64,000 bases of DNA from Hyphomicrobiales bacterium (GTDB taxonomy: Bacteria > Pseudomonadota > Alphaproteobacteria > Rhizobiales > Beijerinckiaceae), in NCBI GenBank assembly GCA_019075905.1, contig JAGXAM010000001.1, forward strand, positions 186,001-250,000. Direction: 5' to 3'. Shown here piece by piece: positions 1 to 64,000 of this stretch. The position numbers and the translations under genes were made by a program. Each line of letters opens with the position of its first letter. Positions within the stretch are counted from its first letter, which is position 1. A model generated the notes under the pieces. The model was given only the letters and a program-made list of their open reading frames with translations, searched no databases and was not told where the DNA came from.

Positions 1-529
1 TCACCACCAGCGCCGAGCGCAGGCCCATGAGTTCGCTTTCCAGCCATTCGATGGCCGGCAGATCGAGATGGTTGGTCGGTTCGTCAAGCAGCAGCACGTC
101 CGGCCGCGGGCCGAGCACGCGCGCCAGCGCGACCCGGCGCGCCTCGCCGCCTGAAAGCCGGGCGGGATCCTCCTTGCCATCGAGGCCGAGATCATTGAGC
201 AGGGATTGCGCCCGCCACGGATCATCCGTGGGCCCGAGGCCGGCCTCGACATAGGCGAGCGCGCTGTCGAAGCCGGAAAAATCCGGCTCCTGGGCGAGAT
301 AGCGGACGCTGGCGCCCGGATGTACAAAGACGGTGCCATCATCGGGCGCCAGCAGGCCGGCGGCGATTTTCAGCAGGGTCGATTTGCCCGAGCCGTTGCG
401 CCCGACCAGCCCGAGGCGGCCGCGCGGGCCGATTGACAGGCCCGCCCCGTTCAGCAGGGGCTTGCCGCCCAGCGTGAGGCGAATATCCTGCAGGGTCAGC
501 AGCGGAGGAATGGCGGGTGATCTCGACAT
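1..529 (-). CDS. ABC-F family ATPase (Uup-like), N-terminal part, cut by window edge
   Basis: The gene reads leftwards off the window, so only the first 176 codons are present. The translation begins MSRSPAIPPLLTLQDIRLTL. It carries a complete first nucleotide-binding domain: Walker A GRNGSGKST near residue 44, signature LSGGEARRV near 129, and Walker B LLLDEPTNHLDLP near 150. The DEPTNHLD form of Walker B and the absence of membrane segments are typical of ABC-F proteins, which act on ribosomes in the cytoplasm rather than in transport. Of the subfamilies, Uup is the best match by the look of the N-terminus, but the linker and second ATPase domain lie outside the window, so the subfamily is inferred. 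It is divergent from pgi, with about 90 bp between the two start codons. Confidence 0.9.
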   Translation of the reverse strand, partial: MSRSPAIPPLLTLQDIRLTLGGKPLLNGAGLSIGPRGRLGLVGRNGSGKSTLLKIAAGLLAPDDGTVFVHPGASVRYLAQEPDFSGFDSALAYVEAGLGPTDDPWRAQSLLNDLGLDGKEDPARLSGGEARRVALARVLGPRPDVLLLDEPTNHLDLPAIEWLESELMGLRSALVV

Positions 530-620
530 GATGCTGCGCGTTCGACACCAGCGCTTCGTTTCCGTCAAGTCCATGCTAGAAGAGCGATGTATCGACCCCG
601 GCCAGCGCGAGTGACCGCCC

Positions 621-2282
621 ATGAACCAGCAATCCGATTCATCCGCCTTGAGCGTTACCGAACAGCTTGCACGGCTGAAAAGCGCGGTGGCGAGCCAGAC
701 GCAGCCGACGATTCTGCAGCTCTTTGCCGAAGATCCGCGCCGCTTTGAGGATTTTCACGTGCGCTTCGGCGCCTTGCTGTTTGATTATTCGAAACAGCGG
801 CTGAGCCGGGCCATGCTGGCGGAGCTGACCGCACTGGCGCAGGCGGCGCATGTACCGGCGCGGCGCGCTGCGCTGTTTGCGGGCAATGCCATCAACAATA
901 CCGAAGGCCGCCCGGCCTTGCATATGGCGCTGCGTGATTTCGTGTCGCCGCGTATCGTCGTCAATGGCGAGGACGTGCTGCCGGACGTGGCGGAAACGCG
1001 GGCGCGGGTAGCGGCATTTGCCGAATCGATCCGCGACGGCAGCCTCAAGGGCGCCACCGGCAAGCGCTTCCGGCATGTCGTCAATATAGGCATCGGCGGT
1101 TCCGATCTTGGCCCGGCCATGGCGGTGCGGGCGCTCAAGCCGTTCTGCACCCGCGAACTCGCGCTGCATTTCGTGTCGAATGTCGATGGCGCCGATATTG
1201 CCGATACGCTCGAAGCGCTTGATCCGGCGGAGACCATGTTCATCGTCGCCTCCAAGACCTTCACTACCCAGGAAACCATGACCAATGCCGCAACCGCGCG
1301 GGCATGGCTGGTCGCCAGCCTTGGCGAGGCGGCGGTATCGCGGCATTTTTCGGCGGTTTCGACGCGACTGGACCGTGTGGCCGCCTTTGGCATTCCGCCC
1401 TCGAAAGTGTTTGGTTTTCACGATTGGGTCGGCGGGCGCTATTCGCTGTGGTCGAGCATCGGCCTTGCCATTGTCATCGCCATTGGCGCGAAGAATTTTG
1501 AGGCGATGCTGCGCGGTGCCGGCGAGATCGACCGGCATTTCCAGGAGGCGCCGCTGGAGCGCAACATTCCGGTGCTGATGGCGCTGGTGGGGATTTACAA
1601 TCACAATATTCTCGGCTGCGCGACGCAGGCGATCATCCCCTACGATCAGCGGCTCGGGCGTTTTCCGGCCTATTTGCAGCAGCTCGACATGGAGAGCAAC
1701 GGCAAGGGCGTCACCCGTGACGGGCAGAAGGTGCATGGCGCGACCGGGCCGGTGATCTGGGGCGAGCCCGGCACCAATGGCCAGCACGCCTTCTTCCAGC
1801 TGATCCATCAGGGCACAGAAATCGTGCCGGTGGATTTTCTGGTGGCGGCAAAGCCGCTTGAGGCCGATGCGCACCACCATAATTTGCTGGTCGCCAATTG
1901 TCTGGCGCAGGGCGAGGCGCTGATGAAGGGCCGCACGCTCGCCGAGGTCGAGGCGCTGCTGCGGGCCGAGGGGCTCGATGGGGCCGCCATCGCCGCACTG
2001 GCGCCGCACAAAGTGTTTTCCGGCAACCGGCCTTCCAGCACCCTGCTCTACGGCGAGCTCGATCCGGCAACGCTGGGGATGCTGATCGCGCTTTATGAGC
2101 ACAAGGTGTTCGTGCAGGCGATGATCTGGGATATCAACCCGTTCGACCAATGGGGCGTCGAGCTCGGCAAGGAACTCGCCAACCGCCTCGCGCCGGTCGT
2201 GGCCGATGGCAAGGCATCGCTCGCAGCCCTCGACGCCTCAACCGCCGGCCTCATCGCCTGGCGACGGCAGCTGCAAGGCTGA
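621..2282 (+). CDS. pgi: Glucose-6-phosphate isomerase
   Basis: Cytoplasmic enzyme that interconverts glucose 6-phosphate and fructose 6-phosphate. The 553-residue length is normal for the family. Visible motifs are GIGGSDLGP (about 157-165, phosphate binding), the first family signature GGRYSLWSSIGL from about 270, the catalytic-glutamate segment LDMESNGKGV (Glu near 358), GTNGQHAFFQ, and the second signature FDQWGVELGK near 508. The ATG at 621 follows a divergent gap of about 90 bp shared with the ABC-F gene. No phosphofructokinase lies in the window. In many relatives pgi serves gluconeogenesis and Entner-Doudoroff cycling, so that role is inferred here. Confidence 0.97.
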   Translation: MNQQSDSSALSVTEQLARLKSAVASQTQPTILQLFAEDPRRFEDFHVRFGALLFDYSKQRLSRAMLAELTALAQAAHVPARRAALFAGNAINNTEGRPALHMALRDFVSPRIVVNGEDVLPDVAETRARVAAFAESIRDGSLKGATGKRFRHVVNIGIGGSDLGPAMAVRALKPFCTRELALHFVSNVDGADIADTLEALDPAETMFIVASKTFTTQETMTNAATARAWLVASLGEAAVSRHFSAVSTRLDRVAAFGIPPSKVFGFHDWVGGRYSLWSSIGLAIVIAIGAKNFEAMLRGAGEIDRHFQEAPLERNIPVLMALVGIYNHNILGCATQAIIPYDQRLGRFPAYLQQLDMESNGKGVTRDGQKVHGATGPVIWGEPGTNGQHAFFQLIHQGTEIVPVDFLVAAKPLEADAHHHNLLVANCLAQGEALMKGRTLAEVEALLRAEGLDGAAIAALAPHKVFSGNRPSSTLLYGELDPATLGMLIALYEHKVFVQAMIWDINPFDQWGVELGKELANRLAPVVADGKASLAALDASTAGLIAWRRQLQG

Positions 2283-2296
2283 AGGGGTAACCATCG

Positions 2297-2368
2297 CCGT
2301 CATGGCGAGAAGCAGCGGCAAGATGCAGCGAGCCACCTGGGTTGCTTCGCTTACGCTCGCAATGACGG
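2297..2368. repeat. Dispersed palindromic repeat, copy 1
   Basis: Noncoding sequence behind pgi. The outer arms CCGTCAT-GGCGAG and CTCGC-AATGACGG are inverted copies. The right part (from about 2315) matches 8229-8283 behind gltB at nearly every base over about 54 bp. Together the copies lie on either side of the gltB gene. REP-like elements of this look (containing GTCATTGCGAG) are common between genes in Rhizobiales. The function is unknown; a transcript-end or mRNA-stability hairpin is one possibility. Confidence 0.75.
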
Positions 2369-2412
2369 CGGAAGCGCTCGCAATTTCGGGGTAGAGATGC
2401 TTGTTGTTGCGC

Positions 2413-3114
2413 TCAGGGCTGCGCGGGGGTGTCTTGCAGGGCGGCGGCGATTTCCGCCGGGGATTGCATGATCTGGGCAAATTCCAGTCGGGCGCGCTTT
2501 TCACCTGCTGCCAGCGTCAGGCCGCCGGCGTCGAGGGCGATGGCGCGCCAGCCGATGCCGGTTGCCCCGGCGCGCCCGGCGAGCGTTTCGGCACGGGGCC
2601 GGTCGATGGCGGCAAGCAGGGCGGCTTCGGCATCGGCGAGGCCCGGCACTTCGGGGGCGAGCAAGGCGCGGCCGAGATAATCGCCGGCGCGGGCGAAGCC
2701 TCCGTTGAAATGCCCGGAGACGAGATCGACCTGCCAGAAGGCAAAATCGCCGAAATCGGCATAGCGCGCCGCTTTGGGATTATGCGCCAGAAACCTCGCG
2801 CGCAGGCGCCCGCGCGCCGCAGGATCGGTGCAAAGGCGCGCCGTACCCACCAGCGTGAGGCGCGGATGGGCGAGCGGATCGCCCTTGCCGGCTGTGGCCA
2901 GCAGCAGCGAGCAGCGGCCATCGGCGGCCAGCGACCGGCTGTGGATCGACAGGCCCGACAGCAGCAGGATCGGCGTGCCGTCGAAATCGGTCGCCATGGT
3001 CGCCAGCGTCGCCAGCGGAAATCCCGTTGTCGGTGCCACGGTCGCAAGCGCCACGCCTGTCGCCAGACGCAACATTTTGCGGGCTGCCTGAAGATTGCTT
3101 TCAGTTTCTGTCAT
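2413..3114 (-). CDS. HugZ-like pyridoxamine 5'-phosphate oxidase family protein
   Basis: A 233-residue protein with an FMN-binding split-barrel half (ATVAPTTGFPLATLATMATD, then LLLSGLSIHSRSL) followed by a C-terminal domain resembling DUF2470 (GWRAIALDAGGLTL). This is the architecture of HugZ/HutZ-type haem utilisation proteins. The many uncharacterised relatives may bind FMN or haem without known chemistry, so haem degradation is only inferred. I chose the ATG at 3114; a TTG at 3174 with a closer GTAAGG would add 20 residues. It is convergent with pgi across the palindromic repeat and divergent from gltB. There is no iron-uptake gene nearby. Confidence 0.8.
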   Translation of the reverse strand: MTETESNLQAARKMLRLATGVALATVAPTTGFPLATLATMATDFDGTPILLLSGLSIHSRSLAADGRCSLLLATAGKGDPLAHPRLTLVGTARLCTDPAARGRLRARFLAHNPKAARYADFGDFAFWQVDLVSGHFNGGFARAGDYLGRALLAPEVPGLADAEAALLAAIDRPRAETLAGRAGATGIGWRAIALDAGGLTLAAGEKRARLEFAQIMQSPAEIAAALQDTPAQP

Positions 3115-3350
3115 GCGGGCTCGAATGTTGGTTGCGTTTATTGAGAGCGAAACCGCCTGGGCCGGAGGTTTCAACCTTACGCCCGAATCTATTTATCACT
3201 CATGATTTCAATGCGCTTGTGCAGGTTAATTCCTGTTAATAACTATCGGCCCGGCCCCTTGAAAAGCGCGTTTGCAATTATGCGTCTTTTTAGATAGGAC
3301 AGCGGGGTTGACCCTTTCGAAGGGTGGCGCAGAGCGCGTGGGAGCGTGAC

Positions 3351-6300
3351 ATGAAAGCGGAGACCGGCAAGGCCCTGGAAATGCATGATGCGATGGCGAA
3401 AGCCGCGGCGTCAAAACGCATGGCCGCGCCGCTGACTGCCTGCAACACCACGCTCAAGGACCACGCCATGCCCCATTCTGTCACCGGACTGCCCCTCGCC
3501 CAGGGTCTCTATCATCCCGCCAACGAGCATGATGCTTGCGGCGTCGGTTTCATCGCGCGCCTCAGCAATGAGAAGTCGCATGATATCGTCGAGCGCGGGC
3601 TGGAAATCCTGCTCAACCTCGACCATCGCGGCGCGGTCGGGGCCGACCCGAAGGCCGGCGACGGCTGCGGCATGCTGGTGCAGATCCCGCATGATTTCTT
3701 TGCGGCGGAAGCGGCACGGCTGGGCTTTGCCCTGCCCGCGCCCGGCACTTATGGCGTCGGCTTTTTCTTCGTGCCGAAGATCGAGGGCGCCCGGGCCAGG
3801 GTTGAAGAGGTGATCCGCCACGCGGTCGCGGCCGAGGGCCAGACCCTGATCGGCTGGCGCGAAGTGCCGGTCGATGCCAGCGTGCTGGGGGAGAGCGTCA
3901 AGCCAACCGAGCCGCTGTGCCTGCAGGCTTTCATCGGCCGCAGCGCCGATATTGCCGATGTCGATGCTTTCGAGCGCAAGCTGTTCATCCTGCGCAAGGC
4001 GATTTCCAACCGGGTGCGCGAGGTCTCCGACCTGCATAACCGCGGCTCTTATCCGGTGTCGCTGTCAGCGCGCACAGTCGTCTACAAGGGCATGCTGCTG
4101 GCCACGCAACTTGGCGATTATTTCGCCGACCTGCGCGATCCGCGCTTCACCTCGGCGATGGCGCTGGTGCATCAGCGGTTTTCCACCAACACCTTCCCGT
4201 CGTGGCAATTGGCGCATCCCTATCGCATGGTCGCGCATAATGGCGAGATCAATACGCTGCGCGGCAATGTCAACTGGATGGCAGCGCGCCAGGCCTCGGT
4301 GGCGAGCGCGCTCTATGGCGCCGACATCACCAAGCTGTGGCCGATTTCCTATGAAGGCCAGTCGGACACGGCCTGTTTCGACAATGCCCTCGAATTTCTG
4401 GTGCAGGGCGGCTATTCGCTGGCCCATGCGATGATGATGCTGATCCCCGAGGCCTGGGCCGGCAATCCGCTGATGAGCGAGGAACGCCGCGCCTTCTATG
4501 AATACCACGCCTCGCTGATGGAGCCGTGGGACGGCCCGGCGGCGGTGGCCTTCACCGACGGGCGGCAGATCGGCGCGACGCTGGACCGCAACGGCCTGCG
4601 CCCGGCGCGCTACCTCGTGACCGATGACGGCCTGGTGGTGATGGCCTCGGAAATGGGAGTTCTGCCGATCGCGCAGGAGCGCATCGTCACAAAGTGGCGC
4701 CTGCAGCCCGGCAAGATGCTGCTGGTCGATCTCGAACAGGGCCGCATCATCGCCGATGACGAGATCAAGGCCTCGCTGGCGCAGGCGGCACCCTATCGCG
4801 ACTGGGTCAAGCGCACGCAAATCGTGCTCGAAGACCTGAAGCCGATGGAGGCGCGGGCGTCGCGCACCGATGTGCCCTTGCTCGACCGCCAGCAGGCCTT
4901 CGGCTATACGCAGGAAGACCTCAGCCTGCTGATGTCACCGATGGCGGTGACCGGGCAGGAAGCGGTCGGCTCCATGGGCACGGATACGCCGGTATCAGTG
5001 CTTTCCGACCTCTCCAAGCTGCTCTACACCTATTTCAAGCAGAATTTCGCGCAGGTCACCAACCCGCCGATCGACCCGATCCGCGAGGAGCTGGTGATGA
5101 GCCTCGTCTCGTTCATCGGACCGCGGCCGAATATTTTCGATTTTGAAGGCAATGCCAAGCGGAAGCGGCTGGAGGTGCGCCAGCCGATCCTGACCAATGC
5201 CGATCTCGAAAAGATCCGCAACATTGGCCAGATCGAAGAAACCTTCGATACCCGCACGCTCGACATCACCTTTGCGACCGAGCGCGGTGCCGAGGGTCTG
5301 CCGACCATGCTGACCCGGCTTTGCGAGCGCGCCGAGGCGGCCTGCACCAGCGGCTATAATATCATCATCCTGTCGGACCGCATGGTCGGGCCGGACCGCG
5401 TGCCGATCCCTGCCCTGCTGGCGACCGCGGCCGTGCATCATCACCTGATCCGCAAGGGTCTGCGCACCTCGGTCGGCCTCGTGGTCGAGACCGGAGAAGC
5501 GCGCGAGGTGCATCACTTTGCCTGCCTTGCCGGCTATGGCGCCGAAGCGATCAACCCGTGGCTGGCCTTTGAGACGCTTGAGGACATGGCCGACGAGTTC
5601 CCGCGCGAAGTCGATGGCTATGAGGCGGTTAAGCGCTATATCAAGTCGATCGACAAGGGCCTGCTCAAGGTCATGTCGAAGATGGGTATCTCGACCTATC
5701 AATCCTATTGCGGCGCGCAGATCTTCGATGCGGTCGGCCTCGCTCAGGATTTCATCGACGCCTATTTCTTCGGCACGCATTCGGTGATCGGCGGCATTGG
5801 CCTTGCCGAGGTGGCCGAGGAGACGGTGCGGCGCCACAGGGATGCGTTTGGCGACAAGCCGATTTATCGCGGCGCGCTGGATGTCGGCGGCGATTACGCC
5901 TTCCGCCTGCGCGGCGAGGCGCATTCCTGGTCGCCGCTGTCGGTATCCTTGCTGCAACATGCGGTGCGCGGCAATGCCCGCGACAAGTATCGCGAATTCG
6001 CGCAGGTGCTCAATGCCCAGGACGAGCGGCTGCTGACCTTGCGCGGACTGTTTCGCATCAAGCAGGCCGAGGAGGACGCGCGCCAGCCGGTGCCGCTCGA
6101 CGAAGTGGAGCCGGCAGCCAACATCGTGCGGCGATTCTCGACCGGGGCCATGTCCTTTGGCTCGATCTCGCGCGAGGCGCATACCAATCTCGCCATTGCC
6201 ATGAACCGCATCGGCGGCAAGTCGAATACCGGCGAGGGCGGCGAGGAGAGCGACCGCTACAAGCCGCTGGCCAACGGCGATTCACTGCGCTCGGCGATCA

Positions 6301-8111
6301 AGCAGGTCGCCTCGGGACGGTTCGGCGTGACGGCGGAATATCTCGTCAATGCCGACATGATGCAGATCAAGATGGCTCAGGGTGCCAAGCCCGGCGAAGG
6401 CGGGCAGTTGCCGGGCCACAAGGTCGATGCGGTGATCGCCAAGGTGCGCCATTCGATGCAGGGCGTCGGGCTGATCTCGCCACCGCCGCATCATGACATC
6501 TATTCCATCGAGGATCTGGCGCAGCTGATTTTCGATCTGAAGAACGTCAATCCGCAGGCTGATGTCTCGGTCAAGCTGGTGTCGGAAGTCGGTGTCGGCA
6601 CGGTCGCCGCCGGTGTTTCCAAGGCGCGGGCTGATCATGTCACCATTTCCGGCTTCGAGGGCGGCACCGGTGCCTCGCCGCTGACCTCGATCAAGCATAC
6701 CGGGTCGCCCTGGGAAATCGGCCTGGCCGAAACCCATCAGACGCTGGTGCTCAATGGCCTGCGCTCGCGCATTGCCGTGCAGGTCGATGGCGGCCTGCGC
6801 ACCGGGCGCGATGTGGTGGTCGGGGCGCTGCTCGGTGCCGATGAATTCGGCTTTGCCACAGCGCCGCTGATTGCCTCGGGCTGCGTGATGATGCGCAAGT
6901 GCCATCTCAACACCTGCCCTGTCGGCGTAGCGACGCAGGATCCGGTGCTGCGCAAGCGCTTTACCGGCCAGCCCGAGCACATCATCAATTATTTCTTCTT
7001 CGTGGCCGAGGAAGTGCGCGAACTCATGGCATCGCTGGGCTTCCGGCGCTTTGATGACATGGTCGGGCAGATGCAGATGCTCGACCGCAGCCGCGCCGTG
7101 AACCACTGGAAGGCCAAGGGGCTGGATTTCTCCCGGCTGTTCCACAAGCCGGTCAATGCCTCGGGCGACACGCTTTATCGTAGCCAGCGGCAGGATCACA
7201 AGCTTGGCAAGATCCTTGATCACAAGCTGATTGCCGGTGCGCGCACGGCCATCGAGGGCGGCGCGCCGGTGAAGCTCGACATGGCCATCACCAATGTCGA
7301 CCGCACCACCGGAGCCATGCTCTCGGGCGAAATCGCCCGGCGGCACGGCGAGGCCGGCCTCACGGACGAAAGCATCCATGTGAAGTTCACCGGCACGGCG
7401 GGCCAGAGCTTCGGCGCCTGGGTCGCGCATGGCGTGACGCTGGAGCTTGAGGGCGATGCCAATGATTATGTCGGCAAGGGCCTGTCGGGCGGGCGCATCA
7501 TCATCTACCCGCCGCGCAATGCCAGCCAGATCGTGGCGGAAAACTCGATTCTGGTGGGCAATACCGTGCTCTATGGCGCCATTTCCGGGGAATGCTATTT
7601 CCGCGGTGTGGCCGGCGAGCGCTTTGCAGTGCGCAATTCCGGCGCCATTGCCGTGGTTGAGGGCACGGGTGACCATGGCTGCGAATATATGACCGGCGGC
7701 ATTGTCGTGGTCATAGGCCAGACCGGGCGCAATTTTGCTGCCGGCATGTCGGGCGGCATTGCCTATGTGCTCGACGAGGACGGCACTTTCGCGCAGCGCT
7801 GCAACATGTCGATGGTCGATCTTGAGCCGATCGAGGCGGAAGAGGAGCTCAACCGGCGCATCCACCATCAGGGCGGCGATCTCGAAGGCCATGGCAAGGT
7901 CGATGTTATGGCCGATATGAGCCGCTATGACGACGAGCGGCTGCGCCAGCTCATCGCCAATCACGCTGCGCACACCGGCTCGACTCGCGCCGCGACGATC
8001 CTCGCCCATTGGGAGACCTATCTGCCGAAATTCCGCAAGGTCATGCCGGTGGAATACCGCAAGGCACTGGCAGAAATGGCCGCCGGCACAAGAATGGCCG
8101 CCGCCGAGTAA
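3351..8111 (+). CDS. gltB: Glutamate synthase (NADPH) large subunit
   Basis: Large subunit (1586 residues) of bacterial GOGAT, which makes two glutamates from glutamine and 2-oxoglutarate. Domains in order: class II glutamine amidotransferase with the nucleophile Cys in HDACGVGF (residue 63, so a propeptide of about 62 residues must be removed), a central domain, the FMN synthase domain ([11 protein letters not shown], then [10 protein letters not shown]), the 3Fe-4S cysteines of [15 protein letters not shown] at about 1178, 1184 and 1189, and a C-terminal GXGXG beta-helix. I chose ATG 3351 because GGAG sits 7 bases upstream; an in-frame GTG at 3324 and an ATG at 3468 also exist. The partner gltD follows after 260 bp that hold palindromic repeats. 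Confidence 0.97.
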
Positions 8112-8132
8112 GACAAGGGGGGCCACCCAAAC

Positions 8133-8283
8133 TGCCGGGTTGCTGCGCTGACGCTGGCAATGACGCTTGATCCATCGTCATTGCGAGGAGCGCGAGCGAC
8201 GAAGCAACCCAGGGGGTTTGATGGTTGCTGCGGCGAGATGCAGCGAAACCCCTGGGTTGCTTCGCTTACGCTCGCAATGACGG
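8133..8283. repeat. Dispersed palindromic repeat cluster between gltB and gltD
   Basis: The gltB-gltD gap contains a degenerate copy (8133-8166) followed by a large inverted repeat. The left arm 8176-8215 begins CGTCATTGCGAGGAGCGCG. The right arm 8249-8282 begins CCCCTGGGTTGCTTCGC. They pair with only a few mismatches around a loop of about 33 bp. The right side is nearly identical to 2315-2368. In the gltBD transcript this would fold into a long hairpin, which could alter the gltB to gltD expression ratio (inference). Confidence 0.8.
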
Positions 8284-8371
8284 GGAAGGGCCTTGCGCTT
8301 GCGACTTCGATTGCGCATAGGAAATTGTAACAATCTGATGCGGAATGCGGCTTGGCCGCCGAGGGTTAATC

Positions 8372-9790
8372 ATGGGCAAGGTTACGGGATTTCTGGAAAT
8401 CGACCGGCGTGATCGGCGCTATGCGCCGGCATCGGACCGCATCCGCCACTACAAGGAATTTGTAATTCCGCTGTCGGAGGAAGCCGTCAAGGACCAGGCG
8501 GCGCGCTGCATGGATTGCGGCATTCCGTTTTGCCATAACGGCTGCCCGGTGAATAACCAGATCCCCGATTTCAACAATCTGGTCTACAAGACCGACTGGC
8601 GCGAAGCGCTGGCCAACCTGCAATCGACCAATAATTTCCCCGAATTTACCGGCCGCATCTGCCCGGCGCCGTGCGAGGCCTCGTGCACGCTGAACATCAT
8701 CGACAGCCCAGTCACCATCAAGTCGATCGAATGCGCGATCATCGACCGCGGCTGGGAAGAGGGCTGGATCGTGCCGGAAATCAACCCGCACAAGACCGGC
8801 AAGAAGATCGCGATCGTCGGCTCCGGCCCGGCGGGGCTGGCCTGCGCCCAGCAACTGGCGCGCGCCGGCCATGAAGTGCATGTCTATGAGAAGAACGCCC
8901 GGCCAGGTGGCCTGCTGCGCTATGGCATCCCTGATTTCAAGATGGAAAAGCACCTGATCGACCGGCGGGTGGCACAGATGGAGGCCGAAGGCGTCACGTT
9001 CCATTGCCGTGTCACGATTGGTGTCGATATCAGCGCTGCTGAACTCGGGGCGCGCCATGATGCCGTGGTGCTGGCCGGCGGCGCGGAAAAGCCACGTGAT
9101 CTCAACGTGCCGGGGCGCGATCTTGCCGGCGTGCATCTGGCCATGGATTTCCTGCCGCAGCAGAACCGCCGCGTCAGCGGTGAACAGATTGAGACCAATG
9201 CGCCGATTCTGGCGGCGGGCAAGCATGTGGTGGTGATCGGCGGCGGCGATACCGGCTCGGATTGCATCGGCACGTCGATCCGTCAGGGCGCGGTTAGCGT
9301 CACCCAGCTCGAAATCATGCCAAAGCCGCCGGAAAAGGAAGACAAGGCCATGACCTGGCCGAACTGGCCGCTGAAGCTTCGCACCTCATCCAGCCAGGAA
9401 GAGGGTGCGCTGCGGGATTTCGCGGTCAATACCACGCATCTTTCCGGCGAGAACGGGGCGGTGAAGAAGCTGCATGTCGTGCGCGTCGATGGCAAAATGC
9501 AGCCGGTGCCGGGCAGCGATTTCGAGATCAGGGCCGATCTGGTGCTGCTCGCCATGGGTTTCGTGTCGCCGGTGCATGAGGGCATGATCGAGGCGCTCGG
9601 CGTCAAGCTTGACGGGCGCGGCAATGTTGCGGCCGACACAAAGACCTACAAGGCCTCGGTCGGCAATTTCTTTACCTGCGGTGACATGCGGCGCGGGCAA
9701 TCGCTGGTGGTCTGGGCGATCCGCGAGGGTCGCCAGGCGGCACAGGCGGTCGATATGCATCTGATGGGTGCCAGCGACCTGCCGCGCTGA
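8372..9790 (+). CDS. gltD: Glutamate synthase (NADPH) small subunit
   Basis: Small subunit (472 residues) of GOGAT. It takes electrons from NADPH through FAD and Fe-S clusters to the large subunit. The N-terminal cysteine clusters are C46, C49, C54 and C58 ([14 protein letters not shown]) and C97, C101 and C105 (CPAPCEASC). The FAD Rossmann motif [17 protein letters not shown] starts near 150, the NADPH motif GGGDTGSD near 290, and the C-terminal FAD-contact motif is [22 protein letters not shown] 8372 is preceded by GAGGG at 8361; an earlier in-frame codon at 8345 lacks such a site. Only 8 bp separate its stop codon from the left end of the IS21 element, so its own terminator now lies beyond the insertion. 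Confidence 0.97.
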
Positions 9791-9791
9791 G

Positions 9792-9798
9792 GTGATAC
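9792..9798. repeat. IS21 target-site duplication, left copy (GTGATAC)
   Basis: GTGATAC directly abuts the left IS end. The identical 7-mer at 12298-12304 abuts the right end. Duplications of 4-8 bp are usual for IS21. Confidence 0.9.
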
Positions 9799-9825
9799 TG
9801 TTGAGTTCCACTGAGAACTGACCCG
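9799..9825 (+). repeat. IS21 left terminal inverted repeat
   Basis: It starts TGTTGAGTTCC and ends AACTGACCCG. It matches the complement of 12271-12297 at 22 of 27 positions. A further TGACCC-containing segment follows at about 9835-9860. Confidence 0.85.
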
Positions 9826-9911
9826 TTTAGGCCGGGAATTTCCGTTGAGATTTGACCCATGTTTTGACCCCACCCTTGCTGTTTTCAGCGGGGGGCAACG
9901 GAGTGATAGAC

Positions 9912-11444
9912 ATGGCTTTGTTGAGCGTTATCCGTCGCTGGCATTTCCGCGACCAATTTTCGATCCGTGAGATTGCGCGACGAACCGGATTGTCGCGGAA
10001 CACGATCCGCAAATATCTGCGATCGGACGTCGTCGACCCGAAGTTCAAGGTTCCGGACCGGCCGAGCAAGCTGGACGCCTTCGCAGACAAATTGTCAGCC
10101 TGGCTGAAGACCGAGGCAAGCAGGCCGCGCAAGCAGAAGCGCACGTTGAAGCAGTTGCACGCCGATCTCGTCGCACTGGGCTTTGACGGCTCTTATGGCC
10201 GCGTCGCCGCCTTCGCCCGAGAATGGAGAGAAGACCGCCATCGCGAACAGCAGACAGTCGGACGGGGGGCCTTCGTGCCTCTCGCCTTTCAGCCGGGCGA
10301 GGCGTTCCAGTTCGATTGGAGCGAGGATTTTGCGATCATCGGCGGCGAACGAGTCAAGCTGCAAGCCGCCCATATCAAGTTGTCCTACAGCCGCGCCTTT
10401 CTCGTTCGCGCCTATCTCCTGCAAACCCACGAGATGCTGTTTGACGCCCATGCGCAGGCGTTCCGGGTGTTTGGCGGCGTGCCGCGTCGCGGGATCTACG
10501 ACAATATGAAAACGGCGGTCGATCGCGTCCTGATCGGCAAGGCGCGTCAGGTCAACGCCCGCTTCCTCGCCATGGCCAGCCACTATCTGTTCGACGCCGA
10601 GTTCTGCAATCCGGCCTCTGGCTAGGAAAAGGGCCAGGTCGAAAAGAACGTCCAGGACGCGCGCCACAGGCTTTGGCAACCCACGCCGAGCTTCCCGACG
10701 CTGGAGGCGCTGAACGATTGGCTGGAGCAGCGCTGCCAGGCGTTGTGGCATGAGATTCCGCATGGAAGCCAGCCCGGAACGATTGCCGAAGCCTGGGCAA
10801 GCGAGACGTCGGCCCTGATGCCTGTTTCCCGGCCCTTCGACGGCTTCGTCGAATACAGCAAGCGGGTGTCGCCGACTTGCCTCGTCCATCTGGAGCGCAC
10901 CCGCTACAGCGTGCCCGCCTCCTTCGCCAATCGCCCGGTGAGCCTGCGCGTTTATCCCGATCGCATCGTCATTGTCGCGGAGGGTCAGGTTCTTTGCGAG
11001 CATCGGCGGATTATTGAACGTTCGCACCGAGGCCATGGCCAGACAGTCTATGATTGGCGGCATTATCTGGCGGTCGTGCAGCGCAAGCCTGGAGCCCTGC
11101 GCAATGGCGCGCCGTTCCTCGAACTGCCGGACGCCTTCAAACGCCTGCAACAGCATCTCCTCAAACATCCCGGCGGCGACCGGGAAATGGTGGAGATCCT
11201 CGCCCTGGTCCTGCACCACGACGAGCAGGCCGTGCTCTGCGCCGTCGAACTGGCCCTGGCCGCCGGCGCGCCGACCAAGACGCATATCCTCAACCTGCTG
11301 CACAGGTTAGTCGATGGAAAACCTCCAGCACCGGCTCCTGTCGAGGCGCCGCAGGCTCTATCCTTGAACCGTGAGCCACGCGCCGATGTTGAGCGCTATG
11401 ACGCCTTGCGGGACGCTGTGCAGGAGAGCCGTCATGCGTCATGA
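9912..11444 (+). pseudogene. istA: IS21 transposase IstA, interrupted by an in-frame amber codon
   Basis: Reading starts at ATG 9912 with GGAG 8 bases upstream. An N-terminal helix-turn-helix (SIREIARRTGLSRNTIRKYL) precedes the DDE integrase core: D135 in FQFDWSEDF and D197 in YDNMKTAVD. At codon 238 (10623-10625) a TAG replaces what is almost certainly TGG of the family pattern GWEKGQVE. Reading then continues open in the same frame to 11444. The third catalytic residue E244 lies just after the stop, so the truncated 237-residue product lacks a complete active site. Without the stop the protein would be 510 residues, a normal IstA length. Everything else looks intact, so the mutation is recent or the codon is read through. 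Confidence 0.9.
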
Positions 11445-12213
11445 TCCCGCCAGCGCCGCCATTGTCATCATGTTGCGCAGCCTGAAAATGTTCGGCATGG
11501 CGCAGGCTGTCAGCGATCTCCTGGAACAGGGCTCGCCGGCTTTTGACGCGGCCATTCCCATGCTCTCGCAATTGCTCAAGGCGGAAACCGCCGAACGCGA
11601 GGTCCGCTCCATCGCCTATCAGATCAAGGCGGCGCGCTTTCCCGCCTACAAGGACCTGACCGGCTTCGACTTCGCCGCCAGCGAGGTCAACGAAGCCCTT
11701 GTTCGGCAACTGCACCGCTGCGAGTTCATCGACCAGGCCGACAATGTCGTTCTGGTCGGCGGGCCTGGAACCGGCAAAACCCATATCGCCACCGCGCTCG
11801 GCGTCCATGCCGTCGAGCATCATCGCAAGAAAGTCCGGTTCTTCTCGACCGTCGAACTGGTCAACGCGTTGGAACAGGAAAAGGCCCAGGGCAAATCAGG
11901 CCAGATCGCAGACCGTCTAGCGCGGTTCGATCTCGTGATCCTCGATGAACTCGGCTATCTGCCGTTCAGCCCGTCCGGCGGCGCCTTGCTCTTCCACCTG
12001 CTGAGCAAACTGTATGAGCGGGCCAGCGTCGCCATCACTACGAACCTCTCCTTCAGCGAATGGGCAGGCGTATTCGGCGACGCCAAGATGACGACCGCAC
12101 TGCTCGATCGCCTGACTCATCACTGCCACATCATCGAAACCGGCAATGATAGCTTCCGCTTCAAGGCCAGCGCCGAAGCCTCAAAAGGACGAAAGGAGAA
12201 AGCCAGAACTTGA
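11434..12213 (+). CDS. istB: IS21 helper ATPase IstB
   Basis: AAA+ ATPase of 259 residues, related to DnaC, that assists IstA in target capture. Walker A is GGPGTGKTH, Walker B is [11 protein letters not shown], and a downstream sensor region reads [12 protein letters not shown] chose ATG 11434, which overlaps the istA stop (11442-11444) by 11 bases and has CAGGAG just upstream, the usual istA-istB coupling. A start at 11371 inside istA is open but unlikely. The gene appears intact, so it could support mobility only with an IstA supplied by another copy. Confidence 0.93.
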
Positions 12214-12270
12214 CCCAGGCACGAGCCTGAATCCATAAATCCCAGGTGGGTCACTTCTCACTGAAAATCC

Positions 12271-12297
12271 CGGGTCAGTTCCTCGCGGAAATCAACA
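12271..12297 (-). repeat. IS21 right terminal inverted repeat
   Basis: Read on the minus strand it starts TGTTGATTTCC and ends AACTGACCCG, matching the left end at 22 of 27 positions. A second TGACCC element lies just inside (about 12245-12255). Confidence 0.85.
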
Positions 12298-12304
12298 GTG
12301 ATAC
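12298..12304. repeat. IS21 target-site duplication, right copy (GTGATAC)
   Basis: Exact copy of 9792-9798, directly next to the right IS end. Confidence 0.9.
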
Positions 12305-12305
12305 G

Positions 12306-12335
12306 GCGGCGTGGCACTGCCCGCCGCTCTTTCCT

Positions 12336-12336
<1 letters not shown>
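12306..12336 (+). terminator. Probable gltD terminator, displaced by the IS
   Basis: A stem GCGGCG/CGCCGC (12306-12311 with 12322-12327) encloses a 10-base loop and is followed by TCTTTCCTT. It lies between the right target duplication and the ppc stop codon. Before the insertion it would have started about 15 bp behind the gltD stop. The stem is short, so this is tentative. Confidence 0.4.
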
Positions 12337-15104
<2,768 letters not shown>

Positions 15105-15208
15105 TTCCACACTTCCATCGCGTCGCCCGTCCTTGCGGGTTAGCGCGACTAAAGTCTAGCAGAAATTCCGCTGGCCGCACCTGCCGGCCCAGCAATTCTG
15201 GCGCCTTG

Positions 15209-15574
15209 TCAGTTGCGGGTGCCATTCATGCGGTGCGTGATCGCCTCGATCCGCCCGGCGACACCCGACAATTCCTCGCCAATGTCGCGGGCGAGGGCAT
15301 CGCCCAGCACATGCGCACCGGCCGACAGATGCCGCTGGTTGACGAGATCGACTTCCAGTTCGGCGATGCGCCGCCGCGCGTCGGCTAGTTCATCAGCAAA
15401 CATCAACGATGCCATGACAATAATGCGCTGATCGCCGATTTCGCCAAATGAGCTGTGGATATCAGTGATTTTCGCATCAACCAGCTTCGCCAGGCTTTCG
15501 AGGTGGCGTTCCTCACCGTCGCCGCAGGCCATGCGATAGACCTTGCCGGCAATCGTCACTGTCACTTGTGGCAC
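15209..15574 (-). CDS. zapA: Cell division protein ZapA
   Basis: Small (121 residues) FtsZ-associated protein that bundles protofilaments at the Z-ring. The N-terminal domain contains [19 protein letters not shown]. It is followed by a long helix for dimer and tetramer formation ([20 protein letters not shown]). The start is a GTG at 15574 preceded by GGAGGAGAG, a strong ribosome site. A longer reading from 15838 would run through the DUF4164 gene and is rejected. It lies 1 base behind the stop of the DUF4164 gene, so the two are almost certainly co-translated. In other proteobacteria 6S RNA lies beside zapA, but the 104 bp between zapA and ppc are too short to hold one. Confidence 0.88.
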
Positions 15575-15575
15575 G

Positions 15576-15881
15576 TTACTCTCCTCCACCAACGGGACTT
15601 GAAGACGCGATACTCTCAATAACGCCACGCACAGATGACCCGAGGAGCCGCAGCCTGGCGGCAACTTCCTCATTTGTTTCAGATAATTGTCGGCTACGTG
15701 CCAGCGCGCTGTCAAGGTCGACCGCCAGCCTGGCGCGATCATCCTGCAGGATGGCCAGTTCCTCATCGAGATTGGCATGTGCCGCATCACTGCTGACCCG
15801 GCGTTCAACCGCAGCTTCGAGCTGGTCGAGGGCCGCATTGACCCGCGCGAACAGGCTTTGGAGGGCAGTAGGCAGAGCCAT
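15576..15881 (-). CDS. DUF4164 coiled-coil protein upstream of zapA
   Basis: A protein of about 101 residues, mostly predicted coiled coil ([18 protein letters not shown], then [18 protein letters not shown]). It matches the DUF4164 family found beside zapA in Rhizobiales. No catalytic motif is visible. The stop codon TAA lies one base before the zapA GTG, so it probably acts with ZapA, perhaps as a ZapB-like spacer at the division site (inference). I chose ATG 15881 from the family start; ATG 15902 in the same frame is also possible. The start region is divergent from tkt, with about 190 bp between. Confidence 0.75.
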
Positions 15882-16071
15882 GAGCTTCAAACACAATTCC
15901 ATGTCACAATGGCAAATAGAGCTTGGTGCGGGAGATTTTGTCAATCAGGCAGGACGAAATGATTCTGCCGTATTAGACTTTGGCTGCGTCAGTGCGCCGC
16001 CCTTCCCAGTCTGGAGTAATTCCTATAATCCGGAGGTGAGGGACGCTAAAAATCTCAACAAGGGGGATTTC

Positions 16072-18084
16072 ATGGATCAGCACGAGACTGCCGCCGCAAC
16101 CCGGCGTGCCAGCCACAATGACATGGCCAATGCCATCCGCGCCCTGGCAATGGACAGTGTCGAGAAAGCCAAATCCGGGCATCCGGGCCTGCCGATGGGC
16201 GCGGCCGATGTCGCGACCGTGCTGTTTGGAAAGGTGCTGAAATTCAACCCGGCAGACCCGCACTGGCCGGATCGCGACCGTTTCGTGCTGTCGGCCGGGC
16301 ATGGCTCGATGCTCATGTATGCGCTGCTGCATCTCACCGGCTACAAGTCGATGACCATGGCGCAATTGCAGAATTTCCGGCAGCTCGGCTCGCTGACGCC
16401 GGGGCATCCGGAAGTGCACCATACGCCCGGCGTGGAAATGACCACCGGGCCGCTCGGGCAAGGCATTGCCACCTCGGTCGGCATGGCGCTGGCCGAGCGG
16501 ATGCTCAATGCCGAATTCGGCGATATCGTCGATCACCATACCTATGTGCTGGCCTCCGACGGCGACCTGATGGAAGGCGTCTCGCAGGAGGCTATCGCCA
16601 TTGCCGGGCACCTCAGGCTCAACAAGTTGATCGTGCTGTGGGACAATAATAATATTTCCATCGACGGGCCGCTGTCGGTGGCCGATTCAGTCGATCAGGT
16701 GATGCGCTTCAAGGCCTGCGGCTGGAACGCCTTCCACATCGACGGCCATAATGAAAAAGCGATCTTGCGCGCCCTCAAAAAGGCGCAGGCCTCGGATCGC
16801 CCGACACTGATCGCCTGCAAGACCATCATTGGTTATGGCGCGCCCAAGCGGGCCGGCACCAGCAAGGCGCATGGCGAGGCGCTCGGGGCGGAGGAAATTG
16901 CCGGGGCGCGGGCGGCGCTCGGCTGGCCCTACCCGCCGTTTGAAGTCCCTGAATTCATCGCTGCCGCCTGGCGGCGCACCGGGGCGCGCGGCAAGCGCCT
17001 CGAAAAGGACTGGAAGCTCAGGCTCGCCGCCATGGACCCGGCAAAGCGGCTCGAATTCGAGCGGCGGCTGAAGGGCGAGATGCCAGCGACCTTTGCCGCC
17101 AGCATCGCGGCAGAAAAGCGCCGCCTTGCCGGTGAGCGCGGCGATATTGCCACGCGCAAGGCCTCCGAGGCGGCGCTCAAGGTGCTGGCCCCGGCCGTGC
17201 CGGAATTGATTGTCGGCTCGGCGGATCTGACCGGCTCGACCAATAATCTGGTGGCGGCGACACCGGCGATTTCGCCGGGGAATTACAAGGGCCGGTTCGT
17301 GCATTGGGGCATTCGCGAGCATGGCATGGCGGCGGCGGTCAATGGCATGAACCTGCACGGCGGCCTCATTGCCTCGGGCGCGACATTCATGGCCTTTGCC
17401 GATTATTGCCGCCCGTCGCTGCGGTTGTCGGCGCTGATGGATCTCGGGTCGATCCAGCTCTTTACCCATGATTCCATCGGCCTTGGCGAGGATGGCCCGA
17501 CCCACCAGCCAGTTGAACATCTGGCGTCGTTGCGGGCGATCCCCAATATGGTGGTGATGCGCCCGGCCGATGCCACCGAGACGCTGGAATGCTGGCAATT
17601 GGCGCTGGAACACCGCAAAAACCCCAGCATTCTGGCACTGACCCGGCAGAACCTGCCTGCCCTGCGGCATGAATATGCCGAGGCCAACCTTTGTGCGAAG
17701 GGCGCCTATGAACTGCGCCCGGCCGAAGGCAAGGCGCAGGTGTCGCTGTTTGCCTCCGGCTCGGAAGTGGCGATTGCCGTCGAGGCGCAAAAGCTGCTGG
17801 CTGCCAAGGGCATCCAGGCGCGTGTCGTATCGGTGCCGAGTCTTGACCTCTTCGAGAAGCAATCCAAGGCCTATCGGCTTGGGGTCATCGGCTCAGCGCC
17901 GGTCAAGATCGCCGTGGAAGCGGCGATCCGCCAGGGCTGGGACGAGATTATCGGCGCGCAGGGCGGGTTTGTCGGCATGCATGGTTTTGGTGCCAGCGGC
18001 CCCTACAAGGCGCTTTATGCGCATTTCGGCATCACGCCCGATGCCGTTGTGGCGCTGGCGGAATTGCAGCTCGCCAACAAGTAA
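16072..18084 (+). CDS. tkt: Transketolase
   Basis: Thiamine-diphosphate enzyme (670 residues) that moves two-carbon units between sugar phosphates in the pentose phosphate pathway (or the Calvin cycle if present). Visible segments are the substrate and cofactor region [19 protein letters not shown], the TPP/Mg motif [13 protein letters not shown] with NN about 25 residues later, [15 protein letters not shown], and the pyrimidine-domain segment [21 protein letters not shown] chose ATG 16072, with AAGGGGG upstream. The frame is open further back to 15568 but that overlaps the DUF4164 gene. A TATAAT at 16024-16029 could be a promoter -10 box, without a clear -35. It is followed by gap, pgk and fba on the same strand. 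Confidence 0.96.
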
Positions 18085-18159
18085 CGCTGGCTTTTGATCC
18101 GGATTTTTGCGATGCGCAGAATCCTGCGCTAGTACTTTCGTCACAACGTGGAGACCAAC

Positions 18160-19167
18160 ATGACTGTTCGGGTTGCTATCAACGGGTTTGGCCGCATCGG
18201 CCGCAACGTCCTGCGCGCCATCATCGAATCAGGGCGCACCGATATCGAGGTGGTGGCGATCAATGATCTCGGCCCGGTGGAAACCAACGCGCATCTGCTG
18301 CGCTTTGATTCCGTGCATGGCCGCTTTCCCCACAAGGTGACGGTGGCGGGCGACACCATCGACGCCGGCCGCGGGCCGATCAAGGTGACGGCGATCAAGG
18401 ATCCTTCGACGCTGCCGCACAAGGCGCTGGGCGTCGATATTGCCTTCGAGTGCACCGGCATTTTCACGGCACGCGACAAGGCGGCCGCGCATCTGGCGGC
18501 AGGGGCGAAGAAGGTGCTGATTTCGGCTCCCGGCGATGGCGCAGATCTCACCGTGGTCTATGGCGTCAATCACGACAAGCTGACCAAGGATCATGTGGTG
18601 GTGTCGAATGCTTCCTGCACCACCAATTGCCTGTCGCCGGTGGTGCATGTGCTGCACAATGCCATTGGGGTCGATCATGGTTTCATGACCACGATCCATT
18701 CTTATACCGGCGACCAGCCGACGCTCGACACCATGCACAAGGATCTTTACCGGGCCCGCGCTGCGGCGCTGTCGATGATCCCCACGACCACGGGCGCTGC
18801 CAAGGCGGTGGGGCTGGTGCTACCCGAACTGAAGGGCAAGCTCTCGGGCTCGTCGATCCGCGTGCCGACCCCCAATGTCTCAGTGGTGGATTTCAAGTTC
18901 GTGGCCAAGCGCGCCACCACGGTTGAGGAAATCAACAATGCCATCAAGGCGGCGGCTGTCGGCCCGCTGAAGAACATTCTCAGCTTCACCGACCAGCCGA
19001 ATGTCTCGACGGATTTCAACCATGACCCGCATTCCTCGATCTTCCATCTCGACCAGACCACGGTGATCGATGGCACTTTCGTGCGCATCCTCTCATGGTA
19101 TGACAACGAATGGGGCTTCTCGAACCGCATGAATGACACCGCCGTAGCGATGCACAAGGCAGGCTGA
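18160..19167 (+). CDS. gap: Glyceraldehyde-3-phosphate dehydrogenase
   Basis: The 335-residue enzyme has the NAD(P)-binding start VRVAINGFGRIGRN, the active-site motif SNASCTTNCLSP with Cys153, and the C-terminal SWYDNEWGFSNRM. It is the phosphorylating type of glycolysis and gluconeogenesis. I chose ATG 18160, preceded by GTGGAG; an in-frame GTG at 18148 is less likely. It lies 75 bp behind tkt, a gap that contains a small hairpin (18114-18129), and 29 bp before pgk, so a tkt-gap-pgk transcript is likely. Confidence 0.97.
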   Translation: MTVRVAINGFGRIGRNVLRAIIESGRTDIEVVAINDLGPVETNAHLLRFDSVHGRFPHKVTVAGDTIDAGRGPIKVTAIKDPSTLPHKALGVDIAFECTGIFTARDKAAAHLAAGAKKVLISAPGDGADLTVVYGVNHDKLTKDHVVVSNASCTTNCLSPVVHVLHNAIGVDHGFMTTIHSYTGDQPTLDTMHKDLYRARAAALSMIPTTTGAAKAVGLVLPELKGKLSGSSIRVPTPNVSVVDFKFVAKRATTVEEINNAIKAAAVGPLKNILSFTDQPNVSTDFNHDPHSSIFHLDQTTVIDGTFVRILSWYDNEWGFSNRMNDTAVAMHKAG

Positions 19168-19196
19168 GACGAAGCTTCTGATGATGGGGTGACCAT

Positions 19197-20390
19197 ATGA
19201 CGTCTTTCAAGACCCTCGATGAGGCCGATGTTGCCGGCAAGCGCGTGCTGGTGCGGGTTGATCTCAACGTGCCCATGGAAGGCGGAAAGGTCACGGATAT
19301 GACGCGCATCGAGCGCATCCTGCCGACGTTGCGCATGCTGGCGCAGCGCGGCGGCAAGGTGATCATGCTGGCGCATTTCGGGCGCCCCAAGGGCGGGCCG
19401 GACGCAGCCAATTCGCTGCGCCCGGTGGCCGCTGCCGTGGCGGCGCAACTGGGGGCGCTGGTCGGCTTTGCCGAAGATTGCATCGGCGATGTGGCGGCCC
19501 GGGCGATCGCGGCCATGAAGGGCGGCGATTACCTGCTGCTGGAAAATACCCGCTTTCACAAGGGCGAGGAAAAGAACGATCCCGCCCTTGTTGCCGAAAT
19601 GGCGAAGCTCGGCGACGTTTACGTCAATGATGCCTTCTCGGCGGCGCACCGCGCCCATGCCTCGACGGAAGGGCTGGCGCGGGCCCTGCCCGCCTATGCC
19701 GGCTTGACGATGCAGGCGGAGCTGGTGGCGCTGGGACGGGCGCTGGAGCACCCGCAAAAGCCGGTGGCGGCGGTGGTGGGCGGTGCCAAGGTCTCCTCAA
19801 AGCTCGATCTTCTCGGCAATCTGGTAACCAAGGTCGATATGCTGATCATCGGCGGCGGCATGGCCAATACGTTTCTGGCGGCGCAGGGCAAGGACACCGG
19901 CAAAAGCCTGTGCGAGCATGAGCTTGCCGGAACCGCACGCGATATTCTCGCCAAGGCCAAGGCGGCCGGCTGCGAGATCGTGCTGCCGGTTGATGGCGTG
20001 CTCGCCCGGGAGTTCAAGGCGCAGGCGCCGCATCGCACCGCCTCGGTGGAGTCCATCGGCGCCGACGAAATGATGCTCGACATTGGTGCGGCCAGCGTCG
20101 CGCATGTGGTGGAAAAGCTGCGCAAGGCGCATACGCTGGTGTGGAACGGGCCGTTCGGCGCCTTTGAAATGGCGCCCTTCGACCACGGCACGGTTGCCGT
20201 GGCGCGCGAGGCGGCGGCCTTGACCAGGGCAGGACAGCTCACCAGCGTTGCCGGTGGCGGCGATACGGTGGCGGCGCTGAACCATGCCGGGGTAGCAGGT
20301 GATTTTTCCTATGTCTCGACGGCGGGCGGCGCTTTCCTCGAATGGCTCGAAGGCAAGGCCCTGCCGGGGGTGGAAGCGTTGAAACGCTGA
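19197..20390 (+). CDS. pgk: Phosphoglycerate kinase
   Basis: Cytoplasmic kinase (397 residues) that interconverts 1,3-bisphosphoglycerate and 3-phosphoglycerate with ADP/ATP. The N-terminal signature [16 protein letters not shown], the substrate segment [10 protein letters not shown], the hinge region [12 protein letters not shown] and the nucleotide-side motif GGGDTVAAL are present. The ATG at 19197 follows GGGGTG. It lies 29 bp behind gap. A minus-strand GlcG-like gene separates it from fba. Confidence 0.97.
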
Positions 20391-20409
20391 GGCCTGCGGC
20401 GCCGGGCCC

Positions 20410-20850
20410 TCAAGAATCGGTGCCCGGATCGGCACTGAGCCCGGCAGCCTCTATGCCCTTGATGGCGCAAAATTCGTCTCTGTCGGAAAGGTCGCCGGAA
20501 ATGCCGACCGCGCCGATGATGTCGCCCTTGCCATCGCGCACCAGCACGCCGCCGGGGGCTGGCATCATGCGACCTGCGAAGGCGACCGCGAGGCTGTTGA
20601 TGAACTGCGGGGTTTTCGTGGCGCGGGCAGCAAGGCTGCGGCTGCCAACGCCCATGCCAAGCGCGCCCCAGGCCTTGCCGGTGGCAATATCGACCCGGCC
20701 TATGCCGGATTTGTCCTCGCGCTTGATCACCACGACATGACCGCCAGCATCGAGCACGACCACGGTCAGGGGTGCCATTTTCCCGGCCCTGCCAGCGGCA
20801 AGGGCGGCATTGACGATGGTTTCGGCAGCATCGAGACCCAGATGTGACAT
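20410..20850 (-). CDS. GlcG/HbpS-like (DUF336) protein
   Basis: A 146-residue member of the GlcG/HbpS fold family. Typical features are the LTVVVLDAGGHVVVIKRED strand, the middle GKAWGALGMGVGS, PAPGGVLVRDGKGDIIGAVG, and the acidic end. Relatives include HbpS, a haem and redox sensor component, and GlcG of glycolate operons; the function here is unknown. I chose ATG 20850 (MSHLGLDAAE); the frame is open to 20898. It is transcribed against pgk, with 19 bp between the stops, and interrupts an otherwise uniform run of glycolytic genes. No signal peptide is visible. Confidence 0.8.
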   Translation of the reverse strand: MSHLGLDAAETIVNAALAAGRAGKMAPLTVVVLDAGGHVVVIKREDKSGIGRVDIATGKAWGALGMGVGSRSLAARATKTPQFINSLAVAFAGRMMPAPGGVLVRDGKGDIIGAVGISGDLSDRDEFCAIKGIEAAGLSADPGTDS

Positions 20851-21131
20851 GGCGCTGGCTTTCGTCGGGACAGAAAATGAGGAGGCACATGCACCCATGC
20901 TGCTCCCGCTCCATCAGCATGTCGGCCATTGTGCCCCAGCCTATGCCGGCTAGTGCCGCGCTGGCAATGGTGCCGCAGGCTGAAAGGGAGAGAATTTTTC
21001 TATCTCGTCAGGCATGACGGCCATCCGCCAGAACGGCAAACGGCGAACTCATCCCTGGTGGCAATTGCGGCGCCGTTGCGGCTGTGTCATGAACATGGAT
21101 AAAAAGCATCTGCGCCACCTGGAGGGATAAC

Positions 21132-22199
21132 ATGGCCCGCATCACGCTTCGCCAATTGCTCGATCACGCTGCCGAACATTCTTATGGCGTGCCGGCTTTC
21201 AACATCAACAATATGGAGCAGGCGCTGGCGATCATGGAGGCAGCCAACAAGGTCAATGCGCCGGTGATCATGCAGGCGAGCCGCGGTGCGCGCTCCTATG
21301 CCAATGACATCATGCTGACGCGGATGATGGATGCAGTGGTCGAAATCTACCCCCATATCCCGATCTGCGTGCATCTCGACCATGGCAATAATGAAGCGAC
21401 CTGCATGACGGCGATCCAGTCGAACTTCACCTCAGTGATGATGGATGGCTCGCTCAAGGCCGATGGCAAAACCCCGGCCGATTATGACTATAATACCCGC
21501 GTCACCCGCTCGGTGGTGGATATGGCGCATTGGGCCGGCGTCTCGGTCGAGGGCGAGCTCGGAGTGCTGGGTTCGCTCGAAACCGGCATGGGCGACAAGG
21601 AAGACGGGCATGGTGCCGAGGGCAAGCTCAGCCATGACCAGTTGCTCACCAACCCCGACGAGGCGGTAAAATTCGTCAAGGCCACCAAGGTCGATGCGCT
21701 GGCCATTGCCATGGGCACCTCGCATGGCGCCTATAAATTCACCCGCAAGCCGGATGGTGCGATCCTGGCGATGAATGTGATTGAGGATATTCACCGCAAA
21801 TTGCCGAATATGCATCTGGTGATGCACGGCTCGTCCTCGGTGCCTCAGGATTTGCAGGATATCATCAATGAATTCGGCGGGAAAATGCCGCAGACATGGG
21901 GCGTGCCGGTGGCGGAAATCCAGCGCGGCATCAAGCATGGCGTACGCAAGATCAACATTGACACAGACAATCGCATGGCAATGACCGGGCAGATCCGCCG
22001 GATCTTGTCGCAGAACCCCGGCGAGTTTGATCCGCGCAAATATCTCAAGCCGGCGATGGAGGCGATGACGAAGCTGTGCCAGCAGCGCCTTGAGGAATTC
22101 GGCACCGCCGGCCAGGCTGACAAGATTGGCCGCATTGCCTCGACCGCGGAAATGGCCAAGCGCTATGCGGCCGGCAAGCTCGATCCAGTTTTTGCCTGA
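21132..22199 (+). CDS. fba: Fructose-bisphosphate aldolase, class II
   Basis: Zinc-dependent aldolase (355 residues) that splits or forms fructose 1,6-bisphosphate; this subtype often also acts on sedoheptulose bisphosphate. Metal and substrate segments are [36 protein letters not shown] and MHGSSSVP. The C-terminal [17 protein letters not shown] is typical of the long class II (CbbA-like) form. The ATG at 21132 has GGAGGG 6 bases upstream. It is preceded by about 280 bp with no gene of its own, so it may have a separate promoter from gap-pgk. Confidence 0.96.
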
Positions 22200-22273
22200 G
22201 GGGCTGGTTGCGGTTAAACTGGAAGCTGATGACGCGGGCAGAAACGCGCCTCATGCCCTACACGAACTTTCAG

Positions 22274-22297
22274 GGCATGCGGGTGTCACGGCATGCC
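22274..22297. terminator. Hairpin between convergent fba and ClC genes
   Basis: GGCATGC (22274-22280) pairs with GCATGCC (22291-22297) around a 10-base loop in the 108-bp gap where fba and the ClC gene meet tail to tail. There is no T-run, so a bidirectional terminator is only suggested. Confidence 0.25.
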
Positions 22298-22307
22298 GGA
22301 GTGAGGC

Positions 22308-24110
22308 TCAGCGCTCGCCTTGGGCCTCGCGGCGGATGCGGTCGAGCTCCTCGGAATAGCGGCGCAGGGTATGGGCTTCGGTGAGCACACCGACGACCCG
22401 GCGCGAGGCGCCGGTGTCGAGCACGGCCAGCTCTTCCGCCTCGAACTTGTCGAAGGATTGCACCGCCTGTTTGGCGTTCATTTCCGGCAGCAGGAATTCG
22501 TTGCGATAGCGCATGACATCGCCGACCAGAATGCCCGGGTGCTGCTCAAGCGCCACCGCATGGGCCTCGCTGACCAGGATCAGCCCGACATAGCGATCAT
22601 CATTGTCGATCACCACAAAGCGCTGGGCGGACCCTGGAGGATGCTCGGCACGAAATTCAGCCAGCGGCAAATCGTGATGCACGGATTTCACCCCGGCGCG
22701 CATCAGCTTTTTGACGGTGAGATCGCGGATCAGGCCGACATCATGGGCGCTGCGGATATTCTCGCCGCGCAGGTGAAAACGCCAGGTGGCGAAAGAATAG
22801 CCGAACACCTGCCGCGAGAGCATGGCCGAGGCCATGACGCCAGTGACCACCAGGCCGGTGATCTGGAAATTGCCGGTCATTTCCAGGGCGAGGAAGGTCA
22901 TGGTCATCGGTCCGCCAATGACCGAGACCGCGACCGAACTCATGCCGACAATGGCATAGAGCGCCAGCGACACATGCAGGTTGGGAAACAGCGCCAGCAT
23001 GGCCATGGCGAAGACCTTGCCGAGCAGCGTGCCCATGAACAGCGAGGCAAAGAACAGACCGCCGCGAAAGCCAGTGCCAATGGACACGGCCGCCGCCAAT
23101 ATTTTCAGCAGCAGCACGCCCGAAAGATGCAGGCCGCCGGTTTGATCGCCAATGACGAGGTGCATGGCGCCATGGCCTGCCGACAGGACCTGCGGCGACA
23201 ACACCGCGGCGACGCCCACGAACAGGCCGCCGATCACCGGACGCACCGGCCCGGGGATTTTGCTGCGGGCGGTCATTTGCTCGATGGTGGTGACGGTCTG
23301 CATCACCAGAATGCCGAGGCCGCCGGCCAACAGGCCGAGCAACAGGGCCATCGGATAGGTGCCGTCAATATGCAATCCCGGCTGGCCGACCGCGATCAGC
23401 GGCAGGCTCCCAAGCAGCTTGCCGGCAATGGCGGTGGCGACATAGGAGGAAGCGATGACCGGCAGCAGCGAGCTCAGCGAATAGGAGCCGATGATCAGCT
23501 CGATGCCATAGAAGGCTCCGGCGAGCGGTGCGTTGAAGGCGGCACCGATGGCCGCGCCAGCACCACAGCCGACCAGCGTGCGCAAATCCGAGCGGCGCAG
23601 CATCAGCATCCTGCCGAGCCAGGAGGCAATGCCGGCACCGGCCTGCGAATAGCCGGCCTCGACTCCGATGGAGGCGCCAAAGCCATTGGAAATGATATTC
23701 TGGCCGACGACGGTCAGGGTATCCCTGACCGACAGGCGCCCGCCGTGCAGGGCATTGGCCTCGATCGGATCGGAGGGCGAGCGGCTCGCCCAGGGCTTGA
23801 TCGCCCGGTTGAACAGGCCGAGCAGCACGGCACCCAGCGCCGGGGCCACCAGCATGATCAAGGTCGGAGCGCCAATATAGGCGCTAAGCTTCTGGCCCGG
23901 GGCCAGATCAAACAGGTGCTGGTGCAGCCATTGTGTCGCCCCGGAAATCCCGGCGACGGCAAGGCCCACAACCACGCCGCTGGCCAGGGCGAGACTGAAA
24001 AAACCCAGTTCGCGCCCGCGTATGAAGGCGCGGAGGCGCTCGGGGGCGCGAAGCCGCGATCCCAGCGTCAGGGCCGGAAATGGCAGAACGCGCGGTAGAC
24101 TCATCCGCAT
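22308..24110 (-). CDS. ClC-type chloride channel/antiporter with C-terminal CBS pair
   Basis: Inner-membrane protein of 600 residues: a ClC core of many hydrophobic helices (roughly 35-425) followed by two CBS domains (about 455-590, LTVKKLMRAGVKSVHHDLPL and ILVGDVMRYRNEF). The three canonical filter motifs are altered. GSGIP is PSDPIEA (about 112), GREGP is GVEAG, and GxFxP is GGLFFAS. The gating glutamate is kept (about E151 in GVEAG). This suggests a divergent ClcB-like branch whose ion preference cannot be read from the sequence. I chose ATG 24110; 24104 is also possible. It lies 175 bp downstream of the 2OG oxygenase gene on the same strand. Confidence 0.9.
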   Translation of the reverse strand: MRMSLPRVLPFPALTLGSRLRAPERLRAFIRGRELGFFSLALASGVVVGLAVAGISGATQWLHQHLFDLAPGQKLSAYIGAPTLIMLVAPALGAVLLGLFNRAIKPWASRSPSDPIEANALHGGRLSVRDTLTVVGQNIISNGFGASIGVEAGYSQAGAGIASWLGRMLMLRRSDLRTLVGCGAGAAIGAAFNAPLAGAFYGIELIIGSYSLSSLLPVIASSYVATAIAGKLLGSLPLIAVGQPGLHIDGTYPMALLLGLLAGGLGILVMQTVTTIEQMTARSKIPGPVRPVIGGLFVGVAAVLSPQVLSAGHGAMHLVIGDQTGGLHLSGVLLLKILAAAVSIGTGFRGGLFFASLFMGTLLGKVFAMAMLALFPNLHVSLALYAIVGMSSVAVSVIGGPMTMTFLALEMTGNFQITGLVVTGVMASAMLSRQVFGYSFATWRFHLRGENIRSAHDVGLIRDLTVKKLMRAGVKSVHHDLPLAEFRAEHPPGSAQRFVVIDNDDRYVGLILVSEAHAVALEQHPGILVGDVMRYRNEFLLPEMNAKQAVQSFDKFEAEELAVLDTGASRRVVGVLTEAHTLRRYSEELDRIRREAQGER

Positions 24111-24227
24111 GGCATCAACCCAACAATGCGTTACGCCATGGCACCCACATGCCACAGCGGGATTTTGACCGATCCATGCGCTTTACGCAGAAAGTCACAT
24201 CAGATTGGTTAAAACAATGTCCCGGCA

Positions 24228-24246
24228 CGGTTGCAGCCTGCAACCG
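24228..24246. other. Perfect 8-bp hairpin downstream of the 2OG oxygenase gene
   Basis: CGGTTGCA and TGCAACCG enclose a 3-base loop. It sits 40 bp behind the oxygenase stop codon (minus strand) and may end or stabilise that transcript. TTTTAACC follows about 15 bases later on the minus strand, so it is a poor intrinsic terminator. Confidence 0.3.
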
Positions 24247-24285
24247 CTGTTTCCCCCTCGCAGACTTTTCTCGCAGCGGGCTGGT

Positions 24286-24918
24286 TCAAGCCTCGGATCG
24301 CGCGAAAAATGCTTTTACTTTCTTCACTTTTGTCGCCATCTGGTGACGGCGCATTTCGTAATCGGCAACGGCCTGGCTGGTGACCCAGTTGAGCTGCAGG
24401 GCGCGGCGCGGGCCGGAAAACGGCTTGTGGCCGTGCCAGGAATGATCCGACCGCTTGAATGCCAGCAGCGTGCCGCCGAAGGGCGGGACTTCTACCGCAT
24501 AATTTTCGAGGTCATGACCATCGCGCAGCAGGCGCAGGCGACCAACATCGCGCTCCCAGCTCTCGTTGAGGTAAAGCAGCAGGGTGATCAGCTTGGTGTC
24601 GCTGTCGGTGTGGATGCCGCCATCCTTGTCGCGGGTGAAGCCACGCACGGTATACATGGTCGGGCGGCCGGAAAGGTCGATTTCGAATTTCTGCTCGATC
24701 AGTTTTTCAAATTGCGGGCTCAGGAGATCGTCGATCATCGCCTTGAAGCGGCCACGGATCGCAAGCTCGCTCGGCGGGTGCGATCCCGGACCGGGCAGCG
24801 TCGGAAAATCGGCGGCAATGCCGGGCAATTCCGCTTCCGGCACGAAACCCGGCACTACGACGTGCTCATAGGGATCGCGCGCGAGCGGCGTGGCAGAAAG
24901 GGCGGCAAAATCCAGCAT
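24286..24918 (-). CDS. 2OG-Fe(II) oxygenase family protein
   Basis: A 210-residue protein with the double-stranded beta-helix iron site: HxD in GGIHTDSDTK (H103, D105) and the distal His in SWHGHKPF (about H162), followed by the 2-oxoglutarate-binding Arg in GPRRALQLNW. Such enzymes hydroxylate a substrate using 2-oxoglutarate and oxygen. The substrate is unknown; prolyl-hydroxylase-like relatives act on proteins or small molecules. I chose ATG 24918 (MLDFAALS); a TTG at 24936 is possible. The C-terminus is lysine-rich (KVKKVKAFF). No neighbour points to a pathway. Confidence 0.82.
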   Translation of the reverse strand: MLDFAALSATPLARDPYEHVVVPGFVPEAELPGIAADFPTLPGPGSHPPSELAIRGRFKAMIDDLLSPQFEKLIEQKFEIDLSGRPTMYTVRGFTRDKDGGIHTDSDTKLITLLLYLNESWERDVGRLRLLRDGHDLENYAVEVPPFGGTLLAFKRSDHSWHGHKPFSGPRRALQLNWVTSQAVADYEMRRHQMATKVKKVKAFFARSEA

Positions 24919-25173
24919 GGCGACAACCTGCAACAAGAGGCGCGGCGCTCCGTGACGCAGCGTCCTTTCTCTAGCACTTTCGTTTGGTATTGGAAGCCGG
25001 AAGTGCTGAAACTCCTGAGTTAGGCGCGCGCCCGGGCGCCGTCAACAGGAAAAGCTAATATAAGGGCGCGGCATTGTGGCTTGCGCGGTTCTGCCGCGCA
25101 AATCGTCCCTGCTCAACCCGGGGGTGCAGCAGGCCCGGTCGCGAGGCCGGTGCGCGCCGATGGTCGCGGGGGG

Positions 25174-26031
25174 TCAGCGGGCCCGGGCCGGAGCAATGCG
25201 GCGCAGGCCGGTGACATTGCCGCCGCCGGTGGCCTCGATGCGGGCCGTGGCCTGCGCCAAAGGCTCGCTGGTCACCTGCATAAAATATCCATTGGCATGC
25301 AGCAGCGTCTCGGCATCACGCATGATGCCGACATGGCCGCGCCAGAACACCAGATCGCCGCGAGTTCGGGCAAGAGCGCTGACATCCTCGCCGGCAAAGG
25401 CCTGCAGCATGTCGCTGTCACGCGGGGCAGAAATGCCGCCCGCCTGCAGGGCCACCTGCACGAGGCCGGAACAGTCAATGCCGCACCAGGTCTTGCCGCC
25501 CCACAGATAGGGCGCGTTGAGGAAGGCTTCCGCGACCGCTACCCAGTCCGCCGCCACGGCTTCCAGCGCCACAAGGTGGCGCGCATAGACAAAGCCGCCC
25601 TCCTGGAGACGCGCAAATTCACCGGTAAAACTGTGCACGGCCACGGTTGCGCCGAGGGGCAAGGCCTGCATCACCGGATGCTTGATGCTGGCGCCGGGAT
25701 AAACAAAGCTGCGCGGCACGCATAATTTATGGGTGGGTGCGGCGCGCTGCGGCAGCAGCCCGGCCGCGGGCAGATAGCCGACATAACCATCGCCGTCGAG
25801 CTGGACATAGGCCCAGCCCTCCTCGTCCTCATAGACCACGAGGCGCTCGCCATAAAGCGCCTGGGTGAGCAAGCCCTTGTCGGGGCCGGGGCCCTGGCGC
25901 AAGTCCAGCGCTTCCGCGATCACGCATGCCGCGTCACCGACGACATAGCGCGCCGCCTCGACCCTGCCCCGCAGATGCGCGGCAGCAAGATCAGCGCGGG
26001 CCGGGGTCAGGCGTGGATCAGGTCTGGTCAT
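25174..26031 (-). CDS. NlpC/P60 (C40) peptidase with N-terminal SH3-like domains
   Basis: A 285-residue cell-wall peptidase. The first 155 residues form two SH3b-like repeats (LTQALYGERLVVYEDEEGWA, then KHPVMQALPLGATVAVHSF). The catalytic domain has Cys187 in GIDCSGLVQVAL, His233 in RGHVGIM, and a third polar residue near LLHANGY. The family usually cleaves gamma-D-Glu-diaminopimelate bonds in murein peptides. No signal peptide is visible, so it may act on recycled peptides in the cytoplasm. Its ATG (26031) overlaps the end of the marR-type gene by 14 bases, and the M17 aminopeptidase lies just upstream of that, a plausible murein-peptide processing operon. Confidence 0.88.
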   Translation of the reverse strand: MTRPDPRLTPARADLAAAHLRGRVEAARYVVGDAACVIAEALDLRQGPGPDKGLLTQALYGERLVVYEDEEGWAYVQLDGDGYVGYLPAAGLLPQRAAPTHKLCVPRSFVYPGASIKHPVMQALPLGATVAVHSFTGEFARLQEGGFVYARHLVALEAVAADWVAVAEAFLNAPYLWGGKTWCGIDCSGLVQVALQAGGISAPRDSDMLQAFAGEDVSALARTRGDLVFWRGHVGIMRDAETLLHANGYFMQVTSEPLAQATARIEATGGGNVTGLRRIAPARAR

Positions 26032-26383
26032 CGAGTTCTGCTGCCAATCTGGTCATTTCATCACCCAGCCGCTCGACAAACAAGGCACCCTTGACGGTTC
26101 GCTGGATGATGACATTGCGCTTGTCGGCGAGATCGCGGCGGCGCGCCACCAGTTCGACCCTGCCCATGGCATCGAGGGCGCGAGTGATGACCGGCTTGGT
26201 GACATTGAGCTTCGCAGCAAGGCCACGCACCGTGTGCGGCGGGGTCTCGCGATAAATGGTGAGCAACAGGGCCAGCTGGCGGAGCGTGAAATCATCGGTT
26301 TTGCCAAGGTGCATGTCGGCGACGAGGCGCATGGTCAGCCCATGCACCAGCCGCAAGCTTTGCGCATGCGAAAAAACCGCCAA
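26018..26383 (-). CDS. MarR-like winged-helix regulator
   Basis: A 121-residue protein with a winged helix: TLRQLALLLTIYRETPPHTV, then the recognition region GLAAKLNVTKPVITRALDAM, then the wing RRRDLADKRNVIIQRTVKG. This is the MarR pattern, shortened at the C-terminus. The start is a TTG at 26383 with AAGGA 8 bases upstream. It lies between the M17 aminopeptidase gene (46 bp upstream) and the NlpC/P60 gene (14-base overlap), so it is co-translated with the latter. It may control this operon (inference); no clear operator palindrome was noticed. Confidence 0.8.
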   Translation of the reverse strand: MAVFSHAQSLRLVHGLTMRLVADMHLGKTDDFTLRQLALLLTIYRETPPHTVRGLAAKLNVTKPVITRALDAMGRVELVARRRDLADKRNVIIQRTVKGALFVERLGDEMTRLAAELDDQT

Positions 26384-26428
26384 GCCTCGGATCCTTGCGC
26401 CAGAGATGCAAATCGTTTCGTATCCGAA

Positions 26429-27829
26429 TTAACTTAACGATTTTGCACCAGTCGCCCCAAAGCGTCGGGCGACCACATGGGCGACGAGGCGTGCGGCCTG
26501 GCATTCGCCGCCCTCAGGGCGTCCGGGCCGGGCGGCCGGAGTCCAGCCATAAATATCGAAATGCGCATAGGCACGGCATTTTTCGACAAAGCGGTTGAGA
26601 AACAGGGCTGCGGTGATCGAACCTGCAAAGCCGCCGGAAGTGACATTGTTGAGATCGGAAATCTTGCCCTCCAGCAGGCGATCATAGGGGTGCCAGAGCG
26701 GCAGTCGCCAGACCGGATCCTGGATTGCTGCCCCGGTTTCGGCAATCTCGGCGGCCAAAGCCTCATCATGGGTGTAAAAGGGGGGCAGATCCGGGCCGAG
26801 GGCGACGCGCGCCGCGCCGGTCAGGGTGGCAAAATCGATCAGAAGGTCGGGGGCCTCCTCGTCAGCAAGGGCCAGGGCATCGGCAAGGATGAGACGGCCC
26901 TCGGCGTCGGTATTGCCGATTTCGACGCTGAGGCCCTTGCGGCTGGGGTAAATATCGCCGGGCCGAAAGGAAGGGCCGGAAATGGCGTTTTCGACGATGG
27001 GCAGCAGCAGGCGCAGGCGCACATCGTTGCCCTGCCCCATGATCAGGCTGGCGGCGGCCAGCGCCGCAGCGGCTCCGCCCATGTCTTTTTTCATCAGCAG
27101 CATGCCGGCATCCGGCTTGATATTCAGCCCGCCGGTGTCAAAACACACGCCCTTGCCGACAAGTGTCACTTTCGGGGCATCGACGCGGCCCCAGGTCACA
27201 TCGACGAGGCGCGGCGGCTGGTGCGCGGCGCGACCGACGGCGTGAATCAGCGGCAGGTTTTGCGCCAGCAATTCATCGCCCGTGATGACCTTGATATCGG
27301 CACCATGGGTTGACGCCAGATTTCGTGCAGCCTGGGCCAGCGCGGCGGGCGTCATGTCATTGGCGGGCGTGTTGATGAGGTCGCGCGTCCGGCAGGTGGC
27401 TGCGGCCTCACGCTCGAGCGCAGCGGCATCGACGCCCCCGGGAGCGCAAAGCAGGACCTGTTCGCTCGTATCCGGTCTATACCGGGTGAAGCGGTAGGAA
27501 CCGAGCAACCACGCCAGAGCCGCAAGCCCGGTATCGTGGGGAGCGTTGGCAAAAGCGTAGGTGCCGGGCGGCAGAAGCGTGGCAAGACGGCCTGGCAAAA
27601 AGGCATCGGCGTTGCGGCCCGCCTGATCGAGCCCGAACATGACGGCCAGTGGCACGCCCTCACCGTCATGGGCGAGCAGATGCTGGCCGGGCTTGGCCTT
27701 GAAGCCGGCAAAGCCCGCCTGCCGGGCAATGGCCCCGGGCAGCTTTGCCAGCACTTCGGCGAGGCTGGAAGTTGTGACGAACCAGACGGGGATGGCTTTG
27801 GGCGAGGGGGGAGCGAAGATCGGGAGCAT
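26429..27829 (-). CDS. Leucyl aminopeptidase family (M17) protein
   Basis: A 466-residue metallo-aminopeptidase. The dimetal site and catalytic region are GKGVCFDTGGLNIKPDAG with MLLMKKDMGGAA, and the M17 signature NTDAEGRLILADAL lies near 305. The N-terminal domain is short and divergent, as in the PepB-like forms of alphaproteobacteria, hence no pepA symbol. It releases N-terminal residues from peptides in the cytoplasm. ATG 27829 has CAGGA upstream. It heads a minus-strand group with the MarR-like regulator and the NlpC/P60 peptidase and is divergent from the TPR lipoprotein gene across an AT-rich gap of 97 bp. Confidence 0.92.
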   Translation of the reverse strand: MLPIFAPPSPKAIPVWFVTTSSLAEVLAKLPGAIARQAGFAGFKAKPGQHLLAHDGEGVPLAVMFGLDQAGRNADAFLPGRLATLLPPGTYAFANAPHDTGLAALAWLLGSYRFTRYRPDTSEQVLLCAPGGVDAAALEREAAATCRTRDLINTPANDMTPAALAQAARNLASTHGADIKVITGDELLAQNLPLIHAVGRAAHQPPRLVDVTWGRVDAPKVTLVGKGVCFDTGGLNIKPDAGMLLMKKDMGGAAAALAAASLIMGQGNDVRLRLLLPIVENAISGPSFRPGDIYPSRKGLSVEIGNTDAEGRLILADALALADEEAPDLLIDFATLTGAARVALGPDLPPFYTHDEALAAEIAETGAAIQDPVWRLPLWHPYDRLLEGKISDLNNVTSGGFAGSITAALFLNRFVEKCRAYAHFDIYGWTPAARPGRPEGGECQAARLVAHVVARRFGATGAKSLS

Positions 27830-27926
27830 GATATCCTGTGCCAGAATGGCGCGTTAAGTTTCTTTTAAGATTAAGTCTTTACCAAAACAAAGGTTAATTT
27901 TTCGCATCTCCGGATGGCCACCCGCC

Positions 27927-28751
27927 ATGATAAACGCCCGCAGCACCTGGCCCCGCTCCCTCACTCATCTTGCCGCCATGCTGGGCTTGCCCCTGCTGCT
28001 GGCGGGCTGTGCCGCGATGGGTGACGTCACCGGCAGTGTCAACCAGCCGCTGGCACCCTTGCCACATGGCGCGGATGCCGTGCGTGCCTATACCACGCAA
28101 TGGGGCAACCGCTACGAGGCCCAGAACGACAATATCAATGCGGCCATGAACTACGCGCGCGGCCTGCGCCGCGAGCATCGCAACAACCAGGCGGCGGCGG
28201 TGCTGCAGGTGGCCGTGCTGCATCACCCCAAGGACCGGGCGCTGCGTGCCGAATATGGCAAGGCGCTGGTCGATGCCGGGCATTATGATCAGGCCCTGCC
28301 GGTGCTGCAGGCTGCCTCGACCCCCGACCATCCCGACTGGTCGGTGCTTTCGGCCGAGGGCACCATAGCCGATCAGGTCGGCGATCATGTAAAGGCCCAG
28401 TCGCTTTATGCCAGCGCCCTGAAAATACGGCCCGGCGAACCGGCGGTCCTCTCCAATCTCGGCCTGTCCTATGCGCTGTCGCGCAATTTGCCGGCGGCCG
28501 AGCAGGTGCTGGCAGAGGCGGCGGCCAGCCCGCTGGCGGGGGCACGCGTGCAACAGAATTACGCTCTGGTGCTGGCGCTCGAAGGCAAATTCCGGGAATC
28601 CGAACAGGTTTCGGCGCGCAACCTGTCACCGGCGCAGGCGGCCGCCAATGTCGCGGCCATCCGGCAGATGATCGCCCAGTCCGATACCTGGAAAAACATC
28701 CAGCAAAGCGCGCCGCACCATGCGCGCAAGCACCGGCACGCCAAGAGCTGA
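27927..28751 (+). CDS. TPR-containing lipoprotein (TadD-like)
   Basis: A 274-residue envelope protein. Its N-terminus is a lipoprotein signal ending in the lipobox LLAGC (Cys near 27). It is followed by tetratricopeptide repeats (NAAMNYARGLRREHRNNQAA, AEYGKALVDAGHYDQALPVL, AQSLYASALKIRPGEPAVLS, NLGLSYALSRNLPAAEQVL) and a basic His-rich tail (HHARKHRHAKS). This layout resembles TadD of Flp pilus systems, but no tad or cpa genes are nearby, so the role is uncertain; a scaffold for an envelope complex is likely. It is divergent from the M17 gene and 62 bp from the SMP-30 gene. Confidence 0.82.
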   Translation: MINARSTWPRSLTHLAAMLGLPLLLAGCAAMGDVTGSVNQPLAPLPHGADAVRAYTTQWGNRYEAQNDNINAAMNYARGLRREHRNNQAAAVLQVAVLHHPKDRALRAEYGKALVDAGHYDQALPVLQAASTPDHPDWSVLSAEGTIADQVGDHVKAQSLYASALKIRPGEPAVLSNLGLSYALSRNLPAAEQVLAEAAASPLAGARVQQNYALVLALEGKFRESEQVSARNLSPAQAAANVAAIRQMIAQSDTWKNIQQSAPHHARKHRHAKS

Positions 28752-28813
28752 AAAGCGCTGGCATCGGCGCAGGGATCATTTATGCTGCGGCGGACCCTGA
28801 ACTGGATGTGCCC

Positions 28814-29677
28814 ATGCTCGAAATCACCCCCGCGACCAAGCCTGCCATCACCTTTCCGCTGCAACTGGGTGAGGGCCCGACCTGGGATGATGTCCGCCAT
28901 TGCCTGTGGTTTGTCGATATCACCGCCCCTGCCCTGCACCAGCTCGATCCGGCCAGCGGGACGATCACCAGCCATGCCATGCCGTCCGACATCGGCAGCT
29001 TTGGCTTGACGCAAGGCGAGCGGCTGATCGTGGCGCTGCGCCATGGCGTGCATTTCTATGATCCGGCGCGCCGGACCCTAGAAATTCTGGTGCATCCCGA
29101 ACCCGACCAGCCGCATGGCCGCCTCAATGATGGCAAGGTCGGCCCGGACGGGGCGTTTTATGTCGGCTCGATGGATGAGCGCTCGCCGCGCCAGCCGGTC
29201 GCCGCGCTTTACCGCATCACCCCGGATGGCACCGTCACAAAGCTGCGCGACGGGCTGCTGATTTCCAATGGCCTTGCCTGGAGCCCGGACGGGCGCACGA
29301 TGTATCATGCCGATACGCGGGCCAATCTTGTCAGCCAATGCGCCTTTGACCCGGCCAGCGGCCCGGTCGGGGCCTTCAAGCCCTTCCGCCCGCTTGCCAA
29401 CGAGGACGGCGTGCCTGATGGCGCAACCATCGATGCGCAGGGCTATTACTGGAGCGCGGGCGTGTCTGCGGGCTGTCTCAACCGGATCGCCCCCGACGGG
29501 GTCATCGAGAGGCGGCTGCACCTGCCGATGAAACACCCGACCATGCCTTGTTTTGGCGGGGCTGATCTGGCGACGCTTTATGTGACCTCGCTGACGCGCG
29601 ACGGCGACCAGGGCACGTTGATCGCGCTCGACGCCGGGGTGCGCGGCCTGCCCGGATATCGCTTCAAGCGCGTCTGA
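28814..29677 (+). CDS. SMP-30/gluconolactonase family protein
   Basis: A 287-residue six-bladed beta-propeller lactonase. Family landmarks are the metal-ligand Glu in GEGPTWDD, RLNDGKVGPDGAFYVGSMD (Asn and Asp ligands), ISNGLAWSPDGRTMYHADT, and ATIDAQGYYWSAGV. It probably hydrolyses a sugar lactone to the aldonic acid. I chose ATG 28814, with GGATG upstream; a GTG at 28808 is equally open. Only 17 bp separate it from denD, so the two form an operon in which the lactonase product may feed the dehydrogenase (inference). Confidence 0.88.
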   Translation: MLEITPATKPAITFPLQLGEGPTWDDVRHCLWFVDITAPALHQLDPASGTITSHAMPSDIGSFGLTQGERLIVALRHGVHFYDPARRTLEILVHPEPDQPHGRLNDGKVGPDGAFYVGSMDERSPRQPVAALYRITPDGTVTKLRDGLLISNGLAWSPDGRTMYHADTRANLVSQCAFDPASGPVGAFKPFRPLANEDGVPDGATIDAQGYYWSAGVSAGCLNRIAPDGVIERRLHLPMKHPTMPCFGGADLATLYVTSLTRDGDQGTLIALDAGVRGLPGYRFKRV

Positions 29678-29694
29678 AACGAGAGGAATCTTGC

Positions 29695-30675
29695 ATGAAA
29701 GTCTTGATCATCGGTGCCGCCGGCATGGTGGGCAACAAGCTCGCCCGGAATCTGGCCGCAAGTGGCACGCTTGCCGGCACGAAACTGGCGGCGCTGACGC
29801 TGGCTGATGCGGTGATGCCGCAGGCCCCGGCAGATGCCACAGTGCCGGTGAGCGTGGTGCGCATCGATATTTCGCAGCGCCCCGAGGTCGACAAGCTGAT
29901 CGCGACCGAGCCGGACGTGATTTTTCACCTCGCGGCGATTGTCTCGGGCGAGGCCGAGCAGAATTTCGACAAAGGTTATGCCATCAATCTCGATGGCACG
30001 CGGTATTTGCTGGAGGCGATCAGGGCGCGAGGTGCTCATTATGTGCCGAAATTCATCTTCACCTCGTCGATTGCGGTGTTTGGTCCGCCCTTCCCGGACG
30101 CCATTGACGATGATTTCCGCCTGACGCCGACCACCAGCTATGGCACGCAAAAAGCCATCGACGAATTGCTGCTGGCGGATTTTACGCGAAAGGGTTTCGT
30201 CGATGGTATCGGCTTGCGGCTGCCGACCATCTGCGTGCGGCCGGGCAAGCCGAATCTGGCCGCCTCGGGGTTTTTCTCCGGCATCATCCGCGAGCCGCTG
30301 GCCGGCCTGCCCGCAGTGCTCCCCGTGAGTGTCGATGTGCGCCATTGGCACGCCTCGCCGCGTGCGGCGCTGGGTTTCCTGCTGCATGCGGCAGGCCTGC
30401 CCAAGGGCGCGCTCGGCACGAGGGTGAACCTGACTCTGCCCGGCTTGTCGGTGACCGTCGCCGAGCAACTTGAGGCGCTGCGCGAGGTGGCCGGTGCCTC
30501 GGCGCTCAGTCTGGTGCGGATGGAGCCGGATGCGACCATCGCCAAAATCGTGGCCGGCTGGCCGCAGAATTTCATCCCGGCACGGGCGCTCGCCCTGGGA
30601 TTCAAGGCCGAGAGTTCGTTTGCCGAGATCATTCAGGCGCATATCGAGGATGAAATGCGCGGGGCAGCGCGGTGA
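29695..30675 (+). CDS. denD: D-erythronate dehydrogenase (NAD-dependent SDR)
   Basis: A 326-residue extended short-chain dehydrogenase. The NAD motif GAAGMVGNKLARNL starts near 8, the IFHLAAIVSGEAE segment follows, and the active-site pair YGTQK lies near 152-156. The combination of AAIVSGEAE, TSYGTQKAIDELLLADF and RLPTICVRPGKPNLAASGFF is what I associate with DenD, which oxidises D-erythronate to 2-oxo-tetronate. The other den or otn genes (isomerase, kinase, decarboxylase) are not in the window, so the exact substrate is uncertain. GAGAGG precedes the ATG. It is convergent with the Sel1 gene. Confidence 0.8.
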   Translation: MKVLIIGAAGMVGNKLARNLAASGTLAGTKLAALTLADAVMPQAPADATVPVSVVRIDISQRPEVDKLIATEPDVIFHLAAIVSGEAEQNFDKGYAINLDGTRYLLEAIRARGAHYVPKFIFTSSIAVFGPPFPDAIDDDFRLTPTTSYGTQKAIDELLLADFTRKGFVDGIGLRLPTICVRPGKPNLAASGFFSGIIREPLAGLPAVLPVSVDVRHWHASPRAALGFLLHAAGLPKGALGTRVNLTLPGLSVTVAEQLEALREVAGASALSLVRMEPDATIAKIVAGWPQNFIPARALALGFKAESSFAEIIQAHIEDEMRGAAR

Positions 30676-30795
30676 GGAAAAGTTCTCTGCGAAAATTGGG
30701 CGATTTTTGCCTGAACAGTCAATATCCAGCTTCGTTCTGATGCCGGAAGGGGCGGTAGCCCAGATGAGTTACACCACGTTGCTGGACATGATATC

Positions 30796-32286
30796 CTATC
30801 TGGAACGCTTATAGAGATCAATTGCAGGCAAAATGCCGATGGATTGCATTTTTTCTGCTAACCCTTGCCCTTTGGCAAGTGAGGCTTTATTCATTTTGTT
30901 CTCAATTTTATGCATGTGGGATTTCGCGTCAGCATTTCCCTGGGCGGCGGCAATATTAAAAAGTGCATAGGCAACAATATCATCCTGCGGGACGCCCAGG
31001 CCTTCAACATACATGACACCCAAGTTGAATTGCGCGGCTGCATATCCCTGCACGGCGGCTTTCTGGTACCATGCGAAAGCCTGCGCGTAATCCCGAGGCA
31101 GGCATAGGCCGCCAGCGTAGATGAACCCTAGCTCGTTTTGCGCGGCGGCATATCCCTGAGCGGCGGCTTTCCGGTACCAGGTCAATGCCTGCGCGTAATC
31201 CTGAGGGACGCCATGGCCGTAGGCATACATGAAGCCTAAGATGTCTTGCCCATAAGCATATCCCTGCGCGGCGGCTTTCTGGTACCACGCGAAAGCCTGC
31301 GCGTAGTCCTGCGGGACGCCTTGGCCGCGATAGTACATGGTGCCTAGCTTGACTTGCGCGTAGTAATCTCCTTGCATTGCAGCTTTTTGGTACCAGGCGA
31401 AAGCCTGCGCGTAATCCTGCGGGACGCCATGGCCATGGGCGTACATGAAGCCCAGGTTGACTTGCCCACTAGCATATCCCTGCGCGGCGGCTTTCCGGTA
31501 CCAGGCCAAAGCCTGCGCGAAATCCTGCGGGACGCCATGGCCGTAGGCGTACATGAAACCCAGGCTGACTTGCCCATTAGCATATCCCTGCGCGGCGGCT
31601 TTCTGGAACAAGGCCAAGGCCTGCGCGTAGTCCTGTGGGACGCCATGGCCGTAGGCGTACATGAAACCCAGGCTGACTTGCCCATTAGCATTTCCCTGCG
31701 CGGCGGCTTTCTGGAACAAGGCCAAGGCCTGCGCGTAGTCCTGTGGGACGCCATGGCCGTAGGCGTACATGAAACCCAGGCTGACTTGCCCATTAGCATC
31801 TCCCTGCGCGGCGGCTTTCTGGAACAAGGCCAAAGCCTGCGCGTAATCCTGCGGGACGCCATGGCCGTGGGCGTACATGAAGCCGAGGCTGACTTGCGCA
31901 TATGCAAATCCCTGCGCGACGGCTTTCTGGTCCCAGGTGATGGCTTGTGTGTAGTCCTGCGGGACGCCTTCGCCACGTTCATAAGCAATACCAAGAACAT
32001 ACTGGGCACGTTTATCACCCTTGCTCGCCAGCACCCGAAGCTCTGCTATCGTATTCTGGTTTTTGAGACTTTCAGCAATTTTAGCCGGATTTGGGTTCGG
32101 CTGAATGATCTGCTGATAAAGCTTCTCAACAAGCGGGGATGCCGAATCGGCATGAGCTGATGTAGCGACCGAGCCAATCATAAAAGCAAAAGCTGTTGCA
32201 ATAATTGGTAGATTTATTTTCAACGTCAGTTCCCGCAATTTATAGCCTGCACTAACGACCCTCAGCACATAATCACATCGATACAT
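30796..32286 (-). CDS. Secreted Sel1-like repeat protein
   Basis: A protein of up to 496 residues. A signal peptide (INLPIIATAFAFMIGSVA, cleavage likely after SAHA) precedes ten Sel1-type TPR repeats of exactly 36 residues (about 94-453), with consensus LGxMYAxGHGVPQDYAQA then KAAAQG. Sel1 repeats mediate protein contacts in the periplasm. The signal fits a TTG start at 32223, which has GGGAA upstream, better than the ATG at 32286. Several repeats are nearly identical at DNA level, and the surrounding DNA is visibly richer in A and T than the rest of the window, hinting at transfer or recent expansion. No partner gene is evident. Confidence 0.85.
   Translation of the reverse strand: MYRCDYVLRVVSAGYKLRELTLKINLPIIATAFAFMIGSVATSAHADSASPLVEKLYQQIIQPNPNPAKIAESLKNQNTIAELRVLASKGDKRAQYVLGIAYERGEGVPQDYTQAITWDQKAVAQGFAYAQVSLGFMYAHGHGVPQDYAQALALFQKAAAQGDANGQVSLGFMYAYGHGVPQDYAQALALFQKAAAQGNANGQVSLGFMYAYGHGVPQDYAQALALFQKAAAQGYANGQVSLGFMYAYGHGVPQDFAQALAWYRKAAAQGYASGQVNLGFMYAHGHGVPQDYAQAFAWYQKAAMQGDYYAQVKLGTMYYRGQGVPQDYAQAFAWYQKAAAQGYAYGQDILGFMYAYGHGVPQDYAQALTWYRKAAAQGYAAAQNELGFIYAGGLCLPRDYAQAFAWYQKAAVQGYAAAQFNLGVMYVEGLGVPQDDIVAYALFNIAAAQGNADAKSHMHKIENKMNKASLAKGQGLAEKMQSIGILPAIDLYKRSR
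30928..32007 (-). repeat. Tandem array of ten 108-bp units inside the Sel1 gene
   Basis: The units are exactly 108 bp. The segment starting CAGGCTGACTTGCCCATTAG occurs at 31561, 31669 and 31777, with a close relative at 31453. Neighbouring central units differ by only a few bases, while outer units have diverged. This pattern suggests recent duplication by slippage or recombination in the middle of the array. Confidence 0.9.
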
Positions 32287-32723
32287 AAGTCTGCAAGGGA
32301 ATTGACAACAAGGCGGTCATGCTTTTAACAACGAGGTTAAAATTTTTCAGATGATAGAATATGAGGATAATGTTGAGGTTGGAATAGCGGATGGGCGAAA
32401 AGCTGGCCTTTCAATTCACGGGCTGGTCTTCGGCATTATGTCAGGCATCACACCGCAGTCTTCGATTGAGCAGCGGATCACTTCGACGTCATGATCTTTG
32501 TCTGCGCGCAGGAATTGCGCCCTCGTCAGCAAGACCTGATCCCGAGAGCCCCTTAATCCTCGCTGCGTCCGTTCGCAAGCATCGCCTCACAAATCGCCAA
32601 TAACGCCCACAGGGTTGGGGTTTTGACACCAAGGACCAACCCCACGGGCGCGGCGCAAAAGGGACGACGATACCATCATGCCTGACGGTTGAAATCTTCA
32701 AGACCTCAAATCAAAATATACCT
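32287..32723. other. Gene-free stretch between the Sel1 and GST genes
   Basis: About 440 bp with no supported gene. The first 100 bp are AT-rich and probably hold the Sel1 promoter. The remainder has two short overlapping frames, 32391-32603 (plus) and 32489-32701 (minus), of about 70 codons each. Neither shows a recognisable domain or a good ribosome site. It may be the eroded remains of an inserted gene. No RNA structure was identified with confidence. Confidence 0.5.
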
Positions 32724-33422
32724 TCACCCCTTCACATGCGCGGCGGTCTGGCCGAACAGCACTTTCTTGGCATCATCGGTCATTTCGCGCGGGGCGCTGA
32801 TGGAGGCGCCGATTTCATAGGCGCGCACGGTCGCCGGGCGCTGCCGGATGGCCTCAAACCAGCGCCTTACATGCGGGAAGTCGTCGATATTCTGTTCCTG
32901 ACGCTTCCACGGCACGATCCACGGATAGGCGGCCATGTCGGCGATGGAATAGGTTCCGGCGACAAATTCACGGCTGGCGAGTTGCCGGTTCAGCACGCCA
33001 TAAAGCCGGTTGGTCTCGTTGACATAGCGCTTGATGGCATAGTCGAGCTTTTCGGGCGCATAAATGTTGAAATGATGGTTCTGCCCGGCCATCGGCCCGA
33101 GGCCGCCCATCTGCCAGAACAGCCATTCCAGAGCCTGAAAGCGTCCGCGCAAGTCAGCCGGCAGGAATTTACCGGTCTTTTCAGCCAGATAAACCAGGAT
33201 GGCGCCGGATTCGAACACGGAGACCGGCGCGCCGCCGCCCGGTGGGTCATGATCAACGATGGCCGGCATGCGGTTGTTGGGGGCGATCTTGAGAAAATCC
33301 GGCTGGAACTGCTCGCCCTTGCCGATATTGACCGGGAATATCTTGTAGGGAAGGCCGGTTTCTTCGAGAAACATCGTGATTTTATGGCCGTTGGGTGTGG
33401 GCCAGTAATGAAGATCGATCAT
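32724..33422 (-). CDS. Glutathione S-transferase (YfcG-like)
   Basis: A 232-residue GST: an N-terminal thioredoxin-like domain (IDLHYWPTPNGHKITMFLEE) with the glutathione-contact region FESGAILVYLAEKTG, then an all-helical C-terminal domain containing WLFWQMGGLGPMAGQ and the folding motif YSIADMAAYPWIVPW. The TPNGHK segment and the FWQMGGLGPM helix resemble the Nu-class enzymes YfcG and YghU, which reduce disulfides or peroxides with glutathione. AAGGAG precedes the ATG. A second GST gene lies 32 bp upstream on the same strand, so the pair may be one operon. Confidence 0.9.
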   Translation of the reverse strand: MIDLHYWPTPNGHKITMFLEETGLPYKIFPVNIGKGEQFQPDFLKIAPNNRMPAIVDHDPPGGGAPVSVFESGAILVYLAEKTGKFLPADLRGRFQALEWLFWQMGGLGPMAGQNHHFNIYAPEKLDYAIKRYVNETNRLYGVLNRQLASREFVAGTYSIADMAAYPWIVPWKRQEQNIDDFPHVRRWFEAIRQRPATVRAYEIGASISAPREMTDDAKKVLFGQTAAHVKG

Positions 33423-33454
33423 GGCTGCTCCTTGGGGTGAAACGGCTTGAACTT

Positions 33455-34063
33455 TCAGGCCGGAATTTTGGCGCGGGTGGCTTCAAAGGCCGGAACTTCG
33501 GCGGCAAAGCGATCGAGCCAGGCGACCAAGCCTGGATATTGCGCGCGCCAGCGGCCCTCAAAGCGCAGGTCAAGATAGCCAAGGGCGCATGCCAGCGCCA
33601 CCGCGCCAATGTCATGGCGTCCTACGGGAACCTGCTTGGCCATGACGGCGAGAGCGCGCTCGATCTTGCCGGCCTGATGAGCCAGCCATCTGGCGCTGCG
33701 GATCGATTCCTCGCGCATCACGAATTCATAGCGGGTGACGACGGCAGCATCCATCAGGCCGTCGCAAAGCGCCTGGAAGGTCAGCACGCGCAGGCGCTCG
33801 GCAGGAGCGTGCGGGATCAGCACATTGCCGCCCGCCTGCATATCGAGCCATTCAACGATGACGCGGCTGTCATAGAGCGCCGTGCCATCATCGAGGATGA
33901 GACAGGGAATTTTGCCCAGCGGATTTTGCTGGCGCAGGCTGTCATGCTCGTCGTTGGTGTCGGCGACGACAAGGGTGAAGGCATCGGAGAGGCCAGCGAC
34001 GGCGGCGGCCAGAATCACTTTGCGGGCGAAGGGTGATGGCGGTGAGGAACGCAAGACGGGCAT
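33455..34063 (-). CDS. Glutathione S-transferase family protein
   Basis: A 202-residue GST: thioredoxin-like N-terminus (LRSSPPSPFARKVILAAAVA) with the cis-proline region GKIPCLILDDG and the glutathione-contact motif LYDSRVIVEWLD, then a helical C-terminus with DIGAVALACALGYLDLRF. The catalytic first-helix residue appears to be Ser or Thr rather than Tyr. The substrate is unknown. CAGGA lies upstream of the ATG. It is followed by the YfcG-like GST gene, 32 bp downstream. Confidence 0.88.
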   Translation of the reverse strand: MPVLRSSPPSPFARKVILAAAVAGLSDAFTLVVADTNDEHDSLRQQNPLGKIPCLILDDGTALYDSRVIVEWLDMQAGGNVLIPHAPAERLRVLTFQALCDGLMDAAVVTRYEFVMREESIRSARWLAHQAGKIERALAVMAKQVPVGRHDIGAVALACALGYLDLRFEGRWRAQYPGLVAWLDRFAAEVPAFEATRAKIPA

Positions 34064-34239
34064 GGGGATTCCTGACAGAGGCGCAGCAGGGCGCAGGCTC
34101 GCGCGTGTAGCGCAAGGGGCCCCGAGACATAGACCGGGCCCGGCGATTTCTCAATCACGCAAAGCGACAGCCATTGCTTGCAATTATGCAGTGACGGCGC
34201 GCCACCATAAGGAAAGCCTGATCAGGGACGAAAGCCCGA

Positions 34240-37119
34240 TCAGACCATGGCGCCGTGGCAATGTTTGAACTTCTTGCCGGAACCGCAGGGGCAAGGCTCG
34301 TTGCGGCCGACACGGCCCCAGCTTTCAGGGTCATTGGCATTGCGCTGCTGCGGCGCGCGCTCTGGCGTGGCGGCAAAGGCGCCGGAGGCGATGCGGGCAT
34401 TGATGGCGGCGATCGAGGCCTCATCCTCGCCCGTCAGCGGATCAAAATGCGAGGCCTGCATCGGCGGCATGGTCAGGCGCTGCTGGGCCTCCATCTCCTC
34501 CTGCGACATCAGTTCGACATGCATCAGCTGCTGGGTCGAGGTCTCGCCGAGCTTGATGATCAGGTCGTTGAACAGGTTGAAGGCTTCCGACTTGTATTCG
34601 TTGAGCGGGTCGCGCTGGGCCTGGGCACGCCAGCCGATGACCTGACGCAGGTGTTCGAGCGTCACCAGATGCTCGCGCCACAGATTGTCGAGCGCCTGCA
34701 GCACCACCTGCTTTTCGACATAGCGCATGATCTCGGGGGAATTCTTCTCGACCCGCGCCGCATAGGCCGCATCCACAGCCTTGTTGAGGTGCTCGCGCAT
34801 GCCCTCATCGTCAATGCCTTCTTCCTTGGCCCATTGTGCGGCCTGCGCAGCATCGGCATCGCTGAAATTGAACAGGTCACGCAGGTCGCCCTGCAAGCCG
34901 GCAATGTCCCAGGTTTCGGGGTAGGCATCGTGCGGGATGTGCTTGGCGACCAGATCATCGACGAGGCCGGAGCGCATATGGCCGACGATCTCTTCGAGGC
35001 TGTCATTGGCCATCATGTCGCGGCGCTGTTCAAACACCACCTTGCGCTGCACATTCATGACGTCATCATATTTGATGACGTTCTTGCGCATGTCGAAGTT
35101 GCGGGCCTCGACCTTTTGCTGGGACTTCTCGACCGCCTTGTTGACCATGTTGGAGACGAGGGCCTCGTCCTCCTTCATACCGACGCGCTGCATGAGTGTT
35201 GCCATGCCCTCGCCGCCGAAAATGCGCATGAGATCATCTTCCATGGACAGGAAGAATTTCGAGCGGCCGGCATCGCCCTGGCGTCCGGAGCGGCCGCGCA
35301 ACTGGTTGTCGATGCGGCGGCTCTCGTGGCGCTCGGTGCCGATGATGTAAAGACCGCCGGCTTCGCGTGCCTGCACCTTGAAGCGCTCGACCTCGGCCCG
35401 GATTTCAGCCTCACGCGCCGCGCGCGCCTCGCCTTCCAGCCCGGCGCATTCATGGGCGATCCGCATTTCCACATTGCCGCCGAGCTGAATGTCGGTGCCG
35501 CGTCCTGCCATATTGGTGGCGACGGTCACCGCGCCGGGAACCCCGGCCTCGGCCACGATGAAAGCTTCCTGCTCGTGGAAGCGGGCATTGAGCACGGCAA
35601 ACATTTTCGAGGTGCGGCCATTACGGGCGGCCTCGTAAAGCTTGGGCAGGGCGTCGGTGCCGGAAAAATCAATCTGGGTATAGCCCTGTTCAATCAGCAC
35701 CGCAGCGAGTTCCTCGGATTTCTCGATCGAGGTCGTGCCGACCAGAATTGGTTGCAGCCGGGCATTGGCATCGGCGATTTCGCGAACGATGGCGCGCAGC
35801 TTTTCCTTGTAGGTGCGATAGACCTCGTCGGTCTCGTCTACACGCTTGACCGGCGCGTTGGTGGGGATCTCGACGACATCGAGCTCGTAGATTTCGGCGA
35901 ATTCATTGGCTTCGGTCGCGGCCGTTCCGGTCATGCCGGCGAGCTTGTCATAGAGACGAAAGAAATTCTGGAACGTGATCGACGCCAGGGTGACATTTTC
36001 GGGCTGCACGGTAACGCGCTCTTTGGCTTCGAGCGCCTGGTGCAGGCCTTCCGAATAGCGCCGGCCCGGCATCATGCGGCCGGAGAACTCGTCGATGATC
36101 ACCACTTCATCGTTGCGGACAATGTAATCCTTGTCGCGCTGGAACAGGGCATGGGCGCGCAGCGCCTGATTGACGTGATGCACCAGCGAGACATTGTGGG
36201 CCTCATAGAGCGAGCCCTCGGTGAGGAGGCCCTTCTCGCGCAGCAGCGCTTCGATATGCTCGTTGCCGGCCTCGGTCAGGTTGACGGTGCGCTGCTTTTC
36301 ATCAACCTCATAATCGCCATGGGAGGCGACCGTGATCTTGCCGGCGCGCGCGTCGGTGCCGGAGACTTCCGCGCCCTTGGTCAAGAACGGGATCAGCCGG
36401 TCAACGGAGTTATAAAGCTCGGAATGGTCTTCCGACGGGCCGGAAATGATCAGCGGCGTGCGGGCTTCATCGACGAGAATGGAATCGACCTCGTCGACAA
36501 TGGCGAAGGCGTGGCCGCGCTGCACCATTTCGCCGAGTTCGTATTTCATGTTGTCGCGCAGATAATCGAAGCCGTATTCGTTATTTGTGCCATAGGTGAT
36601 GTCGCAGGCATAGGCGGCGCGGCGCTCGTCATCCTCAAGGCCATGGACGATAATGCCGACGGTGAGGCCGAGAAAGCCATAGACCTTGCCCATCCATTCG
36701 GCATCGCGGCGGGCGAGGTAATCATTGACGGTGACGACATGCACGCCCTTGCCGGCGAGCGCGTTGAGATAACATGCGAGGGTTGCGACCAGCGTCTTGC
36801 CTTCACCGGTCCGCATTTCGGCAATGGCGCCCTCATGCAGCACCATGCCGCCAATGAGCTGCACATCGAAATGGCGCTGTCCAAGCGCGCGCTTGGCGGC
36901 CTCGCGCACGGTTGCAAAGGCCGGCACGAGCAGGTCATCGAGGCTCTTGCCATCGGCGAGCTCGGCGCGGAACTGCGCGGTCCGGGCCTTGAGATCTTCG
37001 TCGCTGAGCGCGGCAACTTCCCCCTCAAGGGCATTGATCGCCTTGACTTTGGGGGCATAGCGCTTGAGGCGACGGTCGTTGGCCGAGCCGAAGACCTTTT
37101 TGGCAATGGTGCCGAGCAT
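34240..37119 (-). CDS. secA: Preprotein translocase ATPase SecA
   Basis: The 959-residue motor of the Sec pathway; it drives secretory proteins through SecYEG at the inner membrane. Visible motifs are Walker [14 protein letters not shown], the DEAD-type box [20 protein letters not shown], the helicase segment [29 protein letters not shown], and the C-terminal zinc-binding SecB contact [15 protein letters not shown] chose ATG 37119, with GGAAAGGG upstream; the preceding GTG is in frame but closer. A long opposite-strand frame covering the gene is an artefact of its GC-rich codon use. No other sec gene is next to it. A candidate promoter lies about 120 bp upstream. Confidence 0.98.
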
Positions 37120-37241
37120 CACGAACCCTTTCCGGGGTCAAAAGCACTCCCGCGCGCCCATGGGCCCGGAAGCTGGAGGTGGATCAAGGCCTCGCAAAGG
37201 CGTGCTGATCCTGCAAGGTTGACTATGAATTCTGCGGCTTG

Positions 37242-37270
37242 GAGATAAGTGCGCAGGCGGTGGTTGTCAA
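37242..37270 (-). promoter_or_regulatory. Candidate secA promoter
   Basis: On the minus strand TTGACA (37265-37270) is followed, after 17 bases, by TATCTC (37242-37247), or after 16 by TTATCT. It would give a leader of roughly 110 bases before the secA ATG. It rests on pattern match alone. Confidence 0.4.
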
Positions 37271-37326
37271 TGTAAGGCCACGTGAGCCGATGCGCGGGAT
37301 TTGCAGCAAAATTGCGTCAGGGCGCT

Positions 37327-38148
37327 TCACTTTGACGTGTCATCGCCCGCAAGGCCCAGCCCGGCGACAAAATCCTTCACCAGGGCCAGGGTGGTTTCGG
37401 GCTGATCAAGGAACGGCGTGTGGCGGCAGTCTTCGAGCAACGCGACTTGCACCCGCGCCGGGCATCTAGGGGCGATGCCTTCGATCTGGGCCGGCGTGCC
37501 ATATTGGTCGCCGGTGCCCTGGATGGCGAGAACCGGCACGTTGATGGTGGCGATACAGGCCTCGATATTCCAGCCGGCAAAGCCCGGATCGAGCCAGGCG
37601 TCATTCCAGCCGCGGAAGGCGGCATCGACATGGCGGTGATATTTCGCCAGCCGGGCGCGCAGGTCGCCGGTTTCATAGGCGCGGCGCGCCTTGGCAATGG
37701 CGGCGAGGCCCACGGGCTCGGTGAAAAAATGCGGTGCCATCAGCACCAGCCCGCGCAGGCGCGGATCATTGCCAGCCCCGGCATGGAGCGCAGCGATGGA
37801 AGCGCCATCGCTATGGCCGATGAGCACGTGGTTCGCGACGCCGATATGCTCAAGCAGGCGCGGCACCATGGTCGCCGCCTCGATGCTCATGTAATTTAGA
37901 GGTCGCGGCAGGGGGCAGGCGTCCGAGCCGCCATAGCCGGCCCGCGACCAGGCGAAGACGCCGCATTGCGTGGCATCGGCGAGCTTTTGCGGAAAATCCC
38001 GCCACAAGGCAACGCAGCCCAGACCCTCATGCAGCAGCACCAGCGTCGGAGCCTGCGCGGGCGGCGGGCCCCAGCAGCAGGCTTCGAGCGTGACGCCCGC
38101 CAAGGCAAGGTTCTGGATGTGCCCGGCGCGCCATATGAAATCAGTCAT
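37327..38148 (-). CDS. Alpha/beta-fold hydrolase
   Basis: A 273-residue hydrolase with the oxyanion strand TLVLLHEGLGCVALWRDFP, nucleophile elbow GHSDGAS (Ser113), an acid loop near GTGDQYGTPAQIEG, and the catalytic His in EDCRHTPFLDQPE. The cap region between strands is short. The substrate cannot be inferred; many relatives are esterases or C-C bond hydrolases. I chose ATG 38148 (MTDFIWRAG). The gene is on the same strand as ptsN, 48 bp behind it, and about 200 bp from secA. Confidence 0.85.
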   Translation of the reverse strand: MTDFIWRAGHIQNLALAGVTLEACCWGPPPAQAPTLVLLHEGLGCVALWRDFPQKLADATQCGVFAWSRAGYGGSDACPLPRPLNYMSIEAATMVPRLLEHIGVANHVLIGHSDGASIAALHAGAGNDPRLRGLVLMAPHFFTEPVGLAAIAKARRAYETGDLRARLAKYHRHVDAAFRGWNDAWLDPGFAGWNIEACIATINVPVLAIQGTGDQYGTPAQIEGIAPRCPARVQVALLEDCRHTPFLDQPETTLALVKDFVAGLGLAGDDTSK

Positions 38149-38196
38149 GGACGATGACTTCAATCCTGGGGTGGCACCATCCGGGCGGGTCCGGGT

Positions 38197-38661
38197 TCAG
38201 GCAGCGTGCGAGGCTGGTTCCTGCACCATCATGGCGTAGAGCGCGGTGGCGTCACGGGCATTGCGCAGGCGCGCCGCCGTAGCCGGATCGCGCAAAAACC
38301 GGGCGACGCGCGACAGCGCCTTCAGGTGGTCGGCACCCGCCGCTTCCGGAGCGATGATCATGAACACCAGATCGACCGGATTGCCATCCATGGATTCGAA
38401 GTCGATCGGCCGCGCCAGCCGGGCAAAATATCCGAAAATATGATCAACCAGCGGCGATTTGCCATGGGGAATAGCAATGCCGCTGCCAACGCCGGTGGAA
38501 CCCAGGCGCTCGCGCTGCAAAAGAATATTGAAAATGTCGCGGGCCGGCAGCGCGCAAAATTGCGCCGCCTTCTCGCTCAAGTCTTGCAATACCTGCTTCT
38601 TGGAGGTCGCGGGTAAGTCGGCCACGACCGCGCTGGGCACAATCAGGTCATCGAGGGACAT
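38197..38661 (-). CDS. ptsN: PTS IIA-like nitrogen regulatory protein PtsN
   Basis: EIIA(Ntr), 154 residues, receiver of phosphate from the PTS(Ntr) chain. It links carbon and nitrogen state to potassium transport and other targets. The phosphorylation site is His66 in IAIPHGKS. The start MSLDDLIVPSAVV and the segment LLQRERLGSTGVGSGIAIP are typical. ATG 38661 gives the usual 154-residue length; the frame is open to 38745. hpf lies 104 bp upstream on the same strand, the arrangement usually found behind rpoN. rpoN itself is not in the window. glnD at 60832 belongs to the same regulatory network. Confidence 0.93.
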   Translation of the reverse strand: MSLDDLIVPSAVVADLPATSKKQVLQDLSEKAAQFCALPARDIFNILLQRERLGSTGVGSGIAIPHGKSPLVDHIFGYFARLARPIDFESMDGNPVDLVFMIIAPEAAGADHLKALSRVARFLRDPATAARLRNARDATALYAMMVQEPASHAA

Positions 38662-38765
38662 GCGATACGTTTCCATTGTGGGTCCGGGAAACCCAGGCGT
38701 TTCACGAGGAAGCAAATTATATGCCACCGCTTTTGACCCTTTCATAACACATCCTGCGACAAAAG

Positions 38766-39386
38766 TCAGGGCTTCTTTGGCTGGGCCGCTCCTGGTCTGT
38801 GGATGGTGCCGGAATCGTGAGCGCCCAGAGGGTCAATCCAGCCGATATGGCCATCGCGGCGGCGGTAGACGAGATTGACGCGGTTGCTGCCGGCATGACG
38901 GAACACCAGCGCATTCGACCCTGACATATCGAGCTCCAGCACGGCATTTGCCACGGTCAGGCGCTGCACCTGCGCATGGGTCTCGGCGACGACAATCGGC
39001 ACGAAAGCCTCGATTTCAATGTCATCCTGCGGGGCTTGCAGCACCTGTTCTGCCATCAGGTCCGGTGCGCCGTCCTCGGTGCCAGCCGGGGCATGATGAT
39101 TTTTCAGGCGACTCTTGTGGCGGCGCAGGCGCCGCTCGATGCGTTCGGCCGCGCTGTCAAAGGCAGCATAGGCATCCTGACCGCGCCCGTCGGCGGCAAT
39201 GGTGGTACCCGAGCGCAAATGCAGGGTGCAATCGGAGCGAAAGCCGCTGCCTTCCGGCTCGACCACGACATGTCCCTGCAGCGCGCCTTCAAAATAGCGC
39301 GCCATGGTAGCCGTGATCTTCTCCTGGACATGAACCCGCATCGCATCGCCAATGTCCATGTTCTTGCCAGAAACCCGCAGGCCCAT
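38766..39386 (-). CDS. hpf: Ribosome hibernation-promoting factor, long form
   Basis: A 206-residue long HPF. The N-terminal S30AE domain (about 1-110: LRVSGKNMDIGDAMRVHVQE, then DAYAAFDSAAERIERRLRRH) binds the 30S decoding region. A linker follows, and then the C-terminal dimerisation domain (about 145-200: VTVANAV-like ALELDMSGSNALVFRHAG, then VNLVYRRRDGHIGWIDP). The long form alone makes 100S ribosome dimers in stationary phase. It sits 104 bp upstream of ptsN. It is divergent from the DUF1036-pyk pair across about 195 bp, where no further gene was found. Confidence 0.93.
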   Translation of the reverse strand: MGLRVSGKNMDIGDAMRVHVQEKITATMARYFEGALQGHVVVEPEGSGFRSDCTLHLRSGTTIAADGRGQDAYAAFDSAAERIERRLRRHKSRLKNHHAPAGTEDGAPDLMAEQVLQAPQDDIEIEAFVPIVVAETHAQVQRLTVANAVLELDMSGSNALVFRHAGSNRVNLVYRRRDGHIGWIDPLGAHDSGTIHRPGAAQPKKP

Positions 39387-39581
39387 AGGTGTCCCTCCTG
39401 TGCAGTTTCTAAGGGGTAGGTTTGCCAGCGCAACAAGTCAATATGACAGCAGCAGCTTGCGACTCGATGCCCGGCCGGTACGGCGAAAGCAAAAACCCTT
39501 CTACGCCCTATGGCCAATAGCGCCAGCGCCTGCCATAAGCAGTGCCGACGCTGCGCTCTTTGCTGCGAGTCGGATGTTGAG

Positions 39582-40058
39582 ATGAAACAAATTCTTGCGA
39601 CGCTTGTCCTGATGATGGGCATAAGCCTGCCTGCCATGGCAAATTTCCGGATTTGCAACCATGCGGCGGCGCGGATTTCCACAGCCATTGCCTATAATAA
39701 CGGCAAGGCCTGGGTAAGTTCGGGCTGGTGGAACATCAAGCCTTCGGCCTGCGAGGAAATCCTGCGCGGGCCGCTCACCTCCGAATTTTATTATATCTAC
39801 GCCATGGACGAGCATGGCGGCGAGTGGAAGGGCAAGACCATGATGTGCACCCTCGCCCGCTCGTTCAAGATCACCGGCGGCGAGAATTGCTATACGCGCG
39901 GCTATGAACGCACCGGCTTCATTGCCATCGATACCGGCAAGGAAGCTAAAAACTGGACTGTCGACCTGACCGACCCGAACGCGCCCTCGCAGCCGGCGAC
40001 GCCTGTCAATCCGGCCCTGCCCAAGCTGGTGGTGCCAGCTCCCACCCCAAAGAAGTAA
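39582..40058 (+). CDS. Secreted DUF1036 protein
   Basis: A 158-residue protein with a signal peptide (MKQILATLVLMMGISLPAMA, cleavage after residue 20) and a DUF1036 domain. Four cysteines (25, 57, 89, 103) could form two periplasmic disulfides. Conserved-looking segments are FRICNHAAARISTAIAYNN, GWWNIKPSACEEIL and YERTGFIAIDTG. The C-terminal 30 residues are proline-rich. The function is unknown. I chose ATG 39582 because the signal peptide starts there; the frame is open to 39510. It ends 17 bp before pyk, so the two are probably co-transcribed despite their different compartments. Confidence 0.85.
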   Translation: MKQILATLVLMMGISLPAMANFRICNHAAARISTAIAYNNGKAWVSSGWWNIKPSACEEILRGPLTSEFYYIYAMDEHGGEWKGKTMMCTLARSFKITGGENCYTRGYERTGFIAIDTGKEAKNWTVDLTDPNAPSQPATPVNPALPKLVVPAPTPKK

Positions 40059-40075
40059 ATCAGGAAGGTTCGCTC

Positions 40076-41506
40076 ATGCGTCGACTACGGCGGGTAAAGA
40101 TCCTTGCGACGCTCGGCCCGGCTTCGGCCACGCGGCCGATGCTGGCGCGGTTGTTCGCGGCGGGTGCCGATGTGTTTCGCATCAATATGAGCCACGCCAG
40201 CCATGATGCGATGCGCGAGCGCATCCGCATGATTCGCTCGCTGGAGGCGGAATTCGGGCGTCCCGTGGGCATTCTGGCCGATTTGCAGGGCCCCAAGCTG
40301 CGTGTCGGCACTTTTGCCGGCGATAGCGTGGAACTTGCGGCGGGCGCGAGCTTTGCCCTCGACAATGATCCGACGCCCGGTGATATCAACCGGGTGCATC
40401 TGCCGCATCCGGAAATCCTACGGGCGCTGGAGCCCGGCCATCATTTGCTGATTGATGACGGCAAGGTGAAATTGCAGGTGGTGAGCGCAACCCCCGAGCA
40501 GGCGGTGACGCGTGTGGTGGTGGCGGGGCGCATTTCCAACCGCAAGGGCGTCAGCTTGCCCGATACCGAAATCGCCACCTCGGCCATGACGCCGAAGGAT
40601 CGTGCCGATCTCGATGCCGCGCTCAATGAGGGGGTTGACTGGATCGCCGTCTCGTTTGTGCAGAGGCCCGAAGATGTCGCCGAGGTCAAGAAAATCGCCC
40701 GCGGCCGGGCTTTGGTGATGGCCAAGATCGAAAAGCCGCAGGCGATCACAAGGCTTGAGGAAATCATGGAGATTGCCGATGCAGTGATGGTGGCGCGCGG
40801 CGATCTTGGTGTGGAAATGCCGCTGGAACAGGTGCCGGGCCTGCAAAAGCGCATCGTCCGGCAGGCGCGCCGGCTCGGCAAGCCGGTGGTGGTGGCGACG
40901 CAGATGCTGGAATCAATGATTTCATCACCAGTGCCGACGCGCGCCGAAGTGTCGGACGTCGCCAATGCGGTGTTCGAGGGCGCCGACGCGGTCATGCTGT
41001 CCGCCGAAAGCGCTGCCGGGCAATATCCGGTGGATGCGGTGGCAACGATGGACAAGATCGCCCTGCAGGTTGAAAGCGATCCCAATTACCGGGCGCTGGT
41101 AGGGTCCTTGCGCGGCGAGCCAGAGGCCACCGGCGCGGATGCCATTGCGGTGGCGGCGCGTGATGTTGCCGAAACGCTTGACGTGAAAGCCATCGTCGGC
41201 TGGACGGCCTCGGGCTCGACGGCGCTGCGCATTGCCCGCGAGCGGCCACGCACAGCGGTGCTGGCCTTGACACCCAGCGTCGACACCGCCCGGCGGCTGA
41301 CACTGGTGTGGGGCACGCATGCTGTCGTCACCCATGACGCGCAGGATGTTGCCGACATGTCCGACCGCGCCTGTGAACTGGCATTCCGTGATGATTTCGC
41401 GCGGGACGGCGAGCGCATCCTGATTGTCGCCGGTGTGCCCTTCGGCACGCCGGGTGCCACCAACATGGTGCGGATCTCCTATGTCGAGGCGCCTAAGGCT
41501 GGTTGA
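40076..41506 (+). CDS. pyk: Pyruvate kinase
   Basis: A 476-residue enzyme that converts phosphoenolpyruvate and ADP to pyruvate and ATP. The N-terminal RVKILATLGPAS, FRINMSHAS and the active-site signature MAKIEKPQAITRLEEIME, with VARGDLGVEMP after it, are present. The C-terminal allosteric domain is complete (IVGWTASGSTALRIARERP). CAGGAAGG lies 8 bases before the ATG. With ppc and aceE it sits at the phosphoenolpyruvate-pyruvate node. It lies directly behind the DUF1036 gene. Confidence 0.97.
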   Translation: MRRLRRVKILATLGPASATRPMLARLFAAGADVFRINMSHASHDAMRERIRMIRSLEAEFGRPVGILADLQGPKLRVGTFAGDSVELAAGASFALDNDPTPGDINRVHLPHPEILRALEPGHHLLIDDGKVKLQVVSATPEQAVTRVVVAGRISNRKGVSLPDTEIATSAMTPKDRADLDAALNEGVDWIAVSFVQRPEDVAEVKKIARGRALVMAKIEKPQAITRLEEIMEIADAVMVARGDLGVEMPLEQVPGLQKRIVRQARRLGKPVVVATQMLESMISSPVPTRAEVSDVANAVFEGADAVMLSAESAAGQYPVDAVATMDKIALQVESDPNYRALVGSLRGEPEATGADAIAVAARDVAETLDVKAIVGWTASGSTALRIARERPRTAVLALTPSVDTARRLTLVWGTHAVVTHDAQDVADMSDRACELAFRDDFARDGERILIVAGVPFGTPGATNMVRISYVEAPKAG

Positions 41507-41581
41507 TGGCCGTTCAAGCATGGCTAAACGCGCGGCTGCTATTCGCTGCGCTATCTTGCTGAAACCGGCTGCGCGGTTCAG

Positions 41582-43132
41582 ATGGAGCCTTTGATGCCTG
41601 CTACACCCGAGAAGTCTCCGATGACCATGTCCCTGAGCGAGCCGTCCGTCGGCCCTGCGGTGCGTGCTGCGCCGCCCGAAACCGGACAGCTCAGCCACGC
41701 CGATATCAAATCAATCATTTTTGGCCTGATGCTGGCGATGCTGCTGGCAGCACTCGATCAAACCATTGTCGCCACCGCCATGCCGACCATCGGGCGCCAG
41801 CTCGGTGACATTCACAATCTGCCCTGGGTGGTGACCGCCTATCTTTTGACCTCGACAGCGGTGACGCCGCTTTATGGCAAGCTCAGCGATATTCACGGCC
41901 GCAGGGTCGTGCTGCTGATCGCCATTGCGATCTTCACGCTGTCGTCGGCGATTTCGGCGCTGGCACCATCGATGCTGGTGCTCATTATTGCGCGTGGCCT
42001 GCAGGGGCTGGGCGGCGGCGGCCTTATCGCGCTGGCGCAGACTATCATTGCCGACATGATGGCCCCGCGCGAACGGGCCCGCTACCAGGTTTATATTGCC
42101 AGCGTGTTCGTGACATCGAGCATCGCCGGGCCCCTGCTCGGCGGGTTTTTCGCGCAGCACCTGCACTGGAGCCTGATTTTCTGGATCAATCTGCCGCTGG
42201 GCCTTGCGGCTTTCATGATGACCAACAGCCGCCTGAAGCTGCTGCCGGTGCATGCCCGCCCGCACAAGGTTGACCTCATTGGTGCGGCGCTGCTGATTGC
42301 CGCCACGATCCTGCTGCTGCTGGCGCTGAGCTGGGGCGGGGTGCAATACGCCTGGGCGTCGCGGCAGATTCTGGCGCTGGTGGCGGGCTCGCTGGCGCTG
42401 TGGACCGGTTTTGTCGTACGGTTGCTGACGGCCGACGAGCCGCTGATCCCGATTGCCGTGCTGCGCAACCAGGTGATGGCCACCGGCATGCTGGCGGCTT
42501 GCTTTGGCATGGGCACTCTGATCGGCATGACGATCTACATGCCGATTTATCTGGTTGGTGTGCTGCATCTGTCGCCGACCAATTCCGGTGTAGCGCTGAT
42601 CCCGCTGATGGTGGGAACCGTCATCGGGGCAACGCTGTCGGGCCGGGTGATGGCGCGCATGGCGCATTACAAGCGGCTGCCGATGGTCGGGCTGAGCATC
42701 TCCGTCGGCGCGACCATACTGCTGGCCTGGCAACCGCACTGGCTGGGCTTTGGCACATTCGAGGCGCTGCTCGGCGTCATCAGCCTCGGCCTTGGCACGC
42801 TGTTGCCGGTGACCACCGTGTCGATCCAGAATGCGGTTTCGGCGCATGACCTTGGCACCGCCACCGCGACCATGAATTTCTTCCGCTCGCTCGGCGGCGC
42901 GCTGATCGTGGCGATTTTCGGCGCGATCGTGCTCGCCACCATGCATGGCGCCAGCAATGATATTGCCGCGCTGAGCACGGCGATGAAGGCCGATCTCGCC
43001 ATTACATTCCGCTATGTCTATGGCGCGGCCGGAATTGGCCTCGGGCTCGCCACCCTGTTCCTGGCGCTGATGCACGAATTGCCGCTGCGCAGCAAAAGCG
43101 CTTCGGCGATGCTCGATGCGCTGGAGGGGTGA
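41582..43132 (+). CDS. MFS multidrug transporter, DHA2 (EmrB/QacA) type
   Basis: A 516-residue inner-membrane exporter with about 14 predicted membrane helices. After a hydrophilic N-terminus of about 40 residues come the DHA2 landmarks: LDQTIVATAMPTIGRQLGD, the motif A loop GKLSDIHGRRVVLL, RGLQGLGGGGLIALAQTI, and the antiporter motif C region SIAGPLLGGFF. It should export drugs or metabolites by proton exchange; the substrate is unknown. It stands alone, without an EmrA-type partner, between pyk and glmM. ATG 41582 lacks a strong ribosome site; an internal ATG near 41621 may be used. Confidence 0.9.
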   Translation: MEPLMPATPEKSPMTMSLSEPSVGPAVRAAPPETGQLSHADIKSIIFGLMLAMLLAALDQTIVATAMPTIGRQLGDIHNLPWVVTAYLLTSTAVTPLYGKLSDIHGRRVVLLIAIAIFTLSSAISALAPSMLVLIIARGLQGLGGGGLIALAQTIIADMMAPRERARYQVYIASVFVTSSIAGPLLGGFFAQHLHWSLIFWINLPLGLAAFMMTNSRLKLLPVHARPHKVDLIGAALLIAATILLLLALSWGGVQYAWASRQILALVAGSLALWTGFVVRLLTADEPLIPIAVLRNQVMATGMLAACFGMGTLIGMTIYMPIYLVGVLHLSPTNSGVALIPLMVGTVIGATLSGRVMARMAHYKRLPMVGLSISVGATILLAWQPHWLGFGTFEALLGVISLGLGTLLPVTTVSIQNAVSAHDLGTATATMNFFRSLGGALIVAIFGAIVLATMHGASNDIAALSTAMKADLAITFRYVYGAAGIGLGLATLFLALMHELPLRSKSASAMLDALEG

Positions 43133-43291
43133 AATCCGTGAGCGGCGGCGGCGTTTGAGGGGCGGAGGGCCTGCTGGCGATCCCGCCCCTGTCCGCTGCC
43201 GGCCTTTACCTCGAAGCAGCATGGCACTGGCATTTTTGGCCGATCAGGCGTAAAGCCAGCCCAGCCGCGGCAATTGAGGGTGAAGGCTGGA

Positions 43292-44641
43292 ATGGCACGA
43301 AAATACTTTGGAACCGATGGTATCCGTGGCCTCGCCAACGGCTTCATCACGCCCGAACTCGCTCTGAAAGTCGGCCAGGCGGCGGGGCTCGCCTTCATGC
43401 GCGGCGATCACCAGCACAGGGTGGTGATCGGCAAGGATACAAGGCTTTCCGGCTATATGATTGAATATGCCATGGTCTCCGGCTTTACCTCGGTCGGCAT
43501 CGACGTGATGTTGCTTGGCCCGATTCCGACCCCGGCGGTGGCGATGCTGACGCGCTCGATGCGCGCCGATCTCGGCGTGATGATCTCCGCCTCGCATAAC
43601 ACCTTCGAGGACAATGGCATCAAGCTGTTCGGGCCGGATGGCTTCAAGCTCAACGACGAGATCGAGGCCGATATCGAGGCGCTGCTGGCGGAAGATCTGG
43701 CGCCGCGCCTCGCCAAGAGCCGCAAGATGGGCCGCGCCAAGCGCATCGAAAGCGTGCATGCCCGCTATATTGAATTCGCCAAACGCACCCTGCCCAAGCA
43801 ATTGTCGCTCGACGGCATGAGAATCGTGGTCGATTGCGCGCATGGTGCTGCCTACAAGGTGGCCCCGGAAGCCTTGTGGGAACTGGGTGCCGAGGTTTTT
43901 GCCATAGGTGTCGAGCCCGACGGCTTCAACATCAACCGCGATTGCGGCTCGACCGCGCCGCAGGCGCTGAGCAACAAGGTGCGCGAGATGCGCGCCGATA
44001 TCGGCATCGCGCTCGATGGCGATGCCGACCGGTTGCTGATCGTCGATGAAAAGGGCGGTCTGGTGAATGGCGACCAGATGATGGCCGTGGTTGCCAGCGG
44101 CTGGCAGCTTGAGGGCCGGCTGTCGCAGCCAGGCGTGGTGGCGACGATCATGTCCAACCTCGGGCTGGAGCGCTATCTCGACACGCTCGGCCTGTCGTTG
44201 GCGCGCACGGCGGTAGGAGATCGCTATGTGCTTGAATATATGCGAAATCACGGCTTCAACCTGGGCGGTGAGCAATCCGGGCATCTGATTTTTGCCGACC
44301 ATGCCACGACCGGCGACGGCCTGGTGGCGGCGCTGCAGATTCTCGCCGAGATCAAGCGTCATAACCGGCCGGTGAGCGAGGTGTGCAACCAGTTCGAGCC
44401 GGTGCCGCAAATTCTCAAGAATGTGCGCGGCAATGCCAAGGTGCTGCTGAAAAAGGATTCCGTCGTCAAGGCCATTGTCGATGGCGAGAGCAAGCTCGGC
44501 AAGACCGGGCGGCTGGTCATTCGCCCGTCCGGCACCGAGCCCCTGATCAGGGTCATGGCGGAGGGCGATGATCCGGTGCTGGTCGAGCATGTGGTAGATG
44601 ATGTTTGCGCAGCGCTGAATGCCCAGGGCATGGCAGCGTGA
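43292..44641 (+). CDS. glmM: Phosphoglucosamine mutase
   Basis: A 449-residue enzyme that converts glucosamine 6-phosphate to glucosamine 1-phosphate, the route to UDP-GlcNAc for murein and LPS. The N-terminus [14 protein letters not shown], the phosphoserine loop [12 protein letters not shown] (Ser101), the metal loop [13 protein letters not shown] and the sugar-binding [10 protein letters not shown] are all present, as is the C-terminal phosphate loop [16 protein letters not shown] chose ATG 43292 from the family start; the frame is open to 43274. Its stop overlaps the GTG of the next gene by 4 bases, so it heads an envelope-related operon. Confidence 0.97.
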
Positions 44642-45696
44642 CATTACCGGCCGATATCAGCGCGGCTCCGGCGCCTCGCGGCTGGACACGGCTGGTTCCG
44701 TTTATCTGGCCGGTGGTCGGCCTCTGCATCATGATGGCAGCATTCTATGTGCTGTCGCGCCAGGCGCAGACGCTGTCTCCGGCGGCGATCATGGCCAGCC
44801 TGCGGGCCATACCCACGCACCGGCTGGTGCTGGCGGCAGGTGCAGCGGTGGTCGCCTATGGGGCGCTGGCGGGTTATGACCGCATCGCGCTGATGCAACT
44901 CAAGCGCAAGATGCCGCTGTGGTTCGTGACGCTGGTGTCCTTCACCACCTATGCGCTGTCGCATAATATCGGCGGGACGATCATTGCCGGCGGCGCGATG
45001 CGCTACCGCGCCTATTCGACGCGCGGCATGTCGCTCGGCGAGGTGACGTTCCTGGTGCTGTTCTGCTCGTTTACCTTCGCGCTGGGAACGGTCATGCTCG
45101 GGGGCCTGCTGCTGGTGATCGATCCGGCGCTGGTGGAGCGTTTTGCCGTGCTGCTCGATGGTATCGTGCACGGGCTGGGCTTTGACCGCGGCTCCACGGT
45201 GCTGGCGGCCCCGGCAACACTGATGGCGGTGGCCCGCGCCAGCGGCGTGGTGATGCTGGCGCTGGTCTGCCTTTATGTGCTGGGATCGCTGCTTGGCTTC
45301 AAGCCGATCGAAATGCGCTGGCTGCATGTGCATTATCCCTCGCCTGCCGTGGTGTGGCGCCAATTGATCATAGCGCCGCTCGAACTGGTGGGCGCGGCCA
45401 GCATTATTTATTTTGCCCTGCCGCCTTCAGCCCATGCCGACTTCATCACCGTGCTCGGCGTCTTCATGGCTTCCTTCACCGCCGGGCTCATCAGCCATTC
45501 GCCGGGCGGACTTGGCGTGCTGGAAACCTTGTGCGTTGCCGCTTTGCCGGAAATCGCCAAGCCGACCATGCTGGCCGCGCTGATCGTGTTCCGGCTGTTT
45601 TATCTGGTGGTGCCGCTTTGCGTGTCGCTGGTGATCGCCGTGGTCTTCGAGCGCCATCGCTGGCGACAGGCCGGGCTGGTGCCGCCGCTGCCCTGA
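44638..45696 (+). CDS. UPF0104/MprF-flippase-like integral membrane protein
   Basis: A 352-residue membrane protein with about eight hydrophobic helices, of the lysylphosphatidylglycerol synthase transmembrane (UPF0104, YbhN-like) family. Typical segments are [20 protein letters not shown] and [19 protein letters not shown]. There is no C-terminal aminoacyl-transferase domain, so it should move or bind a lipid rather than modify it. The start is a GTG overlapping the glmM stop, which implies translational coupling. The flipped lipid is unknown; a link to undecaprenyl-linked envelope synthesis is suggested by glmM upstream and the PAP2 phosphatase downstream (inference). Confidence 0.85.
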
Positions 45697-45748
45697 TCTC
45701 GTCTGCGCAAGGCTTGCCAAGGACAGCGCCGGGGGCCATGATGCCGTC

Positions 45749-46417
45749 ATGAAACGCTCGCGCCTCATGAAACCAGGTCTGCTGCCCGGAGGCAAACTCG
45801 TAGTTTTGGCGGCGCTCGCATCAGGTTTTGCCGGTCTCGCGACAGCGGTGCCGGCAAGCGGCCCGCCAGCGGCCGCGCTGACGACATGGCCCTGCCCTGC
45901 CTTGCGGGTGCCGCATCTCTCGGTCGCGGCCATCTGGGCCGGCCCGCCGATCAACGGCATCAAGCCGGAGGACTGGCAGAATGATCCGAAGGTGGATCGT
46001 CTGGTCGCGCGCCTCGCCTTGCGGCGCACCCCGCTCAGCGAAGCCAAGAGTGCCATTGACAAGCTGGCAAATGAGGGCGGCCCGAAAGCGCAAAGGCGTT
46101 TGCTGGTGCTGTTTGCCGGCCTGTTTGATGCGCTCAACAGCGAGCGCGACCAGGTCATTGCCGGGCTGGACCGTCTCGGTCGCCACCAATTGACCAATGC
46201 CGCGGCGATCCGTGCGGCCATCACCAGGATGCACGCGCTTCAGGATGTGGCCAAGCCTGATCCGGTGGCGGTGAAAAAGGCTTCCGACCAGCTCGACTGG
46301 GCGCTGCGTCTCTACAAGGAAAAGAAACGGGCGGCGCGTTATGTCTGCGAGTCGCCGGCCTTGATCGAGCACCGGCTTTACCAACTGGGGCAGATGATTT
46401 CGGGCCATTTATCCTGA
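45749..46417 (+). CDS. Hypothetical secreted helical protein
   Basis: A 222-residue protein that I do not recognise. It has a probable signal peptide (LVVLAALASGFAGLATAVPA) and then a mostly helical, charged domain (KVDRLVARLALRRTPLSEAK, LVLFAGLFDALNSERDQVIA, ALRLYKEKKRAARYVCESP). It contains two cysteines (PCPAL near the N-terminus and YVCES near the end). It probably sits in the periplasm. It is 52 bp behind the flippase-like gene and 17 bp before the PAP2 gene, so it belongs to the same run. Confidence 0.7.
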   Translation: MKRSRLMKPGLLPGGKLVVLAALASGFAGLATAVPASGPPAAALTTWPCPALRVPHLSVAAIWAGPPINGIKPEDWQNDPKVDRLVARLALRRTPLSEAKSAIDKLANEGGPKAQRRLLVLFAGLFDALNSERDQVIAGLDRLGRHQLTNAAAIRAAITRMHALQDVAKPDPVAVKKASDQLDWALRLYKEKKRAARYVCESPALIEHRLYQLGQMISGHLS

Positions 46418-46434
46418 CGATTTCAAATTCAGCC

Positions 46435-47019
46435 TTGAGCCTCAACCAGGCGATTTTTGTGCATGTGAGCGCGGGCGCGCATCCTGCACCGGTCGCTCTG
46501 GCCGTGGCGGTCGCTATCGCCAACTGGGCCCTTTATATCGCGCCGCTGACCTTGATCGTGCTGTGGCTGCGCGGCACGCGTGATGACCGGTGCGCGGCCG
46601 TATCGGCGACGCTGGCGGCATTTGCGGCGCTGGGGGCGGCGGCAGTCATTTCATCACATATCATGCACCCTCGCCCGTTCATGGATGGCCTGTCACCCAA
46701 CTGGCTTGACCATGCACCCGATTCGTCCATGCCCAGCGACCACGCAACCTTGCTGTTCGCGCTGGGTTTTGCGTTATGGCTGAACAGGCCGCCGAAATTC
46801 CCGAAAGTGCATTTGCTGCTGCTGACGGTCGCCTGCGCCGTGAGCTTCGCGCGGGTATGGCTCGGCGCGCATTATCCAGGCGATATCGGTATCGGCACCG
46901 GGCTGGGACTGGCTGCTGCCCTGCTGGCACAGACGGCGCCGTTCCGGGCGGGGGTGGGCAAATTGACCGATTTTGGCATTTGGCTTTATGGGTGGACGCA
47001 AAGGATGCTGTCCCGATGA
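46435..47019 (+). CDS. PAP2-family phosphatase (undecaprenyl-diphosphatase-like)
   Basis: A 194-residue membrane phosphatase with the three PAP2 motifs in order: HPRPFMDG (the motif 1 equivalent), PSDHATLLFALG (motif 2, His acid) and RVWLGAHYPGDI (motif 3, nucleophile His). Around five membrane helices are visible. Its size and motifs resemble BcrC, which recycles undecaprenyl diphosphate, but other lipid phosphates are possible. The start appears to be a TTG at 46435. Its stop overlaps the ATG of the CDF gene (ATGA), so translation is coupled. Confidence 0.88.
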   Translation: MSLNQAIFVHVSAGAHPAPVALAVAVAIANWALYIAPLTLIVLWLRGTRDDRCAAVSATLAAFAALGAAAVISSHIMHPRPFMDGLSPNWLDHAPDSSMPSDHATLLFALGFALWLNRPPKFPKVHLLLLTVACAVSFARVWLGAHYPGDIGIGTGLGLAAALLAQTAPFRAGVGKLTDFGIWLYGWTQRMLSR

Positions 47020-48335
47020 CCCGGCAGAAGATGAAGACGCTCACCGATGCCGCACTGACAGGCTGGCAGAAGCTCGAACCGCAAGTGCGCCAGGTGTTTG
47101 GCAGCATTGTCGGCGTGTTCTGGCACAGCCATGACGATCATGCGCATGGGCACGGCCATGATCATGGCCATGACCACAGCCACGGCGGCGCCGATGCGCT
47201 GCTGACAACGAGCGAGCGCGGCATTTTTGCGCTGAAATGGTCGTTCATCATCATGGCCGGCGTCGGCGTGATCGAATCGGTGATCGTGCTGCTGTCCGGG
47301 TCGGTGGCGCTGTTTGCCGACATGATCCATAATTTCGCCGATGCCACCACTGCCATTCCCTTGTGGATTGCCTTTCGTCTGGCGCGGCGGCCAGCGACGA
47401 AAACCTTCACCTATGGGCTTGGGCGCGCCGAGGATCTTGCCGGACTGATGATCGTCCTGCTGATCTGCTTCAGCACGGTCATCGCCGGCTGGCAGGCGGT
47501 GGAGCGGCTGCTGCATCCGCAAAACCTTGGCCATATGTGGCTGGTGGCGCTGACGGGTCTGGTCAGCTGGGGCGGCAATGAGGCGGTCGCGCGACTGCGC
47601 ATTGCCATAGGCCGCGAGATCAATTCGGCGGCGCTGGTGGCCGATGGCCAGCATGCGCGGATTGACGCGCTGACCGCTCTGGCCGTGGTGGCCGGCGCGG
47701 TGCTGGTGCTGATCGGCCTGCCCTGGGCCGATCCGCTGGTCGGCATCCTCATCACCGTGTCGCTGGCCAGCATTGTCTGGCAATCCTCCAGAACGGTTCT
47801 GACCCGGATGCTGGATGGCACCGAGCCGCATATTGTCGGCGAGATCGGCCATGCGGCGCAGCATGTGCCGGGCTTGCGGGCGCTGCGGGCGGCGCGCGCG
47901 CGCTGGATCGGCCACGCCCTGCATGTCGAAACCGAGATCGAGGTGGCAGCGGGGGCATCCCTCGCCGAGGCGCAGGCGATTGCTTCGGCTTTCCGCCATG
48001 AGCTTCACGAGCATTTGCCGGGTCTGGCGGCGGCCATCGTTGCCTTTGACGGGTCGTCGACCGGCACCGCGCCGGAAGCCGAGCCGTTGCATTTTGCCAA
48101 TGGGCTGGCAGCCGGCGAGATCGCCGTGGCCGGAGACGGTGCTGCGCGGCATATCGAGGTGAGATTGCGCCGTCGCCGCCCCGGGCTCACCGTGGCGCTG
48201 GAGCTTGACGGGGCGCCGTCACAGCCGCTGGCATGGCAGGGCGACAGCGGTGTCAGCGCCGCGACGCAGGCCCATTCCGGCCTGCTGCATCTTGCCAGCG
48301 ACGGCGAGAGCCTCGCCATCGCCTTTCATCTTTAG
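47016..48335 (+). CDS. CDF cation efflux protein with His-rich loop and C-terminal extension
   Basis: A 439-residue inner-membrane metal exporter. The N-terminus has a His/Asp-rich stretch (HSHDDHAHGHGHDHGHDHSH, about residues 37-56) that probably binds zinc. Six membrane helices follow, with metal-site motifs ADMIHNFADA (helix 2) and ADGQHARIDAL (helix 5), and then the usual cytoplasmic dimer domain (about 255-330). About 100 further residues (from near LHFANGLAAGEIAV) look beta-rich and are not part of standard CDF proteins, which end near 300-330. Zn, Co, Cd or Fe cannot be distinguished. Its ATG overlaps the PAP2 stop. Confidence 0.9.
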   Translation: MTRQKMKTLTDAALTGWQKLEPQVRQVFGSIVGVFWHSHDDHAHGHGHDHGHDHSHGGADALLTTSERGIFALKWSFIIMAGVGVIESVIVLLSGSVALFADMIHNFADATTAIPLWIAFRLARRPATKTFTYGLGRAEDLAGLMIVLLICFSTVIAGWQAVERLLHPQNLGHMWLVALTGLVSWGGNEAVARLRIAIGREINSAALVADGQHARIDALTALAVVAGAVLVLIGLPWADPLVGILITVSLASIVWQSSRTVLTRMLDGTEPHIVGEIGHAAQHVPGLRALRAARARWIGHALHVETEIEVAAGASLAEAQAIASAFRHELHEHLPGLAAAIVAFDGSSTGTAPEAEPLHFANGLAAGEIAVAGDGAARHIEVRLRRRRPGLTVALELDGAPSQPLAWQGDSGVSAATQAHSGLLHLASDGESLAIAFHL

Positions 48336-48342
48336 AGTTTGC

Positions 48343-49956
48343 TCAATGGCCACCGCCGCCGGGGGCACCGCCGGGTTTGGGGCGCTTCATCAGCGGCACC
48401 AGCACAATCAGCGACAGGAACAACCAGGTCAGCGCATAAAAGACATCGGCCAGCGACATGACCGTGGCTTGCTGGCGCACCAGCAGCATCATCTGCTTGA
48501 TCGCCGCCAGATGGGCATTGCTGCCCTTTGAGGCAAAGGCATGAGTCATGGCCGCGAGGCGCTGGACCGCGATCGGCCGCGACCAGTTGAAATCGTCACG
48601 CAGCCTTTGCAGGTGCAGGTCGAGCCGGTTGTTGATCATGGTGTTGATCATGGCGAGACCGACCGCGCCGCCAAGGTTGCGGGTCAGATTGTAAATGCCC
48701 GAGGCATTCTTCATCTTGCTGGGCGGCATGGTGCCGAGCGACAGGTTGTTGATGGGCACCATGCACAGCATCAGCGAGCCGCCGCGCAGCAATTGCGGCA
48801 TCAGCAACTCCCAGAAATCCCAGTCCTTGGTCATGAATGAGGCCTGGTAAGTGCCCAGCGAAAAGCCAGCAAAGCCGAGCGCGATCATCAGGCGCGGATC
48901 CATGCGGGTGATCAGGCGCCCGACAATGGGGGCACTGACGAACATGGTCAGACCGCTGACAAACATGGTCTCGCCGATCTGCAGCGAATCATAGCCGCGC
49001 ACGCGGGCAAGATAGACCGGATAGAGGAAGGTCAGGCCATAGAGGCCGATACCCATGACAAAGGACAGCATCGAGCCTGTCCAGAAATTGCGGTTGAGGA
49101 AGGCGGACAGATCGACAATCGGGTGTTTCGAGCGGAAGGCCTGCCAGAAAAATACGAGGGCACCGACCGCCGATACGGTGGCCGTCAGGGTGATGGTCGA
49201 GTCGCTGAACCAGTTGTTCTGCGGACCTTCTTCCAGCGTATATTCGAGCGCGCCGAGGAAGGCGGCCATGCCTATGAGGCCGGTCCAGTCGAAGGTTTCG
49301 AGAATGCTGAGGTCGGGCTCATCGAAATCCACCAGGTTCCAGGTCGCGACCGTCACCAGAATGCCGGGGATGATGTTGATCAGGAACAGCCAGTGCCACG
49401 AGAACATTTCGGTGAGATAGCCGCCGACCGTGGGCCCGATGGTGGGCCCGAGCGTGGCGACAAGACCGATGACCGGGGTGATCACCGGCATTTTCGAGCG
49501 CGGGAAGATGGTGTAGGCGGAGGCAAAAACCGTCGGAATCATCGCGCCACCGATAAAGCCCTGCAGGGCCCGGAACACGATCATCTGATCAAGCGTTGTC
49601 GACTGCGAGCAAAGGAAGCTGGCAGTGGTGAAACCGGCGCAGGACGCGGCGAAAAGGTAACGAGTCGAGAAGGCCCGCGACAGGATCCCCGACAGCGGAA
49701 TCATGATGACTTCGGCGATGAGATAGGAGGTCTGCACCCAGGCGACCTGATCGGGCGTTGCCGACAGGCCGGCCTGAATCTCCGACAGCGAGGCCGACAC
49801 CACCTGGATGTCGAGGATCGCCATGAACATTCCGAACACCATGCAGAAAAACGCCACCAGCTTGCGCCGGTCGATGGTGTCTTCGGGAGCAGCGACCACC
49901 GCGGGGCGCGACGTCACGGCTCCAGCCGGCGCATTCTGGACAATGGCTTGGGCCAT
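48343..49956 (-). CDS. emrB: EmrB-like MFS multidrug efflux permease (DHA2)
   Basis: A 537-residue permease of about 14 helices. Landmarks are AILDIQVVSASLSEIQAGLS, motif A region GILSRAFSTRYLF, RALQGFIGGAMIPTVFASAY and motif C-like TLGPTIGPTVGGYL. The pattern is that of EmrB, which works with a periplasmic adaptor (EmrA) and an outer-membrane channel. I chose ATG 49956, 10 bp behind the adaptor stop; the frame is open to 49998. The C-terminus is glycine- and histidine-rich (GGAPGGGGH). No outer-membrane channel gene lies in the operon. It is controlled together with emrA. Confidence 0.92.
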   Translation of the reverse strand: MAQAIVQNAPAGAVTSRPAVVAAPEDTIDRRKLVAFFCMVFGMFMAILDIQVVSASLSEIQAGLSATPDQVAWVQTSYLIAEVIMIPLSGILSRAFSTRYLFAASCAGFTTASFLCSQSTTLDQMIVFRALQGFIGGAMIPTVFASAYTIFPRSKMPVITPVIGLVATLGPTIGPTVGGYLTEMFSWHWLFLINIIPGILVTVATWNLVDFDEPDLSILETFDWTGLIGMAAFLGALEYTLEEGPQNNWFSDSTITLTATVSAVGALVFFWQAFRSKHPIVDLSAFLNRNFWTGSMLSFVMGIGLYGLTFLYPVYLARVRGYDSLQIGETMFVSGLTMFVSAPIVGRLITRMDPRLMIALGFAGFSLGTYQASFMTKDWDFWELLMPQLLRGGSLMLCMVPINNLSLGTMPPSKMKNASGIYNLTRNLGGAVGLAMINTMINNRLDLHLQRLRDDFNWSRPIAVQRLAAMTHAFASKGSNAHLAAIKQMMLLVRQQATVMSLADVFYALTWLFLSLIVLVPLMKRPKPGGAPGGGGH

Positions 49957-49966
49957 GGCCGGTGCC

Positions 49967-51247
49967 TCACTTTTCGTGGCTGGTGAAACCAAAGGCACTC
50001 ATCAGCGAGGGCCGGGGGGTATTGGGATCACGGGTATGGACCGCCGCTACCACCGACAGGCCGGGCATCAGCTTGCCGCTGGTGGCAATGTCGCCGTCAA
50101 AGGCGATACGCACCGGCACGCGCTGGACGATCTTGGTGAAGTTGCCGGTGGCATTGTCGGGCGGCAGCAAGGAAAAATCTGCTCCGGTGCCGGGTGCGAA
50201 AGATTGCACGGTGCCATGCACCACCTTGCCGCCGAGCGCATCGATGGTGAGATCGACCTTCTGGCCGACCTTCATCGCACGCAGATCGGTTTCCTTGAAA
50301 TTGGCTTCAACATAGAGGGTCTTGAGCGGCACGATGGCCATCAATTGCTGGCCCGGCTGCACATATTGGCCCTTGAACACCGACGTGTTGGCGACGATGC
50401 CATCAAGGGGCGCACGCACCTGCGTGAAGCTGAGATCACGGCGTGCCTTGTCGAGGGCAATCTGCAATTCGGCCCGCGCCTGGATGGCTTCGGTGACCTG
50501 CGCCTTCATCACCTGCTGGTTGGCCTTGGCGGCTGTCAAAGCTGAACCGGCGGCCTTGTAGCTTGCCTGGGCGCCGGCAAGCGCGGCACTGGCACTGTCA
50601 CGCACCATGCGGGCCTGATCGAGCGTCTGCTGGCTGCCGAAATGCTTGGCGAGCAGGGTTGCGGCGCGCCCGAAACTGGCCTCGGCATTGACGAGCTGCG
50701 CCTTGGCGGCCACCACCTGCGTCTGCGCTGCCACGGCCTGGGATTGCGCCCCGGCAATGGCCGCCGTCTGGGCGAGCGCTTGCTGCTTCAGCCGGGCAAT
50801 GGTGGCGTCCTGGGTGTCGATCTTTTGCTGAGCTGCATCGACTGCCAGCTGGTAATCGCCCTGATCTATGCGGGCCAGAACCTCGCCGGCATGGACCGGC
50901 GTGTTGTCGATGATTGGCACAGCCGTCAGATAGCCCGGCACCTTGGCGGAAATGGTGGTGATGTCGGCTTTGATATAGGCATCATTGGTGGAATAGATGA
51001 ACCGCCCGCTGACGAAATAATCATAGCCCTTCACCGCCCCGAAGCCGAGCAGGCCCAGAATCACCACAGGCAGGATGATGTTGCGGCGCGAGCGCTTCGG
51101 CTTGACGACGACAGCTTCCTGAAGCGTGTCCGTGGGCAGCGTCGTCCCGCCCCCAGGCAGCGTTGCCACCTGCTGATTGGCGCTGGCTGGCGCGTGACCG
51201 GGGGCAATAGTGCCTTCGGCTTCGGTGGTGTCGGTTTCGGTTGGCAT
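49967..51247 (-). CDS. emrA: EmrA-like HlyD family efflux adaptor
   Basis: A 426-residue membrane fusion protein: cytoplasmic N-terminus of about 50 residues, one membrane helix (NIILPVVILGLLGFGAVKGY), a lipoyl half-motif (YIKADITTISAKVPGYL), a long periplasmic coiled-coil hairpin rich in Ala and Gln (about 145-270), then VRAPLDGIVANTSVFKGQYV and a beta-barrel. It links EmrB to an outer-membrane channel. ATG 51247 was chosen from the charged N-terminus; the frame is open to 51346 but that would run through the operator. The start lies 43 bp downstream of the first TetR operator. Confidence 0.92.
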   Translation of the reverse strand: MPTETDTTEAEGTIAPGHAPASANQQVATLPGGGTTLPTDTLQEAVVVKPKRSRRNIILPVVILGLLGFGAVKGYDYFVSGRFIYSTNDAYIKADITTISAKVPGYLTAVPIIDNTPVHAGEVLARIDQGDYQLAVDAAQQKIDTQDATIARLKQQALAQTAAIAGAQSQAVAAQTQVVAAKAQLVNAEASFGRAATLLAKHFGSQQTLDQARMVRDSASAALAGAQASYKAAGSALTAAKANQQVMKAQVTEAIQARAELQIALDKARRDLSFTQVRAPLDGIVANTSVFKGQYVQPGQQLMAIVPLKTLYVEANFKETDLRAMKVGQKVDLTIDALGGKVVHGTVQSFAPGTGADFSLLPPDNATGNFTKIVQRVPVRIAFDGDIATSGKLMPGLSVVAAVHTRDPNTPRPSLMSAFGFTSHEK

Positions 51248-51289
51248 GGTGTTTAACTCGCGTTCGCGTAGGTCTGGTCGCGGCGACCA

Positions 51290-51306
51290 AACCGAACCGT
51301 TCGGTT
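51290..51306. promoter_or_regulatory. TetR-type operator 1 (perfect 17-bp palindrome)
   Basis: AACCGAAC-C-GTTCGGTT is a perfect inverted repeat with one central base. It lies between the candidate emrA promoter and the emrA start. A second copy is at 51352-51368, 62 bp away centre to centre. It is the likely binding site of the adjacent TetR protein. Confidence 0.85.
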
Positions 51307-51315
51307 CATTTGCGC

Positions 51316-51344
51316 TTGACATATCAGACCAAAGGCGATAAATC
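51316..51344 (+). promoter_or_regulatory. Candidate tetR promoter
   Basis: TTGACA (51316-51321) and, after 17 bases, TAAATC (51339-51344) point towards tetR. It lies between the two operators and overlaps the opposite promoter. Confidence 0.5.
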
Positions 51345-51346
51345 AA
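51318..51346 (-). promoter_or_regulatory. Candidate emrAB promoter
   Basis: On the minus strand TTGATT (51341-51346) is followed, after 17 bases, by TATGTC (51318-51323), pointing towards emrA. It almost exactly overlaps the tetR promoter. Confidence 0.45.
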
Positions 51347-51351
51347 GCCCG

Positions 51352-51368
51352 AACTGAACGGTTCGGTT
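51352..51368. promoter_or_regulatory. TetR-type operator 2
   Basis: AACTGAAC-G-GTTCGGTT has the same palindrome as operator 1 with one mismatched pair. It lies 45 bp before the tetR ATG, so binding would block tetR transcription (autoregulation). Confidence 0.8.
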
Positions 51369-51413
51369 CGATTTTGCGCCCCGGTTGGTTAACCTTCGAG
51401 ACGAGCACATGCC

Positions 51414-52139
51414 ATGATCAGCGACCACACAGATGACAACGTGCTGTCGGCCGAAGATTGCGTCACGAAGCCCGATGCGCATCATGAAACGAACCATCAT
51501 GATACGAACCAAAAGGAGCCGGGTTCTTGTGAGCCCGACAGTGCCAAGCTACGCCAGATTTTCGCTGGCGCGCGCGCCATATTCCTGCGCGATGGTTATG
51601 ACGGCGCAAGCATGAATGACATAGCGCGGACGGCGGCGGTTTCCAAGGGCACGCTTTACGCCTATTTTGATGGCAAGGAACGGCTTTTCGAGGCGCTGGT
51701 GCGGTCTGACCGGCAGCGCCTGGCCGAGCAGCTCTGCCGTTTCGATGATGACCAGGCCGATGTCGCGGATGTTTTGCGGCGCTTCGGCACCGGGCTGCTG
51801 ACGACCATGATGCAGCCGGAACAACTGGCTTTCATGCGCATGGTGATCGGCATTGTCGGGAAATTGCCGGCGACCGGACAGGCGGTCAATGATGCCGGGC
51901 CGCAATATGCTGCCGACCGCCTTGCCGCCTGGCTGGAAATCCAGAACCGCAACGGCACGCTGAATGTGCCCGACCCGGCGCTGGCCGCGCATCAGTTCGT
52001 CGAATTATGCAAGGCTGGCGTGTTCACGCGCTGCATTCTGGGCGCCGGGCCGGCTCTGGCACCGGGTGAAATCGCCACCGGCGTAGAAGCGGCGATTGAT
52101 ATGTTTTTGCACTATTATCGCCGACGTGCCATAATTTGA
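51414..52139 (+). CDS. TetR/AcrR family transcriptional regulator of emrAB
   Basis: A 241-residue repressor. A hydrophilic, His-rich leader of about 42 residues precedes the TetR DNA-binding domain: FAGARAIFLRDGYDGASMND, then the helix-turn-helix IARTAAVSKGTLYAYFDGKE. The ligand domain is helical. It is divergent from emrAB, and two matching palindromes lie in the 166 bp between them, so it very probably represses the pump and itself until a ligand is bound. ATG 51414 was chosen as the first in frame; a later start closer to the HTH would remove the unusual leader. It is followed 37 bp later by the ABC exporter gene. Confidence 0.9.
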   Translation: MISDHTDDNVLSAEDCVTKPDAHHETNHHDTNQKEPGSCEPDSAKLRQIFAGARAIFLRDGYDGASMNDIARTAAVSKGTLYAYFDGKERLFEALVRSDRQRLAEQLCRFDDDQADVADVLRRFGTGLLTTMMQPEQLAFMRMVIGIVGKLPATGQAVNDAGPQYAADRLAAWLEIQNRNGTLNVPDPALAAHQFVELCKAGVFTRCILGAGPALAPGEIATGVEAAIDMFLHYYRRRAII

Positions 52140-52176
52140 GCAAGGCTGGACGCTGCCCTGGACCCTGCGGGATTTC

Positions 52177-53862
52177 ATGAAACCATTGCTTGCACCCGCG
52201 CAGAATGCGCCTTTCATGAGGCTGCTGCGCGAAGAGGCCCGCCCCAATCTGGCCGCCTATGCCCTTGCCTTTGTGTGTATGGCGGTGATTGCCGCGACGA
52301 CCGGCCTGCTCGCCTGGCTGATGCGCGACATCGTCAACAAGGTGTTTCTTGAAAAATCTATGAGCGCGACCTGGTGGCTGGCCGGCGCGGTGATGGTGCT
52401 GTCGCTGCTCAAGGGCATCGGCTCGTTCGGCCAGCAGGTTATCCTGACGCGGATCGGCAACCGTATTGTCGCCTCAGTGCAATTGCGGATTTTCGAGCAT
52501 TTGCTGAAACAGGGCCAGAGCTTTTTCAACGACGCCCATTCCACGCAATTTCTGGCGCAGCAGGCCTTTATCGCCACCTCGGCGCGCGGGGCGATCGACA
52601 CCGTCATCACCGCCATCGGGCGCAACCTGTTGTCGGTGATTGCACTGGTCACCGTCATGGTGGTGCAGGATCCGACCATGGCTTTCGGCTCGATGCTGAT
52701 CATGCCGGTCGCCATTTTCGGGCTGCGGCGCCTGATCCGGCGCATGCCCAAGGCAGTGATGCGGGGCTTCACCAGTTTCGCGGAAGTCATGCGCCTCACT
52801 TCAGAAGCGGCGCAGGGCATCAGGGTGCTGAAATCCTACGGGCTTGAGGCTGATTTTCGCGGGCGCATGAAAGCCGCGGTGGCCGCTGCCGCCTCGGCAT
52901 CGAACCGCCAGGCGCTGATCACCGCGCAAACGGCACCGCTGATGGAGACGCTCGGCGGCTTCGCGGTCGCCTTTATCGTCGTCTATGGCGGTTCGCGGGT
53001 GATTTATCACGACCAGTCGCCGGGCGCGTTTTTCTCGTTCATCACCGCGTTGTTGATGGCCTATGAGCCGATCAAGAGGCTGGCGCGCTTCAATCTCGAA
53101 CTCAACGGCCGCCTCGTCGGCGTGAAAATGTTTTATGATTTTCTCGAACAGCCGGCCGAGGAAACCGATGACAGTGCCCTGCCCGACCTGGTGGTGAGCG
53201 CCGGCGATATCACCTTCGCAAATGTCATTTTCAGCTATCGCGACCGCGAACCGGTGCTCGATGATATTTCATTCAAGGTCGCGGCCGGTAAAAGCACGGC
53301 GCTGGTGGGCCCGTCGGGCAGCGGCAAATCAACGATTTTCGGGCTGCTGCAGAAGTTCTACGCCCCGCAATCGGGGGCGGTGCTGATCGATGGCCAGGAT
53401 ATTGCCCGGTGCAACCGCGCCTCGGTGCGCCAGGCCTTTGGGTATGTCGGGCAGGATGCCTTCCTCTTTCAGGGCACGATCCGCTCCAACATCATGCTCG
53501 GGGATCCCGAAGCCAGCGCGGCGCAATTTGCCGCAGCCTGCCATGCCGCCCATGTCAGCGAATTTGTAGATGATTTGCGCGATGGCTATGACACGATGGT
53601 CGGCGAACATGGCCTGACGCTTTCGGGCGGCCAACGCCAGCGCGTGGCCATTGCCCGGGCGCTGTTGCGCAAGGCGCCGATCGTGCTGCTCGACGAGGCG
53701 ACCTCGGCGCTCGATCCGCGCTCCGAGCAGGCGGTGCGCGAGGGCCTTGCCTCACTGGCGCAGGGACGCACCGTACTGATGATCGCGCATCGGCGCGAAA
53801 CCTATGCCCATGCTGACCGGGTGATCCGGCTTGATGCCGGCCGTATCAGCGAGGCGGCGTAA
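52177..53862 (+). CDS. ABC exporter, fused membrane and ATPase domains (MsbA-like)
   Basis: A 561-residue half-transporter. Six membrane helices (about 25-300) are followed by a nucleotide-binding domain: Walker A GPSGSGKST near 378, Q-loop VGQDAFLFQGT, signature LSGGQRQRV near 482, Walker B IVLLDEATSALD near 502, and H-loop MIAHRRET. It works as a dimer in the inner membrane. Similarity to MsbA suggests lipid or drug export, but the true substrate is unknown. The H-loop reads AHRRET rather than the usual AHRLST. It is followed by the DMT gene after 3 bp, so the two are co-translated. Confidence 0.92.
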   Translation: MKPLLAPAQNAPFMRLLREEARPNLAAYALAFVCMAVIAATTGLLAWLMRDIVNKVFLEKSMSATWWLAGAVMVLSLLKGIGSFGQQVILTRIGNRIVASVQLRIFEHLLKQGQSFFNDAHSTQFLAQQAFIATSARGAIDTVITAIGRNLLSVIALVTVMVVQDPTMAFGSMLIMPVAIFGLRRLIRRMPKAVMRGFTSFAEVMRLTSEAAQGIRVLKSYGLEADFRGRMKAAVAAAASASNRQALITAQTAPLMETLGGFAVAFIVVYGGSRVIYHDQSPGAFFSFITALLMAYEPIKRLARFNLELNGRLVGVKMFYDFLEQPAEETDDSALPDLVVSAGDITFANVIFSYRDREPVLDDISFKVAAGKSTALVGPSGSGKSTIFGLLQKFYAPQSGAVLIDGQDIARCNRASVRQAFGYVGQDAFLFQGTIRSNIMLGDPEASAAQFAAACHAAHVSEFVDDLRDGYDTMVGEHGLTLSGGQRQRVAIARALLRKAPIVLLDEATSALDPRSEQAVREGLASLAQGRTVLMIAHRRETYAHADRVIRLDAGRISEAA

Positions 53863-53865
53863 CCC

Positions 53866-54807
53866 ATGGCATTTTCGTCCCGCCTCGTTGCGCGATTCTG
53901 GCACAGCCCGCGCCTGATCCTCGGCCTTGCCACGCTGATGTGGGCCGGCAATGGCGTCGCTGGACGGGCGATAGCCGGGCAGATGTCGCCGATGCTGGTG
54001 GTGACCGGGCGCTGGCTGATGGTCTTTGCCATTCTCGCGGTGATGCTGCGCCATCGCTGGCGTGAGGTTGCTGCCGTCTGGCGCACCCACCCCTGGCGTG
54101 TGGCCTTGATGGGGTCGATCGGTTTTACCGGATTCAACGTGCTGTTTTATGCCGCCGCCTATTACACCTCGGCGGTCAATATGAACCTGCTGCAGACCGC
54201 CATCCCGATTTTCGTTGTGATCGGCTCGGTGGCGTTCATGGGCGGTTCGATCACGATCGTGCAGGCGCTGGGCGTACTGCTGACGGTATTTGCCACCATT
54301 CTGGTGACCACGGCCGGGCACCCTGAAAACATCGTGTCGATGCATTTCAACACCGGCGACCTGATGCTGCTGCTGGCCTGCACCTTCTATGCCGGCTATA
54401 CGCTGGCGCTGCGCGGGCGCCCGAGGGTTGACGACCTGATCTTTTTCACGGCGCTGGCCATGGCAGCGATGGTGTCATCACTGCCGTTTCTCGCGCTTGA
54501 AGGCTGGCGCGGCGAGATCGTCTGGCCGCATGCCGAGGGCCTGGCGATTTTGGGCTATATCACCATTTTTCCGTCGCTGGTGTCGCAATTGCTCTACCTG
54601 CGCGGGGTCGATCTCATCGGTGCCAACCGGGCTGGCGTTTATTCCAATCTGGTGCCGATCTTCGGCGCCTTGCTGGCGCTTGTGCTTTTGCGTGAGCCTT
54701 TCCATATCTACCACATCGAAGCGGTGGTGTTGTGCCTTGTCGGCATAGGACTGACAGAGCGTGGCAAAATTCGTATGCCGGCCCCGCGCGAGGCGGTTTC
54801 ACTCTAG
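53866..54807 (+). CDS. DMT (EamA) family permease
   Basis: A 313-residue inner-membrane protein of about ten helices in two EamA repeats (MWAGNGVAGRAIAGQMSPML in the first; YLRGVDLIGANRAGVYSNLV and LVPIFGALLALVLLREPFHI in the second). The family exports amino acids or other metabolites. The ATG comes 3 bp behind the ABC exporter stop and GAGG lies upstream. No substrate hint is visible. It is followed by mnmA after 45 bp. Confidence 0.9.
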   Translation: MAFSSRLVARFWHSPRLILGLATLMWAGNGVAGRAIAGQMSPMLVVTGRWLMVFAILAVMLRHRWREVAAVWRTHPWRVALMGSIGFTGFNVLFYAAAYYTSAVNMNLLQTAIPIFVVIGSVAFMGGSITIVQALGVLLTVFATILVTTAGHPENIVSMHFNTGDLMLLLACTFYAGYTLALRGRPRVDDLIFFTALAMAAMVSSLPFLALEGWRGEIVWPHAEGLAILGYITIFPSLVSQLLYLRGVDLIGANRAGVYSNLVPIFGALLALVLLREPFHIYHIEAVVLCLVGIGLTERGKIRMPAPREAVSL

Positions 54808-54852
54808 CGCCGGACTTGGCCTCGGCAACAGTTTGTGGCAGGAGCGCTTGGC

Positions 54853-56079
54853 ATGACCTCAAGCCCAATCAACAGCCTCGGATTTCCCAAGCCGCCTGCC
54901 GCGACCCGTGTGGTCGTCGCCATGTCGGGCGGGGTGGATTCATCGGTGGTGGCCGCGCTGCTGAAGGATGAGGGCTACGAGGTCATAGGCATCACCCTGC
55001 AGCTTTATGATCACGCCGCTGCCACCCACCGCAAGGGCGCCTGCTGCGCCGGGGCCGATATTCACGATGCCCGCGATGTTGCTACCAGAATTGGCATTCC
55101 CCATTATGTGCTCGATTACGAGAGCCGGTTTCGCGACAAGGTGATCGAGACATTTGCGGCGTCCTATCTCAATGGCGAGACGCCGGTGCCCTGCATCGCC
55201 TGCAACCAGCACATCAAATTTGCCGATCTGTTCGATACCGCGGTCGAGCTTGGTGCCGACGCGCTGGCAACGGGCCATTATGTTTCCTCGCGCGAGGCCG
55301 AACATGGCTCGCGGGCGCTGTTCCGGGCGCTGGATGCCAGCCGCGACCAGAGTTATTTCCTTTACGCCACGACCGGCGCGCAATTGCAGCTGCTGCGCTT
55401 TCCGCTGGGCGAGCGGCCCAAGAGCGAGGTGCGCGAGCTCGCTCGCCGCTTCGGGCTGAGCGTGGCCGACAAGCACGACAGCCAGGACATCTGCTTCGTG
55501 CCCTCAGGCAATTATGCGGCGATGATCGAGCGCCTGCGCCCCGGCGCCGTGCAGCCGGGCGAGATCGTCCATGTCGATGGCCGGGTGCTCGGGCGCCATC
55601 GCGGCATTATCCATTACACCATTGGCCAGCGCAAAGGCCTCGGCCTCACCGATGCGCAGGCCGGTGGCGGCGAAGCGCTTTATGTCGTGGCCATTGACGC
55701 CGCACAGGCGCGGGTGACCGTGGGGCCGCGTGCGGCGCTGGGTGCACGTGACTTCATGCTGCATGATATCAACTGGATCGGCCCCGGCAGTCTGGAAGAT
55801 TTTGAGGCCAGCGGCGGCGAGATGTATGCGCGGGTGCGCTCCACAAGAGCCCCGGTCCCGGCTACACTTGTGGCCGGCAGCGACGGCCAGTGGCACGTGC
55901 GCCTTGCAGCCGCCGAAGAGGGTGTCGCGCCCGGACAGGCTTGCGTGTTCTACAGCAGCGATGCCGAGCAGGCGCGGGTGCTGGGCGGCGGGGTGATCGG
56001 CCGCGCGCCGCCCCGTCCGGCGGCAAGCCCCGCGCCAGCGCATGTCCTATCCACGACGGTTGAGACCCGATCCGCCTGA
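54853..56079 (+). CDS. mnmA: tRNA 2-thiouridine(34) synthase MnmA
   Basis: A 408-residue tRNA-modifying enzyme that thiolates U34 in tRNAs for Lys, Glu and Gln. The PP-loop SGGVDSSVV (about 25-33) activates the base with ATP. The catalytic Cys is C117 in [10 protein letters not shown] and the second is C214 in [13 protein letters not shown]. The tRNA-binding central region and C-terminal beta-barrel ([19 protein letters not shown]) are complete. I chose ATG 54853, with AGGAG upstream; the frame is open to 54835. The C-terminal 30 residues are proline- and alanine-rich and longer than usual. Confidence 0.96.
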
Positions 56080-56117
56080 ACGATCAGCCTTCAGCCGCCA
56101 TCCTGCAGGAGAGCCCG

Positions 56118-57734
56118 ATGTCCTTTCATTACGCGCCCTTGTTTCCGCTGGGCAAAGACCAAACCCCCTGGCGACATCTTGGCAGCGAGGGGGTGCGGGT
56201 CGAAACGATCGGCTCCCGCCGCTTTCTGGTGGTGGAGCGTGCGGCGATCCGCCGTCTCGCCGAGGCGGCGATGATCGACATCAATCACCTGCTGCGCCCG
56301 GGCCATCTCAAGCAACTGGCGATGATCCTCGATGATCCCGAGGCGACCTCGAATGACAAGTTCGTCGCCTTTGACCTGCTCAAGAACGCCAATATTGCCG
56401 CAGGCGGCGTGTTGCCGATGTGCCAGGACACCGGCACGGCGATTGTCATGGGCAAGCGCGGGCAATATGTGCTGACCGATGGCGATGATGAATCGGCGCT
56501 CGCCGAAGGCATTCGCGATGCCTATCTCAAGAAGAACCTGCGCTATTCGCAACTCGCGCCGCTGAGCATGTTCGAGGAAAAGAACACCTCGTCCAATCTG
56601 CCGGCCCAGCTCGAAATTTATGCCGAGCCGGGCGATGAGTATAAATTCCTGTTCATTGCCAAAGGCGGCGGCTCGGCCAATAAATCCTATTTTTATCAGG
56701 CTCCGCCGTCGATCCTGACCCATGACAGGCTGATCGCCTATCTCAAGGAGCGCATCCTGACGCTCGGTACTTCGGCCTGCCCGCCCTATCACATGGCGGT
56801 GGTGATCGGCGGCACCAGTGCGGAACTGGTGATGAAGACGGTGAAGCTCGCCTCGACGCGCTATTATGACAGTCTGCCGACCAGCGGCAATGCCGACGGC
56901 CAGGCATTCCGCGACGTGGCCATGGAGCAGGAACTGCACAAGCTGACGCAGAACCTCGGCATAGGCGCGCAGTTCGGCGGCAAATATTTCTGCCATGATG
57001 TGCGCGTCATTCGCCTGCCGCGCCACGGCGCCAGCCTGCCGATCGGGCTTGGCGTCTCGTGCTCGGCGGATCGCCAGGCGCTGGGAAAGATCACCGCCGA
57101 GGGCGTTTTCATCGAAGAGCTCGAACATAATCCGGCGCAATATCTGCCTGAAGTGATTGATCCCTCGCTGGGCGGGCCGGTCGTAACTGTCGATCTCAAC
57201 CAGCCGATGCCGGACATATTGAAGACGCTGTCGAACTATCCGGTGAAGACGCGGCTGTCGCTGACCGGCACGCTGATCGTCGCGCGCGACCTTGCACATG
57301 CGAAAATCCGGGCGCTGCTCGATGCCGGCGAGCCGCTGCCGGCCTATATGAAAAATCACCCGGTCTATTATGCCGGCCCGGCCAAGACCCCGGCCGGCTA
57401 TGCCTCGGGCTCGTTCGGCCCGACGACGGCCGGCCGCATGGATTCCTACGTGGCGCAGTTCCAGGCTGCCGGGGGCTCGATGATTATGCTGGCCAAGGGC
57501 AACCGCTCCAGAGAGGTGCGCGAGGCCTGCGCGAAATTTGGCGGCTTCTATCTTGGCTCGATCGGCGGGCCGGCGGCGCGCCTCGCGCAAGATTGCATCC
57601 GCAAGGTCGAGGTGCTCGCCTATCCCGAACTTGGCATGGAAGCGGTGTGGAAAATCGAGGTCGAGGATTTCCCTGCCTTCATCGTCATCGACGACAAGGG
57701 CAATGATTTCTTCAAGGACCTGAATATGGGCTAG
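56118..57734 (+). CDS. fumA: Fumarate hydratase, class I (iron-sulfur)
   Basis: A 538-residue class I fumarase (FumA/B type) that interconverts fumarate and malate in the TCA cycle. The three cysteines that hold the 4Fe-4S cluster are C102 (MCQDTGT), C221 (ACPPYH) and C315 (VSCSADRQ), with the same spacing as in the known enzymes. The C-terminal beta domain contains [20 protein letters not shown]-like sequence ([20 protein letters not shown]). AGGAG precedes the ATG. The cluster makes it oxygen-sensitive. Its stop overlaps that of the following minus-strand hydrolase gene (shared CTAG). Confidence 0.96.
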
Positions 57735-58612
57735 CGGCGCGACGCCAGCGCCTTGGCGACTGCGGGGCCGGCGTCGAGCATGATTTCGAGGTGGGATGAC
57801 GGGACCGCCGCCATAGAGCACGCCGGCGGCGCGTGCGCTGCCACGAATTTCTTCAGCTTTTCCGGGTCGATCAATTCATCGTTGCCCGCATAAAAAATCC
57901 TGACCGGCATGTTGATCGCCTTGAGTTGCGCGCCGGGATTCTGCGGCGTGACCGCATTGGCCATGTTCACCGTGTAAAAGGACAAGAGCCCCGCGCCCGG
58001 CCCGGCTGCCCGGCTCGGGAAAAACACTGCGGGCAACGCGCCCGCGACATGGCCGCCGCTCATGGCGTTGATGATGAAGGCCCAGACCCGCACGCGCGCA
58101 AAATCCGCGCCTGCGCGACGGGTGTCGGCGCGGAAGCCAAATTCCGGTGCCAGAAATATCAGCTCAGCAATCTCGCGCCTGTGGGCAAGACGGGCAAAGG
58201 CGTTGAGGACATAACCCACACCGCTGGAGTGGCCGCCCAGATAGATGCGCCCACGGGGAAATTTCCGTCGCATTTCGGCAATGACGGCGTCGATGTCAGA
58301 CCAGGCGCAGGCTGGCGATGGGGTGTGGCCACGCGGCCCTTCGGAGCCCCCATGCCCCCTGATATCCGGGAGGCAAACAGAGATGTCCCCGGCCTGCGCC
58401 AGTCCAGCGGCAAAATGCTGGTAACCAGCGCGGCGGTGGGCACCGCCGCCATGATAGAAGATGAGAACGTCATCGCCATTGGTCTTGCCAGGAAAAATGT
58501 CGCAGGCCAACATTGTGTCGTCAGTGCCGGACACAGCGCTTGACGAAAATCCCGATAGCGCGGGCATGGCGTCGCGCCGCTTTTCAAAGGCTGCGAAGTT
58601 CAGGCCCGGCAT
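57731..58612 (-). CDS. Alpha/beta hydrolase (serine aminopeptidase S33/lysophospholipase-like)
   Basis: A 293-residue hydrolase with the strand [19 protein letters not shown], the segment [15 protein letters not shown] typical of monoacylglycerol-lipase relatives, nucleophile elbow GGHSSGVG (Ser129), acid loop [13 protein letters not shown] and the catalytic His in SSHLEIMLD. It probably cleaves an ester or lipid. I chose ATG 58612 ([10 protein letters not shown]). It is convergent with fumA, and the two stop codons share the palindrome CTAG. About 215 bp lie between its start and the amidase gene, where I see no gene. Confidence 0.85.
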
Positions 58613-58827
58613 CAATGCCCCTCCCATTCAGGCGACCCTAGCATAGGGCAGGTTGGCATAATAGCGCGATCCTGCAATCGCGACGGAGCCTGTGGGGCCG
58701 TGGATCTGCGTGGTTGCGAACGGCGCCGGAGCAGTCTATGAGCCTGACAACCATGATCGCCACCTCCTGATTCGCATGGCATGAGCGGCGCGCCTGCAGG
58801 TCCAGATCGGGAGCGATTTTTGGTTTC

Positions 58828-60102
58828 ATGATGCCAGTCTCTTACCATATGATAAAAGCCCGGTGCGCTACGGCGCTTGTCGCGACGGCGCTGCTGTTGC
58901 TGCCCGCGATAGCAAGAGCCGATCCGGCCGCGCGCGCGGTTTCGGCACGGTTGCGCACGCATGCCGGCCGCACGGTGCTGACATTTGACCTGACCGCCAA
59001 GGTCAAGCTGCATGCCTATGTTCTGGCTGCGCCCGACCGCGTGGTGATCGACCTGCCAGAAGTTGATTTCGTGCTGCCGCCGCAAAAGAGCGCGCCGGCC
59101 GACGGGCTGATCAAGTCTTTCCGTTACGGGCTGATGGGGCAAGGGCGCTCGCGCATCGTCATTGACCTTTCCGGCCCGGCGCGGATCGAACAGGCGAAGG
59201 TGACCTCAATTGCCGGCGGCGCGCCCTCGCGGCTGGTGATCGCGCTGGCGCCCGGGAATGCTGCAGACTTCGCGCGTGCTGCTGCCAGCGCGCAGATCGC
59301 CAGCGCCCCGCCCGCCGAGTCCGCCCCGGCGCCGCAGGCCAATGGCAAGCCGCTGGTGGTGCTTGACCCGGGGCATGGCGGCATCGATTCAGGGGCGATC
59401 GGGCCGCATGGCATTGAGGAAAAAAACATCACCCTCGCCTTTGCGCGGCGCTTGCGCGATGCGCTTGAGGCGACAGGCAAGTTTCAGGTGGTGATGACGC
59501 GGCAGGATGACCATTATGTCTCGCTCAGCCAGCGGGTGCATATTGCCGAGGCCAACCACGCCAGACTGTTCTTGTCGATGCACGCCGATATTCTGCCCGC
59601 CGGTGATGGCGTGCATGGGGCGACCATCTACATGCTGTCGACCAAAGCCTCGGATGCGCAGGCCGCGCGCATGGCGCGTGATGAAAACAGCGTCGACAGC
59701 CAGGCCGGTCTGGTGGCGAAAACCGCCAGCGCGCCGGGGGTCAATGATTTCCTCGATGATCTGGCGACGCGCGAGACCCGCGTATTCTCGCATATTTTTG
59801 CGCGCGATCTGGCCGCGCAGCTGCTGACGGGCGGCGATCTCAACAAGAACCCGATGCGATCGGCCAATTTCGAGGTGCTGCGCGACCCTGGCGTGCCCGG
59901 TGCCCTGCTCGAGCTTGGCTATCTTTCCAGCAAGGGCGATGTCGCCAAATTGACCTCGCCGCCGTGGCGCAAGGCGACGGTGGCGCTGGTTGCCGACGCC
60001 ATCATCAAGTTTTTTGAGCAGCGCGGCCTGATCAGTGCCGAGCCTGCGAGCACGGACACCACCGCCAGCGTGGCGCCGATGCAGCCCGCCAAGCCGCACT
60101 GA
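58828..60102 (+). CDS. N-acetylmuramoyl-L-alanine amidase (AMIN plus Amidase_3)
   Basis: A 424-residue periplasmic enzyme that removes stem peptides from murein during daughter-cell separation. Its signal peptide (ALVATALLLLPAIARA) is followed by an AMIN targeting domain (about 40-140) and a zinc Amidase_3 domain (about 170-395). The zinc ligands lie in LDPGHGGIDSGAIGP (His), GIEEKNITLAFA (Glu) and SMHADI (His), and the catalytic Glu in ALLELGYLSSKGD. This is the AmiC layout. The ATG at 58828 is the first of several; ATG 58849 starts directly at the signal peptide and is equally likely. It is convergent with grpE, 9 bp apart. Confidence 0.93.
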   Translation: MMPVSYHMIKARCATALVATALLLLPAIARADPAARAVSARLRTHAGRTVLTFDLTAKVKLHAYVLAAPDRVVIDLPEVDFVLPPQKSAPADGLIKSFRYGLMGQGRSRIVIDLSGPARIEQAKVTSIAGGAPSRLVIALAPGNAADFARAAASAQIASAPPAESAPAPQANGKPLVVLDPGHGGIDSGAIGPHGIEEKNITLAFARRLRDALEATGKFQVVMTRQDDHYVSLSQRVHIAEANHARLFLSMHADILPAGDGVHGATIYMLSTKASDAQAARMARDENSVDSQAGLVAKTASAPGVNDFLDDLATRETRVFSHIFARDLAAQLLTGGDLNKNPMRSANFEVLRDPGVPGALLELGYLSSKGDVAKLTSPPWRKATVALVADAIIKFFEQRGLISAEPASTDTTASVAPMQPAKPH

Positions 60103-60111
60103 GCCACGGCC

Positions 60112-60702
60112 TCAGCCCTTGGGGCCGCCGCGCGAGGTGCCGACCTTGGCCGGGCGCAGGGTGCGCTCACCCAGCGTATAGCCTTCCTCCACCACCTCCG
60201 CGACCGAGCCATGCGGCAAGGCTTCGTCCGGCACTTCAAACAGCGCCTCATGCAGGTGCGGATCAAATTTCGCGCCACGGGCCTCGATCTTCTTGACGCC
60301 ATGACGGGCGAGACGGGCGAGAAAATCGCGCTCGATCAGTTCCATGCCCTCAACGAAGCTTTTCAGCGTCGGGGCCGCGGCGTCGCGCACGTCCTGCGGC
60401 ACGCTGGCGAGGGCGCGGGTGAGATTGTCGCTGAAGGTCAGCATGTCGCGGGCAAAATTGGTGACGCCGTAAAGCTTGGCATCGGCAACCTCGCGCTGGG
60501 TGCGGCGGCGCAGGTTTTCCATCTCCGCCAGAGTGCGCAGCACCCGGTCCTTCATTTCGGCATTTTCAGCCTGCAGGGCTTTCAGCACTTCGAAAGGATC
60601 GGGTGTTGCCGTATCGGCACCATCGGGCGCGGCGGCGCTGGCGACAGGATCATTTTCATTGACGGGTGCAGATTCGCGCTTGGGCTCTTTGGCGTGGCTC
60701 AT
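60112..60702 (-). CDS. grpE: Nucleotide exchange factor GrpE
   Basis: A 196-residue co-chaperone that releases ADP from DnaK. A disordered N-terminus of about 35 residues is followed by the long dimer helix (EVLKALQAENAEMKDRVLRT, then LAEMENLRRRTQREVADAKL), the four-helix bundle, and the beta-wing that contacts DnaK (FDPHLHEALFEVPDEALPHG, then VVEEGYTLGERTLRPAKV). I chose ATG 60702. Neither dnaK nor hrcA is nearby, though in many Rhizobiales hrcA precedes grpE; here glnD lies upstream with 129 bp between. Confidence 0.95.
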   Translation of the reverse strand: MSHAKEPKRESAPVNENDPVASAAAPDGADTATPDPFEVLKALQAENAEMKDRVLRTLAEMENLRRRTQREVADAKLYGVTNFARDMLTFSDNLTRALASVPQDVRDAAAPTLKSFVEGMELIERDFLARLARHGVKKIEARGAKFDPHLHEALFEVPDEALPHGSVAEVVEEGYTLGERTLRPAKVGTSRGGPKG

Positions 60703-60831
60703 GATGTTCCAGACTTGGGTGAAAGGTTTGCATGCGATATCAGGTTGCGCGCGGAAAAAATCAAGCCGCCGGGTCATGGTGCCGCATGAATTCAGGGGTG
60801 GAGGCGCCCGAAGGCATGGTTGGCGGCCGGC

Positions 60832-63588
60832 TCATGAGCCCAGCGCCGCCAGCAGCGCCTTGCGCATGGCAGCCTGCCGCGACGGGCTGGTGATTTTCTG
60901 GCCGGTCAGATCGGTGACATAGAAAGCATCGACCGCCTTTTCACCGAAGGTGACAATATGCGAGGAGGCGATGTTGAGGCTGAGTTTCGACAGGATGCTG
61001 GTGAGATCATAAAGCAGGCCGGGCCGGTCCAGTCCCTCGACCTCAATGACGCTGTATCTTGCTGACAATTCATTGTCGATCGTCACCTGCGGGACGATGC
61101 GGAACATGTCGGTGCGGGTTCTGGATTGCTTGCGCTGGCTCAAGACCAGATCGCTGATCTTGACCTCGCCGCGCAGCGCCTGGCCGATGAGACTGGTGAC
61201 GCGCCGCGCCCGGCGCATTTCATCGGCATCATGCTCGAAGCCGCGCGAGATGAACAAGGTATCCAGCGCCAGCCCGTCGGTGGTGGTGAAAATATGCGCA
61301 TCGACAATATTGGCACCGACCGCCGCGCAGGCGCCGGCGAGCAAGGACAGGAGGCGCGGATGATCGGGGGCGATGACGGTGATTTCTGTGACACCCCGGA
61401 AGGCGTCGGTGGCCGCCTCGAGGACCAGCCCTTCGCTGGCGCGGGCGAGCAGGCGTGCGTGCAGCACCTGGCGGGCGAGATCGACCTTGAGCCAGTAGGG
61501 CGCATAATGGCGGCCGGCATAGACTGCGGCTTCATCGGGCGTCCATTCCGGCATGGCGGCGCGCAGCTCGTTCTGGCGGGCCTCGACACGCCGCGCCCGG
61601 TCACCGCTGGAATGGCCGCCGGTGAGCACCACTTCGGTCTCCCAATAAAGCGTGCGCAGCAATTCGCCCTTCCAGCCGTTCCAGACGCCCGGCCCCACGG
61701 CGCGGGTATCGCATACCGTGAGAATCAGCAGCAGTTTCAGGCGCTCCATGGTCTGCACCTGGCGCGCGAACGTATCGATCGTGCGGGCATCGGAGAGATC
61801 GCGTCCCTGAGCCATATTCGACATCACCAGATGGTGGGCGATCAGCCAGACCACCAGCTCGGTTTCGGCCTCGTCGAGCCCGAGGCGCGGACACAGCCTT
61901 TGCGCCACCTCGGCACCGGCAACGGAATGATCTTCCGGGCGGCCCTTGGCGATATCATGCAGGAACAGGGCGACATAAAGCGCGCGGCGGCGCGGCAGGT
62001 GCTTGACCAGCTTGCTGACCAGCGGATGGTCATCGACGAAGCGGTCAGCCTCGATATCGGCGAGCACGCCGACTGTGCGAATCAGATGCTCGTCCACGGT
62101 GTAATGGTGGTACATGTTGAATTGCATCATCGCGACGATGCGGCCGAAATCCGGGATGAAGCGGCCAAGGACGCCGGCCTCGTTCATCTGGCGCAGGATG
62201 GTTTCGGGCGCGCCGCGCGAGGTGAGAATATCCAGAAAAACCGCATTGGCCGCAGCATTGGCGCGCAAATCGACGTCGATCAGCTTCAGCGACAGGGCAG
62301 CCAGATGGCGGGCATCGGGGTGGATGGCGGCGTGGGTGGTGTCCGCCATGAGGAACAGCCGCAGCAGGTTGATGGGATCGCGGTTGAAGGCTTCGCGGTC
62401 GCGCAGGTTGATGCGACCATTGTCGATGACAAAATCACCCTTGGCGCGCTTGCGGGCACCGGCACGAAAACGCTGGACGAAGCGGTTGAGGATGGGCTTG
62501 GGCTTGGCGTGCCGCTCCTCCATGGCGGCACAGACGATGGCGGTGAGATCGCCGACCTGCTTGGCGACAAGAAAATAATGCTTCATGAAGCGCTCGACGC
62601 CATCGCGGCCGCTGCGCCCCTGATAGCCGAGCTTTTCGGCAATCTGGCGCTGGATATCGAAGGACAGCCGGTCCTCGGCCCGCCCGGTGACAAAATGCAG
62701 CTGGCAGCGCACCCGCCATAAAAATTCCTCGCAGCGCTCGAACAGCGCAAATTCGCGCGGGCTGAACAGGCCGGCCTTGACCAATTGCCTTGGATCGTCG
62801 GTCTTGAACGTATATTGGCCAATCCAGCTCAGGGTGTTGAGATCGCGCAGGCCGCCCTTGCCTTCCTTGACATTGGGCTCAACGAGATAGCGAGATTCAC
62901 CGGCCTTGGTGATGCGGGCATCGCGCTCGGCGAGCTTGGCCATCACGAACTCGCGCGGGTTGTTGCTGAGAATTTCTTTTGAAAAGCGCTGTTTCAGCCT
63001 GTCAAACATGGCCTTTGAGCCGCAGATCAGCCTGGCATCGATCAGGGTGGTGCGGATGGTGATATCATCATGGGCGCGCCGGATCGCCTCATCGAGATTG
63101 CGCGTGGCGTGGCCGATTTTCTGGCGCAGGTCCCACAGGATATAGAGCACGCCCTGCACCGCCTTTTCCGCTTCGCCAGCACCGGGGGGGCCAAGCAGGA
63201 ACAAGAGGTCGATGTCGGAGCCGGGGGCCAGCGTGGCGCGGCCATAGCCCCCGACGGCGATGACGCAGAGGTCATCGGCATGGGGCAAGGGGTGCTGGTA
63301 GGAGGTGACATAGGCGAGAATGGCGCGGATCAGCTGATCCTCAAGATCGCTCAGGGCCGCCGCGCAATCCAGCCCGCGCCCGCCGGCATCGAGCCCCTTG
63401 CGGGCCACCTCGCGGCCCTGCTCCAGCGCCCGGGCAAAGACGCCGGTCACGGCTTTATGGAAGGCGGCTTCATCAGGATGGCTGGCGCGCAGGGCAGAGA
63501 TTTCGGCGGCGAGCGCTTGCGGCAGGGCATGATGCGACGGCTGGCCGGCCGGCAGGGCGAGGTTCTTGGTCATGGCCTTGTTTATCAT
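60832..63588 (-). CDS. glnD: Bifunctional [PII] uridylyltransferase/uridylyl-removing enzyme
   Basis: A 918-residue glutamine sensor that uridylylates PII proteins when nitrogen is scarce and removes UMP when glutamine is high. The nucleotidyltransferase motif GYGRATLAPGSDIDLLFL lies near 112, an HD hydrolase domain has ALFLHDIAKGRPEDHS (about 520), and two C-terminal ACT domains (TVIAPDHPRLLSLLAGACAA, then VIEVEGLDRPGLLYDLTSIL) bind glutamine. All parts are complete. ATG 63588 and ATG 63573 are both possible. With gltBD and ptsN it forms the nitrogen-control part of this window. It is divergent from aceE. Confidence 0.96.
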   Translation of the reverse strand: MINKAMTKNLALPAGQPSHHALPQALAAEISALRASHPDEAAFHKAVTGVFARALEQGREVARKGLDAGGRGLDCAAALSDLEDQLIRAILAYVTSYQHPLPHADDLCVIAVGGYGRATLAPGSDIDLLFLLGPPGAGEAEKAVQGVLYILWDLRQKIGHATRNLDEAIRRAHDDITIRTTLIDARLICGSKAMFDRLKQRFSKEILSNNPREFVMAKLAERDARITKAGESRYLVEPNVKEGKGGLRDLNTLSWIGQYTFKTDDPRQLVKAGLFSPREFALFERCEEFLWRVRCQLHFVTGRAEDRLSFDIQRQIAEKLGYQGRSGRDGVERFMKHYFLVAKQVGDLTAIVCAAMEERHAKPKPILNRFVQRFRAGARKRAKGDFVIDNGRINLRDREAFNRDPINLLRLFLMADTTHAAIHPDARHLAALSLKLIDVDLRANAAANAVFLDILTSRGAPETILRQMNEAGVLGRFIPDFGRIVAMMQFNMYHHYTVDEHLIRTVGVLADIEADRFVDDHPLVSKLVKHLPRRRALYVALFLHDIAKGRPEDHSVAGAEVAQRLCPRLGLDEAETELVVWLIAHHLVMSNMAQGRDLSDARTIDTFARQVQTMERLKLLLILTVCDTRAVGPGVWNGWKGELLRTLYWETEVVLTGGHSSGDRARRVEARQNELRAAMPEWTPDEAAVYAGRHYAPYWLKVDLARQVLHARLLARASEGLVLEAATDAFRGVTEITVIAPDHPRLLSLLAGACAAVGANIVDAHIFTTTDGLALDTLFISRGFEHDADEMRRARRVTSLIGQALRGEVKISDLVLSQRKQSRTRTDMFRIVPQVTIDNELSARYSVIEVEGLDRPGLLYDLTSILSKLSLNIASSHIVTFGEKAVDAFYVTDLTGQKITSPSRQAAMRKALLAALGS

Positions 63589-63751
63589 GATGTCTTCGGC
63601 GGCGCACGCGCGTTAACGGTCTTTGACAGGAAGATACCGCTCAAAGGCCAGTCCGCCCTGCTTAACGATTGCGCATCATCCCAAGGTCGCATAGAAAAGC
63701 ATGAACAGGCGGCCAAACTAGCCAGGGATGCGGACACAAGGGAGTGCGAGA

Positions 63752-64000
63752 TGGACGAGGCGCGCAAGACTGAAGCTGGTGATCCGCAGGAAACCCGGGA
63801 ATGGGTAGATGCCATTTCCAGCGTCATTGCCTATGAGGGGCCAGACCGGGCGGATGAACTGCTTGGTGCGGTGGTGGCCACGGCGCGACGCCAGGGCGCC
63901 AAGCTGCCTTTTGCCGAAAATTCCGCCTATCTCAACACCATCCCGCCCGACCAGCAGCCGCCCCATCCCGGCGACCGCGACCTGGAGATGAAAATCCGGC
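63752..64000 (+). CDS. aceE: Pyruvate dehydrogenase E1 component, homodimeric type, N-terminus
   Basis: Only the first 83 codons are in the window. The translation contains DPQETREWVDAISSVIAYEG, then RADELLGAVVATARRQGAKL, PFAENSAYLNTIPPDQQPP and HPGDRDLEMKIR. This matches the N-terminal region of homodimeric AceE enzymes, which oxidise pyruvate for acetyl-CoA synthesis. AAGGGAG lies 7-13 bases before ATG 63752. Many Rhizobiales use the heterotetrameric PdhA/PdhB instead, so this type is informative for the lineage. The downstream E2 and E3 genes would be expected outside the window. Confidence 0.88.

Follow-up and report, generated by a model that had tools for sequence, protein, structure and literature searches.

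How a single intergenic region could control two genes that are read away from each other, an efflux pump operon and the gene of a TetR-family regulator, is the question raised by this locus. The window, i.e. the whole stretch of 64,000 nucleotides of Hyphomicrobiales DNA that was analysed, carries emrA on the minus strand and tetR on the plus strand, and the region between them holds two palindromes as well as the promoters of both genes (Table 1). The ORF list also permits a longer emrA frame starting from the TTG at 51346. When the regulator was subjected to a PDB sequence search, TetR-family chains were found among the matches listed (60 of 99), with a best E value of 8e-24.

Table 1. Genes, predicted operators and predicted promoter elements of the emrAB–tetR locus (positions in the window).
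Feature	Position	Strand	Remarks
emrB-like DHA2 family MFS permease	48343..49998	-	TIGR00711; GTG start at 49998 assigned mechanically
emrA-like HlyD periplasmic adaptor	49967..51247	-	426 aa; ATG at 51247 taken as start
Operator A, emrAB side	51290..51306		perfect palindrome AACCGAAC-C-GTTCGGTT, i.e. AACCGAACCGTTCGGTT
Mirror-image promoter pair	51316..51346		TTGACATA-N15-TAAATCAA; each -35 overlaps the opposite -10
tetR promoter, -35	51316..51321	+	TTGACA
emrAB promoter, -10	51318..51323	-	TATGTC; 17 bp spacer; predicted start near 51311
tetR promoter, -10	51339..51344	+	TAAATC; 17 bp spacer; predicted start near 51351
emrAB promoter, -35	51341..51346	-	TTGATT
Operator B, tetR side	51352..51368		AACTGAAC-G-GTTCGGTT, one mismatch, i.e. 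AACTGAACGGTTCGGTT
tetR-family regulator	51414..52139	+	241 aa; TetR_N and TetR_C_7 (AefR-like C-terminal domain)

The initial annotation had described a pair of palindromes, one perfect and one with a single mismatch, and the coordinates agree with this, the centres of A and B lying at 51298 and 51360, 62 bp apart. With up to three mismatches the operator pattern is matched twice in the window against a mean of 0.13 in shuffled sequence, and two matches were reached in 2 of 100 shuffles. Perfect 17 bp palindromes of the 8+1+8 type are as such not unusual (5 in the window where 1.6 are expected), and the significance of the operators therefore derives from the presence of two copies of one sequence together with their conservation and not from the palindrome alone.

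To characterize this conservation, 130 related tetR loci were collected from relatives and from named genomes, and 120 were retained after 10 duplicates had been dropped. Since the sample drew on the best 80 of 567 relatives, close kin and Methylobacterium are over-represented among these 120 loci. In 147.7 kb of sequence upstream of the 120 tetR genes, the core ACCGAAC-N-GTTCGGT was detected with at most one mismatch at 190 sites, a count that allows overlaps, compared to 0.1 in shuffled sequence; at least one such site was present in 111 of the loci, and a divergent emrA was found at 113. When up to three mismatches were allowed, two sites were found in 86 loci, one in 31 and none in 3, among the latter L092, which has almost no upstream sequence. 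A pair was defined here as neighbouring sites 36-90 bp apart with at most three mismatches each, and some of the 86 include weak sites. As the core is conserved at related tetR loci, there is good support for assigning the palindromes as putative TetR operators that serve tetR and emrAB, and the earlier proposal that such operators bracket overlapping divergent promoters of emrAB and tetR probably holds.

Across the 207 sites of the 120 loci, the commonest change in the operator was C to T at arm position 3, with 42 cases in the tetR-distal arm and 12 in the tetR-proximal one.

A scan of 119 family genomes for the exact operator gave matches in 40 of them, compared to 2 for the reversed control pattern, and 60 exact places were counted by eye in those 40 genomes. 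Four of the exact places lie away from tetR loci: two are located before pump genes, and two inside or near unrelated frames, the latter with A or T at the centre. The exact operators of genomes G155, G167, G168, G171 and G172 stand outside this comparison with tetR positions. In two genomes of genus g9 an exact operator is located shortly before HlyD pump genes (L170, ~2510-2524; L171, ~1906-1920), and these operators are likely to represent a second target in trans. An RND pump gene beside the operator was confirmed by Pfam in L170 only, and for the tetR homologue of this genus no emrA match was found within the fetched locus. It had also been suggested that further copies of the palindrome might define a regulon; in the 2.88 Mb genome of the window no further copy with two or fewer mismatches was found. 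A wider regulon in this genome was rejected, as one further match was detected at three mismatches and the reversed control pattern gave five.

Between the operators, the hexamers and 17 bp spacers of TTGACA-17-TAAATC (plus strand) and TTGATT-17-TATGTC (minus strand) were confirmed as annotated. The interval 51316-51346, in which the transcription starts had been expected, was not well chosen: if transcription begins 6-7 bp downstream of each -10 hexamer, both starts fall outside it (Table 1). Relative to these predicted starts, operator A covers approximately +6 to +22 of the emrAB transcript and operator B approximately +2 to +18 of the tetR transcript. Each -10 hexamer shares only 3 of 6 positions with TATAAT, and a generic sigma-70 scan, which demands T at the last -10 position, detected no promoter at the locus. 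Weak-looking -10 hexamers are to be expected here, because most of the alphaproteobacterial promoters analysed in PMC8407463 are described as lacking T at -7. For S. meliloti, the promoter consensus is quoted in PMC2873474 as CTTGAC-N17-CTATAT.

The interlocked arrangement recurs in the relatives. A TTGA/TCAA pair 24-36 bp apart was present in 28 of the 86 two-site loci, and in 26 of these 28 the offset was exactly 30 bp; an offset of 28-32 bp was observed in 27 of the 86, compared to a mean of 0.1 after shuffling. Among the 19 cluster representatives, positions 6-7 of the element were TA in all 19, position 24 was A in 18, and a G followed TCAA in 17. TTGA/TCAA served as the selection criterion for these representatives, and the conservation of TA and A lies beyond it. 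The exact 30 bp pair is absent from 60 of the 86 two-site loci. The loci in which no TTGA/TCAA pair was detected have other promoter arrangements; they include 40 of the 86 (Methylobacterium, Microvirga and others) whose operators are 65-71 bp apart.

For genome scans that ignored operators and genes, a promoter pattern was used that had been obtained beforehand from the window and related loci. In 199 family genomes the element was found at 17 places (reversed control: 1 genome) and in 397 genomes of the order at 17 places, two of which had already been counted (reversed control: 4 genomes). The combined total is 32 places in 576 distinct genomes, and the exact element is absent from the majority of these genomes. 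Two operators flank the element at 27 of the 32 places, and at 24 of the 27 neither site has more than one mismatch. A tetR homologue was located in the same locus at all 27 operator-flanked places and emrA at 24. Within the genome of the window the element is unique at up to one mismatch, and four other places require two.

The remaining 5 of the 32 places (L139 and L164-L167) are without such operators. At L139 and L175 (2042-2072) the element stands beside a different TetR (TetR_C_11) and another palindrome, CGAAACG-TAC-CGTTTCG, while L164-L167 are identical 31-mer copies from four genomes of one genus. The copy in L166 is located directly upstream of a gene labelled MarR-like from its sequence. 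In L140 and L148 the operator-promoter-operator module is kept together with tetR, but the gene divergent from tetR encodes a MacB/FtsX-type ABC permease and is not emrA.

The interlocked promoter pair is unusually well conserved and is a stronger feature of this locus than either operator phasing or relative site strength, although it had received little notice earlier. It is possible, and we put this forward tentatively, that the 31 bp element TTGACNTA-N15-TANRTCAA constitutes a bidirectional promoter class of its own, with each -35 also serving as the -10 of the opposite promoter. Across an alphaproteobacterial order this element would have been retained almost exclusively at the centre of a TetR operator-promoter-operator module, which would make the orientation of the polymerase itself part of the switch. 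No published report of an interlocked element of this kind was found among the literature text-search matches listed, and the occurrence of the operator core in the literature that was examined was a primer.

The intergenic region very probably serves as the regulatory region of an autoregulated, EmrR/FrrA-like efflux switch, in kind an ordinary self-regulating pump switch. In this switch, RNA polymerase would land on one 31 bp platform in either of two orientations and transcribe emrAB leftward or tetR rightward. Because the -35 of each promoter overlaps the -10 of the other, presumably only one polymerase could be accommodated at a time. A TetR dimer on A or B would lie immediately beyond the start of one promoter and reach the upstream edge of its counterpart, and would thus block polymerase by steric occlusion. 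The argument for the upstream edge uses the usual size of the polymerase footprint. Occupation of A and B together would give firm and balanced repression of pump and regulator, the latter being autoregulation, and a small toxic compound that the pump exports would be expected to release TetR and thus switch on both genes.

Each operator might instead serve its own gene only, A for emrAB and B for tetR, so that control would not be shared. Such a division would suit the position of each site immediately downstream of a predicted transcription start. However, both sites lie within the usual polymerase footprint of both promoters, and a single site is found in 31 of the 120 loci, including L007, which has the tetR-side site alone. 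We consider separate control rather unlikely, while the loci with one detected site are compatible with steric occlusion at a shared platform.

The initial annotation had further proposed that a centre-to-centre distance close to six helical turns places two TetR dimers on the same face of the DNA and allows cooperative or looped binding. At this locus, 62 bp indeed corresponds to 5.9 turns. To analyze helical phase, the modal spacing of each of 32 tetR clusters (65% identity) was used. Spacings ranged from 38 to 75 bp, with 62 bp as the most frequent modal value (8 of the 32 clusters). When 10.5 bp per turn was assumed, 16 clusters were within 0.2 turn of phase, but 13 were at 0.3-0.7 turn, i.e. 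in antiphase, and the Rayleigh test gave a weak, non-significant phase trend (R 0.26, p 0.12; with 10 bp per turn p was 0.18, with 11 bp 0.09). A conserved helical phase of the operator pair, as for a looped or cooperative class, was thus not found across the 32 clusters. In the 28 loci that contain the element its width is fixed, whereas the emrA-side site slides between 12 and 18 bp from the -35, and operator spacing tracks this distance with r 0.95. The single-site loci also speak against a need for paired sites. In addition, the TetR of Tn10 is described as binding its two operators independently (PMC11686294), and short DNA loops are described as costly (PMC4207663). Cooperative or looped binding that depends on a six-turn spacing is accordingly regarded as improbable, and occlusion by dimers at either site is preferred.

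Whether the emrAB site is the stronger one, as had been annotated, depends on the group of loci. Three loci of the genus of the window (L004-L006) combine a perfect emrA-side site with a tetR-side site that carries one mismatch, in line with that claim. As a rule it does not extend to the family: among the 86 two-site loci 56 tie, 18 favour the emrA-side and 12 the tetR-side site, and a fourth locus of the same genus (L007) lacks an emrAB-side site. Counted by cluster, 21 tie, 7 favour the tetR-side and 4 the emrA-side site. The greater strength of the emrAB-side site is thus a local feature and not a family rule.

Binding of the palindromes by the adjacent TetR is deduced, and a regulator encoded elsewhere could in principle occupy them; the presence of a tetR homologue at all 27 operator-flanked promoter places, including three without an emrA match, makes this very unlikely. 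Least probable of all is that the palindromes act as RNA hairpins (terminators or attenuators) in the leaders, for although two terminator-like matches, both at site B, were found compared to 0.3 in shuffles, the same sequence flanks the promoter pair on either side in 86 loci, and the most variable arm position, position 3, changed on one side only 44 times and in paired fashion 5 times among 207 sites, so that sequence rather than pairing appears to be kept.

The EmrR-emrAB system of Sinorhizobium meliloti, on which studies were reportedly published by Rossbach (2014) and Santos (2014), resembles the locus in combining a TetR-like regulator with emrAB. EmrR is described in a review as repressing emrAB, with luteolin disturbing its binding in vitro (PMC6780985). 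In the main text of the paper on S. meliloti transcription starts, the emr genes are not mentioned by name. Sinorhizobium sp. K101 (L177), whose record is without gene annotation, carries tetR and emrAB in the same order, and judged by gene order and genus this is presumably the EmrR locus. Its two sites, with 1 and 2 mismatches, are 62 bp apart and enclose TTGACATA...ATATCAA with a 30 bp offset, whereas the regulators are 34% identical. The locus of the window thus shares with the EmrR/FrrA-like systems a TetR-family regulator divergent from an emrAB pump, and its palindromic operator recurs in the tetR-emrAB intergenic region of this Sinorhizobium record.

For FrrA of Bradyrhizobium, the site sequences are said to be given by Wenzel (2012). 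FrrA is described as a TetR regulator adjoining the genistein-responsive pump FreCAB (PMC4070704); a TetR regulator beside a pump is common to both loci, but FreCAB is counted with the RND pumps in that source and the pump here belongs to the MFS. PmeR of Pseudomonas syringae is reported to repress itself and the divergent mexAB-oprM from two palindromic sites, and to be released by flavonoids (PMC12421961). The TetR-like regulator, the divergent pump and the two palindromic sites are shared with our locus, whereas the two sites of PmeR overlap and its pump is of the RND type.

In Tn10 tetR/tetA, one repressor acts at tetO1 and tetO2 around overlapping divergent promoters, and pump and repressor are co-controlled according to PMC11686294. 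The arrangement of one TetR, two operators and overlapping divergent promoters is the same here, but the operator sequence is unlike tetO2 as quoted in that source, which places it outside the tetO group, and the regulator differs in carrying a TetR_C_7 domain. In E. coli acrR/acrA, the repressor gene and the pump are described as sharing one promoter that polymerase can use in two orientations, and E. coli bidirectional promoters as having a common -10 and distances between starts that are commonly 10, 18 or 23 bp (PMC12825309). As with acrR/acrA, the regulator and pump promoters of our locus would share a polymerase platform with two orientations. The shared -10 of the bidirectional promoters of Warman et al. 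is not found in it; instead -35 overlaps -10, and the starts, which are predicted, lie about 40 bp apart and not 10-23 bp.

The order operator, interlocked mirror-image promoters, operator provides a sequence rule that points to efflux switches in environmental Hyphomicrobiales. According to a statement in a 2026 paper, nothing was known about the control of bidirectional promoters (PMC12825309). The natural variation of operator spacing around a fixed promoter core offers a ready test of repressor control over a two-way promoter. On a plasmid of Paracoccus yeei (L178, 2917-2937), a single operator, TTGACCGAACCGTTCGGTCAA, is located between tetR and emrAB, and its outer arms resemble a -35, reading TTGACC in both directions.
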